Shown here: piece by piece, positions 1 through 50,419 of the stretch
How the letters are laid out: each line of letters begins with the position of its first letter
Numbering within the stretch: position 1 is the stretch's first letter
Source of the DNA: an uncultured Opitutia bacterium
Lineage (GTDB): Bacteria > Verrucomicrobiota > Verrucomicrobiia > Opitutales > Opitutaceae
Direction of reading: 5' to 3'
Assembly: GCA_903877135.1 (NCBI GenBank)
Contig: CAIRCN010000022.1
Span: forward strand, 1 to 50,419
Length of the DNA: 50,419 bases
The notes under the pieces: model-generated
Told to the model about the DNA's origin: nothing
What the model saw: only the letters and a program-made list of their open reading frames with translations
Databases searched by the model: none
Translations under genes and position numbers: made by a program

Positions 1-2
1 CA

Positions 3-236
3 AGCCTGCTCACGCTCAACCAAGCCAACCACTGGAACGGTCTTTCTCCCGTCAACGGCCTGCTTCGACTTCGTCCCGCCGCCACGCTGGACTTGCTCAG
101 TCTGGATAACGATCCGCATCTCTTCCTGCCGGATCTTCCCGCCGGTGCCTCGTCGCGCGCGTTGACCTGCGAGGTTCGACTGCATTTCTCCCGAAAACTC
201 TCTTCTCTGCCGAAATTGCTGCCCGCGACGCCTTGA
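3..236 (+). CDS. C-terminal part of an unknown protein (5' end outside window)
   Basis: Reading frame 3 is open from the window edge to a TGA at 234-236, giving about 77 residues that include NHWNGLSPVNGLLRLRP and LFLPDLPAGASS. The frame is not closed at its 5' side, so only the C-terminus is visible. It ends 12 bases before the GTG of the next glycosyltransferase and lies on the same strand, so it is probably the preceding gene of the same polysaccharide operon. The fragment alternates hydrophobic and polar residues as a beta-rich domain would. I do not recognise the family; it could be the tail of another large glycosyltransferase or a polysaccharide-modifying enzyme. Confidence 0.55.
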   Translation, partial: SLLTLNQANHWNGLSPVNGLLRLRPAATLDLLSLDNDPHLFLPDLPAGASSRALTCEVRLHFSRKLSSLPKLLPATP

Positions 237-248
237 ACCTGGACTGCG

Positions 249-2348
249 GTGGAGATAGCCGATGACCGGCCCAGATTTTTCCCGCCCTTGCACCTTTCGT
301 TTATCATCCCGCTCTATAATTGCCTACCGCTCACGCAGGCGATGGTGGCGAGCCTGCAGGCCACGCTGCCGCCCAGCCTCGACCACGAGATTATCCTCGT
401 GGACGACGGCAGCACCGACGGCACGCGCGCGTGGCTTGCAACGCTTGCCCCGCCCTTCCGCGTCCTCCTCAACGAACGCAACCTCGGTTACGCTGCCGCG
501 AACAACCGCGCCGCCTCCCTCGCCACCGGCAAGTTCCTCGTTCTACTCAACAACGATCTCGTACTCCAACCTGGTTGGCTGGAGCCGATGCTGGCGGCCT
601 ACGACCGACATCCGCGCGCCGGAATCGTCGGCAACATCCAACTTGATGCGCGGTCCGGCATAGTCGATCACGCAGGTATGGTCTTCCAGAAGGACGGCTA
701 CCCAGTGCATCATCGCGATTCGCTTGAGGCCATGCAGAGGGCGGGCGAATGGGTTGAGATACCAGCCCTTACCGGAGCATGCTGCATCGTAAATCGGGCG
801 TGGTTCCGCCGCACAGGTGGGCTTGACGAGGGATACCGCAATGGGTTTGAGGATGTCGATCTGTGCCTTCGCGCCCGTGAAGACGGCATGATCAACCTGG
901 TCGCCACCCGAAGTGTCGTTCAACATCATATCTCCAGTTCGGAAGGCCGTGGTGCGTATGACCAACGTAATACGCAGCGTTTCCTCAAACGATGGAGTCC
1001 GAGGACTGCCGCACTGGAAATCGAGTGGTCACGCCGGCTGTCACGCGAACGTGCTGCAAATGCAGCCCGCCAGTTTTTTTCCCCGTTGACACACCGGTTC
1101 GGATTCGGTCCCGCCGCGCTCCGCCAGCGGCATCGCTTTGCACTCGCATCCGAGCAACAGGCCCGACAAGCGGCAACGCGGCCTGTACGGATCGGTATTG
1201 ACCTGTTGCGCATGCAGCCGGGCGGTGCCAACGGCGGCATCAAGCCATTCGTCTATTCTTTTCTCGCAGAAATCGGCCGCCAGCGCGGGCCGATTTTCAA
1301 TTTCGCCGTGCTCGCTCAACCTTCCCTGCGAAATGAACTCGGCCCCGTGTTGCGCCCCGGTGACTATCTCCTTGAACCACGCTTAGACTCATTCGCCGTT
1401 TTCCAGCGGCGCGGGGAACTCTGGCGTCCCGATGGAAATCTACCGTTTGACGCAACCTTGGTGGCACGCGCCGGATTCGACACCCTTTACGCCCCTTTCG
1501 GATACTCCTCCTTTACGTCGCCCGGACTCCCCAGCATCAGCCTGATTGTCGACCTCCTCCACCGCGATCTTCCGGCCGCGCTACCAATTGAAGAGGTCAA
1601 CCATCGGGAGTCGTGGTTTCGAAAAATTGCCGGGGAGTCTACCTATTTTCAATGTAACTCTCGCCACGTGCTGACGCGTTTCTGCAAGCATTATGGCGTG
1701 CATCCGAGCCGCTGTTTTCACGTTTACAACGCCGTTCAAGACCGACTGCCTGAGCCAGTTTCTTCAGTGCCGCCTCCCACCGACACACCGGAAACACCAT
1801 TTTTCCTCTATCCTGCGAATTTCTGGCCGCACAAAAATCACGAAACCCTGCTCGTGGCCTATCGGGCCTACGCCATCGGTGCGGGATCGCGGGCCTGGCC
1901 TCTGGTCCTCACCGGTCAGCCCGACCAGCGCATGAAACTGCTGGCCGAGATGGCCGGTGGCCTGGGTCTCGCGGACCGCGTGCACTTTCTCGGTCATGTC
2001 GGCGATCATGCGTTTTCCGCGCTCTGGAGTCACGCTGGGGCGCTGGTTATCCCCTCCTTGCACGAGGGCTTTGGGATTCCCCTGCTCGAGGCCATGCGGT
2101 TTGGTGTGCCGATCCTTGCCGCCAATACTACTTCGCTGCCCGAAGTCGGGGGCGATGCCTGCATGTTTTTTGATGCGCGCGATCCGCATTTGCTAGCCGA
2201 TGCCATGCGAAAGATCGCCATCCGCGAAGGACTGCGGGACGATCTGATCAAACGTGGCCGCAATCGCCTGGCGGCGTTTTCGCTCGAACTCGAAGCCGGC
2301 CGGCTCGCCCATTTTCTCGATGCCACCGCCCGGAGGCAGCCACCATGA
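249..2348 (+). CDS. Bifunctional GT2-GT4 glycosyltransferase
   Basis: A 699-residue two-domain glycosyltransferase, presumably cytoplasmic and building a surface polysaccharide. The N-terminal half is a GT2 (GT-A fold) domain: FIIPLYNC near residue 18, the nucleotide-binding VDDGSTDG near 51-58 and LLNNDL near 98, with a WFRRTGGLDEGY segment followed by EDVDLCLRARE near 200. The C-terminal half, from about residue 315, is a GT4 (GT-B) domain with NFWPHKNHETLL near 522 and HEGFGIPLLEAM near 604, the E-x7-E donor-site region. The start is a GTG at 249; an ATG at 262 is in another frame. It overlaps the next gene by ATGA, so the two are translationally coupled. Acceptor and donor sugars cannot be read from sequence. 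Confidence 0.9.
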   Translation: MEIADDRPRFFPPLHLSFIIPLYNCLPLTQAMVASLQATLPPSLDHEIILVDDGSTDGTRAWLATLAPPFRVLLNERNLGYAAANNRAASLATGKFLVLLNNDLVLQPGWLEPMLAAYDRHPRAGIVGNIQLDARSGIVDHAGMVFQKDGYPVHHRDSLEAMQRAGEWVEIPALTGACCIVNRAWFRRTGGLDEGYRNGFEDVDLCLRAREDGMINLVATRSVVQHHISSSEGRGAYDQRNTQRFLKRWSPRTAALEIEWSRRLSRERAANAARQFFSPLTHRFGFGPAALRQRHRFALASEQQARQAATRPVRIGIDLLRMQPGGANGGIKPFVYSFLAEIGRQRGPIFNFAVLAQPSLRNELGPVLRPGDYLLEPRLDSFAVFQRRGELWRPDGNLPFDATLVARAGFDTLYAPFGYSSFTSPGLPSISLIVDLLHRDLPAALPIEEVNHRESWFRKIAGESTYFQCNSRHVLTRFCKHYGVHPSRCFHVYNAVQDRLPEPVSSVPPPTDTPETPFFLYPANFWPHKNHETLLVAYRAYAIGAGSRAWPLVLTGQPDQRMKLLAEMAGGLGLADRVHFLGHVGDHAFSALWSHAGALVIPSLHEGFGIPLLEAMRFGVPILAANTTSLPEVGGDACMFFDARDPHLLADAMRKIAIREGLRDDLIKRGRNRLAAFSLELEAGRLAHFLDATARRQPP

Positions 2349-3466
2349 GAATCGCCCTCGATGTCGCCCAAACCTGCGTCGAACGCGCCGGTTGCGCCTG
2401 GTATGCCGACGCGCTCTCGCGCGCCCTCATCGCCGAAGGCCTGCCACTTGGCCACACCTTCGATCTCTACCACCATTTCGGCGACTGGATAAACCACGAT
2501 CCCACCACCGGGACGATGATCGACGACAGGCGCGTGACTGCCCCGTTGCGCGGAATGAATCCCATCGCCGCCCGCCAATTCTGGGCCGAAGTCGGCACAG
2601 GCGAGCCGTTGCCCGGAAAACCCGACGTCGTTCTTTCCTTCAGTTTTCACGCACCGAAGATGCCGCACACCAAGCTGGTTTACACGGCGCAAGACCTGGC
2701 TTTCTGGACCCGTCCGGATTTCGCCACCGATGCGGCGCGCCTGCTCTGTCAACGGGAACTTCTGCTGGCCCTCACCCGCTCCGCGGGTCTGCTGTTTGTG
2801 AGCGAAAGCACACGCCGCGAGTTCGAGTTCCTATTTCCCGACTGGTTGGAGCAATCGCAGCGTCCGCACGCCCTGGCTCCCGGCGCCAGCCGGTTTCCCC
2901 GGGCGGCCGCGCCGCACGAGTGGAGCGCCGACACGCCCTGGCTGGCGGCCGGCTCCGTCGAGCCTCGCAAGAACCACGAAACGCTGCTCGACGCCTACGC
3001 GCGTTACCTAGCCCGCTCCCCACAGCGCCGTCCGCTCGTGATCGCCGGCGGACATGGGTGGAAATCCGACGCCATTCACCGCCGCTTTGACGAGTTCGCC
3101 GAGCGCGGTGCGCCCGTTCGCTACCTCGGCTATGTCCCGGACCGCGAGCTGGCCGCGCTCTACGACACTAGCTTCGCCTTGCTGGCCCCGAGCTGGCACG
3201 AGGGCTTCGGTCTGCCGCTCGTCGAGGCGATGGGAGCCGGCCTGCCTGCGATCGTCAGTGATTGCACAAGCCTACCCGAGGTCGGCGGTGAAGCGGCTTG
3301 GTATGCGTCGCCGAGTCAGCCGGAACTACTCGCGGACCGGATGCTGGCGCTTGAATCTGATCACGGCACCTACGCAGCCTGCGCCGCGGCCAACCTCGCC
3401 CGGAGTCAGGCATTCTCCTGGCAGGTGACCGCCAAATCGGTTCTCGAATTCATCGCGCGGCTTTAG
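2345..3466 (+). CDS. Glycosyltransferase family 4 protein
   Basis: A 373-residue GT-B fold glycosyltransferase, typical in length for the family. The C-terminal nucleotide-sugar binding domain is clear: VEPRKNHETLLDAY near residue 205, LGYVPDRELAALY near 262 and HEGFGLPLVEAMGAGLP near 285, which carries the E-x7-E motif, followed by SLPEVGGEAAWY. The N-terminal domain is the usual acceptor half (ALDVAQTCVERAGCAWYADAL). Its ATG overlaps the stop of the preceding GT2-GT4 gene. It closely resembles the C-terminal half of that protein in motif wording (NHETLL, SLPEVGG), which suggests that the GT4 modules of the cluster share an origin. The linkage formed is unknown. Confidence 0.92.
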   Translation: MRIALDVAQTCVERAGCAWYADALSRALIAEGLPLGHTFDLYHHFGDWINHDPTTGTMIDDRRVTAPLRGMNPIAARQFWAEVGTGEPLPGKPDVVLSFSFHAPKMPHTKLVYTAQDLAFWTRPDFATDAARLLCQRELLLALTRSAGLLFVSESTRREFEFLFPDWLEQSQRPHALAPGASRFPRAAAPHEWSADTPWLAAGSVEPRKNHETLLDAYARYLARSPQRRPLVIAGGHGWKSDAIHRRFDEFAERGAPVRYLGYVPDRELAALYDTSFALLAPSWHEGFGLPLVEAMGAGLPAIVSDCTSLPEVGGEAAWYASPSQPELLADRMLALESDHGTYAACAAANLARSQAFSWQVTAKSVLEFIARL

Positions 3467-3469
3467 CTA

Positions 3470-6400
3470 TTGTCCGCTCCTCGCGTGAACATCCTCTTCG
3501 TCAACTACGGTGACTTCACCACCAACAGCCTAAATCACGTCGGCGCGTTCGCCAATCGCCTCACGCTGCTGGGCCATGCCTGCGCCGTCGCGGTGCCGGA
3601 AAACCCGGAAACCATCGCCGTCGTGCCCGGCGTGCTGTTCATACCGACAACGTTCTCCCGCGTCCTCGAACACGAGCCGCTGTTTCCAGACCGCCGGCCA
3701 GCCGATGTCGTCCACGTCTGGACGCCACGCGAAATCGTCCGCGAATTCACGCTTTCCTATCTCCGCCAGTATCCCAGTGCCGCGCTGATTATCCATCTCG
3801 AGGACAACGAGGTTTTCTTGATGGAGAGCTACGCACATCAACCTATCACCGCCTTGCGGCAGCTGTCCGATGAGGCCGTGTCGGCCCAGCTCCCCGACCG
3901 ACTCTGCCATCCCGTCCGCTTCCGGAATTTCCTACGCCTCGCGCACGCCGCCACTTACATCACGAACCGCCTAACGGAGTTTGTGCCCGCCGGGAAACCG
4001 AGCATGCGTCTCCTGCCCGGGATCGACCCCGCACTCTACCAGCCTCTCGCAGACGATCCGGCTCTCCGGCGCCAGATTGGCATGCAACCGAACGAGAAGC
4101 TGCTCGTGTTCACCGGCAGCACGACCTTCGTCAACCTCGCCGACATTCGCGCCTTGGTGATCGCCGTGCGTCTCATTAACGATGCCGGTGTGCCGTGCAA
4201 GCTCGTGCGCACCGGCCTTAACGCGCCCCAGTTCGTCCGCGAACTGGCCGCCTTGGGGGGTGACAACATCATTGATCTCGGTTACATCGAAAAAAAGAAA
4301 CTCGCCCCGCTCCTCGCCCTTGCCGACGTGCTTGTGCAGCCCGGGGCGCCCGACGATTTTAACGACTACCGGCTTCCCTCCAAGGTCCCCGAGTTTCTCA
4401 GTGTCGGCCGGCCGGTCATCACGCCGCGCGCCAACCTCGCACGCGAGATGGAGGACGGCCGCCACGCTCTGCTGCTCGACATTGGCACGCCGGATGAGAT
4501 CGCAGAAAAATGTCTCCGCATTTTCCGCGACCCCGATCTGGCCGCGCGGCTGAGCGCCGGCGCCCTCGAATTTGCCCGCGCCCACTTCGATCTCAGTGTT
4601 AACGCCGCCGCCCTCCTCGCGTTCTACGAGCAGGTGAAATCCACCGCCACTCCCATTTACAAGGACACCAGCTTCGCCGTGTCGGAAGATGTGCTCGTGG
4701 CCGAGGGCGATCTTGCGCTCCGCATGCGCGCCAAGGAACAAACCATCGATGCGACGCGACGGCAGGCCCGCGAAAGCACCGCCGCCCTCGAGGCTGAAAT
4801 ATCCGCGCTCAAGAGCGTTGAGATCGTGGCGCTCCAGCAGCGCAACGCCGCACTCCAGGCCGAAGCCGGCCGCACGGCCGCCCGCGAAAACTACGGTCAC
4901 GCCAAACTCCAAGCCGAGCGCAACCAAGTCGAGGTACTCCGCCACCGGCTCGCCGATGCCACCGAAGCCATGGGGCGCCTCATTCGCGACCTCGACGCCG
5001 CCAAGCTCCACCGCGAAAGCGACGCTGCCGCGCTCCAACAGCAGGCCGACAAGGTGCGCCGCATGTCCGCGACATTTTCGTGGCGTGCCACCAGCCCGCT
5101 GCGCTCCCTGCGCCGAGTGCTGCTCGATCCGCTTAGGAAAAATTCCGGCCCGCGCAAAGACACTGCACCCAAAGCCGATACCTCGCTGCTGCATGTCATC
5201 GACGAACCGACGGATTGGGAGTTCGTCCTTCCAACTGGCGCCCTGCGCGGCTGGGTGATCACCCACGGCGGAACGGCCATCGTTGGCGTGCGTGCCCGCG
5301 TTCATAATAGTATCTTCGAGGGAAACTACGGACTGACGCGCCCCGATGTCGCCACCGGTCATCCCGAAAATCCGCACGCCAAGCACAGCGGCTTCGTCGT
5401 CGATTACGTGCTGCCACCGAACACCTCCCAGCTCATCGTGTTCGAGGCCCTGACCGATGATGGTCGCTGGCGCTGTTTCGCCACTGCGACGGCGCTAGTC
5501 GTATCTGAAGCATCGAAAGATTCGCGCCGCGACTACGCCACTTGGGTGCGGCGTTTCGACACCTTTAAACTGGAACAGATTATTGCTTGCCGGGCGCAAA
5601 TTGAGGCGCTGTCGCCGGAGCAGCGACCGCTGATTTCTATCCTGCTGCCGACCTACAACACCGCGGAACCATGGCTGGTAAAAGCCATCGATTCGGTCCG
5701 CGCCCAATACTACCCGCACTGGGAACTGTGCATTGCCGACGACACCTCGACCGCCACTCACGTGCGCCGCGTGATTGAGGACTACGCCCGCCGTGATGCC
5801 CGCATCAAGGTCAGCTTCCGCGCTGAAAACGGCCATATCTCCGCCGCTTCCAACTCCGCGCTCGACCTCGCCACCGGGGAGTTTGCCGCCCTGCTCGACC
5901 ACGACGACGAACTCGCTCCGCACGCCCTCGCCGAAGTCGTGTTTGCACTCGCCGCGAATCCCAAGCTTGAGTTCATCTACTCCGACGAAGACAAGATCGA
6001 CGAACTCGGCCGCCGCTTCGATCCCTACTTCAAGCCCGACTGGAATCCTGACCTGCTTCTCGGGCAGAATTACACCTGCCATCTCTCGGTCTTTCGCACA
6101 GCGCGGCTGCGCGCCCTCGGCGGGTTCCGAATCGGCTACGAAGGCAGCCAGGACTGGGACCTCACGCTGCGCGCCACCGAGGGGCTCGATGCGGCGCGCA
6201 TTCACCACATCCCGAGCGTGCTCTACCACTGGCGCGCCATCCCCGGCTCAACCGCCCTCGTCATCGACCAAAAGAACAACTATCCCTTCATCGCCGCGCA
6301 AAAGGCCCTCGCCGACCACCTTGCCCGCACCGGCGTCGCCGCCGAACTTGTCGCAGTCGCCGGCCAGCACTGGCGCGTGAAACGCACCCTGCCCTCGCCC

Positions 6401-7258
6401 GCACCGAAAGTGTCAATTATCGTTCCCACACGAAATGCTGAGAGCCTGCTCCGCCTCGGGATCGGCTCGATTCTCGCGAAGACGACCTACCCCGACTTCG
6501 AGATCATCGTCGTCAACAACCGCTCCGACGACCCCGGCACGCTCGCCTATTTCGCCGAACTGCGCGCCACCGGGGTGCGCGTGCTCGACTTCGACGCACC
6601 CTTCAATTTCTCCGCGCTCAACAATTTCGCCGCCCGCGAGGCGCGCGGCTCACTGCTCGCTTTCCTCAACAACGATCTCGAAATCATCTCGCCCGACTGG
6701 CTCGACGAGATGGCCACGCAGGCGCTGCGGCCGGAAATCGGCGCAGTTGGCGCGCTGCTCTATTATCCCAATGATACCGTGCAGCACGCCGGCGTGGTCC
6801 TCGGCCTGACCGGTCCGGCACGCCGCGACGGCGTGGCGGGCCACGCCTTCAAATGCGCGCCGCGCGGGAGCGAAGGCCAGCGCAACCGGCTCCGGCTCGT
6901 GCAAAATTATTCCGCCATCACCGCGGCCTGCCTCGTCATCCGGCGCGAGGTGTTCGAGGCGGTCGGAGGGTTCAACGAGACCGACCTGCCCGTGGCGTTC
7001 AACGACACCGATTTCTGCCTGCGCGTCCGCGCCGCCGGCTACCGCAATCTCTGGACGCCGTTCGCCGAGTTCTACCACCACGAGTCGGCCAGCCGCGGCG
7101 CTGAGGACAACCCCGAGAAGATCGAGCGCTTCCAGCGCGAAGTCGCCTACATGCGGAGCAAGTGGGGCCGCCTGCTCGACCGAGACCCAGCCTACAACCC
7201 CAACCTCAGCATTGAGCATGAGGATTTCTCGCTGGCGTTCCCGCCGCGTGGAACGTGA
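3470..7258 (+). CDS. Multidomain glycosyltransferase: GT4-like, coiled coil, two GT2 domains
   Basis: A very large (1262-residue) glycosyltransferase. Residues 1 to about 390 form a GT4/GT-B-like region (LLPGIDPALYQPL, then YRLPSKVPEFLSVGRPVITP). Residues about 405-535 are Ala/Glu/Arg-rich with a heptad pattern, probably a coiled coil, ending in the FSWRATSPLRSLRR segment often found before GT2 domains of O-antigen proteins. A small domain at about 570-680 is unassigned. GT2 domain A starts at ILLPTYNTAEPWL near 725 with LLDHDDELAP near 808; GT2 domain B starts at IIVPTRNAES near 983 with LNNDLEIISPDWLDEM near 1065. The start is a TTG at 3470 or a GTG at 3485; neither has a strong ribosome-binding site. 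Its stop overlaps the next start. It probably adds several sugars of one repeat unit (inference). Confidence 0.9.
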   Translation: MSAPRVNILFVNYGDFTTNSLNHVGAFANRLTLLGHACAVAVPENPETIAVVPGVLFIPTTFSRVLEHEPLFPDRRPADVVHVWTPREIVREFTLSYLRQYPSAALIIHLEDNEVFLMESYAHQPITALRQLSDEAVSAQLPDRLCHPVRFRNFLRLAHAATYITNRLTEFVPAGKPSMRLLPGIDPALYQPLADDPALRRQIGMQPNEKLLVFTGSTTFVNLADIRALVIAVRLINDAGVPCKLVRTGLNAPQFVRELAALGGDNIIDLGYIEKKKLAPLLALADVLVQPGAPDDFNDYRLPSKVPEFLSVGRPVITPRANLAREMEDGRHALLLDIGTPDEIAEKCLRIFRDPDLAARLSAGALEFARAHFDLSVNAAALLAFYEQVKSTATPIYKDTSFAVSEDVLVAEGDLALRMRAKEQTIDATRRQARESTAALEAEISALKSVEIVALQQRNAALQAEAGRTAARENYGHAKLQAERNQVEVLRHRLADATEAMGRLIRDLDAAKLHRESDAAALQQQADKVRRMSATFSWRATSPLRSLRRVLLDPLRKNSGPRKDTAPKADTSLLHVIDEPTDWEFVLPTGALRGWVITHGGTAIVGVRARVHNSIFEGNYGLTRPDVATGHPENPHAKHSGFVVDYVLPPNTSQLIVFEALTDDGRWRCFATATALVVSEASKDSRRDYATWVRRFDTFKLEQIIACRAQIEALSPEQRPLISILLPTYNTAEPWLVKAIDSVRAQYYPHWELCIADDTSTATHVRRVIEDYARRDARIKVSFRAENGHISAASNSALDLATGEFAALLDHDDELAPHALAEVVFALAANPKLEFIYSDEDKIDELGRRFDPYFKPDWNPDLLLGQNYTCHLSVFRTARLRALGGFRIGYEGSQDWDLTLRATEGLDAARIHHIPSVLYHWRAIPGSTALVIDQKNNYPFIAAQKALADHLARTGVAAELVAVAGQHWRVKRTLPSPAPKVSIIVPTRNAESLLRLGIGSILAKTTYPDFEIIVVNNRSDDPGTLAYFAELRATGVRVLDFDAPFNFSALNNFAAREARGSLLAFLNNDLEIISPDWLDEMATQALRPEIGAVGALLYYPNDTVQHAGVVLGLTGPARRDGVAGHAFKCAPRGSEGQRNRLRLVQNYSAITAACLVIRREVFEAVGGFNETDLPVAFNDTDFCLRVRAAGYRNLWTPFAEFYHHESASRGAEDNPEKIERFQREVAYMRSKWGRLLDRDPAYNPNLSIEHEDFSLAFPPRGT

Positions 7259-9153
7259 GCCACCCTGATCGTTCCAACTCGATGCCCTTCCTTTCAGTGA
7301 TCGGATATAGACTGAGCCGGTTTCTCCGCGTGCCGATGCTGGTCACCGGCGCAGCCTTGGTTTGGCTGAGTTCCTTGTCCTGGCCCGTTCCGTTCTCCGA
7401 CGGTTTGGATGTGTCGTGGAGTTTTGTGTTGGGTTTCGCGCGCATGGGCCGGCTGCATTTTGGCACCGACTTGGTGTTTACCTATGGGCCGTGGGGGTTT
7501 TTGAACACCGTTTACTGTCACCCGGGCTTATTCTGGTCGCACATGGCCTGGGAGTTCGTCTTCAAAGCAGGATTAGCGATAACGGTGGCGCTGTGTGCCG
7601 CGGGTTTGCCCTGGTGGCGGGGGCTGCTGCTGTTCGCCGTGGCCGCAATCCTGCAGCCGCTGTTTGGCGATGCGGCCTACTCTTTTTTCATCGCGGCTCT
7701 GCTCTGGGTCAACGCCGTGACCGACGACCACGCGGGCCGATTCCTGCCGGCAGTCTCAGGCGTCATCCTGTCATTCTTAGCCCTGCAAAAATTCACCTTT
7801 TTCCTGTCCACAGGTGCCGGCATCGTCGGCGTTGGGTGTGTGCTTTTTGCGCGCCAGCACAAACGTCCTGCGCTTTGGCTCGCCGGTGGCTGGCTCGCGG
7901 GATTGCTGGCCGGTTGGCTGACGGCGGGACAGCCGTTGGCGGACCTGATAATCTTTGTCTCCAGGTCATTCGCACAGGCAGCCGCCTATCAAGACGTCAT
8001 GGGATTCGAGGAAGCTCCAATAATCTTCTGGTGCGGAGCCGCGACGCTGGGCGCCAGCCTGCTCGCAGCCTGGGGCGAGAGCCGGCGCCGTTCTGATTGG
8101 CCCCGGTTGGCACGATGGGCCCTCGTCGCACTCGCGGGCGGATTATGTTTTCTCGTCTGGAAAAATTCGTTCGTGCGCGCTGACGGGCATGTGCTGGGTT
8201 TGTTTCTGTTTGCAGCGCTGGCCGGTCTGTCCCTACGGCATGCCCTGGGCTTGGTTCTGGCCACGGTGGCGGTCATCGGGGTCTGGGTGGCGGATCCCGG
8301 TCTGATGTCGGTGACCCATTATCTTCTACGCGCGCATGTGCAGGATTCTGTCACCCATCTTGCGCATCTGCGCGACACTCGCGCGGCGTTTGTGGCGCAG
8401 ACAGAAAAGGTCCGCGCAGCGCAGTTGCTTCCCCTCTTGCGCAGCCGCGTCGGTGGGGAAACCGTGGACGTCTTCGGCCATGAGCAGGTCGTCGCCTATT
8501 GGAACCGGCTCAATTACCGGCCGCGGCCCGTCTTTCAGGGCTATCCGGCCGTTTCCGCTTCGCTAGCGCAGATCAACGCCGAATTCTACGCTTCCGCGAA
8601 AGCCCCGCAATTCGTGCTGGTGCGCCTCGACACCATCGACGGCCGACTGGCCGCGGCGGATGATGCCCGCGCCCTCCTGAGTCTGATCGAACGCTACGAA
8701 TTCGACGCGGAGGAGCAGGGCTGGCTGCTGCTGCGCCGGCGCCCGCATATTCAGACAAGATCCGTTGAATGGATTTCCCAGGAGCGGCGCGCCTGCGGAG
8801 CCATGGTCACGGTTCCCCATTCAGCTGGGCTGGTCTGGGCTGAAGTGCGACTGCAGCCTTCCTGGCTGGGAGCGCTTCGGACCTTTTTCTATAAGCCGAA
8901 GATGACGCTGCTCCAGATAGAAACCAAGGACGGTGTCCAGAGCTACCGGTTTGCGCCCAAAGCCGCTGCTGGGGGATTCCTGCTCTCACCGGTGCTGGCA
9001 AATACGGTAAATTTTCGAGATTACCTCATCGGCCGGCCGGGGGCGACGGCGGTGACGGTCGGCATCGACGCCGATGCGGTCCGCACCGGGTGTTTCGCCA
9101 AAACGGTGGAATTCCGCTTCGGACAAATTTTTCCGCCAGCGCAGCACCCATGA
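7255..9153 (+). CDS. Polytopic membrane protein of the polysaccharide cluster
   Basis: A 632-residue integral membrane protein of unknown family. About eight to ten hydrophobic stretches fill the first 370 residues (for example VTGAALVWLSSLSW, LLLFAVAAILQPLF, WLAGGWLAGLLAGWL, GLFLFAALAGLSL), followed by a soluble C-terminal region of about 250 residues. The size and context (end of a glycosyltransferase operon, GTGA overlap with the preceding gene and ATGA overlap with the next) fit a GT-C-type lipid-linked sugar transferase or a polymerase/ligase-like protein, but no diagnostic motif is seen. The GTG at 7255 is coupled to the upstream stop; an internal ATG at 7282 is an alternative start. 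Confidence 0.75.
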   Translation: MSHPDRSNSMPFLSVIGYRLSRFLRVPMLVTGAALVWLSSLSWPVPFSDGLDVSWSFVLGFARMGRLHFGTDLVFTYGPWGFLNTVYCHPGLFWSHMAWEFVFKAGLAITVALCAAGLPWWRGLLLFAVAAILQPLFGDAAYSFFIAALLWVNAVTDDHAGRFLPAVSGVILSFLALQKFTFFLSTGAGIVGVGCVLFARQHKRPALWLAGGWLAGLLAGWLTAGQPLADLIIFVSRSFAQAAAYQDVMGFEEAPIIFWCGAATLGASLLAAWGESRRRSDWPRLARWALVALAGGLCFLVWKNSFVRADGHVLGLFLFAALAGLSLRHALGLVLATVAVIGVWVADPGLMSVTHYLLRAHVQDSVTHLAHLRDTRAAFVAQTEKVRAAQLLPLLRSRVGGETVDVFGHEQVVAYWNRLNYRPRPVFQGYPAVSASLAQINAEFYASAKAPQFVLVRLDTIDGRLAAADDARALLSLIERYEFDAEEQGWLLLRRRPHIQTRSVEWISQERRACGAMVTVPHSAGLVWAEVRLQPSWLGALRTFFYKPKMTLLQIETKDGVQSYRFAPKAAAGGFLLSPVLANTVNFRDYLIGRPGATAVTVGIDADAVRTGCFAKTVEFRFGQIFPPAQHP

Positions 9154-10445
9154 TGCCTTCGCTTCACAAGTCGCTTGTCCGATTCTGGCCGGCCCTCGTG
9201 GCGGCCCTGCTCACCCTTTTCCCCTTGCTGCAAAACCAGCGGGATTTCCGCGTCCTCTTCTATTTTGAGGACGAATGGGATTTGCTCAGCCTTTGGGACC
9301 AGCGCGGCTTCGGCCCGTGGGCTGGCCAAGTCTTCGCGGAAAATTTCGTGCCTCTTTTCAAAACGCTCTGGGGCGGATCCATTTTGTTTTTTGGCGGTAG
9401 CTATTTCGCGCTGATTCTGCTGTTGTGGCTGAATCATGCGCTCAACGCCGCGCTGCTGTGCCGGATCGTGCAACGCCTCGGCTGCAGTGGTTCCGTGGCG
9501 TTGCTGGCAGCGGCGGGCTTTGGCCTGAGCCCCCTGCACTACGAATCCCTGGCCTGGTCGGTGCAGTGGAGCGCCGTGCTTGCGTTCACGTTCGCCCTTT
9601 TCGGACTGCTCGCAATCGTCCCTGACTCATCTGGAGAACTCGCTGCGCCAAGATGGAAACAGATCACGATTGCCTGCACCTGTTCGCTCGCCAGCGCGCT
9701 TTGCTTCTCCCGGGGCATTCTCACCGGGCCGGCTCTCGCCCTGGTCATGCTTCTGTCCGGAGCCCAGGCCGAACGCTGGGTTTACCGGTTGGCGAAAGCG
9801 GTCCTCGTCCTGCTGCCCTCGCTCGCGGTCAGCCTGGTGATTGCCATTGTCTCAAGCGGCAACCACCACCACCTGAGAGATACCTTGCTGCCGGCCACGA
9901 ATTTTGCCCTGCACTATTTCGGCGAAAGTCCACTGCGCACCTCTTTCAGCGATACTTCCGTCAGCGATGGCGCCGCTCTCGCCCTGACTCTGGTGCATCT
10001 GGCCCTCGCGGGCCTCGCCTGGAAGCTCGCGACCCCGCGTCTCCGCCCGCTGGTGATCGCGCTCCTCGCCTTCGAGATCGGCAACGCCGTCCTCCTCGGC
10101 GTCGGGCGCTACCACACGGGCATCCCTTCCGCCGGATGCAGCCGGTATCAATATACCGCCATCGCCTGCATGTTGCCGCTCGCGGCGATCCTCGTGCAGC
10201 GGCTGCTGGTGTTTGTGCCCCAACGCTGGGGCAATGTTTTGGCCGCGGCTGCCGTGGCAGGCCTCATCTGGCATGCGGCGATCCACTGGCCGCCGATCAT
10301 GCATAACTGGCAGACCTGGCGCGGCGCCGAGTTGCGGGCTGCCCTCTCCCAACCGAATTATCCCGCCAACGATCATTTCACCCGCCTGCCTTGGATGACC
10401 AACGAACGGGCCCGCGAGCTGGTCGCCCGTTTCTCGCTACATTGA
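9150..10445 (+). CDS. Polytopic membrane protein, GT-C-like
   Basis: A 431-residue protein with about ten predicted membrane spans (for example ALVAALLTLFPLL, YFALILLLWLNHALNAALL, AVLVLLPSLAVSLVIAIV, NVLAAAAVAGLIW). An acidic stretch, YFEDEWDLLSLWDQRG, lies just after the first span, where GT-C transferases place their catalytic acidic motif, and SRYQYTAIACMLPL near residue 330 resembles the SRY segment of such proteins. I chose the ATG at 9150, which overlaps the stop of the preceding gene; the frame is open back to a GTG at 9090, but that would lie inside the upstream gene. It is the last gene of the + strand polysaccharide block. A lipid-linked-sugar transferase or an unlinked hydrophobic accessory protein are both possible. 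Confidence 0.75.
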   Translation: MMPSLHKSLVRFWPALVAALLTLFPLLQNQRDFRVLFYFEDEWDLLSLWDQRGFGPWAGQVFAENFVPLFKTLWGGSILFFGGSYFALILLLWLNHALNAALLCRIVQRLGCSGSVALLAAAGFGLSPLHYESLAWSVQWSAVLAFTFALFGLLAIVPDSSGELAAPRWKQITIACTCSLASALCFSRGILTGPALALVMLLSGAQAERWVYRLAKAVLVLLPSLAVSLVIAIVSSGNHHHLRDTLLPATNFALHYFGESPLRTSFSDTSVSDGAALALTLVHLALAGLAWKLATPRLRPLVIALLAFEIGNAVLLGVGRYHTGIPSAGCSRYQYTAIACMLPLAAILVQRLLVFVPQRWGNVLAAAAVAGLIWHAAIHWPPIMHNWQTWRGAELRAALSQPNYPANDHFTRLPWMTNERARELVARFSLH

Positions 10446-10519
10446 GGCTGATTCGTATGTGTCCGGCTGAGGACCTACCCCGGGACCTTGATGGTGACGA
10501 TGGGGCGAGACCGACCGCG

Positions 10520-10654
10520 TTACGCGGGACGCCACTGCGACGGCAGCAGCGGACGGAGATCGTCTTGGTTGCTCATCGTAGGCAGGCGCGTGAGGACATC
10601 GCGCAGATATCTGGGAGGAATTACTCTGCCGCTGCGCTCCGACTGAAAAGAGCT
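10520..10654 (-). pseudogene. C-terminal remnant of an IS66-family transposase (TnpC)
   Basis: Read on the - strand, the frame between a stop at 10655-10657 and a TAA at 10520-10522 encodes about 44 residues, including PPRYLRDVLTRLPTM, SNQDDLRPLLP and SQWRPA at the very end. This YLRDVLTRLPT...LLP..W pattern is the conserved C-terminus of IS66-family TnpC transposases. Nothing upstream (residues before PPRYLRD) looks like the rest of the transposase, so only the last 40 or so codons survive. The DNA following the stop (towards 10455) could hold the terminal inverted repeat, but I see no second end to pair with it. It is a dead fragment. Confidence 0.75.
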
Positions 10655-10696
10655 TCACTCCGCCTGCCTTCCCCAAAGCCGGTCTTCGCCGCATGA

Positions 10697-10726
10697 TTGA
10701 GATAATGATAATAGTTCAAGTAATAT
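10697..10726 (+). promoter_or_regulatory. Putative promoter of the abiE operon
   Basis: TTGAGA at 10697-10702 (5 of 6 matches to a sigma-70 -35 box if TTGACA is used) is followed after 18 bases by TAATAT at 10721-10726. The surrounding 100 bases are AT-rich in an otherwise GC-rich window. The start codon of the antitoxin lies 61 bases downstream. The assignment is by eye only. Confidence 0.35.
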
Positions 10727-10784
10727 TTTAACTATTGCATGATTTCCAATCAGTTCTTTGATTGATTTAAGGAAAATAAATCAA
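10710..10784. promoter_or_regulatory. Three successive inverted repeats in front of abiEi (candidate operators)
   Basis: Three perfect inverted repeats lie between the putative promoter and the antitoxin ATG: AATAGTT-N13-AACTATT (10710-10736), CAATCA-N6-TGATTG (10747-10764) and TTGATTTA-N7-TAAATCAA (10762-10784). The third brackets the Shine-Dalgarno-like AAGGA at 10769-10773. A direct repeat GCATGATT occurs at 10691 and 10737. Characterised AbiEi antitoxins autorepress by binding inverted repeats in their own promoter, so these are plausible operator sites; the third could also fold in mRNA and mask the ribosome-binding site. Confidence 0.55.
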
Positions 10785-10786
10785 GC

Positions 10787-11527
10787 ATGGCTTTAACTAC
10801 TACAATTAACCCAATCAAAACATTGGCTGCCCTCCCCAGGGGTGGACCGGTGGCCACCGCGCGCCTCAAGGAGGTCGGCGTGTCGTCTGCCCTCGCCTCG
10901 CACTACGTGCGGGCTGGCTGGCTGACGCGACTGGGCCGTGGCGTGTTCATGTTCCCAAACGACGAATTGGCAGTGACAGCGTCGTTGACGGTGCTGGCCT
11001 GCAACGTGCCGGGCCTGCACGTCGGGGGAAAAACTGCGCTGGCCTGGCGCGGCATACGTCACAACGTCGGGCAGCGCGAGAAGCTGACCCTATGGGGCAA
11101 CGATCCCCACCCTCTACCCGAGTGGTTCAATCAGCGATTCCCCGCGCGCTATGTCGCACGGAAGCTTTTCGACGCCAAGCTACCTACTGACTTCGGACTC
11201 CAACCTTTGCCGGAGGCGCCGACTGGCGCGCTAGTCTCGGTGCCGGAGCGAGCCCTCCTCGAAATGTTGAGCGAGGTCGGAACCCCACGGCAGGGAATTG
11301 AGGAAGCCCGCAATATCATGGAGGGTGTCCGTTCGCCGCGTCTCGATGTGCTCGGCACGCTCTTGCAGCACTGCCCGAGCGTGAAGGTCGGGCGGCTGTG
11401 TGTGCAATGGGCGGAGGAACTGAGCTTGGAATGGGCGGCCGACGCCCGACGCCTCGCCGGCCCGCGGGGCCGGGGTCGCTGGCTCACCCGCCTGCCCGAC
11501 GGTCGAACGCTCGTGCTCAAACCCTGA
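10787..11527 (+). CDS. AbiEi-like antitoxin / transcriptional regulator (type IV TA)
   Basis: A 246-residue protein matching the AbiEi antitoxin layout: an N-terminal winged-helix region (residues about 8-70, ARLKEVGVSSALASHYVRAG then GWLTRLGRGVFMFPN) and a C-terminal domain with LHVGGKTALAWRGIRHNV and a VPERALLEMLSEV segment. In characterised AbiE systems the antitoxin represses its own operon and neutralises the nucleotidyltransferase toxin without lasting contact. The ATG follows an AAGGAAA ribosome-binding site. The stop overlaps the ATG of the next gene by one base, so the pair is an operon. Low-GC upstream DNA and an adjacent transposase remnant suggest horizontal acquisition. Because the toxin gene next door is frameshifted, this antitoxin may now be an orphan. 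Confidence 0.85.
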   Translation: MALTTTINPIKTLAALPRGGPVATARLKEVGVSSALASHYVRAGWLTRLGRGVFMFPNDELAVTASLTVLACNVPGLHVGGKTALAWRGIRHNVGQREKLTLWGNDPHPLPEWFNQRFPARYVARKLFDAKLPTDFGLQPLPEAPTGALVSVPERALLEMLSEVGTPRQGIEEARNIMEGVRSPRLDVLGTLLQHCPSVKVGRLCVQWAEELSLEWAADARRLAGPRGRGRWLTRLPDGRTLVLKP

Positions 11528-12442
11528 TGGATACCGCCTACCTCAAAACTGTCCGCCTGCTGCTCGACGCCGCCCCCGAGGTGTTTCGCTCGGGGATGTT
11601 CGCCATGAAGGGCGGCACGGCGATCAATCTCTTCGTCCAAGACCTGCCTCGTCTGTCCGTGGATATCGACGTTGTCTACGTGCTGCATGACAAGCCGCGC
11701 GAGACGGCACTGACGGAAATAGCCACAGAACTGAACGCCATCCGCGACCCGACTCCAACGCCGCGGTCTCGCCGCTGAAGTCATGGCCACGTCGGTCGGG
11801 GACGAAACCAAGATATTCGTCCGTCGGGGCCGCGATCTGGTTAAGGTCGAAATCAACCACGTCTTCCGGGGCACGGTGCTGCCGCTGGAAACGCGACCGC
11901 TCGTCAAAGCCGCGAGCGACCTGTTCACCGCGGCTTTCAGCGTGCCGACATTGGCCGTGCCTGAACTCTACGGCAGCAAACTCGTCGCCGCGCTGGATCG
12001 CCAGCACCCGCGCGATTTCTTCGATGTGCATGGGATGTTCCAGACTCACGGCCTGCGTCCCGAGACCGTCGAATGCTTTATCGCCTACCTCGCCGGCCAC
12101 AATCGGCCTGTGCATGAAGTGCTCTTCTCGCGTGATCTGGAGATGGGGCCGGCTTTCGAAAACGAATTCGTCGGCCTAGAACGCGTCCCGATCACACTCG
12201 CCGATCTCAAGGCGACGCGGGATCGTCTGCGCCGCGAACTCCTCGCTACGCTCACCGATGCCCAGAAGCGCTTCCTGCTGACCCTGGTCGCGGGTGAACC
12301 ACAGTGGGCATTGCTGTCACTTCCGCATCTGGCGCAACTCCCCGCCGTGCAGTGGAAGCTGCATAATCTCGCGCACCTCAGGAAGGCGAACCCAACGAAA
12401 TTCAAGGCACAGGCCGACGAGTTGAAGATGCGATTAGGGTAG
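11527..12442 (+). pseudogene. AbiEii-like nucleotidyltransferase toxin, frameshifted
   Basis: Two overlapping-in-homology frames make up one AbiEii/AbiGii-type toxin. The first (11527-11778) carries MKGGTAINLF and RLSVDIDVVY, the G-G-T and D-x-D nucleotidyltransferase motifs. It runs out of frame at GACCCGAC (11746-11753). Removing one C from CCC (11748-11750) joins it to the second frame as ...AIRDRLQRRGLAAEVMATSV..., which continues to 12442 with KVEINHVFRG and HPRDFFDVHGMF, the remaining conserved motifs. The repaired protein would be about 304 residues, the normal family size. Either the toxin is inactivated, the base is a sequencing error, or (less likely) a slippery C-run restores the frame. 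The start ATG overlaps the antitoxin stop. Confidence 0.85.
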
Positions 12443-12530
12443 CCGCAACCCCTTATTGCCCAAACGGGGATGTAGTGTCAGCCTCATTCCCATCTGCGAT
12501 TGGTCTCTGGGTTGCTGTTTTTCCACGCGA

Positions 12531-12562
12531 TCATCCTTGGCGCCCTTCGGAGGCAAGGATGA
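12531..12562. repeat. Hairpin with 9-bp perfect stem downstream of abiEii
   Basis: TCATCCTTG (12531-12539) and CAAGGATGA (12554-12562) are perfect inverted copies separated by 14 bases. It lies 89 bases after the toxin stop. There is no T-run on either side, so it is not a textbook Rho-independent terminator; a dispersed palindrome is another reading. Confidence 0.5.
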
Positions 12563-12618
12563 AGTGTGTTGGATAATTGCCTTCATTGAACCGTCCTTTC
12601 GATTTTGATGAATACTGG

Positions 12619-12649
12619 TGCTAAACTCAGCAATAAAATCAGTTTAGCA
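12619..12649. repeat. AT-rich inverted repeat, 9-bp arms
   Basis: TGCTAAACT (12619-12627) and AGTTTAGCA (12641-12649) are perfect inverted copies with a 13-base AT-rich spacer. The same core GTGCTAAAC recurs in direct orientation at 12789-12797, next to the tRNA 3' end. Function unknown; candidate protein-binding or recombination site. Confidence 0.45.
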
Positions 12650-12802
12650 TTTTAGGGGGGCGACTTTTGTATGGTTTTCCACGCACCATCAAGCCGAACT
12701 TACGAACCGCCTGATAATAGGATTTTTTGACATCCTGGAAATCTCCGAGTGAAACGGGGGCATAGGCTGAAGTTTTGCACTTCGTTCGTGCTAAACGTAA
12801 TT

Positions 12803-12878
12803 TGGTGGAGCAGATGGGGATCAAACCCACGACCTCGTCGTTGCGAACGACGCGCTCTATCAACTGAGCTACTGCCCC
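12803..12878 (-). tRNA. tRNA-Ala (anticodon CGC)
   Basis: The - strand folds into a full cloverleaf of 76 bases with an encoded CCA end. The acceptor arm pairs GGGGCAG with CTGCTCC and contains G3:U70, the alanine identity pair. The anticodon loop is TTCGCAA, anticodon CGC, reading GCG. The T arm is GTGGG-TTTGATC-CCCAT, with a slightly unusual loop. The accessory DNA (abiE block) begins immediately downstream of its 3' end, which is the usual side for integration at tRNA genes. Confidence 0.95.
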
Positions 12879-12980
12879 AGCAGGGAGGCGAGGTTCTGCG
12901 CAATCGGTGTGCGCGAGTAAACATCAAACTGACAATTCCGCCCCGACCATGCCGGCTCCACCATGACCCTGCGCTCAACA

Positions 12981-14009
12981 CTAGCCCGCCGCCCCAACCA
13001 GCCGGGCAAAAATCATCTTGCCCCCCGCGGTGGGCAGCACGCTGACAATCTCGACCCGAACGCTCCGGCCCAGATAGGCGCGCGCTTCGCTGACCACGAC
13101 CATCGAGCCGTCTTCCAGATAGCCCACCGCCTGTCCGTCGTCCTTGCCTTGCTTCACCAAATCAACCTCCATCGTCTCGCCGAGCATGAGTTCGGGCCGC
13201 AGTGATTTGGCGAGAAGGTTGAGGTTGAGCCACGTCACACCATGAAACTCCGCCATTTTCGCCAGATTGTAGTCGGTCGTCAGCAGTTTTGCGCGCATCG
13301 ACTGCGCGAGGAAGACCAGCTTGGCGTCCACGTCCTCGCGTTTCATGACTTCACTCTCCGGGATACGGATGTCGAGGTGCTTGATGCGGCGCAGTTCGTT
13401 CAGCACCTCCAACCCGCGGCGACCCCGCGCCTGCTTGATCGGGTCGGCAGAATCAGCGACGGACTGCAGTTCATTGAGCACAAAACGAGGGATGACCAGC
13501 GCGGCATTGAGAAACCCTGCCTCGCACACCCGCGCGATTCGGCCGTCGATCAACACGCTGGTATCAACCACAACCAGCGGCACATCGACCTCGTGCGGGA
13601 CAAAGCGGACGTAGGGGATCACAAGGTGAAACTCGTCCTTGCCCCGCAGCGCGATCACCGCCGCAAGATACGGACAGACGAGGAACAACCCCAGTCGGAT
13701 GAGATAAATGGTCGCCGGATCCATTGCATCACCATGCTGCGGGTTGATTTCCAGCAGCGGCGAGAGGCCCACCATGTGCGCAATCAGCAGCCCAACCCCG
13801 ATGCCAAATGTGATCGCCGACAGACCGCGCAAAGAAAAACCCTTCAGCATCATGTCGATCAACACCACGAGCACACCGATGCCGAGGCCCACGAGGACGG
13901 CCACGGCGCGGTAGCGTTCGCCCGCAAGAACGGTAAAAGAAATGAGCCAGCCCGCCGCGATGCAGAGCGCAACGAAAAGCAGGCGGATTGTAAGCAAGGT
14001 TTTGTTCAT
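12981..14009 (-). CDS. YacL-like PIN-TRAM domain membrane protein
   Basis: A 342-residue protein with four N-terminal membrane spans (residues about 5-115: LLFVALCIAAGWLISFTV, VAVLVGLGIGVLVVLIDMML, AITFGIGVGLLIAHMV and LGLFLVCPYLAAVIAL), then a PIN nuclease domain starting near residue 143 (VVVDTSVLIDGR, with the first catalytic Asp) and carrying LTTDYNLAKMAE near 245, and a C-terminal TRAM RNA-binding domain (from about 275: GETMEVDLVKQGKDDGQAVGY). This matches the YacL family of Gram-positive and verrucomicrobial genomes, thought to be a membrane-anchored RNase. A 38-residue membrane protein gene precedes it on the same strand. Confidence 0.9.
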   Translation of the reverse strand: MNKTLLTIRLLFVALCIAAGWLISFTVLAGERYRAVAVLVGLGIGVLVVLIDMMLKGFSLRGLSAITFGIGVGLLIAHMVGLSPLLEINPQHGDAMDPATIYLIRLGLFLVCPYLAAVIALRGKDEFHLVIPYVRFVPHEVDVPLVVVDTSVLIDGRIARVCEAGFLNAALVIPRFVLNELQSVADSADPIKQARGRRGLEVLNELRRIKHLDIRIPESEVMKREDVDAKLVFLAQSMRAKLLTTDYNLAKMAEFHGVTWLNLNLLAKSLRPELMLGETMEVDLVKQGKDDGQAVGYLEDGSMVVVSEARAYLGRSVRVEIVSVLPTAGGKMIFARLVGAAG

Positions 14010-14028
14010 GAAGCGGGGGCGGAGAGCG

Positions 14029-14145
14029 TTAGCGCAAACGCACCCAGAACAACACCAAAGGCGCGACGATCATCACGAACATCAGCACATAAAGCAGCCA
14101 TTGTGCCCGGCGGGCTTTTGCTTTTTCAGCCAGATCAGCATCCAT
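14029..14145 (-). CDS. Small membrane protein, 38 residues
   Basis: A short frame upstream of the YacL-like gene on the same strand, 19 bases from it. It starts with MDADLAEKAKARRAQW, a basic amphipathic stretch, and continues with one membrane span (LLYVLMFVMIVAPLVLFW) and a VRLR tail, a classic single-span small-protein profile with a positive-in topology. The composition, spacing and orientation make it a likely real gene, co-transcribed with the PIN-TRAM gene. Function unknown; it could be a membrane partner of that protein. The ribosome-binding site (GGGAC) is weak. Confidence 0.6.
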   Translation of the reverse strand: MDADLAEKAKARRAQWLLYVLMFVMIVAPLVLFWVRLR

Positions 14146-14176
14146 TTCAGTCCCAGCGCACCAAACCCCCCCTCGC

Positions 14177-14587
14177 ATGACAACCCAATACTGGCTCGTG
14201 AAATCAGAACCCGGCGCCTACGCGTGGACCGACCTCGTCCGCGACAAACGCACTGCCTGGACCGGCGTGCGCAATTATCAGGCGCGCATCCATCTCAACG
14301 CCATGCGCCCAGGTGACCGCGTCCTGTTCTACGAGAGCGTGACGACGAAGGCCGTCGTTGGTCTCGCGCAGGTCACCAAACCTGCGTTTCCCGACCCGAC
14401 CGCGAAGGAACCCGGCTGGGTGGCCGTGGAACTCGAAGCCGTCGCGCCCCTGCCCAAACCCGTGCCCCTCGCCCGGATCAAGGCGGAGCCCGCGTTCGCC
14501 AAGATTGCCCTGCTCCGCCAGAGCCTCCTCTCGGTCCTGCCACTCACCCGCGCGGAATTCGACCGCTTCCGGCAACTCGGCGTGTAG
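14177..14587 (+). CDS. EVE domain-containing protein
   Basis: A 136-residue single-domain EVE protein (PUA-like superfamily; related to human THYN1). The diagnostic pieces are present: YWLVKSEPGAYAWTDL at the N-terminus, WTGVRNYQARIHLNAMRPGD near residue 29 and VLFYES near 49, then GWVAVELEAV near 81. EVE domains bind modified bases in DNA or RNA; the aromatic cage formed around these motifs is the binding site. Some EVE proteins sit in defence islands, but this one is next to housekeeping genes. Divergent from the small membrane protein gene, with 31 bases between the two starts. Confidence 0.92.
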   Translation: MTTQYWLVKSEPGAYAWTDLVRDKRTAWTGVRNYQARIHLNAMRPGDRVLFYESVTTKAVVGLAQVTKPAFPDPTAKEPGWVAVELEAVAPLPKPVPLARIKAEPAFAKIALLRQSLLSVLPLTRAEFDRFRQLGV

Positions 14588-14599
14588 GTGCAGGCCCGG

Positions 14600-16224
14600 T
14601 CAATCGATCACCAACTCGACCACAACGCGAAAACCGATGTGCCGGGCGCGTTCGGTCTTGTCGGTCAGCGCTACGGAAAACGGCTTCAAGGCCCCAGCGG
14701 ATCGAGGTAGCTCCCCCCCGCCACGGGTGCCGCTTTGGCGTCGGTCACGGCCGGCTCCAGCCACTCCGCGACATTGCCGGTCAGATCGTGAAAGCCGGCG
14801 GCGTTGGTTTGCTGCCGCCCGACTTCCTGACTGTGCCCGCCGGCCGTCTCCACGCTCCAAGTGGGACTGTCGCCCTCGCCGAGGGCCGCGCGGAACTCCC
14901 GCTCCGTCGGCAACCGCGCCCGGGTGCCGAGCAGCCACGACAGCCGCTGACAAAATTCTTGTGCTTCAAGCCAGGTGACGTAATCGACCGGCCGCGCGCG
15001 GCCCAGATTGCGGCTGGGGTCGGTGCGCATCACCTTCGCGTCGATTTCCTGGGTTAATTCCGTTTTCAGCATCAGCACATTGCTCGTCTCCGACACCGGC
15101 ACGAGCCGGTCGTAAATCTGGTCCTGAAGTTGGCGGATGTCCCGGCGCCGCAATCCCAGGTAGGCCAGCTTGATTTTCAGCGCGCCGTCGAAATTGCGGC
15201 TCTTCGGAAATTCTGCCTCGACCCGCTCCAGCAGCGCCCGGGCATCAGTGATTTTCTGACCGGCCACGACCACCTGCCGCTTGAGCAGGCAGGCTGTCGC
15301 AGCGTGATCCAGCGCCACTACGGCCGTCATCAGCTCCGCGGAGAGGACCGTCTGGCGTTTGATCTCCAAGGCTTCCATCCGCTGCGTCGTGACAAACCGG
15401 CTGCGCGCGAACTTCGCGTTGAGATCGCGCTGCAAAACGATGGCCCGTTGGTAAAGCTCGGCCGCCTCCAGCGCGCGCCCCCGATCCGCGGCGGCATCCG
15501 CCGCCTTCTCGCGGGCGTCGATTTCCGCCGCGACCCCGGCAGCGTTGAGCGAGGCAATCTCGGCATCGATGGCATCGAGGCCCGGTTGGTTGGCAAACTG
15601 GGTGCGCGCCTAGCGCTGGTTGATTTGCACCTGCACCTCCCGCGCGCGGCCAAACGCCGCCAGCGCATCCGCCAGCGCAGCTCGGTAGCGGCGGCCCGGG
15701 CCTGTCGCAACGCCGCTTGGGCCACGAGTTGCAGCGCCTCGCGCAATTTTGCGGTCGCGGCCTCCGCCCTGCCGGCTTTCTGTTCTTCGCCCGAGGCTGT
15801 CTCCAACTCAGCGATCCCGACCGTCGCCAGTTTGGCTCGCTCGGTGTCGCGCGCCGCTTTGAGCCGGTCGAGCCGCACCTTTTGCTCGAGCCCAGCCCGC
15901 AAATTCAGCCGCAGCAACTCCCGCTGCTGAGTCATCGCCTGCTCCAGCAGCCGGATCGCGGCCTCTCCGGTCAGCGCCGCGGTCGCCTGCAGTTAGTATT
16001 TTTTCTCCTGTTCGCCGATGTCGTCCGATAGTTTCCGATGCTCGGTGTTAAGCGCGACCCGCGACGGCTCCGTCATGCCGCCTTCGGTCTTCCGCGGTCC
16101 AAGCGCGGCGATGAAAAAATACAGTCCGCCCAGCAGCAGCCACTCCCACCAGCCCGGCTGCCCACGGCCAAATCCGGGACCAGGTACCGCTCCACTGCTC
16201 GAGTTTGGTGCGCACATCCGCCAT
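14600..16224 (-). pseudogene. SUMF1/FGE-domain protein, decayed (three frameshifts, two stops)
   Basis: The fragments line up as one former protein of about 540 residues. It begins at ATG 16222-16224 (MADVRTKLEQWSGTW), shifts frame at about 16162 into WWEWLLLGGLYFFIAALG (a membrane span), meets a TAA at 15993-15995, continues in a coiled-coil-like region (ELLRLNLRAGLEQKVRLDRL), shifts frame near 15690, meets a TAG at 15610-15612, then runs into a SUMF1 domain (KTELTQE, PVDYVTW, RLPTEREFRAAL, FHDLTGNVAEWLEP, GGSYLD), and shifts again near 14698 before ending in TERARHIGFRVVVEL at 14600. The domain is related to formylglycine-generating enzyme. Five independent lesions rule out a functional product. 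Confidence 0.85.
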
Positions 16225-16309
16225 GACAGGACGACGAATAGGCCCGCGGACGGAAAATGCAATGCGATCCCCGCTCGACACCGCACCTGTTTGCCTTTTG
16301 CAAAGAGCC

Positions 16310-17164
16310 GTGCTCGCCCAACTCACCATCCTCGCCCCCGGCCTGCTCGGCGGTTCCGTGGCGCGCGCGGCCCATGCGCGCGGCGTCGCCCGGCGGATCG
16401 TGCTATGGGCCCGCCGTCCCGAGGTCCGCCTGAAACTCCGCGAGCAACCGTGGTGCGACGCCGTCGCCGACACGCCTGAGGAGGCGGTGCACGGCGCGCA
16501 ACTGGTCGTGATTGCCGCCCCGGTGGATCGCATCGTCCCGCTCACGCAGCAAATCGCCGCACACCTTGATGCCGGCGCCGTGGTCACCGATGTAGGCAGC
16601 GTGAAGGGCGAGATCGCCCGACTCGGTCACGCCGCGCTGGTCGGCCGCGCGCATTTCGTCGGCTCTCACCCGATGGCCGGTTCTGAGAAAACCGGCTGGG
16701 AGCACGCCAGCGCCAGCCTGTTCGAGCACCGAACTTGCTTTGTCACTCCGCTGGAGCAGACGGACCCGCAAGCCGTGGTCACAATCGCGAACTTCTGGTG
16801 CGACCTCGGCGGCGAACCGGTGACGGTTTCGCCCGACCGGCACGACGAAATTGTTGCGCACATCAGCCATCTGCCGCAGGTGCTGGCGTCCACGTTGTGC
16901 GGTTTTCTCGCCCACAAGGATCCCTCCTGGCGCAACCACGCCGGCGGCGGCCTGCGCGACACCACCCGCATCGGCGCGAGCGATCCGAAGCTTTGGCGCA
17001 CGATTCTCGAGCAAAACCACGACGAAGTCCTGCGGGCACTGCGCCAGTTCGAGGACGAACTGCACGCGTTCAAGACCGCGCTCGCCAACCGCGACTACGT
17101 CGACGTCGTCGCCCGCCTCGAGCGAGGCAAGGCCTACCGCGACCAGTTCCGCCCGCTCCCGTGA
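16310..17164 (+). CDS. tyrA: Prephenate (cyclohexadienyl) dehydrogenase
   Basis: TyrA oxidatively decarboxylates prephenate (or arogenate) in tyrosine synthesis, cytoplasmic, NAD(P)-dependent. The N-terminal Rossmann motif is LTILAPGLLGGSVARAA (a variant of GxGxxG), followed by VVTDVGSVKGEI, then HFVGSHPMAGSEKTGWEHA with the conserved GSHPMAG, and SHLPQVLASTL in the helical C-terminal domain. I take the GTG at 16310 (VLAQLTIL), which puts the Rossmann strand at the N-terminus as in the family (284 residues); the frame is open upstream to 16205, and ATGs at 16223 and 16262 are alternatives. It overlaps aroA by GTGA: first gene of tyrA-aroA-cmk-plsC. Confidence 0.9.
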   Translation: MLAQLTILAPGLLGGSVARAAHARGVARRIVLWARRPEVRLKLREQPWCDAVADTPEEAVHGAQLVVIAAPVDRIVPLTQQIAAHLDAGAVVTDVGSVKGEIARLGHAALVGRAHFVGSHPMAGSEKTGWEHASASLFEHRTCFVTPLEQTDPQAVVTIANFWCDLGGEPVTVSPDRHDEIVAHISHLPQVLASTLCGFLAHKDPSWRNHAGGGLRDTTRIGASDPKLWRTILEQNHDEVLRALRQFEDELHAFKTALANRDYVDVVARLERGKAYRDQFRPLP

Positions 17165-18390
17165 CCGCCGCCCTCCCCGATCCGCTCTGGATTCAGCCCT
17201 TCACGCACCCCGTCCGCGGCCGCATCACCCTGCCCGGCTCGAAGAGCATCACCAACCGCTCCCTGATTCTCGCGGCGCTGAGCCCCAACACCGTCACGCT
17301 GCGCGGGGCGCTTTTCAGCCGCGACACCCGCCTCATGGTGGCTGCGCTGCAAGCCCTAGGTTTCGCGGTGGCCACCGATGAAGCGGCGCTGACGATCACA
17401 ATCACTGGGCAAGGCGGAGAAATCCCCGTGCGCGAAGCGACCATCGATGTCGGCAACGCCGGGACCGCCGCCCGCTTCCTCACCGCCTTCGTCTGTCTGC
17501 GGCCCGACGGCGTTTATTATTTCGATGGCGACGAGGCGATGCGCCACCGCCCCATTGGGGCGCTGCTTGACGCGCTTGAGTCCCAAGGGGCAACCATCAG
17601 CGCCCGGAGTTTCCCTTTCACGCTCCGGACCGCCGGACTGCGCGGCGGAGTGGTCGAACTCGACGCTTCGGAGAGCAGCCAAATGCTCTCCGCGCTGCTG
17701 ATGGTCGCGCCACACGCCCGCACCCCGCTGCGCGTCAACCTCCAGGGCGAGACCGTCTCCCGGCCCTTCGTGACCATGACGGAAAAAATGGTCGCGCAGT
17801 TTGCCGCCGCGCCCGCCGACTACGCGATCGAAGGCGACGCCACCGCCGCGAGCTACTTCCTCGCGCTCCGGCTCGTCACCGGCGGCCAGGTGGAGCTGCC
17901 GGCGTTCCGCCCGGGCGACAGCCTGCAGGGCGATGTGCGCTTCGCCGACGTGCTGCGCCAAACCGGTGGCGCCCCGCGCGCCCGTGGCGTCACGGCCGAC
18001 TTCAACGCCTTCTCCGACACCTTCCTCACGCTCGCGGCCATCGCACCGCTGCTCGACGGGCCGACACACATCAGCGGGATCGCTCACACCCGCAAGCAGG
18101 AGACGGACCGCGTCGCCGGCATGGCGCGCGAGCTCACCCGCCTGGGCCAGCACGTCGTCGAAACCGAGGACTCTCTCGAAATCCACCCGCGCCCCCTGAA
18201 AAGCGGTGTCGAAATCGAAACCTACCATGACCACCGCTTCGCGATGAGCTTCGGCGTCCTCGGTGGTCACAACCTGCACGGCGACGGTCGCCCTTGGCTC
18301 GCGATCCGTAACCCAGCCTGCTGCGCCAAAACATTTCCCATCTTTTTTGAGTTGCTCGCTTCCCTGCGCGAAAATTCGTTGGAACCCTGA
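17161..18390 (+). CDS. aroA: 3-phosphoshikimate 1-carboxyvinyltransferase (EPSP synthase)
   Basis: AroA joins phosphoenolpyruvate to shikimate-3-phosphate, the sixth step of the shikimate pathway. The 409-residue protein has LPGSKSITNRSLILAA near residue 23 (substrate-binding Lys and Ser), DVGNAGTAARFLTAF near 96 (the glyphosate-region motif), MRHRPIGALLDAL near 126, SSQMLSALLM near 174, and KQETDRVAGMARELTRLG near 311 with TYHDHRFAMSFGVLG near 355. The frame is open well upstream, inside tyrA; the GTG at 17161 overlaps the tyrA stop and places the domain start correctly. The stop overlaps the cmk ATG. All key motifs are intact. Confidence 0.96.
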   Translation: MTAALPDPLWIQPFTHPVRGRITLPGSKSITNRSLILAALSPNTVTLRGALFSRDTRLMVAALQALGFAVATDEAALTITITGQGGEIPVREATIDVGNAGTAARFLTAFVCLRPDGVYYFDGDEAMRHRPIGALLDALESQGATISARSFPFTLRTAGLRGGVVELDASESSQMLSALLMVAPHARTPLRVNLQGETVSRPFVTMTEKMVAQFAAAPADYAIEGDATAASYFLALRLVTGGQVELPAFRPGDSLQGDVRFADVLRQTGGAPRARGVTADFNAFSDTFLTLAAIAPLLDGPTHISGIAHTRKQETDRVAGMARELTRLGQHVVETEDSLEIHPRPLKSGVEIETYHDHRFAMSFGVLGGHNLHGDGRPWLAIRNPACCAKTFPIFFELLASLRENSLEP

Positions 18391-19061
18391 TGCCCAGTTC
18401 CCCCTTTATCATCGTCGCCATCGACGGCGGCGCCGCCTCTGGCAAGTCGTCCACCTCGCGCATCCTCAGCGAGCGTTTCAACCTGCTGCACGTTGACACC
18501 GGCTCGTATTACCGCGCGCTGACGGCCGAACTGCTGCGCCGCGGAGTCGCGCCCGGCGATGTGCCGGCCGTCAAGGCCGCGCTCGCCGCCCTGCGCTTCG
18601 GCACCCGCGTCAACGGCCGCTCGTCCGAAATGGACATCGACGGGCACGTCGCCGGTGACGAAATCCGCAGCCGCGAGGTCAACGACGCCGTTTCTCACTT
18701 TTCCGCGATTCCCGAGTTGCGCGCCGCCCTCCTCGCCTATCAGCGCGGCCAAGCTGACGTCGCCCAATGTCACGGGTTCCGCGGCTTGGCCATGGAAGGT
18801 CGCGACATCGGTTCGGTGATTTTCCCCGACGCCGATTTTCGCTTCTTTCTCCACGCCGATCCGGCCGAGCGCAGCCGGCGCCGGGCCGGTCAGGGCCAGC
18901 AGGACAAGATTCACGAGCGCGACCGCCTCGATTCCTCACGCAAGACCGCGCCGCTCTCCTGCCCCGCGGGCGCGACCTCGATAGACACCACGCTGGCCAG
19001 CATCGGGGCAGTCGTCCAGCAAATGGCCACCGCCATTGCCGCCAAACTCCGCCCCGCATGA
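18390..19061 (+). CDS. cmk: Cytidylate kinase
   Basis: Phosphorylates CMP and dCMP with ATP. The 223-residue length is standard. The P-loop is GGAASGKSSTSR near residue 11, then HVDTGSYYRALTAELLRRG near 33 (NMP-binding helix), MEGRDIGSVIFPDADFRFFL near 133, and the lid region AERSRRR with a DRLDSSRKTAPL segment near 178 (the RD..R of CMP recognition). The start overlaps the aroA stop (TGATG) and the stop overlaps plsC, so the four genes are translationally coupled. The order aroA-cmk is common in bacteria. Confidence 0.95.
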   Translation: MPSSPFIIVAIDGGAASGKSSTSRILSERFNLLHVDTGSYYRALTAELLRRGVAPGDVPAVKAALAALRFGTRVNGRSSEMDIDGHVAGDEIRSREVNDAVSHFSAIPELRAALLAYQRGQADVAQCHGFRGLAMEGRDIGSVIFPDADFRFFLHADPAERSRRRAGQGQQDKIHERDRLDSSRKTAPLSCPAGATSIDTTLASIGAVVQQMATAIAAKLRPA

Positions 19062-19717
19062 GCCGCCCTCTTCCGCAGCTTGAGATGGAGCCGGTCTACG
19101 GTTTTTTCCACTATGCCATCGCCACGGTCTACGGGATGTTTTTTCGTGGCGAAGTCAGCGGTTTGGAAAATCTGCCGCGCACCAGCTCGTTTCTGATTGC
19201 GGCCAACCACGCCAGCTTTCTCGACCCGCTGCTGATTGGATCCCAAGTGCCGCGCCAGATCGCCTACTTTGCCCGCAAGACACTGTGGAAACCCGGCTTT
19301 GTCTCGTGGTGGCTCGACACGGTTGGCACAATTCCGGTAGACCGCGACGGCGGGCAGGATGTGAGCGCCATCAAGCGCGTGCTGAAAACGCTGAAGGATG
19401 ACCAAGGCCTGATCCTGTTTCCCGAGGGCACACGCTCGCTCAACGGCCACTTGCAGAAGCCGAAGGCTGGCGTGGGTCTGATCGCATGCCGATCGCAGGT
19501 GCCGGTAGTTCCGGCGCGGATTTTCGGTTCATTCGAGGCATGCGGCAAAGGCGGCACGCTGCGCCTGGGCACACCAGTCTCGGTCACATTCGGCCCGCCC
19601 CTGGCACCGGCCGTTTACGACGAACCAGGCGCGGGCAAGGACCGCTATCAAATCGCCAGCGAGCGAATTTGGGCAAAAATCGCATGCCTGCGGCTGCCGA
19701 GCGCCACGGTGATTTAG
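19058..19717 (+). CDS. plsC: 1-acyl-sn-glycerol-3-phosphate acyltransferase (PlsC family)
   Basis: Makes phosphatidic acid by acylating lysophosphatidic acid at the inner membrane. The 219-residue protein shows the acyltransferase blocks: NHASFLDPLLIG (HX4D) near residue 49, IPVDRDGGQD near 90 and LILFPEGTRS near 116, followed by VPVVPARIFGSFEA. I start at the ATG overlapping the cmk stop (ATGA, 19058); the frame is open upstream inside cmk. It ends the tyrA-aroA-cmk-plsC operon. Substrate specificity within the LPLAT family (1-acyl-G3P or another lysolipid) is inferred. Confidence 0.92.
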   Translation: MSRPLPQLEMEPVYGFFHYAIATVYGMFFRGEVSGLENLPRTSSFLIAANHASFLDPLLIGSQVPRQIAYFARKTLWKPGFVSWWLDTVGTIPVDRDGGQDVSAIKRVLKTLKDDQGLILFPEGTRSLNGHLQKPKAGVGLIACRSQVPVVPARIFGSFEACGKGGTLRLGTPVSVTFGPPLAPAVYDEPGAGKDRYQIASERIWAKIACLRLPSATVI

Positions 19718-20263
19718 CGGCGGACGCCGGATGTTGGCAACTTCCGTGGGACGCCGTTGCCGACAGGAGCGCCGCTGGTGCCCTGAATTATTGGTAAAGG
19801 CGGTTGATGTCCGCTTTCTGGAGCTTGTCGGCCGCGAAGGCCTGAAAAGGGTGCTTCAGCTTCTAGGCATTGGCTGCATCGAATTACAGCGCTTGGGCGG
19901 CGAGGTCCGCATTGAATGCGGCAAAGTCGGCACCAGAAGCACGAGGACTATATGATTTTAAATGATGACCTAGACTCAGTGATGGGAAGAGCGCACACGA
20001 CTCTGCATTCGATGCAGCCAGTGCCGGGGTTGACATGGCGGCTGCTCGTTGCGGGTTGCACGCCTAGGGCGCGGCGATCTGCATCTGGCTGCTTCATGGT
20101 GTGGATTGCGTGTCGCCACGGTCGCGCCGGATGCCCGCAGATTTTACTCAGAGTTTTTCTGCAACTCCGGAGCCCGTAAAAGCTGAGAACCCTGCAATTT
20201 CCGTGAAACCTTATTTTCCGAGTTTGTGCTTCGCGCCCGACATGTCCTAGGTGGTGCAAACCC
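19718..20263. other. Non-coding region after plsC
   Basis: A 546-base stretch with no intact gene. The first part holds a possible gene remnant on the - strand (19788-19950). The second part (19950-20263) has several short frames on both strands with unlikely composition (Cys-, His- and Arg-rich), a small hairpin CTGCAT-TCG-ATGCAG at 20003-20017, and nothing I recognise. It may be an intergenic repeat of this genome, which a search against the rest of the chromosome would show. Confidence 0.6.
19788..19950 (-). pseudogene. Probable C-terminal gene remnant with two in-frame stops
   Basis: Reading the - strand from about 19950 to the TAA at 19788-19790 gives a protein-like sequence in one frame: ASGADFAAFNADLAAQAL, a stop (19884-19886), FDAANA, a stop (19863-19865), then KLKHPFQAFAADKLQKADI and NRLYQ. 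The Ala/Asp/Lys-rich, helix-like composition looks like real coding sequence that has decayed. The family is not recognised and no intact N-terminal part is seen. Confidence 0.4.
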
Positions 20264-21373
20264 ATGCCCGATCAAGCCATCCTCAATCACGCCGCGCATA
20301 TCCTCGCTGGCATCTCCACCGACCAGCGGGCCGACACTGCGCTGCGTTTCTATTTCGAAGGACACCGTTACCTGCAGCCGCCGGCCAAGCGCCTCATCAG
20401 CCACGCGGTGTTCGTATATTTTCGCTGGCTCTCGTGGCTCGATCCCAAGGCTTCACCCCAAAAACGCCTCGAACACGCGCTTCAGCTTCAGGAGCGTTTC
20501 GTCGCTGACCCGAAATCGATGAAGGCTGAAACCCTCGCCGTCCGCGCAGTGCCTGCCTGGCTCGCCACGGAAATGGAATTGCCGGCCGACTACCTGCGCC
20601 AGCTTCAGCGCGATCCCGCACTCTGGATTCGTGCCCGGCCGGGCCAGGGCGTCGCGCTGGCGAAGGCCCTCTTCGCCTGCGAGCCCTCCGACCGCGCACC
20701 CGACGCGCTGCGCTTCACCGGCACGCAGGATTTGTTTCGCACCGAGCAGTTCAAGCACGGCGAATTCGAGATTCAGGATCTCGCGTCCCAACTGGTCGGC
20801 CACGCCGCCGCGCCCCAACCCGGCCAGACTTGGTGGGACGCCTGCGCCGGCGAGGGCGGCAAGACCCTCCACCTCGCCGATCTCATGCAGAACAAGGGCT
20901 TGGTCTGGTCGACCGACCGCAATGACCGCCGCCTCGACACGCTCAAGCGCCGCGCCGCCCGCGCTCAGCTCTTCAACTACCGCACCGCGCTCTGGGATGG
21001 CTCCGCGCGGCTGCCCACCAAGACCAAGTTCGACGGTATCCTCGTCGACGCGCCGTGCAGCGGCGTCGGCACCTGGCAGCGCAACCCCCATGCGCGCTGG
21101 ACCACCACACCCGACGACGTCCACGAACTCGCCGCCACCCAACTCGCGCTACTCAACCACGTCGCTGGCTCGCTCAAGCCCGCCGGCCGCCTTATCTACG
21201 CCGTCTGTACGCTCACGCGCAGCGAGACGCGCGCCGTCGCCGACGCGTTCACCGCCGCGCACCCGGAACTCATACCCGAGCCCGTCCTCGGGCGGACCGC
21301 ACAGCTCAGCCTCTGGCCGCAAGAGCTTAATGCCAACGGCATGTTCATCGCCGCGTGGACTCGACCAAAATAA
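20264..21373 (+). CDS. RsmB/NOP2-family RNA cytosine-5 methyltransferase
   Basis: A 369-residue SAM-dependent methyltransferase of the RsmB/Nop2/Sun family, acting on rRNA or tRNA C5. After an N-terminal domain of about 185 residues the Rossmann part shows WWDACAGEGGKTLHLADLM near 191 (SAM-binding motif I), DAPCSGVGTWQRNPHARW near 262 (motif IV with the PC dyad) and IYAVCTLTRSE near 310 (motif VI, catalytic Cys). Both conserved cysteines are present, so it should be active. It lacks the clear NusB-like N-terminal domain of E. coli RsmB, and I leave the target base open. It overlaps the next gene by 19 bases. Confidence 0.92.
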   Translation: MPDQAILNHAAHILAGISTDQRADTALRFYFEGHRYLQPPAKRLISHAVFVYFRWLSWLDPKASPQKRLEHALQLQERFVADPKSMKAETLAVRAVPAWLATEMELPADYLRQLQRDPALWIRARPGQGVALAKALFACEPSDRAPDALRFTGTQDLFRTEQFKHGEFEIQDLASQLVGHAAAPQPGQTWWDACAGEGGKTLHLADLMQNKGLVWSTDRNDRRLDTLKRRAARAQLFNYRTALWDGSARLPTKTKFDGILVDAPCSGVGTWQRNPHARWTTTPDDVHELAATQLALLNHVAGSLKPAGRLIYAVCTLTRSETRAVADAFTAAHPELIPEPVLGRTAQLSLWPQELNANGMFIAAWTRPK

Positions 21374-22128
21374 CCGCCGCCACGGTCCGCGCCGACTTCA
21401 ACGACCTGACCGCGGTCATCCACTACACGCGGGCCGCGCACAAGCTGGGCCTGTGGGCCTCGGAGCGCATGCTGATCGAGAGGTTCTTTCCCGACCACAG
21501 TGCCCCGCTGCTCGAGGCCGGCTGTGGGGCCGGCCGCGTGGCGATTGGCCTGTGGCAGCTCGGCTACCAGCGGCTCACTGCCTTCGACTTCGCGCAGGAA
21601 CTCGTGGACCAGGCCGTCAGCCTTGCTGCCGAGCGCCAGGCCGGTTCCATCCGCTTCTTCACCGCCGACGCGACACGCTTGGGAAAGTGTCATCTATTAG
21701 ATGACACTTTGTTTTCCGGGGTGTTATTCATGTTCAATGGGCTCATGCAGATTCCGGGGCGGTGCAACCGCCGGGCGGCGCTACACGGGCTACGGCGCGT
21801 TTGCGTGCCGGGTGCGCCCTTGTTGTTCACGACGCATGATCGCGACTCCTCCCCGGGCGAACGGGCCTTGTGGCAGCTCGAGGCGGCACGCTGGGCACGC
21901 GGCGAGCAGGACCCGCGGCTCGGCGAGTTCGGTGACCGCTACTTTGAGGAAGCGGGCACCGGCCGCACTTTCATGCACCTCCCCACCCGGACCGAAATTC
22001 TCGCCGACCTCGCGGCGACAGGCTGGACGCACGAATACGACGCCATGCGCCGCGAACTCGCGAGCGAATCCCGCGCCGTGCGCGATTTTTCCGACGACTG
22101 TCGTTTCTGGGTCGCACGAAAACCCTGA
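21355..22128 (+). CDS. Class I SAM-dependent methyltransferase with internal palindrome
   Basis: A 257-residue class I methyltransferase of unknown substrate. Motif I is PLLEAGCGAGRVAIGLW near residue 50, followed by LTAFDFAQELVDQAV, FFTADATRLG and LFMFNGLMQIPG, then GAPLLFTTHDRD. The GTG start at 21355 lies inside the end of the preceding RNA methyltransferase gene. In the loop after FFTADATRLG, where relatives usually have a short turn before strand 4, a perfect 27-nt palindrome encodes KCHLLDDTL in frame. The reading frame is kept, so the gene may still work. Confidence 0.85.
   Translation: MDSTKITAATVRADFNDLTAVIHYTRAAHKLGLWASERMLIERFFPDHSAPLLEAGCGAGRVAIGLWQLGYQRLTAFDFAQELVDQAVSLAAERQAGSIRFFTADATRLGKCHLLDDTLFSGVLFMFNGLMQIPGRCNRRAALHGLRRVCVPGAPLLFTTHDRDSSPGERALWQLEAARWARGEQDPRLGEFGDRYFEEAGTGRTFMHLPTRTEILADLAATGWTHEYDAMRRELASESRAVRDFSDDCRFWVARKP
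21684..21710. repeat. Perfect 27-nt palindrome (12-bp arms, 3-nt loop) inside a gene
   Basis: AAAGTGTCATCT (21684-21695), the loop ATT, and AGATGACACTTT (21699-21710) form an uninterrupted 12-bp stem. It is AT-rich (about 33 percent GC) inside a coding sequence of about 65 percent GC. It is followed by GTTTT on the + strand, so it resembles an intrinsic terminator, but it lies in frame in the middle of the methyltransferase gene. Confidence 0.85.
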
Positions 22129-22176
22129 CGACGGCTCACTCGTTTCAATCAGCGCCGCAGATTCTCCTCCCTCGCC

Positions 22177-22683
22177 ATGAACCCCAAAATCATCCAGCTG
22201 CCGGCCCTCACTCTGCTCGGACTTGAAACCCTTTTCATCAGCGCGCAGTCGCCCGATGCCAACAATCTCGCGCTGATCCCGCCGCTCTTCGGCCGGTTCT
22301 TCGCACGGCGCGCTGAGCTGGCGCCGGCCCTTGACGCCTTCACCTACGGCGCCTGCCGCTGCCTCCCCTCGGACCAGCGCCGTCACGCGGACGAACTGGC
22401 CTATCTCGTCTGTGCCAGCGTGGACGCCGACGCACCGGTGCCCGCCGGGATGACGGTCTGGCGCGTGCCTGCCCTAACCTACGCACTATTCACCCACCGC
22501 GGACCAATTGCCCGGCTGAGTGAGACCATCAGCTTCATTCACGGCACCTGGCTGTTGCACTCCGACTACCAACACGCCAACCGTCCCGAACTCGAACGCT
22601 ACGACGAACGCTTCGGCGACGGCGGGGAGCAATGCGAGTTGGATTATCTGGTGCCGGTGCAGACGAAGACTGCGACGGATTGA
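22177..22683 (+). CDS. GyrI-like / AraC effector-binding domain protein
   Basis: A 168-residue stand-alone effector-binding domain of the GyrI-like (AraC_E_bind, SOUL) superfamily. It begins with PKIIQLPALTLLGLETLF, typical of the first strand, and shows ALFTHRGPIARLSETISFIHGTWL near residue 108 (the family's F.H.G....L...... W pattern), ending with CELDYLVPV. Such domains bind small hydrophobic or cationic ligands in a cleft; many stand-alone copies are hydrolases or ligand sinks. It starts 49 bases after the methyltransferase gene. No DNA-binding domain is present. Confidence 0.8.
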   Translation: MNPKIIQLPALTLLGLETLFISAQSPDANNLALIPPLFGRFFARRAELAPALDAFTYGACRCLPSDQRRHADELAYLVCASVDADAPVPAGMTVWRVPALTYALFTHRGPIARLSETISFIHGTWLLHSDYQHANRPELERYDERFGDGGEQCELDYLVPVQTKTATD

Positions 22684-22741
22684 ACATTGCGTCCCGCGCA
22701 GAGCGTTGACGCCGGCAAGCGGCCGGCGAAATATCCCTCCC

Positions 22742-23704
22742 ATGCAATACCGTCAGCTCGGCGCCACCGACCTCAACGTTTCGCGCATCTGCTTCGGCTG
22801 CTGGCAGCTCAGCCCGGCGTGGTGGGGCGCGGTGCAGGTGGAACCTTGGGCCGCGGCAGTGCGGGCCGCGCTGGATGGCGGCGTCAACTTCATCGATACC
22901 GCAGATGCCTATGGCGACGGCCTTGCGGAGACCGAATTGGGCAAACTCCTGAAAGGTGACGGCACCCGGGATCGTTTTGTGCTAGCCACGAAATTTTTCT
23001 GGAATTTCGCCGACGGGCCAGACCGCTTTCCCGACACCACGCACGACTACATTCTCCGCGCCTGCGAAGCCTCGCTGCGGCGGCTGCAGACAGACCACAT
23101 CGATCTCTACCAGATCCATGCCTGGGATCCGCTCACCCGTCCCGACGAGGTGGCGGCGGCCTTCCAACAGTTGCGGCGCGAGGGCAAGGTGCGCTGGTTT
23201 GGCGCGAGCAATCTCAACCCCGAACAGATGGAGCTTTACCGCGCGCACTTCGACGTGAGCTGCCTGCAACCGCCATTCAGCTTGCTCGCCACCGAGGTCG
23301 CGGCGCGGGAGCTGCCCTATTGCCTCCGCCACAATATCGGGGTCATCAACTACTCCTCCCTGCAACGCGGCCTGCTCGGCGGCCACTACACGGCGGAATC
23401 CACCTTCGTGGGGCGACGTGCCGACGATCCCCTGTTCCGGCGCGCGGGCTTGAAGATCGTCCTGCAGGCGGTCGAGGAGGCCAAGGCCGTGGCTGCCGGT
23501 CTTGGGCTCACGATCGCGGAACTCGCCGTGCGCTGGGTGCTCACCCACCCCGCCATCACGAGCGCGATCGTGGGCGTAAGAAAAGCCGAACATATCACCG
23601 GCATCGTCCGCGCCGCCGATGACCGGCTGACACAGAAGACCTGGCACTGGCTGGCGGCGCGCTTCAGGCGCGCGCAGGCCGAGGCGCTCGCGGCGAGCGC
23701 TTGA
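22742..23704 (+). CDS. Aldo/keto reductase
   Basis: A 320-residue NADPH-dependent aldo/keto reductase with a TIM barrel fold. The catalytic tetrad is visible: Asp and Tyr in FIDTADAYGDGLAETELGK near residue 54, Lys in VLATKFFWNF near 81 and His in DLYQIHAWDP near 124. The NADP-binding C-terminal part has AIVGVRKAEHI near 278. The frame is open upstream to 22520, but the ATG at 22742 begins the typical MQYRQLGATDLNVSRICFG. Its 3' end overlaps the convergent PhyH gene by 41 bases. Substrate is probably a sugar or a small aldehyde (inference). Confidence 0.93.
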   Translation: MQYRQLGATDLNVSRICFGCWQLSPAWWGAVQVEPWAAAVRAALDGGVNFIDTADAYGDGLAETELGKLLKGDGTRDRFVLATKFFWNFADGPDRFPDTTHDYILRACEASLRRLQTDHIDLYQIHAWDPLTRPDEVAAAFQQLRREGKVRWFGASNLNPEQMELYRAHFDVSCLQPPFSLLATEVAARELPYCLRHNIGVINYSSLQRGLLGGHYTAESTFVGRRADDPLFRRAGLKIVLQAVEEAKAVAAGLGLTIAELAVRWVLTHPAITSAIVGVRKAEHITGIVRAADDRLTQKTWHWLAARFRRAQAEALAASA

Positions 23705-24521
23705 CCCGCCGGGGGACCGGGGCCGCAGCGGCCTGCTTCCATACCAGCGGGAAATGCGTGCCGCGCATGACCTGCCCATCGGCGACTTTCACGAAGGGTT
23801 TCATGCAGTGCTCCCCCGACGCGACGTAGCGCGTCTCGTTCGTCATGAAGTGCAGCGCGATCGCGCGGCGCGGACGGCCGCTGGCGTTGGCGTGCGAACC
23901 ATGCCAGGTGAGCGCATGGTGGTAGTGCACCTCGCCTTTGCGCACCGGGCACTTTCGCACGGTGATGGCGTGGCCCTGAAATTCCATCGGCACGCTGGCG
24001 TGGTAGTCCTTCCAGGTGGCCAGGTAGCTCATCATGTGGTCGCCCCACAGGTGCGAGCCGGGCACCATGCTCATGCAGCCGTTGTCCACGTCGACGTCGT
24101 CGAGCGCGACCCAGGCGGTGACCTCGGTCATCGGCGCGAGGATTGGCCAGAGGGGCGCATCCTGGTGCCACATGTTCACGCCGCCCTTGGCCGCGGGTTT
24201 GTATTGGATCTGATCGTGCCAGATGCGGAGCGTGCTCGCGCCGGTGAGTTGCGCGATCTCCTCGCCGATCACCGGATGGCGGATGAGCTTTGCGAACGGC
24301 GGGCTCGCTTCCCAGATGTTCACGATCTGCCAGACCGGCGCCGCCTCGTCGCCGGTGAAGTTGTGGCAGAGCACCGGCTGCGGGACGTCCTTGCGTTCGC
24401 GTTCGCGAATGACGCGCTCCACTTCGCCGCGCAACACCTCGACCTGCGCATCATCGAGCACCTGCCCGCCGCGCAGATAACCCTGGGTCTTGAACTCGGC
24501 CACTTGTTCCGGGGTGAGCAT
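23664..24521 (-). CDS. Phytanoyl-CoA dioxygenase (PhyH) family protein
   Basis: A 285-residue Fe(II)/2-oxoglutarate-dependent dioxygenase. The metal triad is present: NMWHQDAPLWPIL (HxD) near residue 119 and ALTWHGSHANASGRPRRAI near 207, where the distal His and the 2-oxoglutarate-binding Arg sit; MSMVPGSHLWGDHM near 150 is the family's PGSH segment. Bacterial PhyH proteins hydroxylate many small molecules, so the substrate is open. It is 71 bases downstream of an AraC gene on the same strand, which suggests that the regulator controls it. Its Arg/Pro-rich C-terminus extends into the convergent aldo/keto reductase gene. Confidence 0.9.
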   Translation of the reverse strand: MLTPEQVAEFKTQGYLRGGQVLDDAQVEVLRGEVERVIRERERKDVPQPVLCHNFTGDEAAPVWQIVNIWEASPPFAKLIRHPVIGEEIAQLTGASTLRIWHDQIQYKPAAKGGVNMWHQDAPLWPILAPMTEVTAWVALDDVDVDNGCMSMVPGSHLWGDHMMSYLATWKDYHASVPMEFQGHAITVRKCPVRKGEVHYHHALTWHGSHANASGRPRRAIALHFMTNETRYVASGEHCMKPFVKVADGQVMRGTHFPLVWKQAAAAPVPRRVKRSPRAPRPARA

Positions 24522-24592
24522 AGTGCGCCCACATTGCGGCGCCGCAGGTGCCTGTCATCTCCCGACCCTTGGCGGCGACGCGCAGGTGTTGG

Positions 24593-25537
24593 CTATTTTT
24601 CCTGCCGGCCAGCGAGCAGGGCGTCGCGGAAGTGGGCCGGCGACAATCCGTCCACTCGCCGGAAGACCTTGCTGAAGTGGCTCGTGTCGCGAAACCCGGT
24701 GCGCGCCGCGATCTCCTTCACCGAAAGCCGGCTGTCGGCCAGCAGTCGCCGCGCCTCCTCCACGCGCAACCGCCGGAGATAGTCCAGCGGCGGATAGCCC
24801 GTCACCTCCCGAAACAGCGCCTGCAGCCGGCTGGGGCTGACCCCCGACACGCGCTCCAGCGCCGCATGATCGACCGGGCGCGCCAGATTTTCGGCCATGA
24901 AACGCACGACCGACTGCACCCGGATCGCATGCAATGGGGAACGCGCCTCGCGGTCGGCATTCCCCGGGCCCGCCAGCAGCGCCAGGAGCACGCCCGCCAG
25001 ATGCACCGTCGCGCTGGCCGCGCCGAGCACCTCGCCCGACGCATGCGCTGTCACGACATCGCCAAGTGCCCGCTCGATCCGGTGCCCCGCAAACAGCCGC
25101 CGCTCGCTCGCAATATCGAGTCCGTGGGTGAAGCGCACGCGATAGGGCGGCTGGCGCGCCAAGCCCCGCGCCGCCGGCGGACAACCGGGCGCAAAGTCGA
25201 AGTGCACGGCAATGTGCCCGACCGGACCGGTGCTGTCGGATGCGAACGAGTGCGGCACAAACGGCGGGATGAAGAGCAGGTCGTGCGTCGCGAACGGATG
25301 CCGCCGCCCGTCCAAGGCCCACTCGCCCCGGCCCTGCGTGATCAGCACGAGTTCATGGTCAAGGATGATGCGTTCCGGAATCATCAGGCCGCCCTCCATG
25401 CGGTGGGCGATACGGACGATCGGGTGCAGTTGCTCCGGCAGAAGCGTGTAAACGCGCCGCTTCGGCAGCACCCCGAACGGAGCGGGGCGCTCAACGGGTT
25501 CGCTGACGCGTCTTAGCGCGCGGGTCACAGCACACAT
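24593..25537 (-). CDS. AraC-family transcriptional regulator
   Basis: A 314-residue regulator. An N-terminal cupin-like ligand-binding domain (residues about 40-150: LVLITQGRGEWALDGRRHPF, then LLFIPPFVPHSFAS) precedes a C-terminal AraC DNA-binding domain from about 205: VDHAALERVSGVSPSRLQAL for the first helix-turn-helix and SVKEIAARTGFRDTSHFSKVF for the second. Its orientation, directly upstream of the PhyH gene, suggests that it controls that gene and perhaps the convergent aldo/keto reductase in response to a small molecule, probably a sugar. Confidence 0.93.
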   Translation of the reverse strand: MCAVTRALRRVSEPVERPAPFGVLPKRRVYTLLPEQLHPIVRIAHRMEGGLMIPERIILDHELVLITQGRGEWALDGRRHPFATHDLLFIPPFVPHSFASDSTGPVGHIAVHFDFAPGCPPAARGLARQPPYRVRFTHGLDIASERRLFAGHRIERALGDVVTAHASGEVLGAASATVHLAGVLLALLAGPGNADREARSPLHAIRVQSVVRFMAENLARPVDHAALERVSGVSPSRLQALFREVTGYPPLDYLRRLRVEEARRLLADSRLSVKEIAARTGFRDTSHFSKVFRRVDGLSPAHFRDALLAGRQEK

Positions 25538-25608
25538 GCCGCCACGGTGGCGGATTCCGGCCGGTATTCAAGCAACCGCCAGCCCGCGTTTGCGATCAAC
25601 CGCGCCGA

Positions 25609-25614
25609 TATAAT
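25609..25614 (+). promoter_or_regulatory. Consensus -10 box upstream of the thioredoxin-fold gene
   Basis: TATAAT at 25609-25614 is an exact sigma-70 -10 match in a GC-rich background, 35 bases before the ATG at 25649. No convincing -35 box lies at 16-18 bases spacing. Confidence 0.4.
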
Positions 25615-25648
25615 TAGCTATTCCCTGCCCGCCGGGTAGTTTGCCACC

Positions 25649-26143
25649 ATGAAACGTCTCTTCACTCTGGCCCTTTTGGCCGTGACACTGCCACTCAGGG
25701 CCGAGTCGGAGTATCCACGGCTGGGCTCCGATGTGTTCGATAGCAAAGCCAACGGAGATACCCAGGTCGATGCAGCCTTGGCGCGCGCCAAGACCGAGAA
25801 TAAGCACGTGCTCATCATGCTCGGCGCCAACTGGGACGTCTGGAGCCACCGCCTGTGCCGGACTTTTTTGGCCAATCCCCAAATCAACCGCCGGATCGGC
25901 GCCGACTACGTGCTGGTGCTGGTGGACGTGAACACCCGCAAGGGCGACAAACGCAACGGCGCCCTCAACGAAAAATTCGGCGACCCTATCCAGCACGGCC
26001 TGCCTTCGCTGGTAGTGCTGGATGCCAACGGCCTCGTGCTGGTGACGCAGGAAACGGGGAATTTCGAGCTCGACGGCCAGCACGATCCGCAGCGTTTGGG
26101 CGCGTTTCTGACCAAGTGGGCGCCCGTGCGGGTCGCGAAGTAG
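25649..26143 (+). CDS. Thioredoxin-fold exported protein lacking CxxC
   Basis: A 164-residue protein with an N-terminal signal peptide (MKRLFTLALLAVTLPLRAES) and a thioredoxin-like domain. The strand-helix start HVLIMLGANWDVWSHRLCRTF near residue 52 sits where active-site proteins have WCxWCxxM; here both redox cysteines are missing and the only cysteine of the domain is in LCRTF. The cis-Pro loop (HGLPSLVVLDANG near 112) is kept. So it is probably exported and redox-inactive, perhaps a chaperone-like or binding protein. It stands alone upstream of the HemX/CcsA-like gene, 102 bases away. Confidence 0.8.
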   Translation: MKRLFTLALLAVTLPLRAESEYPRLGSDVFDSKANGDTQVDAALARAKTENKHVLIMLGANWDVWSHRLCRTFLANPQINRRIGADYVLVLVDVNTRKGDKRNGALNEKFGDPIQHGLPSLVVLDANGLVLVTQETGNFELDGQHDPQRLGAFLTKWAPVRVAK

Positions 26144-26245
26144 CGCGCTCATTCCCGGTCCAGCCCAATCCGACGGCGGGAACCGGTCGCCGCTTGCCAC
26201 CGCGGGACTTGCCCCGGCCGCCGAATCCCCTACGTTCCCGGCCTT

Positions 26246-27088
26246 ATGCTTGCTGGATTGACTGACCGTTCCTGGCTCTGGATCGCCGCCGCGTGTTACC
26301 TCGCCGGCTGGGTCTCGGGCCTTGTTTCCATTCTGCGGGGCACCCGCCAGTCGGGACCCGCCATCAACGCTTTCATCTTCGCCGGCTACATCTTTCAGTT
26401 GGTCGGGCTGGGCCTGCGCGGCCACGCCGTGCGCGGCTGCCCGCTGGGCAACGAGTTCGAACTCTATCAGTTCACCGCCTGGTCAGCCATCACGCTCTAT
26501 TTCGTCGTCGGGGTGACCTTCCGCTCCAGCATGCTTGGTTTTTTCACCTCCAGCCTGGCCGCGGTGCTTACCACCGTGGCGCTAGCCATTCCGGCGTGGG
26601 ACGCCACGAGGCGCGCGGGCATCTTCGGCGGGAACCCCTGGATCGAGCTCCATGCGGCGCTCGCTCTCTTCAGCTACGGCGTGTTCGCCCTACTGGCGCT
26701 CACCTCGGTCATGACGCTGCTGCGCCATCACTCGCTGAAGAGCAAGCGGCTCGGCGGGTGGTTTTCGTTTCTCCCCTCGATCATCGACCTCGACCACATC
26801 AGCGTGCGCCTGCTTTGGACCGGCGTGATTCTGATGACCGCGGCGCTGGCGATGGGCGCTAACTACTGGCTCCGCAACACCTCGCTGGTGCACCTGCCCA
26901 AGCTGCTGGTTACGGTCAGCGTCTGGGCCGCCTATGCCACGATGCTCGGCCTGCGGGTGCGCGGGCTGCTCATCTCGAAACGTTTTGCCTGGGCCTGCGC
27001 GACGATGTTTGGCCTCGCGCTCCTTTCCCTCTGGCCGGTGAATAAAAATCACGAGCCGGTCACGCCACCCCCCGCCGCCCAGCCATGA
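26246..27088 (+). CDS. HemX/CcsA-family cytochrome c assembly protein
   Basis: A 280-residue inner-membrane protein with about eight spans, of the cytochrome c assembly (CcsA/HemX) family. Hydrophobic segments include LWIAAACYLAGWVSGLVSIL at the N-terminus, AINAFIFAGYIFQLVGLGL, AITLYFVVGVTF, AALALFSYGVFALLALTSVM and LLWTGVILMTAALAMGANY. In many bacteria this gene precedes hemA, as here, where the stop overlaps the hemA ATG (ATGA). It is thought to affect GluTR level or heme handling. It lacks the tryptophan-rich WWD loop of dedicated CcsA proteins, so I favour the HemX type. Confidence 0.88.
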   Translation: MLAGLTDRSWLWIAAACYLAGWVSGLVSILRGTRQSGPAINAFIFAGYIFQLVGLGLRGHAVRGCPLGNEFELYQFTAWSAITLYFVVGVTFRSSMLGFFTSSLAAVLTTVALAIPAWDATRRAGIFGGNPWIELHAALALFSYGVFALLALTSVMTLLRHHSLKSKRLGGWFSFLPSIIDLDHISVRLLWTGVILMTAALAMGANYWLRNTSLVHLPKLLVTVSVWAAYATMLGLRVRGLLISKRFAWACATMFGLALLSLWPVNKNHEPVTPPPAAQP

Positions 27089-28152
27089 GCGACCCCGCCC
27101 GCAACCATATCGGAGGGCTTTTTGTCATCGGGGCGACGCACCACAAGGTGCCGATCGCCGTGCGCGAGCGCCTATCGCTCACTCCCGAGGCGGCCGATGC
27201 GCTGCGGGCCGAGCTCGCCCGCTTGGAGGGTCTGAGTGAGTTTGCCGTGCTCAGCACCTGCAATCGCATCGAGTTTTACGGCGTGGCGACCCACGCGGAA
27301 GCCGCCACCCGGGTGCAGGAGGCGTTTTGCCGGCGCCAGCAGTTTGCGCGCGAGGAATTCGAGCAATTCCGCCTCCGGCTGCACGATGCCCACGCGGTGC
27401 GCCACCTGCTGGAGGTCGCCTCCGGCCTCGACTCGCAAATGCTCGGGGAGACGGAAATTTTCGGCCAGGTGAAGGAGGCCTACGCTGCGGCGCAGGCCAA
27501 CGGCCACACCGGCGCGGTGCTCAACCGTTTTTTTCAAAAAGCCTTCCAGGCCGCCAAGCACGTCCGCACCCACACCGCCATCACCGAGGGTCAGGTCAGC
27601 GTGGCCAACGTGGCGGTCGACCTCGCCCAGAAGATTTTCGGCCAGCTCGCGGAAACCCGCATCCTGCTGCTCGGAGCCGGCGAGATCGGCGAGAAAACGG
27701 CCAAGGCCTTCCAGAGCCGCGGCGCCGGCAGCCTCACGGTGGCCAGCCGGCGGCTGGAGCGGGCCATGGACCTCGCTACGGCGCTCGGCGCCAGCGCGAT
27801 GCCGTTCGAGCAGCGCGAGGCGCGGCTGCCCGAATTCGATGTCGTCGTCTGCGCCACGTCCGCCCCCGGCACCGTCGTGCAAACCCCGGCGGTTGCCGCT
27901 GCGATGCACCGGCGACCCGCGCGTCCCTTGTTTTTTATCGACCTCGCCCTGCCCCGCGATGTCGACGCGGCCGTGGCCGACCTCGAAAACGTGTTTGTCT
28001 ACAATCTCGACGATCTCGCGAAGATCGCCGAGGAGAACCGTGCCGCGCGCGAGGCTGAGCTCGTCAAGTGTCACGCCCTGCTCGTCGAGCGGGCCGATGC
28101 GCTTTGGAAAAATCTGGCATCGCGTCTGCCGGCCCTGACCGCGGAGCCCTAG
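27085..28152 (+). CDS. hemA: Glutamyl-tRNA reductase
   Basis: Reduces glutamyl-tRNA(Glu) to glutamate-1-semialdehyde, the first step of C5 heme synthesis, NADPH-dependent. The N-terminal catalytic domain shows VIGATHHKVPIAVRE at residue 13 and LSTCNRIEFYGV near 55 with the nucleophilic Cys; SGLDSQMLGETEIFGQVKEAY near 113 and ILLLGAGEIGEKTA near 193 (NADPH site) follow. At 355 residues it is shorter than the usual 410-450, and ends soon after RAAREAELVKCHALL, so the C-terminal dimerisation domain is mostly missing. It is coupled to the HemX-like gene and overlaps the convergent lpxB stop. Confidence 0.93.
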   Translation: MSDPARNHIGGLFVIGATHHKVPIAVRERLSLTPEAADALRAELARLEGLSEFAVLSTCNRIEFYGVATHAEAATRVQEAFCRRQQFAREEFEQFRLRLHDAHAVRHLLEVASGLDSQMLGETEIFGQVKEAYAAAQANGHTGAVLNRFFQKAFQAAKHVRTHTAITEGQVSVANVAVDLAQKIFGQLAETRILLLGAGEIGEKTAKAFQSRGAGSLTVASRRLERAMDLATALGASAMPFEQREARLPEFDVVVCATSAPGTVVQTPAVAAAMHRRPARPLFFIDLALPRDVDAAVADLENVFVYNLDDLAKIAEENRAAREAELVKCHALLVERADALWKNLASRLPALTAEP

Positions 28153-29318
28153 TCGGACTTCAGTTGCCACTCCACCCAGTCCGCCGCGGAGCCGCCCGTT
28201 GGCTGGCTGAGCAGCGCCCGCACCCGCGCCGCCTGCGCCGCCGTCCGCGCGCGCCGGGCCGGATCACCGACACACGCCTTCAGCTCCGCCGCCAGCGCCG
28301 CCGGGGTCGCCGCGCCCTGGATGAACTCCGGATACATCGGCTCGCCGAGCAGCAAGTTCGCGATGCCCAGATACGGCACCCGGACCAGCCAGCGCCCGAA
28401 CAGGTAGGTGATCGGATTCGCCCGATAGGCAATCGCCCCGGGGATGCCGGCGAGCGCACAATTCAACGACATCGTGCCGCTCGAGGTGAGCACGCCGGAG
28501 GCCGCGGTCGGTGTCCCAATCGGGCGCAGTTCGATGCGGTTCGCCAAGGACGTCGAGGCGGTCCAATGCTCGAGCATGGCGCGAATCTCCTGGCTGGGAA
28601 AAAGCACGACCGCGTTCCTCTCCTGAAATGCCGCAAAGGCGCTCAGCAGCGCCGGGTAAATCCGCGCCACCGCCTGCTTCCGGCTGCCCGGGAGCAACAG
28701 CACCGGTCCCGCCGGATCGTAGTTCACCGGTACGAGGTAGTCCGGCGCGACAAACGGGTGGCCCACGAACTCCACCGGCAGTGTCGTGTCCGCATAACAC
28801 TTCACCTCGAACGGAAAAATCACCGCCATCGCGTCAAGGTCCCGCGCCATGGCGAACCGCCGGCCGGCCTTCCACGCCCAGATTTGCGGCGAGATGTAGT
28901 AGAGCGTCCTAATTTTTCCACCGCCCTTCACCGACAGGCCGCGCTCGCGCAGCGCCGCCGCGAGCCGCAGATTGAGCCCCGGATAATCAACGAAACAGAC
29001 CGCGCGCGGCCGGTGCTCGGCGATCCAGCGCAGCGTCTCGGCCAACAGCGCCTTGAAAAACGAATAGTTCTTCAACACCTCGACCAGCCCCACTACCGAC
29101 GACGCCGTCAGGTCGTGCAGCAACTGCGCCCCGGCCCCGGCCAGCTCGGCGCCGCCCAGCGCCGCAACCGTCAGTCCCGGTTGTTTCGCCCTCAGCTCGC
29201 GCACCAATCGCGCCGCCTGCTCGTCGCCCGAGTGCTCGCCCGCCACGATGAGCAAATCCACCTTCCCAGCCACCGGCGGCGGCAGACGGAACGGCAGCAG
29301 TTTGTTTGTGGAAGTCAT
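28149..29318 (-). CDS. lpxB: Lipid-A-disaccharide synthase
   Basis: Joins UDP-2,3-diacylglucosamine and lipid X to make the lipid A disaccharide, a peripheral inner-membrane GT19 enzyme. The 389-residue protein shows LLIVAGEHSGDEQAARLV at the N-terminus, SVVGLVEVLKNYSFFKALL near 74, YYISPQIWAWKAGR near 137, LLLPGSRKQAVARIYPALL near 203 and SSGTMSLNCALAGIPGAIAY near 279. All are standard LpxB blocks. It shows that the organism makes lipid A. A Gfo/Idh oxidoreductase gene precedes it on the same strand with a REP-like hairpin in between. Confidence 0.95.
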   Translation of the reverse strand: MTSTNKLLPFRLPPPVAGKVDLLIVAGEHSGDEQAARLVRELRAKQPGLTVAALGGAELAGAGAQLLHDLTASSVVGLVEVLKNYSFFKALLAETLRWIAEHRPRAVCFVDYPGLNLRLAAALRERGLSVKGGGKIRTLYYISPQIWAWKAGRRFAMARDLDAMAVIFPFEVKCYADTTLPVEFVGHPFVAPDYLVPVNYDPAGPVLLLPGSRKQAVARIYPALLSAFAAFQERNAVVLFPSQEIRAMLEHWTASTSLANRIELRPIGTPTAASGVLTSSGTMSLNCALAGIPGAIAYRANPITYLFGRWLVRVPYLGIANLLLGEPMYPEFIQGAATPAALAAELKACVGDPARRARTAAQAARVRALLSQPTGGSAADWVEWQLKSD

Positions 29319-29325
29319 CTCAGGT

Positions 29326-29351
29326 AGGGGCGGTTATCCCTAACCGCCCTT
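29326..29351. repeat. REP-like palindrome between Gfo/Idh gene and lpxB
   Basis: GGGCGGTTA (29328-29336), the loop TCCC and TAACCGCCC (29341-29349) form a perfect 9-bp stem, extended to 11 or so pairs by G:U and A:T at the base (29326-29351). There is no T-run. It lies in the short gap just before the lpxB ATG, so it would form in the lpxB leader; it could modulate the level between the two genes or be a copy of a dispersed repeat. Confidence 0.65.
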
Positions 29352-29362
29352 GAACGTGATCA

Positions 29363-30340
29363 TCATTTTTTCGCGGCGCGGATCTGCTCGGTGATGGTGA
29401 TCGCCACCTCGAGGGCGCCCTTGCCGAGGGCCGCACCGACCTTCGGCTGCTTGGCCCGGGCCACGCTGTCCACAAAATGCGCCAGCTCGAGCGCCAGCGG
29501 CTCGCCCTTCTCCAGCGGGATCTCTTCGACCGGCAACGCCAACTCCGCCGGCGCCGCGCCGCCGACCAACTGCGCGGCGTAGGCCAGCATGCCGGACTTG
29601 CGCACGAGGTGCCCACTCTGCCGCATGAAATCGAACGAGAAGTAACCGGTGTCCTGAAACACCCGGATCTCGCGCACCTTCTTCAGGCTGATCCGGCTCG
29701 CACTCAGGTTGGCCACGCAGCCGTTGACGAAGGCGATCCTGGCATTGGCGATGTCCTCCGTGCGCGAGAGCAGGCTCACGCCGACGCTGTCGATTTTCTC
29801 CACGGGCGCCTTCACTAGCTCAAGCACGATGCCGATGTCGTGAATCATGAGGTCGAGCACGACGCCAACCTCCGTGCCGCGCGGCGAGAACGGCGCAAGC
29901 CGCTCCGCCGCGATGAACTGCGGACGCACGACTTCTTTCTCCAAAAACCCCATCACCGGATTGAAATGCTCGATGTGGCCGACCTGCACGATCGCTTCGT
30001 GCGTCCGCGCCGCCGCCAGCACCTGCTCCGCCTCCGCGAGCGAGGCGCAAATCGGCTTCTCGATCAGGAGGTGGCAGCCCCGCGCCAGTAGCGGCAGTGC
30101 CAGCGCGGCATGGCGGTCGGTCGGCACCACCACCGAAACCGCGTCGCACGCCTCGCCCTGCTCCTCGATGGTGGCGAACCGCTGGCAGTTGAACCGCGCA
30201 CAGATCTCCGCGGCGCGCGCGTCACTCGTTTCGAAGATGCCAGCGAACTCCACCCCCGGCAGGGCGGCGTAGATGCGGGCATGATGCTGGCCGAGCGAGC
30301 CGACACCGGCGACGCCGCAGCGGATTTTCGGGGATACCAT
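29363..30340 (-). CDS. Gfo/Idh/MocA-family oxidoreductase of the lpx type
   Basis: A 325-residue NAD(P)-dependent oxidoreductase: GVAGVGSLGQHHARIYAAL at the N-terminus (GxGxxG Rossmann motif), LLIEKPICASLAEAEQVL near 89 with the EKP motif and IVQVGHIEHFNPVMGF near 119, then a DLMIHDIGIVLEL segment near 163. The frame is open further upstream; the ATG at 30338-30340 puts the Rossmann strand at the N-terminus. A relative of this family sits next to lpxB in several Gram-negatives, and GnnA, which oxidises UDP-GlcNAc before amination, belongs to the same superfamily. A role in lipid A sugar modification is therefore possible but not shown; no GnnB aminotransferase is in the window. Confidence 0.88.
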   Translation of the reverse strand: MVSPKIRCGVAGVGSLGQHHARIYAALPGVEFAGIFETSDARAAEICARFNCQRFATIEEQGEACDAVSVVVPTDRHAALALPLLARGCHLLIEKPICASLAEAEQVLAAARTHEAIVQVGHIEHFNPVMGFLEKEVVRPQFIAAERLAPFSPRGTEVGVVLDLMIHDIGIVLELVKAPVEKIDSVGVSLLSRTEDIANARIAFVNGCVANLSASRISLKKVREIRVFQDTGYFSFDFMRQSGHLVRKSGMLAYAAQLVGGAAPAELALPVEEIPLEKGEPLALELAHFVDSVARAKQPKVGAALGKGALEVAITITEQIRAAKK

Positions 30341-30457
30341 GGCGGCAAGTGCATGAATTTCCCCTGCCGGTTGCAACGCGGGAAACGCCGCCGCCCTGGT
30401 GCCTGAAAAAACAGCCAAAGGAAGCTCGTCACCCGCCGTTTTCCCACCCTGTCTGGA

Positions 30458-31258
30458 ATGAACAACTCCCGCACCCCATCCGCCATGACTCCGGCCACCG
30501 GCCTCACCGCCCCACTCTCCGAAACCGACACCCGCGATGCCCTCGACCGCTTCTATCGCGACGGCTGCGTCGTGGTGCCGGGCGTGTTGAGTGCCGACGA
30601 GTGCGCCGCGCTCCGGCAACTCACTGACGAAATCGCCCCGCAGAGCCCGTCCTTCGTCATCCGAAATCCGGAGGAGCGCGACATCGCCTTTACCCGTCTG
30701 TTCATCCGCGAGCCGATCTACTCACTCGTGCAGCGAATCCTCGGGTCCGCGTGCCGCTTCTGTGGCCAGAATGTCATCCGCAACGTCCCCGGGCAGGCGA
30801 TTTCCCACTGGCATGTTGACGACATCCTCGAATATCCGCTGCCGCCCGATGTCCCGCGCTGGGACGCGCGCGTGCGACTGCCGATCATCTGGCTCAGCGT
30901 GCAGGTCGCGCTGAGCGACATCATCTCGCTGGACGATGGCCCGACCGAGATTGTCCCCGGCAGCCACTTCTCCGGCCGTCTCTCCCCGGCTGAGAACCCA
31001 GTTTTCGAGGGCCGCGGCGCCGAACCGGTCTTCTGCCGCGCCGGCGACATCTACCTCTTCAACCACCAGATTTGGCACCGCGGCCGGCCCAACACCGGCC
31101 AGCGCACGCGCTACCTGATGCAGTTGCAATACGCCCGGGGCGACAACGTCGCCTGGCGCTGCCAGGGTGCTGCGCGCACGCCGGCGCTCGAGCACGTCCT
31201 CGCCGGTGCCGACCCGCGTCTGCTGCAGGTCATGTTTGGCCCGCCCCAATACCGCTGA
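30458..31258 (+). CDS. Phytanoyl-CoA dioxygenase (PhyH) family protein
   Basis: A 266-residue Fe(II)/2-oxoglutarate dioxygenase of the PhyH family, different from the one at 23664. It starts FYRDGCVVVPGVLSADECAAL near residue 31, carries the iron-binding HxD in SHWHVDDILEYPL near 114, EIVPGSHFSG near 165 and the distal ligand and 2-oxoglutarate Arg in NHQIWHRGRPNTGQRTRYL near 204. The metal triad is complete. The ATG at 30458 was used; an ATG at 30485 is possible. It is divergent from the Gfo/Idh gene and convergent with lolD. Substrate unknown. Confidence 0.9.
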   Translation: MNNSRTPSAMTPATGLTAPLSETDTRDALDRFYRDGCVVVPGVLSADECAALRQLTDEIAPQSPSFVIRNPEERDIAFTRLFIREPIYSLVQRILGSACRFCGQNVIRNVPGQAISHWHVDDILEYPLPPDVPRWDARVRLPIIWLSVQVALSDIISLDDGPTEIVPGSHFSGRLSPAENPVFEGRGAEPVFCRAGDIYLFNHQIWHRGRPNTGQRTRYLMQLQYARGDNVAWRCQGAARTPALEHVLAGADPRLLQVMFGPPQYR

Positions 31259-31259
31259 G

Positions 31260-31913
31260 TTAGGCGAAACGCCCGTCGTGCAGCCGCAGGCCGCGGGCGC
31301 ACTTGGCGGCGTGCGCGGCGTTGTGCGTCACCAGCACGAGCGCCGTGCCCGTCTCCGCGCATAAGCCGAGCAACAGCGCGATGACGGCCTCGCCCGTGTG
31401 CTCGTCGAGATTGCCGGTCGGCTCGTCGGCCAGCATGAGCCGCGGCGAGTTCATGAGGGCGCGCGCCACCGCCACGCGCTGGCGCTCGCCGCCGGAAAGC
31501 TGCGCCGGCAGATGCCGCGTGCGCTCGGCGAGGCCGACGCGTGCCAGCAGATCCTTCGCCCGCGCCCGTTCGGCGACGTCCGGCGGTTTCAGCATGCGCG
31601 CCGCCATGAGCACGTTTTGCAGCGCGTCGAGTTCGGGGATCAGGTAGAACGACTGGAAAACCATCCCAAGAAACTGCGCGCGGCGGCCGGCGTCGGCTGG
31701 CGCGCCCTCCCATGCGAGCGAGCCGGCGTCAGGCGCATCGAGCCCGGCGAGCAGGTTGAGCAGGGTCGATTTGCCCGAGCCCGACTCGCCACGGATCGAC
31801 ACGCTCTCGCCCGCCGCGACGTCGAGATCGACGCCGCGCAGCACCTCGATGCGGCCGTCGCCGCTGCGGAAAGTCTTGGCCAGGGCCCGGGCGGTGACGA
31901 TGGGGTTACTCAC
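31260..31913 (-). CDS. lolD: Lipoprotein-releasing / MacB-type ABC transporter ATP-binding protein
   Basis: A 217-residue ABC ATPase: IRGESGSGKSTLLNLLAG near residue 36 (Walker A), QLSGGERQRVAVARALMN near 137 (signature), RLMLADEPTGNLDEHTG near 156 (Walker B). The SESGSGKST and LAGLD wording and the DEPTGNLD motif are those of the MacB/LolD subfamily. It overlaps the upstream permease gene by 8 bases and pairs with it. In LolCDE the complex extracts outer-membrane lipoproteins from the inner membrane for transfer to LolA. The gene symbol is by family and pairing. Confidence 0.88.
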   Translation of the reverse strand: MSNPIVTARALAKTFRSGDGRIEVLRGVDLDVAAGESVSIRGESGSGKSTLLNLLAGLDAPDAGSLAWEGAPADAGRRAQFLGMVFQSFYLIPELDALQNVLMAARMLKPPDVAERARAKDLLARVGLAERTRHLPAQLSGGERQRVAVARALMNSPRLMLADEPTGNLDEHTGEAVIALLLGLCAETGTALVLVTHNAAHAAKCARGLRLHDGRFA

Positions 31914-33141
31914 TGCGCAACGCCTCCACGGGTTTGAGCCGCGCCGCGCGCCACGCCGGCAGCATCCCGGCGAGCGTCGAAATCACGACCGAGCAGACCA
32001 CGATCATCGTCACATCGCCGCGCGAGGTGTGCGCCGGCAGCTGGCTGAACTGGTAAAACCGCACCAGCACCTCCTCGCTGCCCGTCAGCTGCGTGAAGAC
32101 GCGGATCGCGTCGTTGCGGAAATACAGCGCGCCGAACCCGAGCGCGAGCCCCGTCACCGTGCCGGCAAAACCGATCAGGAACCCCTGAAAGCAAAAACAG
32201 GCGGCAACGTGGCGCGGCTTACCGCCGAGTGCGCCGATTAGCCCGATCTCACGCGTCTTCCGCACCACCGAGATCAGCAGCGAACTTGTCACCGAAAACG
32301 CCGCCACGATGATGATGAACGTGAGCAGGAAAAAAATCATGTTCTTCTCCAGTTGCAGCACGAAGAGAAAGTCTTCGTTGACCTCGATCCACGAGCGGGC
32401 TTGGGCCGACGACTGCGCCCCGAGTGCGCGGTTGATGCGGCCCGCCGCCACGTCGGCGTCGAGCCCATCGGCGATTTTCACGTTGATGCCATGGACCGCG
32501 TGGCCGAGCCCGTAGAGATCCTGCATCAGCCGCAGCGTCACCAGCACTACGGAGCTGTCGAGCTGTTGGTGCCCGATCTCGAAAATGCCCACCACAGTGA
32601 GTTCTCGCGGTAGCAGCACCTCGTCGCTCTTCAACCGCTCGAGCAACAGCGGCGAATAGACCTCGACCTTGCTGCCGAGCCGCGCCCCGATCGACTGGGC
32701 CAGCTTCGCGCTCAAAACGATCGAGTCGTCGTCGAGGTCCTCGAGCGAGCCGACGCGGATGTAGCGCTCCAGCGGCACGACCTTCGTCACCCGATCGACA
32801 TCGACCCCCTGGATGGCGGGGAACGCCGGCTTGCGGTCGCATTGCAGCATCACCACGCCTTCGGCAAACGGCGTGGTGGCGACCACGCCGGGGACCTTGG
32901 CGACCCGGGCCTGCAACTCAGCCGGATCGTTGATGAACCCCCGGGCCCGAATCTGCACGTCGCCCTGTGTGTCCACGATCATCCGCCGGATCTCATAGCC
33001 AAACCCGCCCATCACGCTCGTCGAAACCACCAGCAGCGCCACGCCAAGTGCCACGCCGAGAATGGAGATCACCGTGAAAAACGGAAACCGCCGCCCGGTC
33101 GGGAAGAGCTGCTTCAGCGCGAGGTAAAGATACCAGGGCAT
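31906..33141 (-). CDS. lolC: LolC/LolE-family transporter permease
   Basis: A 411-residue permease with the LolC/E topology: a first span at residues about 22-42 (PFFTVISILGVALGVALLVV), a large periplasmic domain (about 50-270), and three C-terminal spans (FFLLTFIIIVAAFSVTSSLL, CFCFQGFLIGFAGTVTGLAL and VVCSVVISTLAGMLPAWRAA). The motif PVEALRSE at the end is typical of FtsX-type permeases. The GGFGYEIRRMI and TKVVPLERYI parts are periplasmic. It is upstream of lolD and co-transcribed. Only one permease gene is present, so the complex may be a homodimer plus LolD; lolC versus lolE cannot be told apart. Confidence 0.88.
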   Translation of the reverse strand: MPWYLYLALKQLFPTGRRFPFFTVISILGVALGVALLVVSTSVMGGFGYEIRRMIVDTQGDVQIRARGFINDPAELQARVAKVPGVVATTPFAEGVVMLQCDRKPAFPAIQGVDVDRVTKVVPLERYIRVGSLEDLDDDSIVLSAKLAQSIGARLGSKVEVYSPLLLERLKSDEVLLPRELTVVGIFEIGHQQLDSSVVLVTLRLMQDLYGLGHAVHGINVKIADGLDADVAAGRINRALGAQSSAQARSWIEVNEDFLFVLQLEKNMIFFLLTFIIIVAAFSVTSSLLISVVRKTREIGLIGALGGKPRHVAACFCFQGFLIGFAGTVTGLALGFGALYFRNDAIRVFTQLTGSEEVLVRFYQFSQLPAHTSRGDVTMIVVCSVVISTLAGMLPAWRAARLKPVEALRSE

Positions 33142-33152
33142 CTCGGCAAGAC

Positions 33153-34628
33153 TCAGGCGCTGCCCGGCCGCAACTGCGGAAACAGAATCACATCGCGGAT
33201 GCTCTCCGCACCCGTGAGCAAAATGCAGAGCCGGTCGATGCCCACGCCCATGCCGCCCGCCGGTGGCATGCCGTGTTCGAGCGCCAGCAGGAAGTCCTGG
33301 TCGATGTTCTGTTTCTCCTCGCCCGCCTGCGCCTCGAACATCGCCCGCTGCACGTCGGGGTCGTTCTGCTCCGAGTAGGCCGGTGCAATTTCCATTCCGC
33401 CGATCGTCAGCTCGAATACGTCAATCGTCGTCGGGTCATCGGCGCTGATCTTCGCTAGCGGGCACAGTTCCTTCGGCAGCTTCAGCACGAACGTCGGCTG
33501 GATGAGCGTCGGCTCAATCTTCTTCGAGAAAATCTCGTTGGTAATCTCGAACTCCTCCCACGTCGGGGCGACCGCGAGGCCCATGGCCTCGGCCTTGGCG
33601 ATCTTCTCGGCCTTGGAGCGGCTGAACCACTCGGGATCGTTGGTCTCGGCGCGGATGAGGTCCTTGTAGTTCACCTCGCGCCACTCGCCGGAAAAGTCGA
33701 TTTCCTGCCCACTGGCGGGATGCTTGATTTTCGTCGTGCCGAGGACGTCGCGGCAGAGCGACGTGAGGAGGTCCTTGATCAGCGTCATCATCCCGCGGTG
33801 GTCGCTGTAGGCCTGGTAGACCTCGAGCATGGTGAACTCGGGGTTGTGCTTTCGCGAGACGCCCTCGTTGCGGAAGATGCGGCCGATCTCAAACACCCGG
33901 TCGTAGCCGCCGACGAGCAGGCGCTTCAGGCGCAGCTCGGTCGCGATGCGCAGGAAAAAATCCACGTTTAGGGCATTGTGGTGCGTGACAAACGGCCGCG
34001 CCGCCGCGCCGCCCGCGGTGCTTTCAAGCACCGGCGTCTCGACCTCGATGAACTGGCGGTTCTCGAGAAAGCGCCGCACGTGTGACACGATCCGCGAGCG
34101 CAGCATGAGCCGCTGCCGCGACTCCTCGTTGACGATCAGGTCGAGGTAACGCTGGCGGTAAACCTGTTCCGGGTCGCTCAGCCCGTGCCATTTCTCCGGC
34201 AGCGGCCGGAGCGCCTTCGAAACCAGCGTGAACGCATCGACCCGCACCGTGATCTCGCCGGTCTTGGTTTTGAAGAGCACTCCCGTCGCGCCGATGATGT
34301 CGCCGAGATCGAGCGACTTCTTGAACACCCCGTAACGCTCCTCCCCGAGCACATCGCGCCGGAAATAGAGCTGGATCGGCCCCTGCTGGTCCTGGATTTT
34401 CACGAACGAGCTCCCGCCCTGCACGCGAAACGTCACGAGGCGCCCCGCGACCGTGACGCCCACGATGTTGTCCTGCCCCTCGACGTAGAGCGCCTTCGCC
34501 TCGGCCGAGAAATGCGTCGGCATGACGTTGGCGCGGAACGGATCAAAGCCGGTGGCGCGCAGCTCGGCGAGCTTCTGTCGGCGCACGGCATGCTGGTCGT
34601 GGGAAATGTCAGAGTGAACGTCGCTCAT
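33153..34628 (-). CDS. lysS: Lysyl-tRNA synthetase, class II
   Basis: Charges tRNA(Lys). The 491-residue protein has an N-terminal OB-fold anticodon-binding domain (YVEGQDNIVGVTVAGRLVTF near residue 51), then class II motif 1 near 200 (RRFLENRQFIEVETPVLEST), motif 2 in RIFRNEGVSRKHNPEFTMLE near 260 and motif 3 in GMGVGIDRLCILLTGAESIR near 452. I start at the ATG 34626-34628 (MSDVHSDISHDQ); the frame extends 13 codons further up without domain content. It is followed, 11 bases on, by the permease gene. Confidence 0.96.
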   Translation of the reverse strand: MSDVHSDISHDQHAVRRQKLAELRATGFDPFRANVMPTHFSAEAKALYVEGQDNIVGVTVAGRLVTFRVQGGSSFVKIQDQQGPIQLYFRRDVLGEERYGVFKKSLDLGDIIGATGVLFKTKTGEITVRVDAFTLVSKALRPLPEKWHGLSDPEQVYRQRYLDLIVNEESRQRLMLRSRIVSHVRRFLENRQFIEVETPVLESTAGGAAARPFVTHHNALNVDFFLRIATELRLKRLLVGGYDRVFEIGRIFRNEGVSRKHNPEFTMLEVYQAYSDHRGMMTLIKDLLTSLCRDVLGTTKIKHPASGQEIDFSGEWREVNYKDLIRAETNDPEWFSRSKAEKIAKAEAMGLAVAPTWEEFEITNEIFSKKIEPTLIQPTFVLKLPKELCPLAKISADDPTTIDVFELTIGGMEIAPAYSEQNDPDVQRAMFEAQAGEEKQNIDQDFLLALEHGMPPAGGMGVGIDRLCILLTGAESIRDVILFPQLRPGSA

Positions 34629-34799
34629 GAAACCACGCACCGTGATGTTCCTTCCGCCACGGCGCAAACGGATTCTCCCGGGGTGTCCGTGCCGTCATAG
34701 CGCGTGCCAAACCTGATCGTGTGGATCAAGGTCCGGTGCGTTGCATGATGCTCGCCTCTACAGCCCAAGATTCCCTGTTTTCACAGCCTACAGAGCGAT

Positions 34800-35588
34800 T
34801 CACAAGTCGCCGCGGCGCTCGCGGTAGGCGCGCGGACTCAGGCCGCACGCGGCGCGGATAGTCTTGTTGAAAAAATGCAAGTCGGGCAGGCCAACCTCGG
34901 CGGCAATCGTCTTGATCGTGAGTGTCGTATGCGCGAGCAGATGTAACGCCCGCTCCACCCGGCGTTGCCGGATGTAACCCTCGACCGTCACGCCAAACTG
35001 CGCGCGAAACAGCCGTGTCAGGTGGTTGTGCGAAACTTCGGCGCGCTGCGCGATCGCCGGAATCGACAGCGTCTGCGAGAGCTGCAGCTCGATCTCGCGC
35101 ACCGCCCGGCTGAGCGCCGGGTGTTGGCGTTGGTGCGGCGGGTGCTCCGCCATTGGCTGGCCGGCCAGTTGCCAGAGCACGTCCCACAGGCGCACTGAGG
35201 CGCGGCGCGGTTGCGCGGGCAGCCAGCCGGCGGCTTCCTCCAGCGCCCGCATCAAACCGTCGAACGCCTCGCCCAAGTCCTGCATCACCGGCACCGCGAC
35301 CTGATCTCCGCCCGCCTGCAGCCGGAAGTGTGCAAAAATATGCCGTGACTCGCCTTGGTAGTGATAAACGATGCGCGCGTTCGGCGGCGTGATCCCAGCC
35401 CCGCCCGGCATGATGGCGAATTCCCGCCCGTCGATCGAGATCGTCCCGTGGTAGCGGTAGAGGTGCAGGCACCACAGGCCTGGCAACTGGTATTCCTCGA
35501 TCGCGCGTTTACAGCCGTGCACCGCCAGCCCCGCGAGCACGAGCTCCGGCTGATTCTTGAGCGGCATCTGCCAGACGGCGGCGTTCAC
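34800..35588 (-). CDS. AraC-family transcriptional regulator
   Basis: A 262-residue regulator with an N-terminal cupin-like sensing domain (residues about 30-110: LYRYHGTISIDGREFAIMPG, then GAGITPPNARIVYHYQG) and a C-terminal AraC domain: LSIPAIAQRAEVSHNHLTRL near 168 and TIKTIAAEVGLPDLHFFNKT near 218. I take the GTG at 35586-35588, which overlaps the purN stop (GTGA); the frame is open further up, inside purN, but without domain content. Such coupling to purN is odd for a regulator, and the sensed ligand is unknown. A sugar or purine-related signal would be a guess. Confidence 0.85.
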   Translation of the reverse strand: MNAAVWQMPLKNQPELVLAGLAVHGCKRAIEEYQLPGLWCLHLYRYHGTISIDGREFAIMPGGAGITPPNARIVYHYQGESRHIFAHFRLQAGGDQVAVPVMQDLGEAFDGLMRALEEAAGWLPAQPRRASVRLWDVLWQLAGQPMAEHPPHQRQHPALSRAVREIELQLSQTLSIPAIAQRAEVSHNHLTRLFRAQFGVTVEGYIRQRRVERALHLLAHTTLTIKTIAAEVGLPDLHFFNKTIRAACGLSPRAYRERRGDL

Positions 35589-36160
35589 TTTGCCTCGCTC
35601 AACCGTGCGATCACGGCCGGCAGCAACGCATGCTCCGCCGCGTGCACCTTGGCCGTCAACGATTCCAGCGTGTCCTCCGGCTCCACTCGCACCGCCGCCT
35701 GATCGAGGATCGGACCGCCGTCCACCTCGAGCGTCACGCGGTGCACCGTGCAGCCAGTGATCTTCACGCCGCGTCGCCACGCCTGCCCGATGCCATCGAG
35801 CCCCGGAAAACACGGTAGCAGGCTCGGATGCAGGTTGATGATTTTCCCGGCAAATGCGTTCAGGAAACCCGGTTTCAGCACGCGCATGAAGCCCGCGAGC
35901 ACCACTAGGTCCGGCGTGCAGCCCCGCACCGCCGCAATGAACCGCGCCTCACCTTCGCTTTCGAGCTTGGTCCTGAACGGCGCCGGATCGACAAACTCCG
36001 CCGCCACGCCGAAACGTGCGCCGAGCAAGAGGATTCCGGCGTCCGCGCGATCCGATAAAATCTGCACGATCCGCGCGCGCCCAAGCTGTCCGGCCTGCTG
36101 GGCCTGCAATATCGCCTCGGCATTCGAGCCACGGCCGGAGCCAAGAATAACAACGCGCAT
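35585..36160 (-). CDS. purN: Phosphoribosylglycinamide formyltransferase
   Basis: Transfers a formyl group from 10-formyl-THF to GAR in purine synthesis. The 191-residue protein has ILGSGRGSNAEAILQAQQAG at the N-terminus (phosphate-binding), LVVLAGFMRVLKPGFLNAF near residue 86, KIINLHPSLLPCFPGLDG near 106 (catalytic Asn-His) and GCTVHRVTLEVDGGPILDQ near 137 (catalytic Asp). All are intact. Upstream is the heptose nucleotidyltransferase gene (5 bases apart); downstream an AraC gene overlaps the stop. Confidence 0.95.
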   Translation of the reverse strand: MRVVILGSGRGSNAEAILQAQQAGQLGRARIVQILSDRADAGILLLGARFGVAAEFVDPAPFRTKLESEGEARFIAAVRGCTPDLVVLAGFMRVLKPGFLNAFAGKIINLHPSLLPCFPGLDGIGQAWRRGVKITGCTVHRVTLEVDGGPILDQAAVRVEPEDTLESLTAKVHAAEHALLPAVIARLSEAK

Positions 36161-36165
36161 CGTCC

Positions 36166-36663
36166 CTAAACCTCCCCCGCCGCCCGGATCTTCGCGATCA
36201 GGCTGGTCGTGCTGAAACCCGGCAGGAACGGGACAAACGCGATCCGCGCCCCCACCCGCTCCAGTTCCACCCGCTCCTCGGGATCGAGCCGGTCCAGCGT
36301 GTAGTCACCCGCCTTCGCGTAAACATCCGGCCGCAGCGCCCGGATTTCAGCCGTCAGCCGCTTCTCCCTAAAAATCACCACGCCGTCCACGCAGCTCAGC
36401 GCGCCGAGCGCATACGCCCGCTCGGCCTCAGTCTGCACCGGTCGCGCCGGCCCTTTCAGCGCCCGCACGCTGGCGTCGGCATTGAGCGCGATAAACAGCG
36501 CATCTCCGAGCGCCCGCGCCGCCTGCAGCGAATGAATGTGCCCCGTGTGCAGCAGGTCGAACACCCCGTTGGTCAGCACTACGCGCCGGCCCGCCGCGCG
36601 CAGGGTCTCGCGCAGCGTCACTGCGCCCGCCAGGGAAAAAAGCTTGGGATTGTCGAGGTTCAC
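36166..36663 (-). CDS. rfaE2: D-glycero-beta-D-manno-heptose 1-phosphate adenylyltransferase
   Basis: A 165-residue adenylyltransferase of the RfaE domain II / HldE C-terminal type that activates heptose-1-phosphate to ADP-heptose for LPS core synthesis. The nucleotidyltransferase signature is VVLTNGVFDLLHTGHIHSLQ near residue 28 (HxGH), then LNADASVRALKGPARPVQTE near 60 and FLPGFSTTSLIAKI near 150. The kinase domain of bifunctional HldE is absent, so this is the stand-alone form. It is the first gene of a - strand run with purN and AraC, and divergent from xylF. Confidence 0.92.
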   Translation of the reverse strand: MNLDNPKLFSLAGAVTLRETLRAAGRRVVLTNGVFDLLHTGHIHSLQAARALGDALFIALNADASVRALKGPARPVQTEAERAYALGALSCVDGVVIFREKRLTAEIRALRPDVYAKAGDYTLDRLDPEERVELERVGARIAFVPFLPGFSTTSLIAKIRAAGEV

Positions 36664-36740
36664 GCCGTAATTTCTAAGATTTTCACAGTGCTCGGCGGTT
36701 GTAAATTAACTTCCCCTGCTCTTCTTACCTGCCGCCGCCC

Positions 36741-37781
36741 ATGAAACCCCGCATTGCCCTCGTCCTCCTCTCGCTCGTATTGTCGCTGCTCATCGGTATC
36801 ACGCTTCGCCGTGGCGCCGGCGGTCCTGTCCCCGACGGCCAGCGCCGTCCCATCATCGGCCTTTCGATGGACACCCTCGAAGTCGAGCGCTGGCAGCATG
36901 ACCGCGACCTGTTCGTCGCTCGCGCCAACGAGCTCGGCGCCGATGTCCTCGTCGTCTCCGCCAACAGCGACGACACCCGACAGGTCCGCGACTGTGAGGC
37001 GCTCGTGAACAACAAGATCTCCGCCCTCGTCATCATCCCCCACGACGGCGCCGCCATGGCCAAGGGCGTGGCCCTCGCCCACGAGGCGCACATCCCCGTC
37101 CTCGCCTACGACCGCCTCATCCTCAACTGCGACCTCGATCTCTACCTCACCTTCGACAACGTGAAAGTTGGCGAGCTACAGGCCGGCTACCTCGTCGACA
37201 AGCTCAAGGGCAAGCACGCCCGCATCGTCCGCCTCCTCGGCTCCAAGACCGACAACAACGCCTTCCTCTTCAAGCAGGGCCAAGACAACATGCTCAATCC
37301 CGCCATCGCTCGCGGCGACCTCGAGATCGTTCACGAGGACTGGTGCGACGGCTGGCGCCCCGAAAACGCCAAGAAAGTCCTCAACGCCGCCATCACCAAG
37401 GCCGGCCGCAACATCGACGCCGTCCTCTGCTCCGCCGACATCCTCTCCGCCGGCGCGATCCAAGTCCTCCTCGAGGAAGGTCTCGCCGGCAAGGTCCTTG
37501 TCACCGGCCAGGACGCCGACCTCTCCTCCTGCCAGCGCATCGTCGAGGGCACCCAGTCTATGACCATCTACAAGCCGCTCAAACACCTCGCCTACACCGC
37601 CGCCGAACTCGCCGTGAAAATGGCGCGTGGTCAAGTAATCGTCGCCAAGGAGGAACTCGACAACGGTCGCGCCAAAGTCCCGTCCATCTTTCTAAAAGTG
37701 CTCGTCGTGGATAAAGACACGATGGACAGCACGGTCATCGCCGACGGTTTCCACAAGCGCGAAGCGATCTACCGGAAATAA
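36741..37781 (+). CDS. xylF: Sugar ABC transporter substrate-binding protein, XylF-like
   Basis: A 346-residue periplasmic sugar-binding protein of peripheral binding protein class I. It has an N-terminal hydrophobic export segment (residues about 4-22, IALVLLSLVLSLLIGITL) without a lipobox Cys, then PIIGLSMDTLEVERWQHDRD near 34 and LVVSANSDDTRQVRDCEALV near 69, IPVLAYDRLILNCDLDLYL near 117 and GWRPENAKKVLNAAITKAG near 203. The RW..D and SANSD wording is that of XylF. It begins a three-gene operon xylFGH. Xylose is the best guess for the ligand, but no xylose isomerase or kinase gene is nearby. Confidence 0.9.
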   Translation: MKPRIALVLLSLVLSLLIGITLRRGAGGPVPDGQRRPIIGLSMDTLEVERWQHDRDLFVARANELGADVLVVSANSDDTRQVRDCEALVNNKISALVIIPHDGAAMAKGVALAHEAHIPVLAYDRLILNCDLDLYLTFDNVKVGELQAGYLVDKLKGKHARIVRLLGSKTDNNAFLFKQGQDNMLNPAIARGDLEIVHEDWCDGWRPENAKKVLNAAITKAGRNIDAVLCSADILSAGAIQVLLEEGLAGKVLVTGQDADLSSCQRIVEGTQSMTIYKPLKHLAYTAAELAVKMARGQVIVAKEELDNGRAKVPSIFLKVLVVDKDTMDSTVIADGFHKREAIYRK

Positions 37782-37785
37782 CGCG

Positions 37786-39309
<1,524 letters not shown>

Positions 39310-39312
39310 CCG

Positions 39313-40440
39313 ATGAAAGCCAAATTCTCCTTCCGTGATTTTTCCCTGCTGATCTCCCTCCTCGTCATCTGGGGTTTCTTCGCCGTCGTCTCACCGCAAT
39401 ACCTCTCGGCGCGCAACCTCTCCGCCCTCACCGTCGAGCTCGCCATCACCGCCACCCTCGCGCTCGGGATGCTGCTGGTGATCCTGCCCGGCCACATCGA
39501 CCTCTCGGTCGGCAGCGGCGTCGGCCTCATCGGCGGCATCGCCGCCGTGCTGGTGTTCGATCACGACTGGCCCGCCGCGCTCGCGTTCCTGCCCGCCATC
39601 GCCGTCGCCCTCCTTTTGTGGTTCGCCCAAGGCACCCTCATCGTTCGCCAGCGCATCCCCGCCTTCATCATCACGCTCGGCGGCCTGCTCATCTTCAAGG
39701 GTGTCTTCTGGCTCGTGATCAACACGCACACCGTCCCCGTCTCGCACGGCGGCCGGCCGAACCTCTTTTCACTGCTGACGACCTATTACCTGCCGCAGTT
39801 CGCCAGCTACGCGCTCATCGCCGTGGTGCTCGTCGCGCTGGTCGTCGTCACACTCCGCGGCCGGAGCCGGCGCGCGGGCATGGGCTTTAGCGTAGACGAT
39901 CCCGAGCTCACGTTCATGAAGCTCTTCCTCACCGCGCAGGGCCTGCTCCTGTTCGTGCTCACGGTGAACCAATTTCGCGGCATCCCGCTTTCCGTCGTCA
40001 TCCTCGGCGCCGTCGCGTTGCTCATCCAGGTCATCACGCGCCACACGCCTTTCGGCCGGCATCTCTACGCCATCGGCGGCAACGAGGAGGCGGCCTTCGT
40101 CTCCGGCGTGCCCGTGCAAAAGGTCGTCATCGGCGCCTACACGCTCCTCGGTGGCATCGTCGCCGTCACCGGCCTGATGCAGACAGCCTATGGCGGCGCC
40201 TCGACAACCACCGTCGGCGACCAGATGGAACTCGACGCCATCGCCGCCTGCGTGATCGGCGGCACGAGCCTCCGCGGCGGACGCGGCACCGTGCTCGGCG
40301 TGATTTTCGGCGCGCTCATCATGGCGAGCCTACTGAACGGCATGACGCTCCTCGCCGTCGCGCCCGAGATGAAATTCATCGTCCGCGGCGTCGTCCTCAC
40401 CCTCGCCGTCTGGATGGACGTAAAGCTGGCGAAGCGGTAA
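39313..40440 (+). CDS. xylH: Sugar ABC transporter permease, XylH-like
   Basis: A 375-residue permease with about ten membrane spans of the CUT2 (RbsC/XylH) family. Features are LLVIWGFFAVVSPQYLSARN at the N-terminus, LALGMLLVILPGHIDLSVGS near residue 50 (the conserved I-D-L-S-V-G segment), FIITLGGLLIFKGVFWLVIN near 117, GRHLYAIGGNEEAAFVSGVP near 250 (the EAA loop that contacts the ATPase) and GRGTVLGVIFGALIMASLLNG near 325. The 375-residue length fits XylH rather than the shorter RbsC (about 320). It closes the xylFGH operon. Confidence 0.94.
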   Translation: MKAKFSFRDFSLLISLLVIWGFFAVVSPQYLSARNLSALTVELAITATLALGMLLVILPGHIDLSVGSGVGLIGGIAAVLVFDHDWPAALAFLPAIAVALLLWFAQGTLIVRQRIPAFIITLGGLLIFKGVFWLVINTHTVPVSHGGRPNLFSLLTTYYLPQFASYALIAVVLVALVVVTLRGRSRRAGMGFSVDDPELTFMKLFLTAQGLLLFVLTVNQFRGIPLSVVILGAVALLIQVITRHTPFGRHLYAIGGNEEAAFVSGVPVQKVVIGAYTLLGGIVAVTGLMQTAYGGASTTTVGDQMELDAIAACVIGGTSLRGGRGTVLGVIFGALIMASLLNGMTLLAVAPEMKFIVRGVVLTLAVWMDVKLAKR

Positions 40441-40492
40441 ATCTGATCATCCCCAAGCAATTTACGCAGCAACAGCGGGTCAGTGGCACTGT

Positions 40493-41473
40493 TCAGGAGA
40501 CGACATAGTTGAAAAATCCGCGGGTTTGGGCGCGGGCCGTTTCCGTGACCATCAGGCCTTCGGCACCGGGAAATCCCTGGATGAACCGAATCCCCTCGTC
40601 AGCGCCGAGCACGAATGACGTGGTGGAGAGCACGCCGGCCTGCAGGCAGGTGTTGGCGATCACAGTTGCCTGCACGCAGCCGTTGGCCACGGGCCATCCG
40701 GAGCGCGGGTCGATGATGTGACCGTAGCGACGGCCGTTGAGCGTGAAGCAGCGCAGATAGTCGCCGGAGGAAGCCACGCCCTTGCCGGTGATGCCGGTGC
40801 TGCCGGAAGCCACGCCGGGTTTTTTTGGATCTTCGAGGCCGATGTGCCAGCAGGGTTTGCCGGGCGGCGCGCCCAAGGCGCGGAGATCGTGGCCGAAGTC
40901 GACGAGCACGTTGGCGATGCCGTGGTTCACGGCGATCTGTGCGACGATATCGACGGCGTATTCCTTGCCAAAGCCGCCGAAGTCGAGCGCCATACCCGGC
41001 TCGGGCAGGAAGACCTTGCCCGGTGCGCGCTGCATTTTTTTCCAGCCCACGAGCCGGCGGGCGGCGTCGATCTCTGCCGTCGTGGGCAGCGCCGTATGAG
41101 CTACCTTGTAATTCCATACCCGCAGGAGCGGCAGCGCGGTGGGGTCGAGGATGCCCTGCGTCATGAAATGCAGGGTGTCGCAGAGCTTGAGCAACTGCTC
41201 CATCTCGGCATCGACGGCGACCCAGTCGCGGCCGGCGGCGGCGTTGATGCGGCTGACGAGGCTGCCGGGGAGGAAGCGCGAGTATTTCGCCTCGAAGGCC
41301 TGCACCCAGGCCACGGCGGCGCGCTCAAACTTCGTCGCCTGCGCGGCATCCTGGGCGGTGAACTGCACTTCGCACTTCGTGCCCAGCGCCGGGAAATCCA
41401 GCCGGCGCAGCAGCCCGGCCGGACCCGCGGGAACGGCGGGCGGCGGACGGTGGGATTGGGAGAACATGGCCAT
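40493..41473 (-). CDS. apbE: FAD:protein FMN transferase (ApbE)
   Basis: Attaches FMN to threonine or serine of exported flavoproteins such as NqrB/C and RnfG. The 326-residue protein has DFPALGTKCEVQFTAQDA near residue 29, KYSRFLPGSLVSRINAAAG near 63 (the YS.f...S.....N pattern), ALDFGGFGKEYAVDIVAQI near 164 (the GGIAKG-like segment, here GGFGKE) and RRYGHIIDPRSGWPVANG near 250 (the conserved HI.DPRTG). No clear signal peptide or lipobox is at the N-terminus, which is odd for a usually exported enzyme. It follows gspM on the same strand, 122 bases away, so it may share its transcript. No Nqr/Rnf gene is in the window. Confidence 0.9.
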   Translation of the reverse strand: MAMFSQSHRPPPAVPAGPAGLLRRLDFPALGTKCEVQFTAQDAAQATKFERAAVAWVQAFEAKYSRFLPGSLVSRINAAAGRDWVAVDAEMEQLLKLCDTLHFMTQGILDPTALPLLRVWNYKVAHTALPTTAEIDAARRLVGWKKMQRAPGKVFLPEPGMALDFGGFGKEYAVDIVAQIAVNHGIANVLVDFGHDLRALGAPPGKPCWHIGLEDPKKPGVASGSTGITGKGVASSGDYLRCFTLNGRRYGHIIDPRSGWPVANGCVQATVIANTCLQAGVLSTTSFVLGADEGIRFIQGFPGAEGLMVTETARAQTRGFFNYVVS

Positions 41474-41595
41474 GGCTCGATCAGGTCAGAACGCGCATTT
41501 CCCAGCGACTGTGCTGCCGGCGGCAAGCGTGACCCGGGGCATCATAGGTTTCCCTTGAAGGAGCACGGTGGCAAAAGGGGCTTTCCGGCCGGCAA

Positions 41596-42126
41596 TCAGT
41601 GGACGATTTCGACGGAGGAAACGCGCAGCGACGCATTGAGTTGCGCGGGGTTGGCTAGGTCGGCCGCGAGCGAAAACTGCTCGATGCCGATGTAGGGCGA
41701 ACGCTGCGCCAGCAGCCCGTAGAATTTCACGAGCGCATCAAAGTCCGTCTTCGGCAGATTGAACTGCACGGTGTGCACCGCAAACTGCCCGCTGCGCTCG
41801 GTGCGGGGGGTGTCGTTGGTGAACTTGAGGCCGTTGTCGCGGGCGAGCGAGCTGAGCTCGGCGACGAGCCGCGTGTCGTCGAAGGTGCGCGCGGGGTCGA
41901 GATCCTTCACGGCCTTCACGGCGGCGTTTTCGATGGCGGTGCGATTGGCCAGCCACTGTTTCTGGTCGGCGAGTTCCAGCGCCGTGATGCGCTGGGCACT
42001 CCAGGCGCGGTTGGCCCGGCGGCTGAAGTTCGACAGCCACATCAGGGCTGCGAGCGCCGCAAACGCCGCGAGCAGAATTTTCTCCCGCAGGAGCCGGCCG
42101 AGGAAGAATGCCTTGAATGCTCTCAT
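41596..42126 (-). CDS. gspM: Type II secretion GspM-like protein
   Basis: A 176-residue bitopic protein, last of the G-M run. The N-terminus is basic, then a span at about 19-38 (ILLAAFAALAALMWLSNF), followed by a periplasmic ferredoxin-like region (TDFDALVKFYGLLAQRSPYI near 129). This is the PilO/GspM layout. I start at ATG 42124-42126, which overlaps the gspL stop; the longer frame upstream (to 42882) is inside gspL. The protein joins GspL in the inner-membrane platform. Symbol by position and topology; sequence identity in this family is low. Confidence 0.75.
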   Translation of the reverse strand: MRAFKAFFLGRLLREKILLAAFAALAALMWLSNFSRRANRAWSAQRITALELADQKQWLANRTAIENAAVKAVKDLDPARTFDDTRLVAELSSLARDNGLKFTNDTPRTERSGQFAVHTVQFNLPKTDFDALVKFYGLLAQRSPYIGIEQFSLAADLANPAQLNASLRVSSVEIVH

Positions 42127-43265
42127 GGGGTGAAGGCCGAGGGTTTCACAGAACCCGGGCGAAAGGTGACGATGATGGTAAAGGTCATGGTGTTGTCGCG
42201 CGCGCGCTGGTCGCGAATTTCGACTTTCTCGGCAAAGGGCTGTTCCGTCAGCAGCGTCTGATAGGCGGAAACCGCCGCCGGGGACGTGCTCTTGGCATCG
42301 ACCGTCAGGGAGTAGAGCCCGTTGGTGGTGGTGCGCAGGAATATGACGGCCTCGGGTTTCTTCGCGCTGACGAGCAGGATCATCTCGATCGGAAGGAGCC
42401 GCCGGGTGGAGAGTTCCTTGACGCGGGTGGTGATGCTTTGCGCCGTCATGATTTTCTCCACCAGCGGGCGCTGGGCGGTGGCCTGGGCCACCCGCGCCTT
42501 TTGCCAAAGCGCGGCTCCAACCAGCCCGAGTTCCCCGAGCGCGAGCAAGCCAATCAGCGCAAGACAACCCACAAAAACGCGCCAGAACAGCACGTCGCGT
42601 TTCTGGGCGCGCCGGAGCGCCGCCAACTCGACCCGGTCGCGCACATCGGTCGCCGCCGCGACGGCGCTGGGGAGGCGCGAGACAAAGTCGCCGGCGCGAA
42701 AGGCAAACTCGCGCTCCGTGCGCGAGGTCTCGACCGTGGGCGCCGCCGCGAGATCCACGACATGCCGGGTGGCCCCGACTTCGCGGAGCAGTTCGTCGCG
42801 CACCTGCGCGCGGGTGGCTTCGTCGGCCTCGGGCGGGAGCGGTCGGAAAAGCACTTTCGCCGGCACCGCCCCGGCTTCCCAATAGATCGCGGTTAGCCCT
42901 TCGGCCGAGGGGGCGAGCACCGCGGTCGCCGGCTCCACCTTACCGCCGAGCAAGGCGGCGAACGTGGGCAGCACGAGCTCCGCGCCCTCCCAGGCCGCGA
43001 GTTGCTCGCTCGTAAAACGGCGCCGATACGCCGCATAAACCAGCGCGTGCTCCGCCCCGGGAACCCAATGAAAGCCATGAAACAGTTGCGCCGGCGGAAA
43101 CGGGGCCAGCGCCTCCAGCGCGAGCCCGGTCTGCGCGGCGGCGTCTTCCGGCGTGGCGCCGGCGAGGATCGGCACCGCGCGCACGAAGAACAGCGCGTCG
43201 GGCAGGAGCATCACCTTCGGCGGCGGAGCACCGGCTTGGAGGGACTTGAGGAGCGAGAAGGTCAT
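42123..43265 (-). CDS. gspL: Type II secretion GspL-like protein
   Basis: A 380-residue protein with the GspL layout: a cytoplasmic part of about 235 residues (PKVMLLPDALFFVRAVPIL at the start, actin-like fold expected), one span at about 235-258 (FWRVFVGCLALIGLLALGEL), and a periplasmic part ending in DNTMTFTIIVTFRPGSVKPS, similar to PilN. GspL anchors the secretion ATPase GspE to the inner membrane. It overlaps gspK (ATGA) and gspM. The cytoplasmic domain is too divergent to assign by motif; position and topology support the call. Confidence 0.75.
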   Translation of the reverse strand: MTFSLLKSLQAGAPPPKVMLLPDALFFVRAVPILAGATPEDAAAQTGLALEALAPFPPAQLFHGFHWVPGAEHALVYAAYRRRFTSEQLAAWEGAELVLPTFAALLGGKVEPATAVLAPSAEGLTAIYWEAGAVPAKVLFRPLPPEADEATRAQVRDELLREVGATRHVVDLAAAPTVETSRTEREFAFRAGDFVSRLPSAVAAATDVRDRVELAALRRAQKRDVLFWRVFVGCLALIGLLALGELGLVGAALWQKARVAQATAQRPLVEKIMTAQSITTRVKELSTRRLLPIEMILLVSAKKPEAVIFLRTTTNGLYSLTVDAKSTSPAAVSAYQTLLTEQPFAEKVEIRDQRARDNTMTFTIIVTFRPGSVKPSAFTP

Positions 43266-44389
43266 GCTTGAGGTGGCGGAGGCGGCGCAGGTGGAATCTC
43301 AACATTTTCCCGAATTTCCAAGAGCGTAAATGGATAGTTTAGCTTTGGGGCGGGCGGAGCAGTCGTGCTAGGCGGAGGGGTGGCGGTGGTCGCGGGCAGT
43401 GGGTTGGTGGGGGAAGACGTCGAATCGGTGGGTGGAGCGGCCTTGGTAATGACAGTCGTGGCGCCGTTGGGCGGGGCGATGACGGCGGTGAGGCGAAATT
43501 GGGAGCGGCCCTGGTGGATGGTGATGTTCACGCGCAGGGCGGCGATGACGGTGCCGAAGCCGGCCGGCATCGCCTTCGTACCGAGAATGCCCGCGGCGTC
43601 GGAGGTGGATTGGAAGAAGCCGGGGCCCTGCTGCGCGTAGGAGCCGGCGCCGGAGAGGAAGTCGCCAAACTGCTGCTGCTGCCCCTTGTCGTAGGTGCCG
43701 ATCGCCGCGAGCACGTCAGGGCTCACGGCGTTGAGGTTGGACTGCTTGAAATCGAAGAGCGAGAAAGTGGCGACGAAGCGCCGCCAGAGATCGTTGGGAT
43801 GGCCGTCCTTGTCGTAGAAGACCTCGCGGGCGTATTCGATGGCCGCCAGCTCGGCGTAGGAGCGGAGCGGACGCACCGGCACCACGTAGGGCAGCGTCAC
43901 ACGATCGTAATCGGGCGTGAACGAGCTCGTGGGCACATAGTTTTTCTGCATCCAGGACAGCAGCCCGTCCGTCAGCTTTTCCGCATCGGTCTGGGATAAC
44001 TCCCAGGACTTGAACAGTGCGGTGAGCGTGGCCGCATCGACGTGCGCCAGCGAAATTTTCCCGCTCTCGTCCTCGAAGCTCACCTCGGCAGTGCAGCCCT
44101 CGGCGGGGGCCCAGCCCGCGAAGGCCAAGGGGTCGTTCCAGCCTTCCGCCGGGCTGCGTAGCCCGCCATCGACGAGGCTGAAATCCTGGAGCACGGCGAG
44201 GGTGACCTCGAGCGCGGAGTAGGCCTGCTGGCGCAGCCGGTGCGCGGACGCCTCGCGCGACTCGACCAGCAGATCGACGCTGGCTTTCTCCACGAAGGTG
44301 ACCAACGCGAAGGCCGTGAACATGAGCGTGACGAGCACGACGATCAGCACGGACCCGCGGAAGCGGCGGCGGAGGCGGCGCGCGCTCAT
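43262..44389 (-). CDS. gspK: Type II secretion minor pseudopilin GspK-like
   Basis: A 375-residue protein starting with a basic leader and RGSVLIVVLVTLMFTAFALV, a pseudopilin-type N-terminal helix that lacks the usual Glu5, as GspK does. GspK inserts a large helical domain, here residues about 90-270 with LLSWMQKNYVP near 133 and LNAVSPDVLAAIGTYDKG near 218, which is the family's NvNta.eVL pattern. The C-terminus (from about 325) is an unusual Pro/Thr/Ala-rich tail ending in a run of prolines. It caps the pseudopilus with GspI and GspJ. It overlaps gspJ and gspL by 4 bases each. Confidence 0.85.
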   Translation of the reverse strand: MSARRLRRRFRGSVLIVVLVTLMFTAFALVTFVEKASVDLLVESREASAHRLRQQAYSALEVTLAVLQDFSLVDGGLRSPAEGWNDPLAFAGWAPAEGCTAEVSFEDESGKISLAHVDAATLTALFKSWELSQTDAEKLTDGLLSWMQKNYVPTSSFTPDYDRVTLPYVVPVRPLRSYAELAAIEYAREVFYDKDGHPNDLWRRFVATFSLFDFKQSNLNAVSPDVLAAIGTYDKGQQQQFGDFLSGAGSYAQQGPGFFQSTSDAAGILGTKAMPAGFGTVIAALRVNITIHQGRSQFRLTAVIAPPNGATTVITKAAPPTDSTSSPTNPLPATTATPPPSTTAPPAPKLNYPFTLLEIRENVEIPPAPPPPPQA

Positions 44390-45066
44390 GGGTTGGGCAG
44401 CCCCTCCAAGGCGAGCGGCAGCGTGATCACGGTCTCACGCGTCTGTTTGCCGTAGGTGAATTGCAGGCGCAAGCGCTGCGGTGGTTGCAACTGGCCGGTA
44501 GAATCTTTTTGCAGCTTGGTTTCATTCTTCCACGACTTGAAATTCGGATCGTAATAATCGTAGGTCAGCCCGGTGACGAGCGGCGTGATCAGCGTCTCGT
44601 GCGGTGGATCGTCGGAAAATTTCTTCTCCAGTCGGGAATGCCAGAGCAGGAACAGACCCTCGCGATCGCGCACTTGCAACGAGCACACGACCTCGGGGAG
44701 CGGGCGGTCTGGCCAGGTGATGAGACGGCAGCCCTCGGGAAGTTCGAAGGTCAGCAGATTGTCAGTTGAGCCGGTTTCCGGCCGGACTTCCTGCGGAGCA
44801 ATCGGCGTCGCGCCGGCCCGGGCCGAGGGCGGAAAAGCCGCGGTCCGGAGCTGCTCCTCAATAAAACGGGTGACGGCGCGCGTGTGCTGCTCGAAGAGGC
44901 GCAACTCGGTGTTGCGCCCCCACAACTCGCTCATCGAGAAGACGAACGTGTTGAGCCCGACGAGCATCATCGCCACGAGCGCAAGCGAGAGCAGGAGTTC
45001 GAGCAGCGTGAACCCGCGAGCGCGGGGCGAAAGGGACCGGGACTCGGGCGGGCGCGGCGGTTTCAC
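44386..45066 (-). CDS. gspJ: Type II secretion minor pseudopilin GspJ-like
   Basis: A 226-residue prepilin-like protein with the type III signal ARGFTLLELLLSLALVAMML, cleaved after Gly and methylated at Phe in the mature protein, with Glu5 present. The globular part shows LRLFEQHTRAVTRFIEEQLR and a C-terminal LRLQFTYGKQTRETVITL, typical of GspJ. I start at the GTG 45064-45066, which overlaps the gspI stop (GTGA); the frame is open upstream inside gspI but no domain content is there. The leader (about 17 residues, basic, Pro/Ser-rich) is longer than average. Confidence 0.82.
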   Translation of the reverse strand: MKPPRPPESRSLSPRARGFTLLELLLSLALVAMMLVGLNTFVFSMSELWGRNTELRLFEQHTRAVTRFIEEQLRTAAFPPSARAGATPIAPQEVRPETGSTDNLLTFELPEGCRLITWPDRPLPEVVCSLQVRDREGLFLLWHSRLEKKFSDDPPHETLITPLVTGLTYDYYDPNFKSWKNETKLQKDSTGQLQPPQRLRLQFTYGKQTRETVITLPLALEGLPNP

Positions 45067-45512
45067 GACTTTTTGGCCCGCATATCGGCGATGCGGTCGC
45101 GGGCGTCCTGCCGCAGCTTGCTGTTCTCCGTCGGGTCGGCCCAGGTCGGGCGCATCAGCATGAAGGTCTCGGTGACGGTCTGAGGCGCGCCGGGCCCCTG
45201 TTCCGAGAGTTCGCAGGTGAAGGTCACTAGAAAAAGATCCGCCGTTGACGTTGTCTCGATGGCGGCGTGCCACCGGGCCTGCCGGCCGCCGGGGAGGTCG
45301 AAATTGCCGCCCTCCTCCGCCTTTTTCCGGTCCGGCTCGACCAGCAACTGCGCCCGCGCAAAACGCAGATCTTCGTCGCGCTGGCTGCCGCGCTTCACGA
45401 AGTCATAGGCGTTGAGGACATTCACATACGCGCTGCCGAGCACAACCGCCGAGAGGGCAAAGACGCCCAGCGCCACCAACACTTCGAGAAGGGTGAAACC
45501 GCGACGGCGCAT
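45063..45512 (-). CDS. gspI: Type II secretion minor pseudopilin GspI-like
   Basis: A 149-residue prepilin with a short leader and RRRGFTLLEVLVALGVFALS (Glu5 present). The pattern of a very short leader followed by GFTLLEVLVAL is that of GspI. The C-terminal part, with ETTSTADLFLVTFTCEL and TVTETFMLMRPTW, fits a small beta domain. GspI nucleates the pseudopilus tip with GspJ and GspK. It follows gspH by one base and overlaps gspJ by GTGA. Confidence 0.85.
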   Translation of the reverse strand: MRRRGFTLLEVLVALGVFALSAVVLGSAYVNVLNAYDFVKRGSQRDEDLRFARAQLLVEPDRKKAEEGGNFDLPGGRQARWHAAIETTSTADLFLVTFTCELSEQGPGAPQTVTETFMLMRPTWADPTENSKLRQDARDRIADMRAKKS

Positions 45513-45513
45513 G

Positions 45514-46083
45514 TCAGGGGTTGGTATCTGAACTGGAGATCACCGGGGCGCATGTCCACGGATCGATCGAGAGAATCCGGGCCGGCCCGCCCGACCGAAA
45601 CTGGACCCGAAACGGCAGGCACGTGCCGTCGGCATAAAAGGAAACGGACGGCAGAATGCGTGTGTCGACCAACTGGCCGCCGATGAGGACGGAGGATTTC
45701 CCCTGCTGACCGGGCAGAAAATCGATCTCCAGATCGCGTGCGGGTGGAACTGGAAATTTCTGCGTGGCGACTCCGTCGGTCACCACGAAATTTTTTTCTT
45801 TCCCGTCGAAGCTCAGCCGCTCCTCGTGTTCGGATTTGAGCGCGGCTTTGCGTGCCTCCCGGCTGGCCTGCCAGAAAATCTCCTCCGGCGTCAGCGGCCG
45901 GTCGCCAATCAGGTGCCACGAAGTGGTGATAAGCGAGGCCGCCAGTAATGCGATGAGCGCGACGGCGAGGAGAATCTCCAGCAGCGTAAACCCCGCGGCG
46001 CGCTCAGGAGTAACAGCCGGTTCCTTCGGTGACGACTCCTGAGCCCCGCGGCCAAGCGACCATGAGCCTTTGCGGCCAACCAT
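45514..46083 (-). CDS. gspH: Type II secretion pseudopilin GspH-like
   Basis: A 189-residue prepilin-like protein. Its leader is unusually long (about 30 residues, MVGRKGSWSLGRGAQESSPK onward) before AAGFTLLEILLAVALIALLA, with Glu5. A segment WHLIGDRPLTPEEIFWQASR follows and then a beta-rich region with FPVPPARDLEIDFLPG. The size fits GspH/FimT. An ATG nearer the GFTLLE motif is not present, so the long leader is kept. It starts 3 bases downstream of gspG and ends one base before gspI. Confidence 0.82.
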   Translation of the reverse strand: MVGRKGSWSLGRGAQESSPKEPAVTPERAAGFTLLEILLAVALIALLAASLITTSWHLIGDRPLTPEEIFWQASREARKAALKSEHEERLSFDGKEKNFVVTDGVATQKFPVPPARDLEIDFLPGQQGKSSVLIGGQLVDTRILPSVSFYADGTCLPFRVQFRSGGPARILSIDPWTCAPVISSSDTNP

Positions 46084-46086
46084 CCG

Positions 46087-46548
46087 TTACTTCTCCTCCG
46101 ACCAGTTACCAATATCGTCGGGCGTCCCCTCGGTCTTGTCCGGTCCCTTGGAAAAAATGTCGTAGCTGGTCTTGTTTTTCACGCCGGGATAACGGTAGAC
46201 GTATTCCTCGCCCCAGGGATCCTTGGGCAGTTTGCCGTCGGCCAGATAGGGCCCATGCCATTGATCGGCCTTGCTTGCCGGAGGAGTGATGAGGGCCCGC
46301 AAACCCTCGGCGGTCGAAGGGTAGTCGCCCATGTGAATGCGGTAGCTCGTAAGCGGCAGCTTGATGGACTCGTTGACGAAAATCTGGACGGTTTTCACTT
46401 GGGCGCCACCGAAAATCGTGTCGAGGTTGGTTACCGCCAACCCGACGAGTAGACCGAGAATCGCGAGGGCGATCATGATCTCCAGCAGCGTGAAACCGCG
46501 GCGGGCGGTCCTGATGACCTGTGAGGCAAGAAGGCGAGTGGTTGGCAT
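46087..46548 (-). CDS. gspG: Type II secretion major pseudopilin GspG
   Basis: A 153-residue major pseudopilin. The prepilin signal is RRGFTLLEIMIALAILGLLV, cleaved at Gly-Phe with Glu5. The C-terminus carries the GspG-specific loops: YRIHMGDYPSTAEGLRALI near residue 67 (typical y.lDnG.yPtt.qGL.aLv), DPWGEEYVYRYPGVKNK near 111 and GPDKTEGTPDDIGNW near 138, where the calcium-binding Asp residues lie. It is first in the operon gspG-H-I-J-K-L-M. It is divergent from ligA. Confidence 0.95.
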   Translation of the reverse strand: MPTTRLLASQVIRTARRGFTLLEIMIALAILGLLVGLAVTNLDTIFGGAQVKTVQIFVNESIKLPLTSYRIHMGDYPSTAEGLRALITPPASKADQWHGPYLADGKLPKDPWGEEYVYRYPGVKNKTSYDIFSKGPDKTEGTPDDIGNWSEEK

Positions 46549-46726
46549 GGTAAGGTGGAATAATGACGCAGATGTCTCGAATGTCGAGACGCTGCCAAAG
46601 GCAATAGGTTTCGGATCGGTGCCGGTTTGTGGTGGCCGGGGTTCCGGGCTGGCTTATTGACGGGTCGGCAGCCCAATGGCTCAGTGCTAAAACGCCGCGT
46701 TGAAATCGCGCCTGCGCTATGCGTAA

Positions 46727-48772
<2,046 letters not shown>

Positions 48773-49014
48773 CGCGCCGGCCGCCCCTTGACACCACAGG
48801 AGCGGGAGAGGGAAAAGCAGCTGGCGCGAAGACGAATCACAGCACGCAAAACCATCCCGCTCGCCGACCGCCGCCACCTGAAGTCTCCCCCCTCCACTTC
48901 GTCCAATCTAGGCGCATATTTGCAGGAGCGGCGATCTGGCTAAGGCCTTTGTTGGGCCTGAAACTCGTGCTTGACGCGTGCAGTGAAATCGGGACCGTCT
49001 CCCCTTCCGCAGCC

Positions 49015-49089
49015 GCCCTCATCGTCTATCGGTTAGGACAGGAGATTCTCAATCTTCAAAGCGGGGTTCGATTCCCCGTGGGGGCGCCA
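49015..49089 (+). tRNA. tRNA-Glu (anticodon CUC)
   Basis: A full cloverleaf of 75 bases with encoded CCA. The acceptor stem pairs GCCCTCA with TGGGGGC; the anticodon arm is GGAGA-TTCTCAA-TCTTC, anticodon CTC, reading GAG; the T arm is CGGGG-TTCGATT-CCCCG with a standard loop. An integrase gene starts 121 bases after the 3' end on the same strand, so the tRNA 3' end is the probable attachment site of the island. Confidence 0.95.
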
Positions 49090-49145
49090 TTTTACCTCGT
49101 TACCTAGGAGGAGAACCGGGAGTTATAGGGTCAAATTGGGTGCTG

Positions 49146-49168
49146 TTGGTTTGAGGTCGTTTGAGGTT
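49146..49168. repeat. Short direct repeat between tRNA-Glu and integrase
   Basis: GTTTGAGGT occurs twice in direct orientation with one base between copies (49149-49157 and 49159-49167) in the 121-base gap between the tRNA and the integrase ATG. This is where integrase arm-type binding sites usually lie; the assignment is inference. Confidence 0.3.
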
Positions 49169-49210
49169 TTGCCTTGGCATCCCCCTTGCCCCGCCCCTAT
49201 CTCTTTCAGC

Positions 49211-50279
49211 ATGGCAACGACAAAGGAAATCTCCTTCCCCTACGAGGTAAAAGTCGGCTCGGCGGCTGGGACGATTTATTACACGAAGCACCCCTGCACC
49301 GCCAGCGGCATGATACATACTGCAAAATCAGGCAAATGGAGGTGCCAGCGCGCTAAGTTCGAGAAGGCGGAGAGCGAGCTAAAATTGTATCTCGCGAAAC
49401 TGAACGCAGGCGAGGTGGCCGCGGCTGGCATGACGAAAGAAGATCGCGACGAGTTGTTGACGCTGCGCAAACTAGCCGGGGATACGCCCCCGTCTGTAGC
49501 GATTAAGGAGTGGAAATACGAGCAAGACAGGCAGGCGGAGGCTCGGACCGGATGCACACCGGCGACGGTCGAGGATGTGATCGACCGATTCATCAAAGAC
49601 GGGGAGGCAAACGGTCGTCAACACGAGAGGACCTACCGGAGTAAATTGTCATCGTTGCTGCTCCCCACGGAGGATGATGGCACGGGAAATGATACCCGCC
49701 GGCCTACGAGGGACTCGTTCGTCGGACGCCACATTCACACGATCGCTAAGGAGGAATTGGCTGCCCGTCTGCAGGCCTTCCAGGACCACGTAACACGAAA
49801 TGATTACCGTAAAAAAGCAGGGACTCTTTGGGGCTGGGCGAAGGCGGCTGGGCACATCCCGAAGGACCGTGAACTCGCCCCCGGGGCCACGATGCGGGCG
49901 GTTGAAGGGGAAACAGACATCGAGATTTGCACCCCCGAGTCATACGCAAAATTGCTGATGTATATGCAAGATTACCATCCCCAATACCTCGCGGCAACGG
50001 TCCTCGCAGGCCTGGCATGGATGCGCGTTGAAGAGGTTAGTGGAAAGCGTGGGCGCAGGGAGCAAAGGCAGTTGTGGAGCGACATCCACCTAGACCCGGA
50101 TGTCGCAAAAGAGGATCCATTTTTGAATGTTTCATTCGCCAAAAGAAACACCCCGGCCAACAGAAAATGTCCGTTGCCTCCCGCGGCCGTGGCCTGGCTC
50201 AGAACGATCCCGGAGGCCGGCCGGACAGGCTATGTTTGTCCACGTTTCGCGCTGCAAAGGGTCCGTGCGATAGGGAAAT
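49211..50279 (+). pseudogene. Tyrosine recombinase / integrase, cut off at its 3' part
   Basis: Beginning at ATG 49211 (MATTKEISFPYEVKVGS), this reads as a phage-type integrase: an N-terminal arm region, a core-binding domain near residues 135-230 (VEDVIDRFIKDGEANGRQ, then HIHTIAKEELAARLQAFQDH), and the start of the catalytic domain with LAGLAWMRVEEVSGKRG near 272 (first catalytic Arg), QRQLWSDIHLD and FASP-like NVSFAKRNT. The reading stops being integrase-like at RALQRVRAIGK-type wording near 50270; the HxxR box and the nucleophilic Tyr are absent. The frame runs on to 50386 only through inserted DNA. The TTG at 49136 upstream is a less likely start. Confidence 0.75.
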
Positions 50280-50419
50280 TGTCACCGGCCGGGTTAAAAC
50301 CAGCCACGACGGGCCGGGTCAAAACCAGCCACCCTGAGGGGATGGTTTTCATGAGAGATAAGAGGTGGAGGACAAGGTCAAACTGAAGTGAGGACGCGAG
50401 CCAGCTAGGTTTGCCGCCC
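50280..50419 (+). mobile_element. Putative left end of an IS21-type insertion sequence (continues off window)
   Basis: Where the integrase homology ends, the sequence changes to TGTCACCGGCC (from 50280), followed by two near-identical copies of a 21-bp unit. A dinucleotide TG end plus repeated subterminal motifs ahead of an istA-like gene is the IS21 arrangement. A possible gene start follows (ATGAGAGATAAG at 50352), but its frame meets a TGA at 50384-50386, so the element's first gene is either displaced or damaged. The other end is outside the window. Confidence 0.5.
50287..50332 (+). repeat. Subterminal direct repeats, 21 bp, period 25
   Basis: GGCCGGGTTAAAACCAGCCAC (start 50287) and GGCCGGGTCAAAACCAGCC plus AC (start 50312) differ at one base. 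They are separated by GACG. Such repeats at the ends of IS21-family elements bind the transposase. Confidence 0.7.

Follow-up and report, generated by a model that had tools for sequence, protein, structure and literature searches.

An IS-cut integrase at a tRNA-Glu(CUC) island edge in an Opitutaceae draft genome, its probable far end, and an integrase family with asparagine at the HxxR histidine

The integrases of islands that target tRNA genes, such as those of P4-like elements and ICEs (Smyshlyaev et al. 2021, PMC8138268), offer the closest comparison for the locus described here. As far as the main text of that paper describes them, the two share an integrase at the 3' end of a tRNA gene, attachment (att) cores in direct repeat and accessory cargo. 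The locus differs from them in two respects: in its family of integrases, Asn replaces the first catalytic His and for the most part the second as well (Thr in 3 of 23), and the integrase can stand next to the tRNA or at the far end. According to the same main text, a His at the HxxR motif is the rule in tyrosine recombinases; the first His of the RKHRH pentad is less conserved in IntBPP-1, and IntDes has Tyr at that place. The family here is like these two in that the first pentad His is changed, here to Asn or Asp, a likeness drawn from the described residues only. The words "Verrucomicrobi-" and "asparagine" are absent from the main text of PMC8138268, and a literature survey by title or abstract start found no Asn-bearing integrase family of Verrucomicrobiota, which does not prove that the family is unpublished.

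The remaining components have well-described counterparts. The insertion sequence (IS) shares with the IS21 family its TG ends, repeated subterminal motifs, istA and istB, and a target duplication of 7-8 bp, and nothing about it is unusual; istA and istB of the copy studied here are predicted from relatives, and the inner genes are not in the draft. As in type III CBASS, a cyclase, HORMA and TRIP13 proteins and a transmembrane effector form one cluster, again with nothing unusual, and as in AbiL an AAA_21 protein is encoded alongside RloB, with nothing unusual seen. These are ordinary nested mobile elements, and the visible cargo consists of defence genes of known kinds and offers no new system. 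The integrase family is less usual: it is spread through Verrucomicrobiota, often lies directly 3' of tRNA genes and has Asn for the HxxR His.

The island edge and the truncated integrase

The window, that is, the whole stretch of DNA that was analysed, is an entire contig of 50,419 bp (C22) from a draft of 4,228,601 bases in 87 contigs, assigned to Opitutaceae (Verrucomicrobiota). Its right edge falls 140 bp into an IS. The features that concern us are:

46736-48772: ligA-like gene (named by eye), upstream of tRNA-Glu(CTC)
49015-49089, + strand: tRNA-Glu(CUC), the integration site (ARAGORN)
49067-49097, + strand: attL core, the tRNA 3' end plus 8 bases, 31 bp identical to C54:11100-11130
49211-50279, + strand: int1, a tyrosine integrase cut short before its NxxR box and Tyr (right limit set by the end of homology)
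50280-50419, - strand: first 140 bp of the right (istB-side) end of an IS21-family element, recognised from matching IS ends and from istA and istB in relatives
50284-50307, + strand: IS subterminal repeat 1
50309-50332, + strand: IS subterminal repeat 2

ARAGORN and the reading frames confirm the predicted tRNA-linked integrase: the likely start of int1, ATG 49211, begins 121 bases past tRNA-Glu(CUC). Int1 itself has no Pfam match at E values up to 1, and its identity as a tyrosine recombinase comes from the profile of its relatives and from their PF00589 matches. The closest integrase matches are from Opitutae and Opitutaceae MAGs (Verrucomicrobiota). Relatives match int1 over its whole length, and int1 stops before their [PK]-x-N-[CA]-[FL]-R-H box. 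In a 24-row alignment with these relatives, the box I Arg and the beta-hairpin Lys are present in int1, and homology ends at ...RVRAIGK, immediately before the family box N-x-[FL]-R-H and the Tyr. The original prediction had int1 losing HxxR and Tyr at a TG end; the truncation at the IS terminus at 50280 stands, but the box of this family is NxxR, not HxxR. The exact junction base between int1 and the IS is ambiguous, homology fading near 50279. With its second catalytic Arg and its Tyr lost, int1 is inactive, and we regard it as dead.

The loss of integrase homology coincides with the TG at 50280 where the IS begins, and relatives' copies of the element contain istA and istB, in agreement with the prediction of an IS21-like terminus inserted later into int1. 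Two subterminal repeats had been foreseen at a length of 21 bp; both are present, but they are 24 nt long, 92% alike and spaced 25 bp. Of 252 genomes of the family, 22 contain this IS end, the source genome among them. In other genomes, four copies retain both ends, which lie 2,552-2,625 bp apart, and the ends of relatives' copies are 84-85% identical to the window's. In the two relatives' copies whose frames were read, istA encodes 507-513 aa and istB 250-251 aa; PF01695 is matched by IstB of both, and in one of them (L133) IstA and IstB match NF033546 and NF038214. Judging from these relatives, istB and istA of the window's IS would lie beyond 50419, reading on the minus strand. Target duplications of 8 and 7 bp (ATAGCATC and GCTGCAA) flank two of the three relatives' copies that have both flanks, and the third (L136) has none. 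Within the draft, a CAATTGG target duplication joins contig C54 through the IS to contig C20, inside an IS1634 transposase.

The IS also marks where the assembly breaks. Its right end is 100% identical over 140 bp between the end of C22 and the start of C20, and the opposite (istA-side) ends, matching at 83% over 69 bp, close contigs C54, C81 and C42. Each of these five contigs terminates 139-140 bp inside the IS, which points to an assembly break at a multicopy IS and not to chance. That the break lies near a contig end could be taken to mean that the int1 junction is a misassembly and that no IS cut the gene. The junction is, however, 140 bp inside the contig, homology is lost where the IS begins, and a proper duplication flanks a further copy of this IS in the draft; we consider misassembly extremely improbable.

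A partner for the window's IS end was sought by target duplication, and neither the C81 nor the C42 flank fits. The other half of the integrase, expected beyond the IS in the original prediction, was likewise not found in the draft with int2 (described below) and an 87-aa C-terminal piece of a relative as queries; the search returned only int2 and weak matches to two other integrase-like frames, on C76 and C75. Under the check set with that prediction, this result speaks against it. Since the inner part of the IS is missing from the draft as well, contigs adjacent to the IS may simply have been omitted. PF01695 matches in the draft, on C15, C21 and C58, were considered as the inner genes of this IS and rejected: C15 and C21 encode IstB-like proteins with just 27-34% identity to relatives' IstB, too little for genes of the window's IS, and the C58 match is weak. 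As a separate observation, C81 is a 5.4-kb contig with a CRISPR-like array (L012, positions 29-710; 10 matches to one 37-nt repeat with at most 3 differences), its other end running into the same IS21 element.

The att copy, second integrase and defence genes on C54

The last 23 bases of the tRNA gene and the 8 bases beyond it recur as an exact repeat at C54:11100-11130. No other exact copy of the 31 bp was found outside C22 in the 4.23-Mb draft; after it, the att core is best matched by normal tRNA genes, that for Glu(TTC) on C45 and that for Gly on C39. A repeat of the tRNA-Glu 3' end, proposed at the outset as a sign of attR, is thus present at 31 of 31 bp, and the predicted integration of an island at tRNA-Glu is further supported by related integrases at the same tRNA in other genera. 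The att copy is oriented so that the island interior lies towards the low coordinates of C54. This side contains:

C54:1288-2595: AAA_25 protein
C54:3993-7289, - strand: type III CBASS cluster of 4TM effector, cyclase, HORMA and TRIP13 (PADLOC, Pfam, NCBIfam)
C54:7418-9459, + strand: AAA_21 and RloB proteins, with AbiLi and AbiLii as best PADLOC models
C54:9596-10969, - strand: int2, a full-length tyrosine integrase of 457 aa, reading into the contig interior

Because an integrase and cargo lie on the inner side of the att copy, both an attR and island cargo probably exist. Int2 starts 130 bases from the att copy and has every catalytic residue of its family (R, K, NxxR and Y). It matches the phrog_1 integrase at 6.3e-12 and has no Pfam match. 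A tblastn search with int2 at 1e-5 gave zero matches in 50,697 phage and 72,556 plasmid records; 47 related loci were found in IMG/VR contigs. The CBASS cyclase, HORMA, TRIP13 and effector genes are adjacent (models PDLC00808, PDLC00884, PDLC00914 and PDLC00724; PF18138; NF041116), and NCBIfam gave nothing for the HORMA protein or the effector. The original expectation of new accessory systems in the island is therefore half right: accessory systems are found at the far end, on C54, but they are of known kinds, type III CBASS and AbiL-like. Their position would tie a defence cluster of these two kinds to a mobile region in a little-studied phylum. Outside the att copy, C54 encodes a DUF2846 protein, a PEGA/PDZ protein, a weak heparinase-like match and an alpha-L-rhamnosidase, and this outer side leads through the IS copy to C20, a contig of 288 kb.

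The reading that we favour, and hold to be probable, is that one or more islands occupy tRNA-Glu(CUC), that int1 was cut by the IS, that the far end is most likely C54:1-11130 and that the region is probably not locked. Exchange by a tyrosine recombinase would have brought at least one island specific to tRNA-Glu(CUC) into the 3' end of the tRNA gene, which was presumably rebuilt from the att copy on integration. A multicopy IS21-family element would later have transposed into int1, depriving it of its second catalytic Arg and its Tyr. C54:1-11130, most likely the far end of the island or tandem array, would comprise attR, the inward-reading int2, the AbiL-like pair and the CBASS genes, and int2 could recombine attL on C22 with attR on C54. 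The draft has an integrase next to the 3' end of the tRNA and, on C54, that end again as a direct repeat; it is from this repeat that we infer the linkage of C22 with C54. A search for sequence joining the two contigs found none, and the start of C54 has no match beyond chance to other contigs of the draft.

The most likely layout is one attL-attR array across the gap, either one composite island that has integrases at both ends or two tandem islands. The latter arrangement, with an island A carrying int1 by the tRNA, an island B carrying int2 at the far end, a third att core in the gap and CBASS in B only, is compatible with the favoured reading, and we find it evenly poised. Separate islands would fit the low identity of int1 to int2 (31%) and the other genomes that have an integrase in just one of the two positions, next to the tRNA or at the far end; a third att core, on the other hand, is not seen in the draft, the gap lying outside the assembly.

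The att copy on C54 might instead belong elsewhere, for example if the island was split or moved or if the contig is that of another strain in the bin; the window's island would then end at some other place. C22 and C54 have no physical link in a draft assembled from fragments, and the right flank of C54 is without synteny support: it showed no match to the tRNA-Glu surroundings of the relatives fetched. A search for an empty site by the ligA-tRNA-Glu order found none, this order not being kept in the relatives fetched. Part of the right flank of C54 has a lower G+C (0.51-0.58 at C54:12001-15000, compared with 0.60-0.65 inside) and might itself be foreign. Yet all 31 bases of the att core match, including the 8 past the tRNA gene, an integrase of the tRNA-Glu clade flanks the copy, and the contamination estimate for the draft is 0.02. 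We judge such an origin to be unlikely.

The original prediction went further and took the locus as a single island frozen for good by the IS. Box II and the Tyr are indeed gone from int1, but a second integrase of the same clade, full length and with all the catalytic residues of its family, stands at the att copy. With int2 intact and in one tRNA-Glu clade with int1, the region is unlikely to be locked, and permanent freezing seems to us improbable. Any remaining mobility of the region would depend on int2, which looks complete from its sequence. An IS-broken integrase at an island edge need not, then, mean a dead island, for a second integrase of the same target clade is possible at the other end.

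An integrase family with asparagine at the HxxR histidine

Searched against PDB, the family profile matched XerD (6.1e-8), P2 (2.4e-7) and lambda (2.5e-4) integrases, and XerA integrases as well. PF00589 was matched by 14 of 20 relatives at E values up to 1, with a best value of 5.5e-10. The model of one relative (L177; pLDDT 88, pTM 0.61) has a predicted lambda-Int-like architecture, and aligns with lambda Int 1z19_B at Z 15.8 (rmsd 3.3 over 251 residues), with Tn1549 Int at Z 15.0 (3.6 over 255) and with Cre at Z 12.8 (3.8 over 242). The whole-chain rmsd between this model and full lambda Int is 15.1, because the domains sit differently.

In an alignment of 20 full-length relatives that includes int2 (A1; residues numbered as in int2), R285, K331, N404, R407, H408 and Y438 are invariant. 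The catalytic Arg, Lys, Arg and Tyr (R285, K331, R407 and Y438) are among these, and int1 retains the first two only. By profile, N404 aligns with the His of the XerD HxxR motif and a later Asn with the second His of XerD. The HxxR His is absent from the family, all 20 sequences having Asn at that place. On the strength of the profile, the fold and the remaining catalytic residues, we keep the family in the tyrosine recombinase superfamily as a variant.

Searches in which Asn was not demanded gave a similar picture. Five of 28 family loci are partial and without the box; in the 23 that were scored, the first place is Asn throughout, and the second is Asn in 20 and Thr in 3. A search of the phylum, restricted to the best matches and including int2 and several A1 integrases, yielded 30 loci, of which 22 have Asn at the first place, 7 have Asp and 1 lacks the box. 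A His lies one residue further upstream in six of the phylum loci listed, so the change may, in some lines, amount to a shift by one residue. The Lys column varies in wider sets (Gln, Asn, Thr and others), possibly through misalignment. The contig scan and one of two viral patterns demanded N-[CA]-[FL]-R-H, and Asn counts there are accordingly not evidence. Integrases of Verrucomicrobiota with Asn (or Asp) are collected in alignments A1 and A2 and at loci L076-L104 and L266-L295, often directly 3' of tRNA genes.

We tentatively propose, with a little less than even confidence, an Asn-active-site, tRNA-targeting integrase lineage in Verrucomicrobiota. Its members would have Asn for the HxxR His and mostly for the second His/Trp too, and would drive islands, some with defence cargo, across Glu, Pro, Gly, Leu, Ser and Arg tRNAs, with the integrase at either end and, at the tRNA-Glu of the window, probably at both. 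If the Asn active site works, these enzymes would be a test of how much change tyrosine recombinases tolerate at their catalytic histidines.

tRNA targets and islands in relatives

Among 23 integrase loci, tRNA-Glu(CTC) lies directly upstream on the same strand in four (L076-L079), tRNA-Leu in four and tRNA-Gly in two; L085 has a tRNA-Glu in the opposite direction, and twelve are without a tRNA. A larger sample from named records of the contig scan, the best 80 of 119 loci, overlaps the family loci and includes 8 with less than 200 bp upstream. Thirty of these 80 have a tRNA directly upstream on the same strand and 50 do not, the targets being Pro(CGG) in 7, Glu(CTC) in 6, Gly and Leu in 5 each, Glu(TTC) in 3, Ser(GCT) in 2, and Pro(GGG) and Arg(CCG) in 1 each. 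An exact repeat of the tRNA end inside the locus sequence was found in one of the 30 tRNA-linked loci, L200 (26 bp, 9.3 kb away). Taken by itself, L200 (8859-18195) is a candidate compact island, with tRNA-Glu(TTC), a related integrase and the exact repeat downstream.

In a tree of 36 rows, built from 24 rows of the family, among them int1 and int2, and from 12 of the 80 loci, int1 and int2 fall in one 10-row clade with support 100/99. The site is in view for 8 of the 10 rows, int1 and int2 among them, and is tRNA-Glu(CUC) in every case; L080 and L082 show none. This clade is not the only user of the tRNA, since tRNA-Glu(CTC) is also used by L155 and, at the far end, by L087. The placement of int2 in the tree is unsure because its branch is very long (2.21).

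Two single-contig genomes have an inward-reading integrase at the far end of an insertion at the same tRNA: G125, with a 20-bp exact core 86.4 kb from tRNA-Glu, and G062, with an 18-bp exact core at 22.9 kb. The first of these (G125:C1 3719659-3806163; L299-L302 and L320) is a putative 86-kb island that runs from tRNA-Glu(CTC) to the 20-bp copy, with its integrase at the far end. In another genus, the genome G016 (L110; G016:C10 42-4922) has copies of the tRNA-Glu end 4,799 bp apart, and this 4.8-kb insertion has an adjoining integrase-like frame that, by eye, is of another kind.
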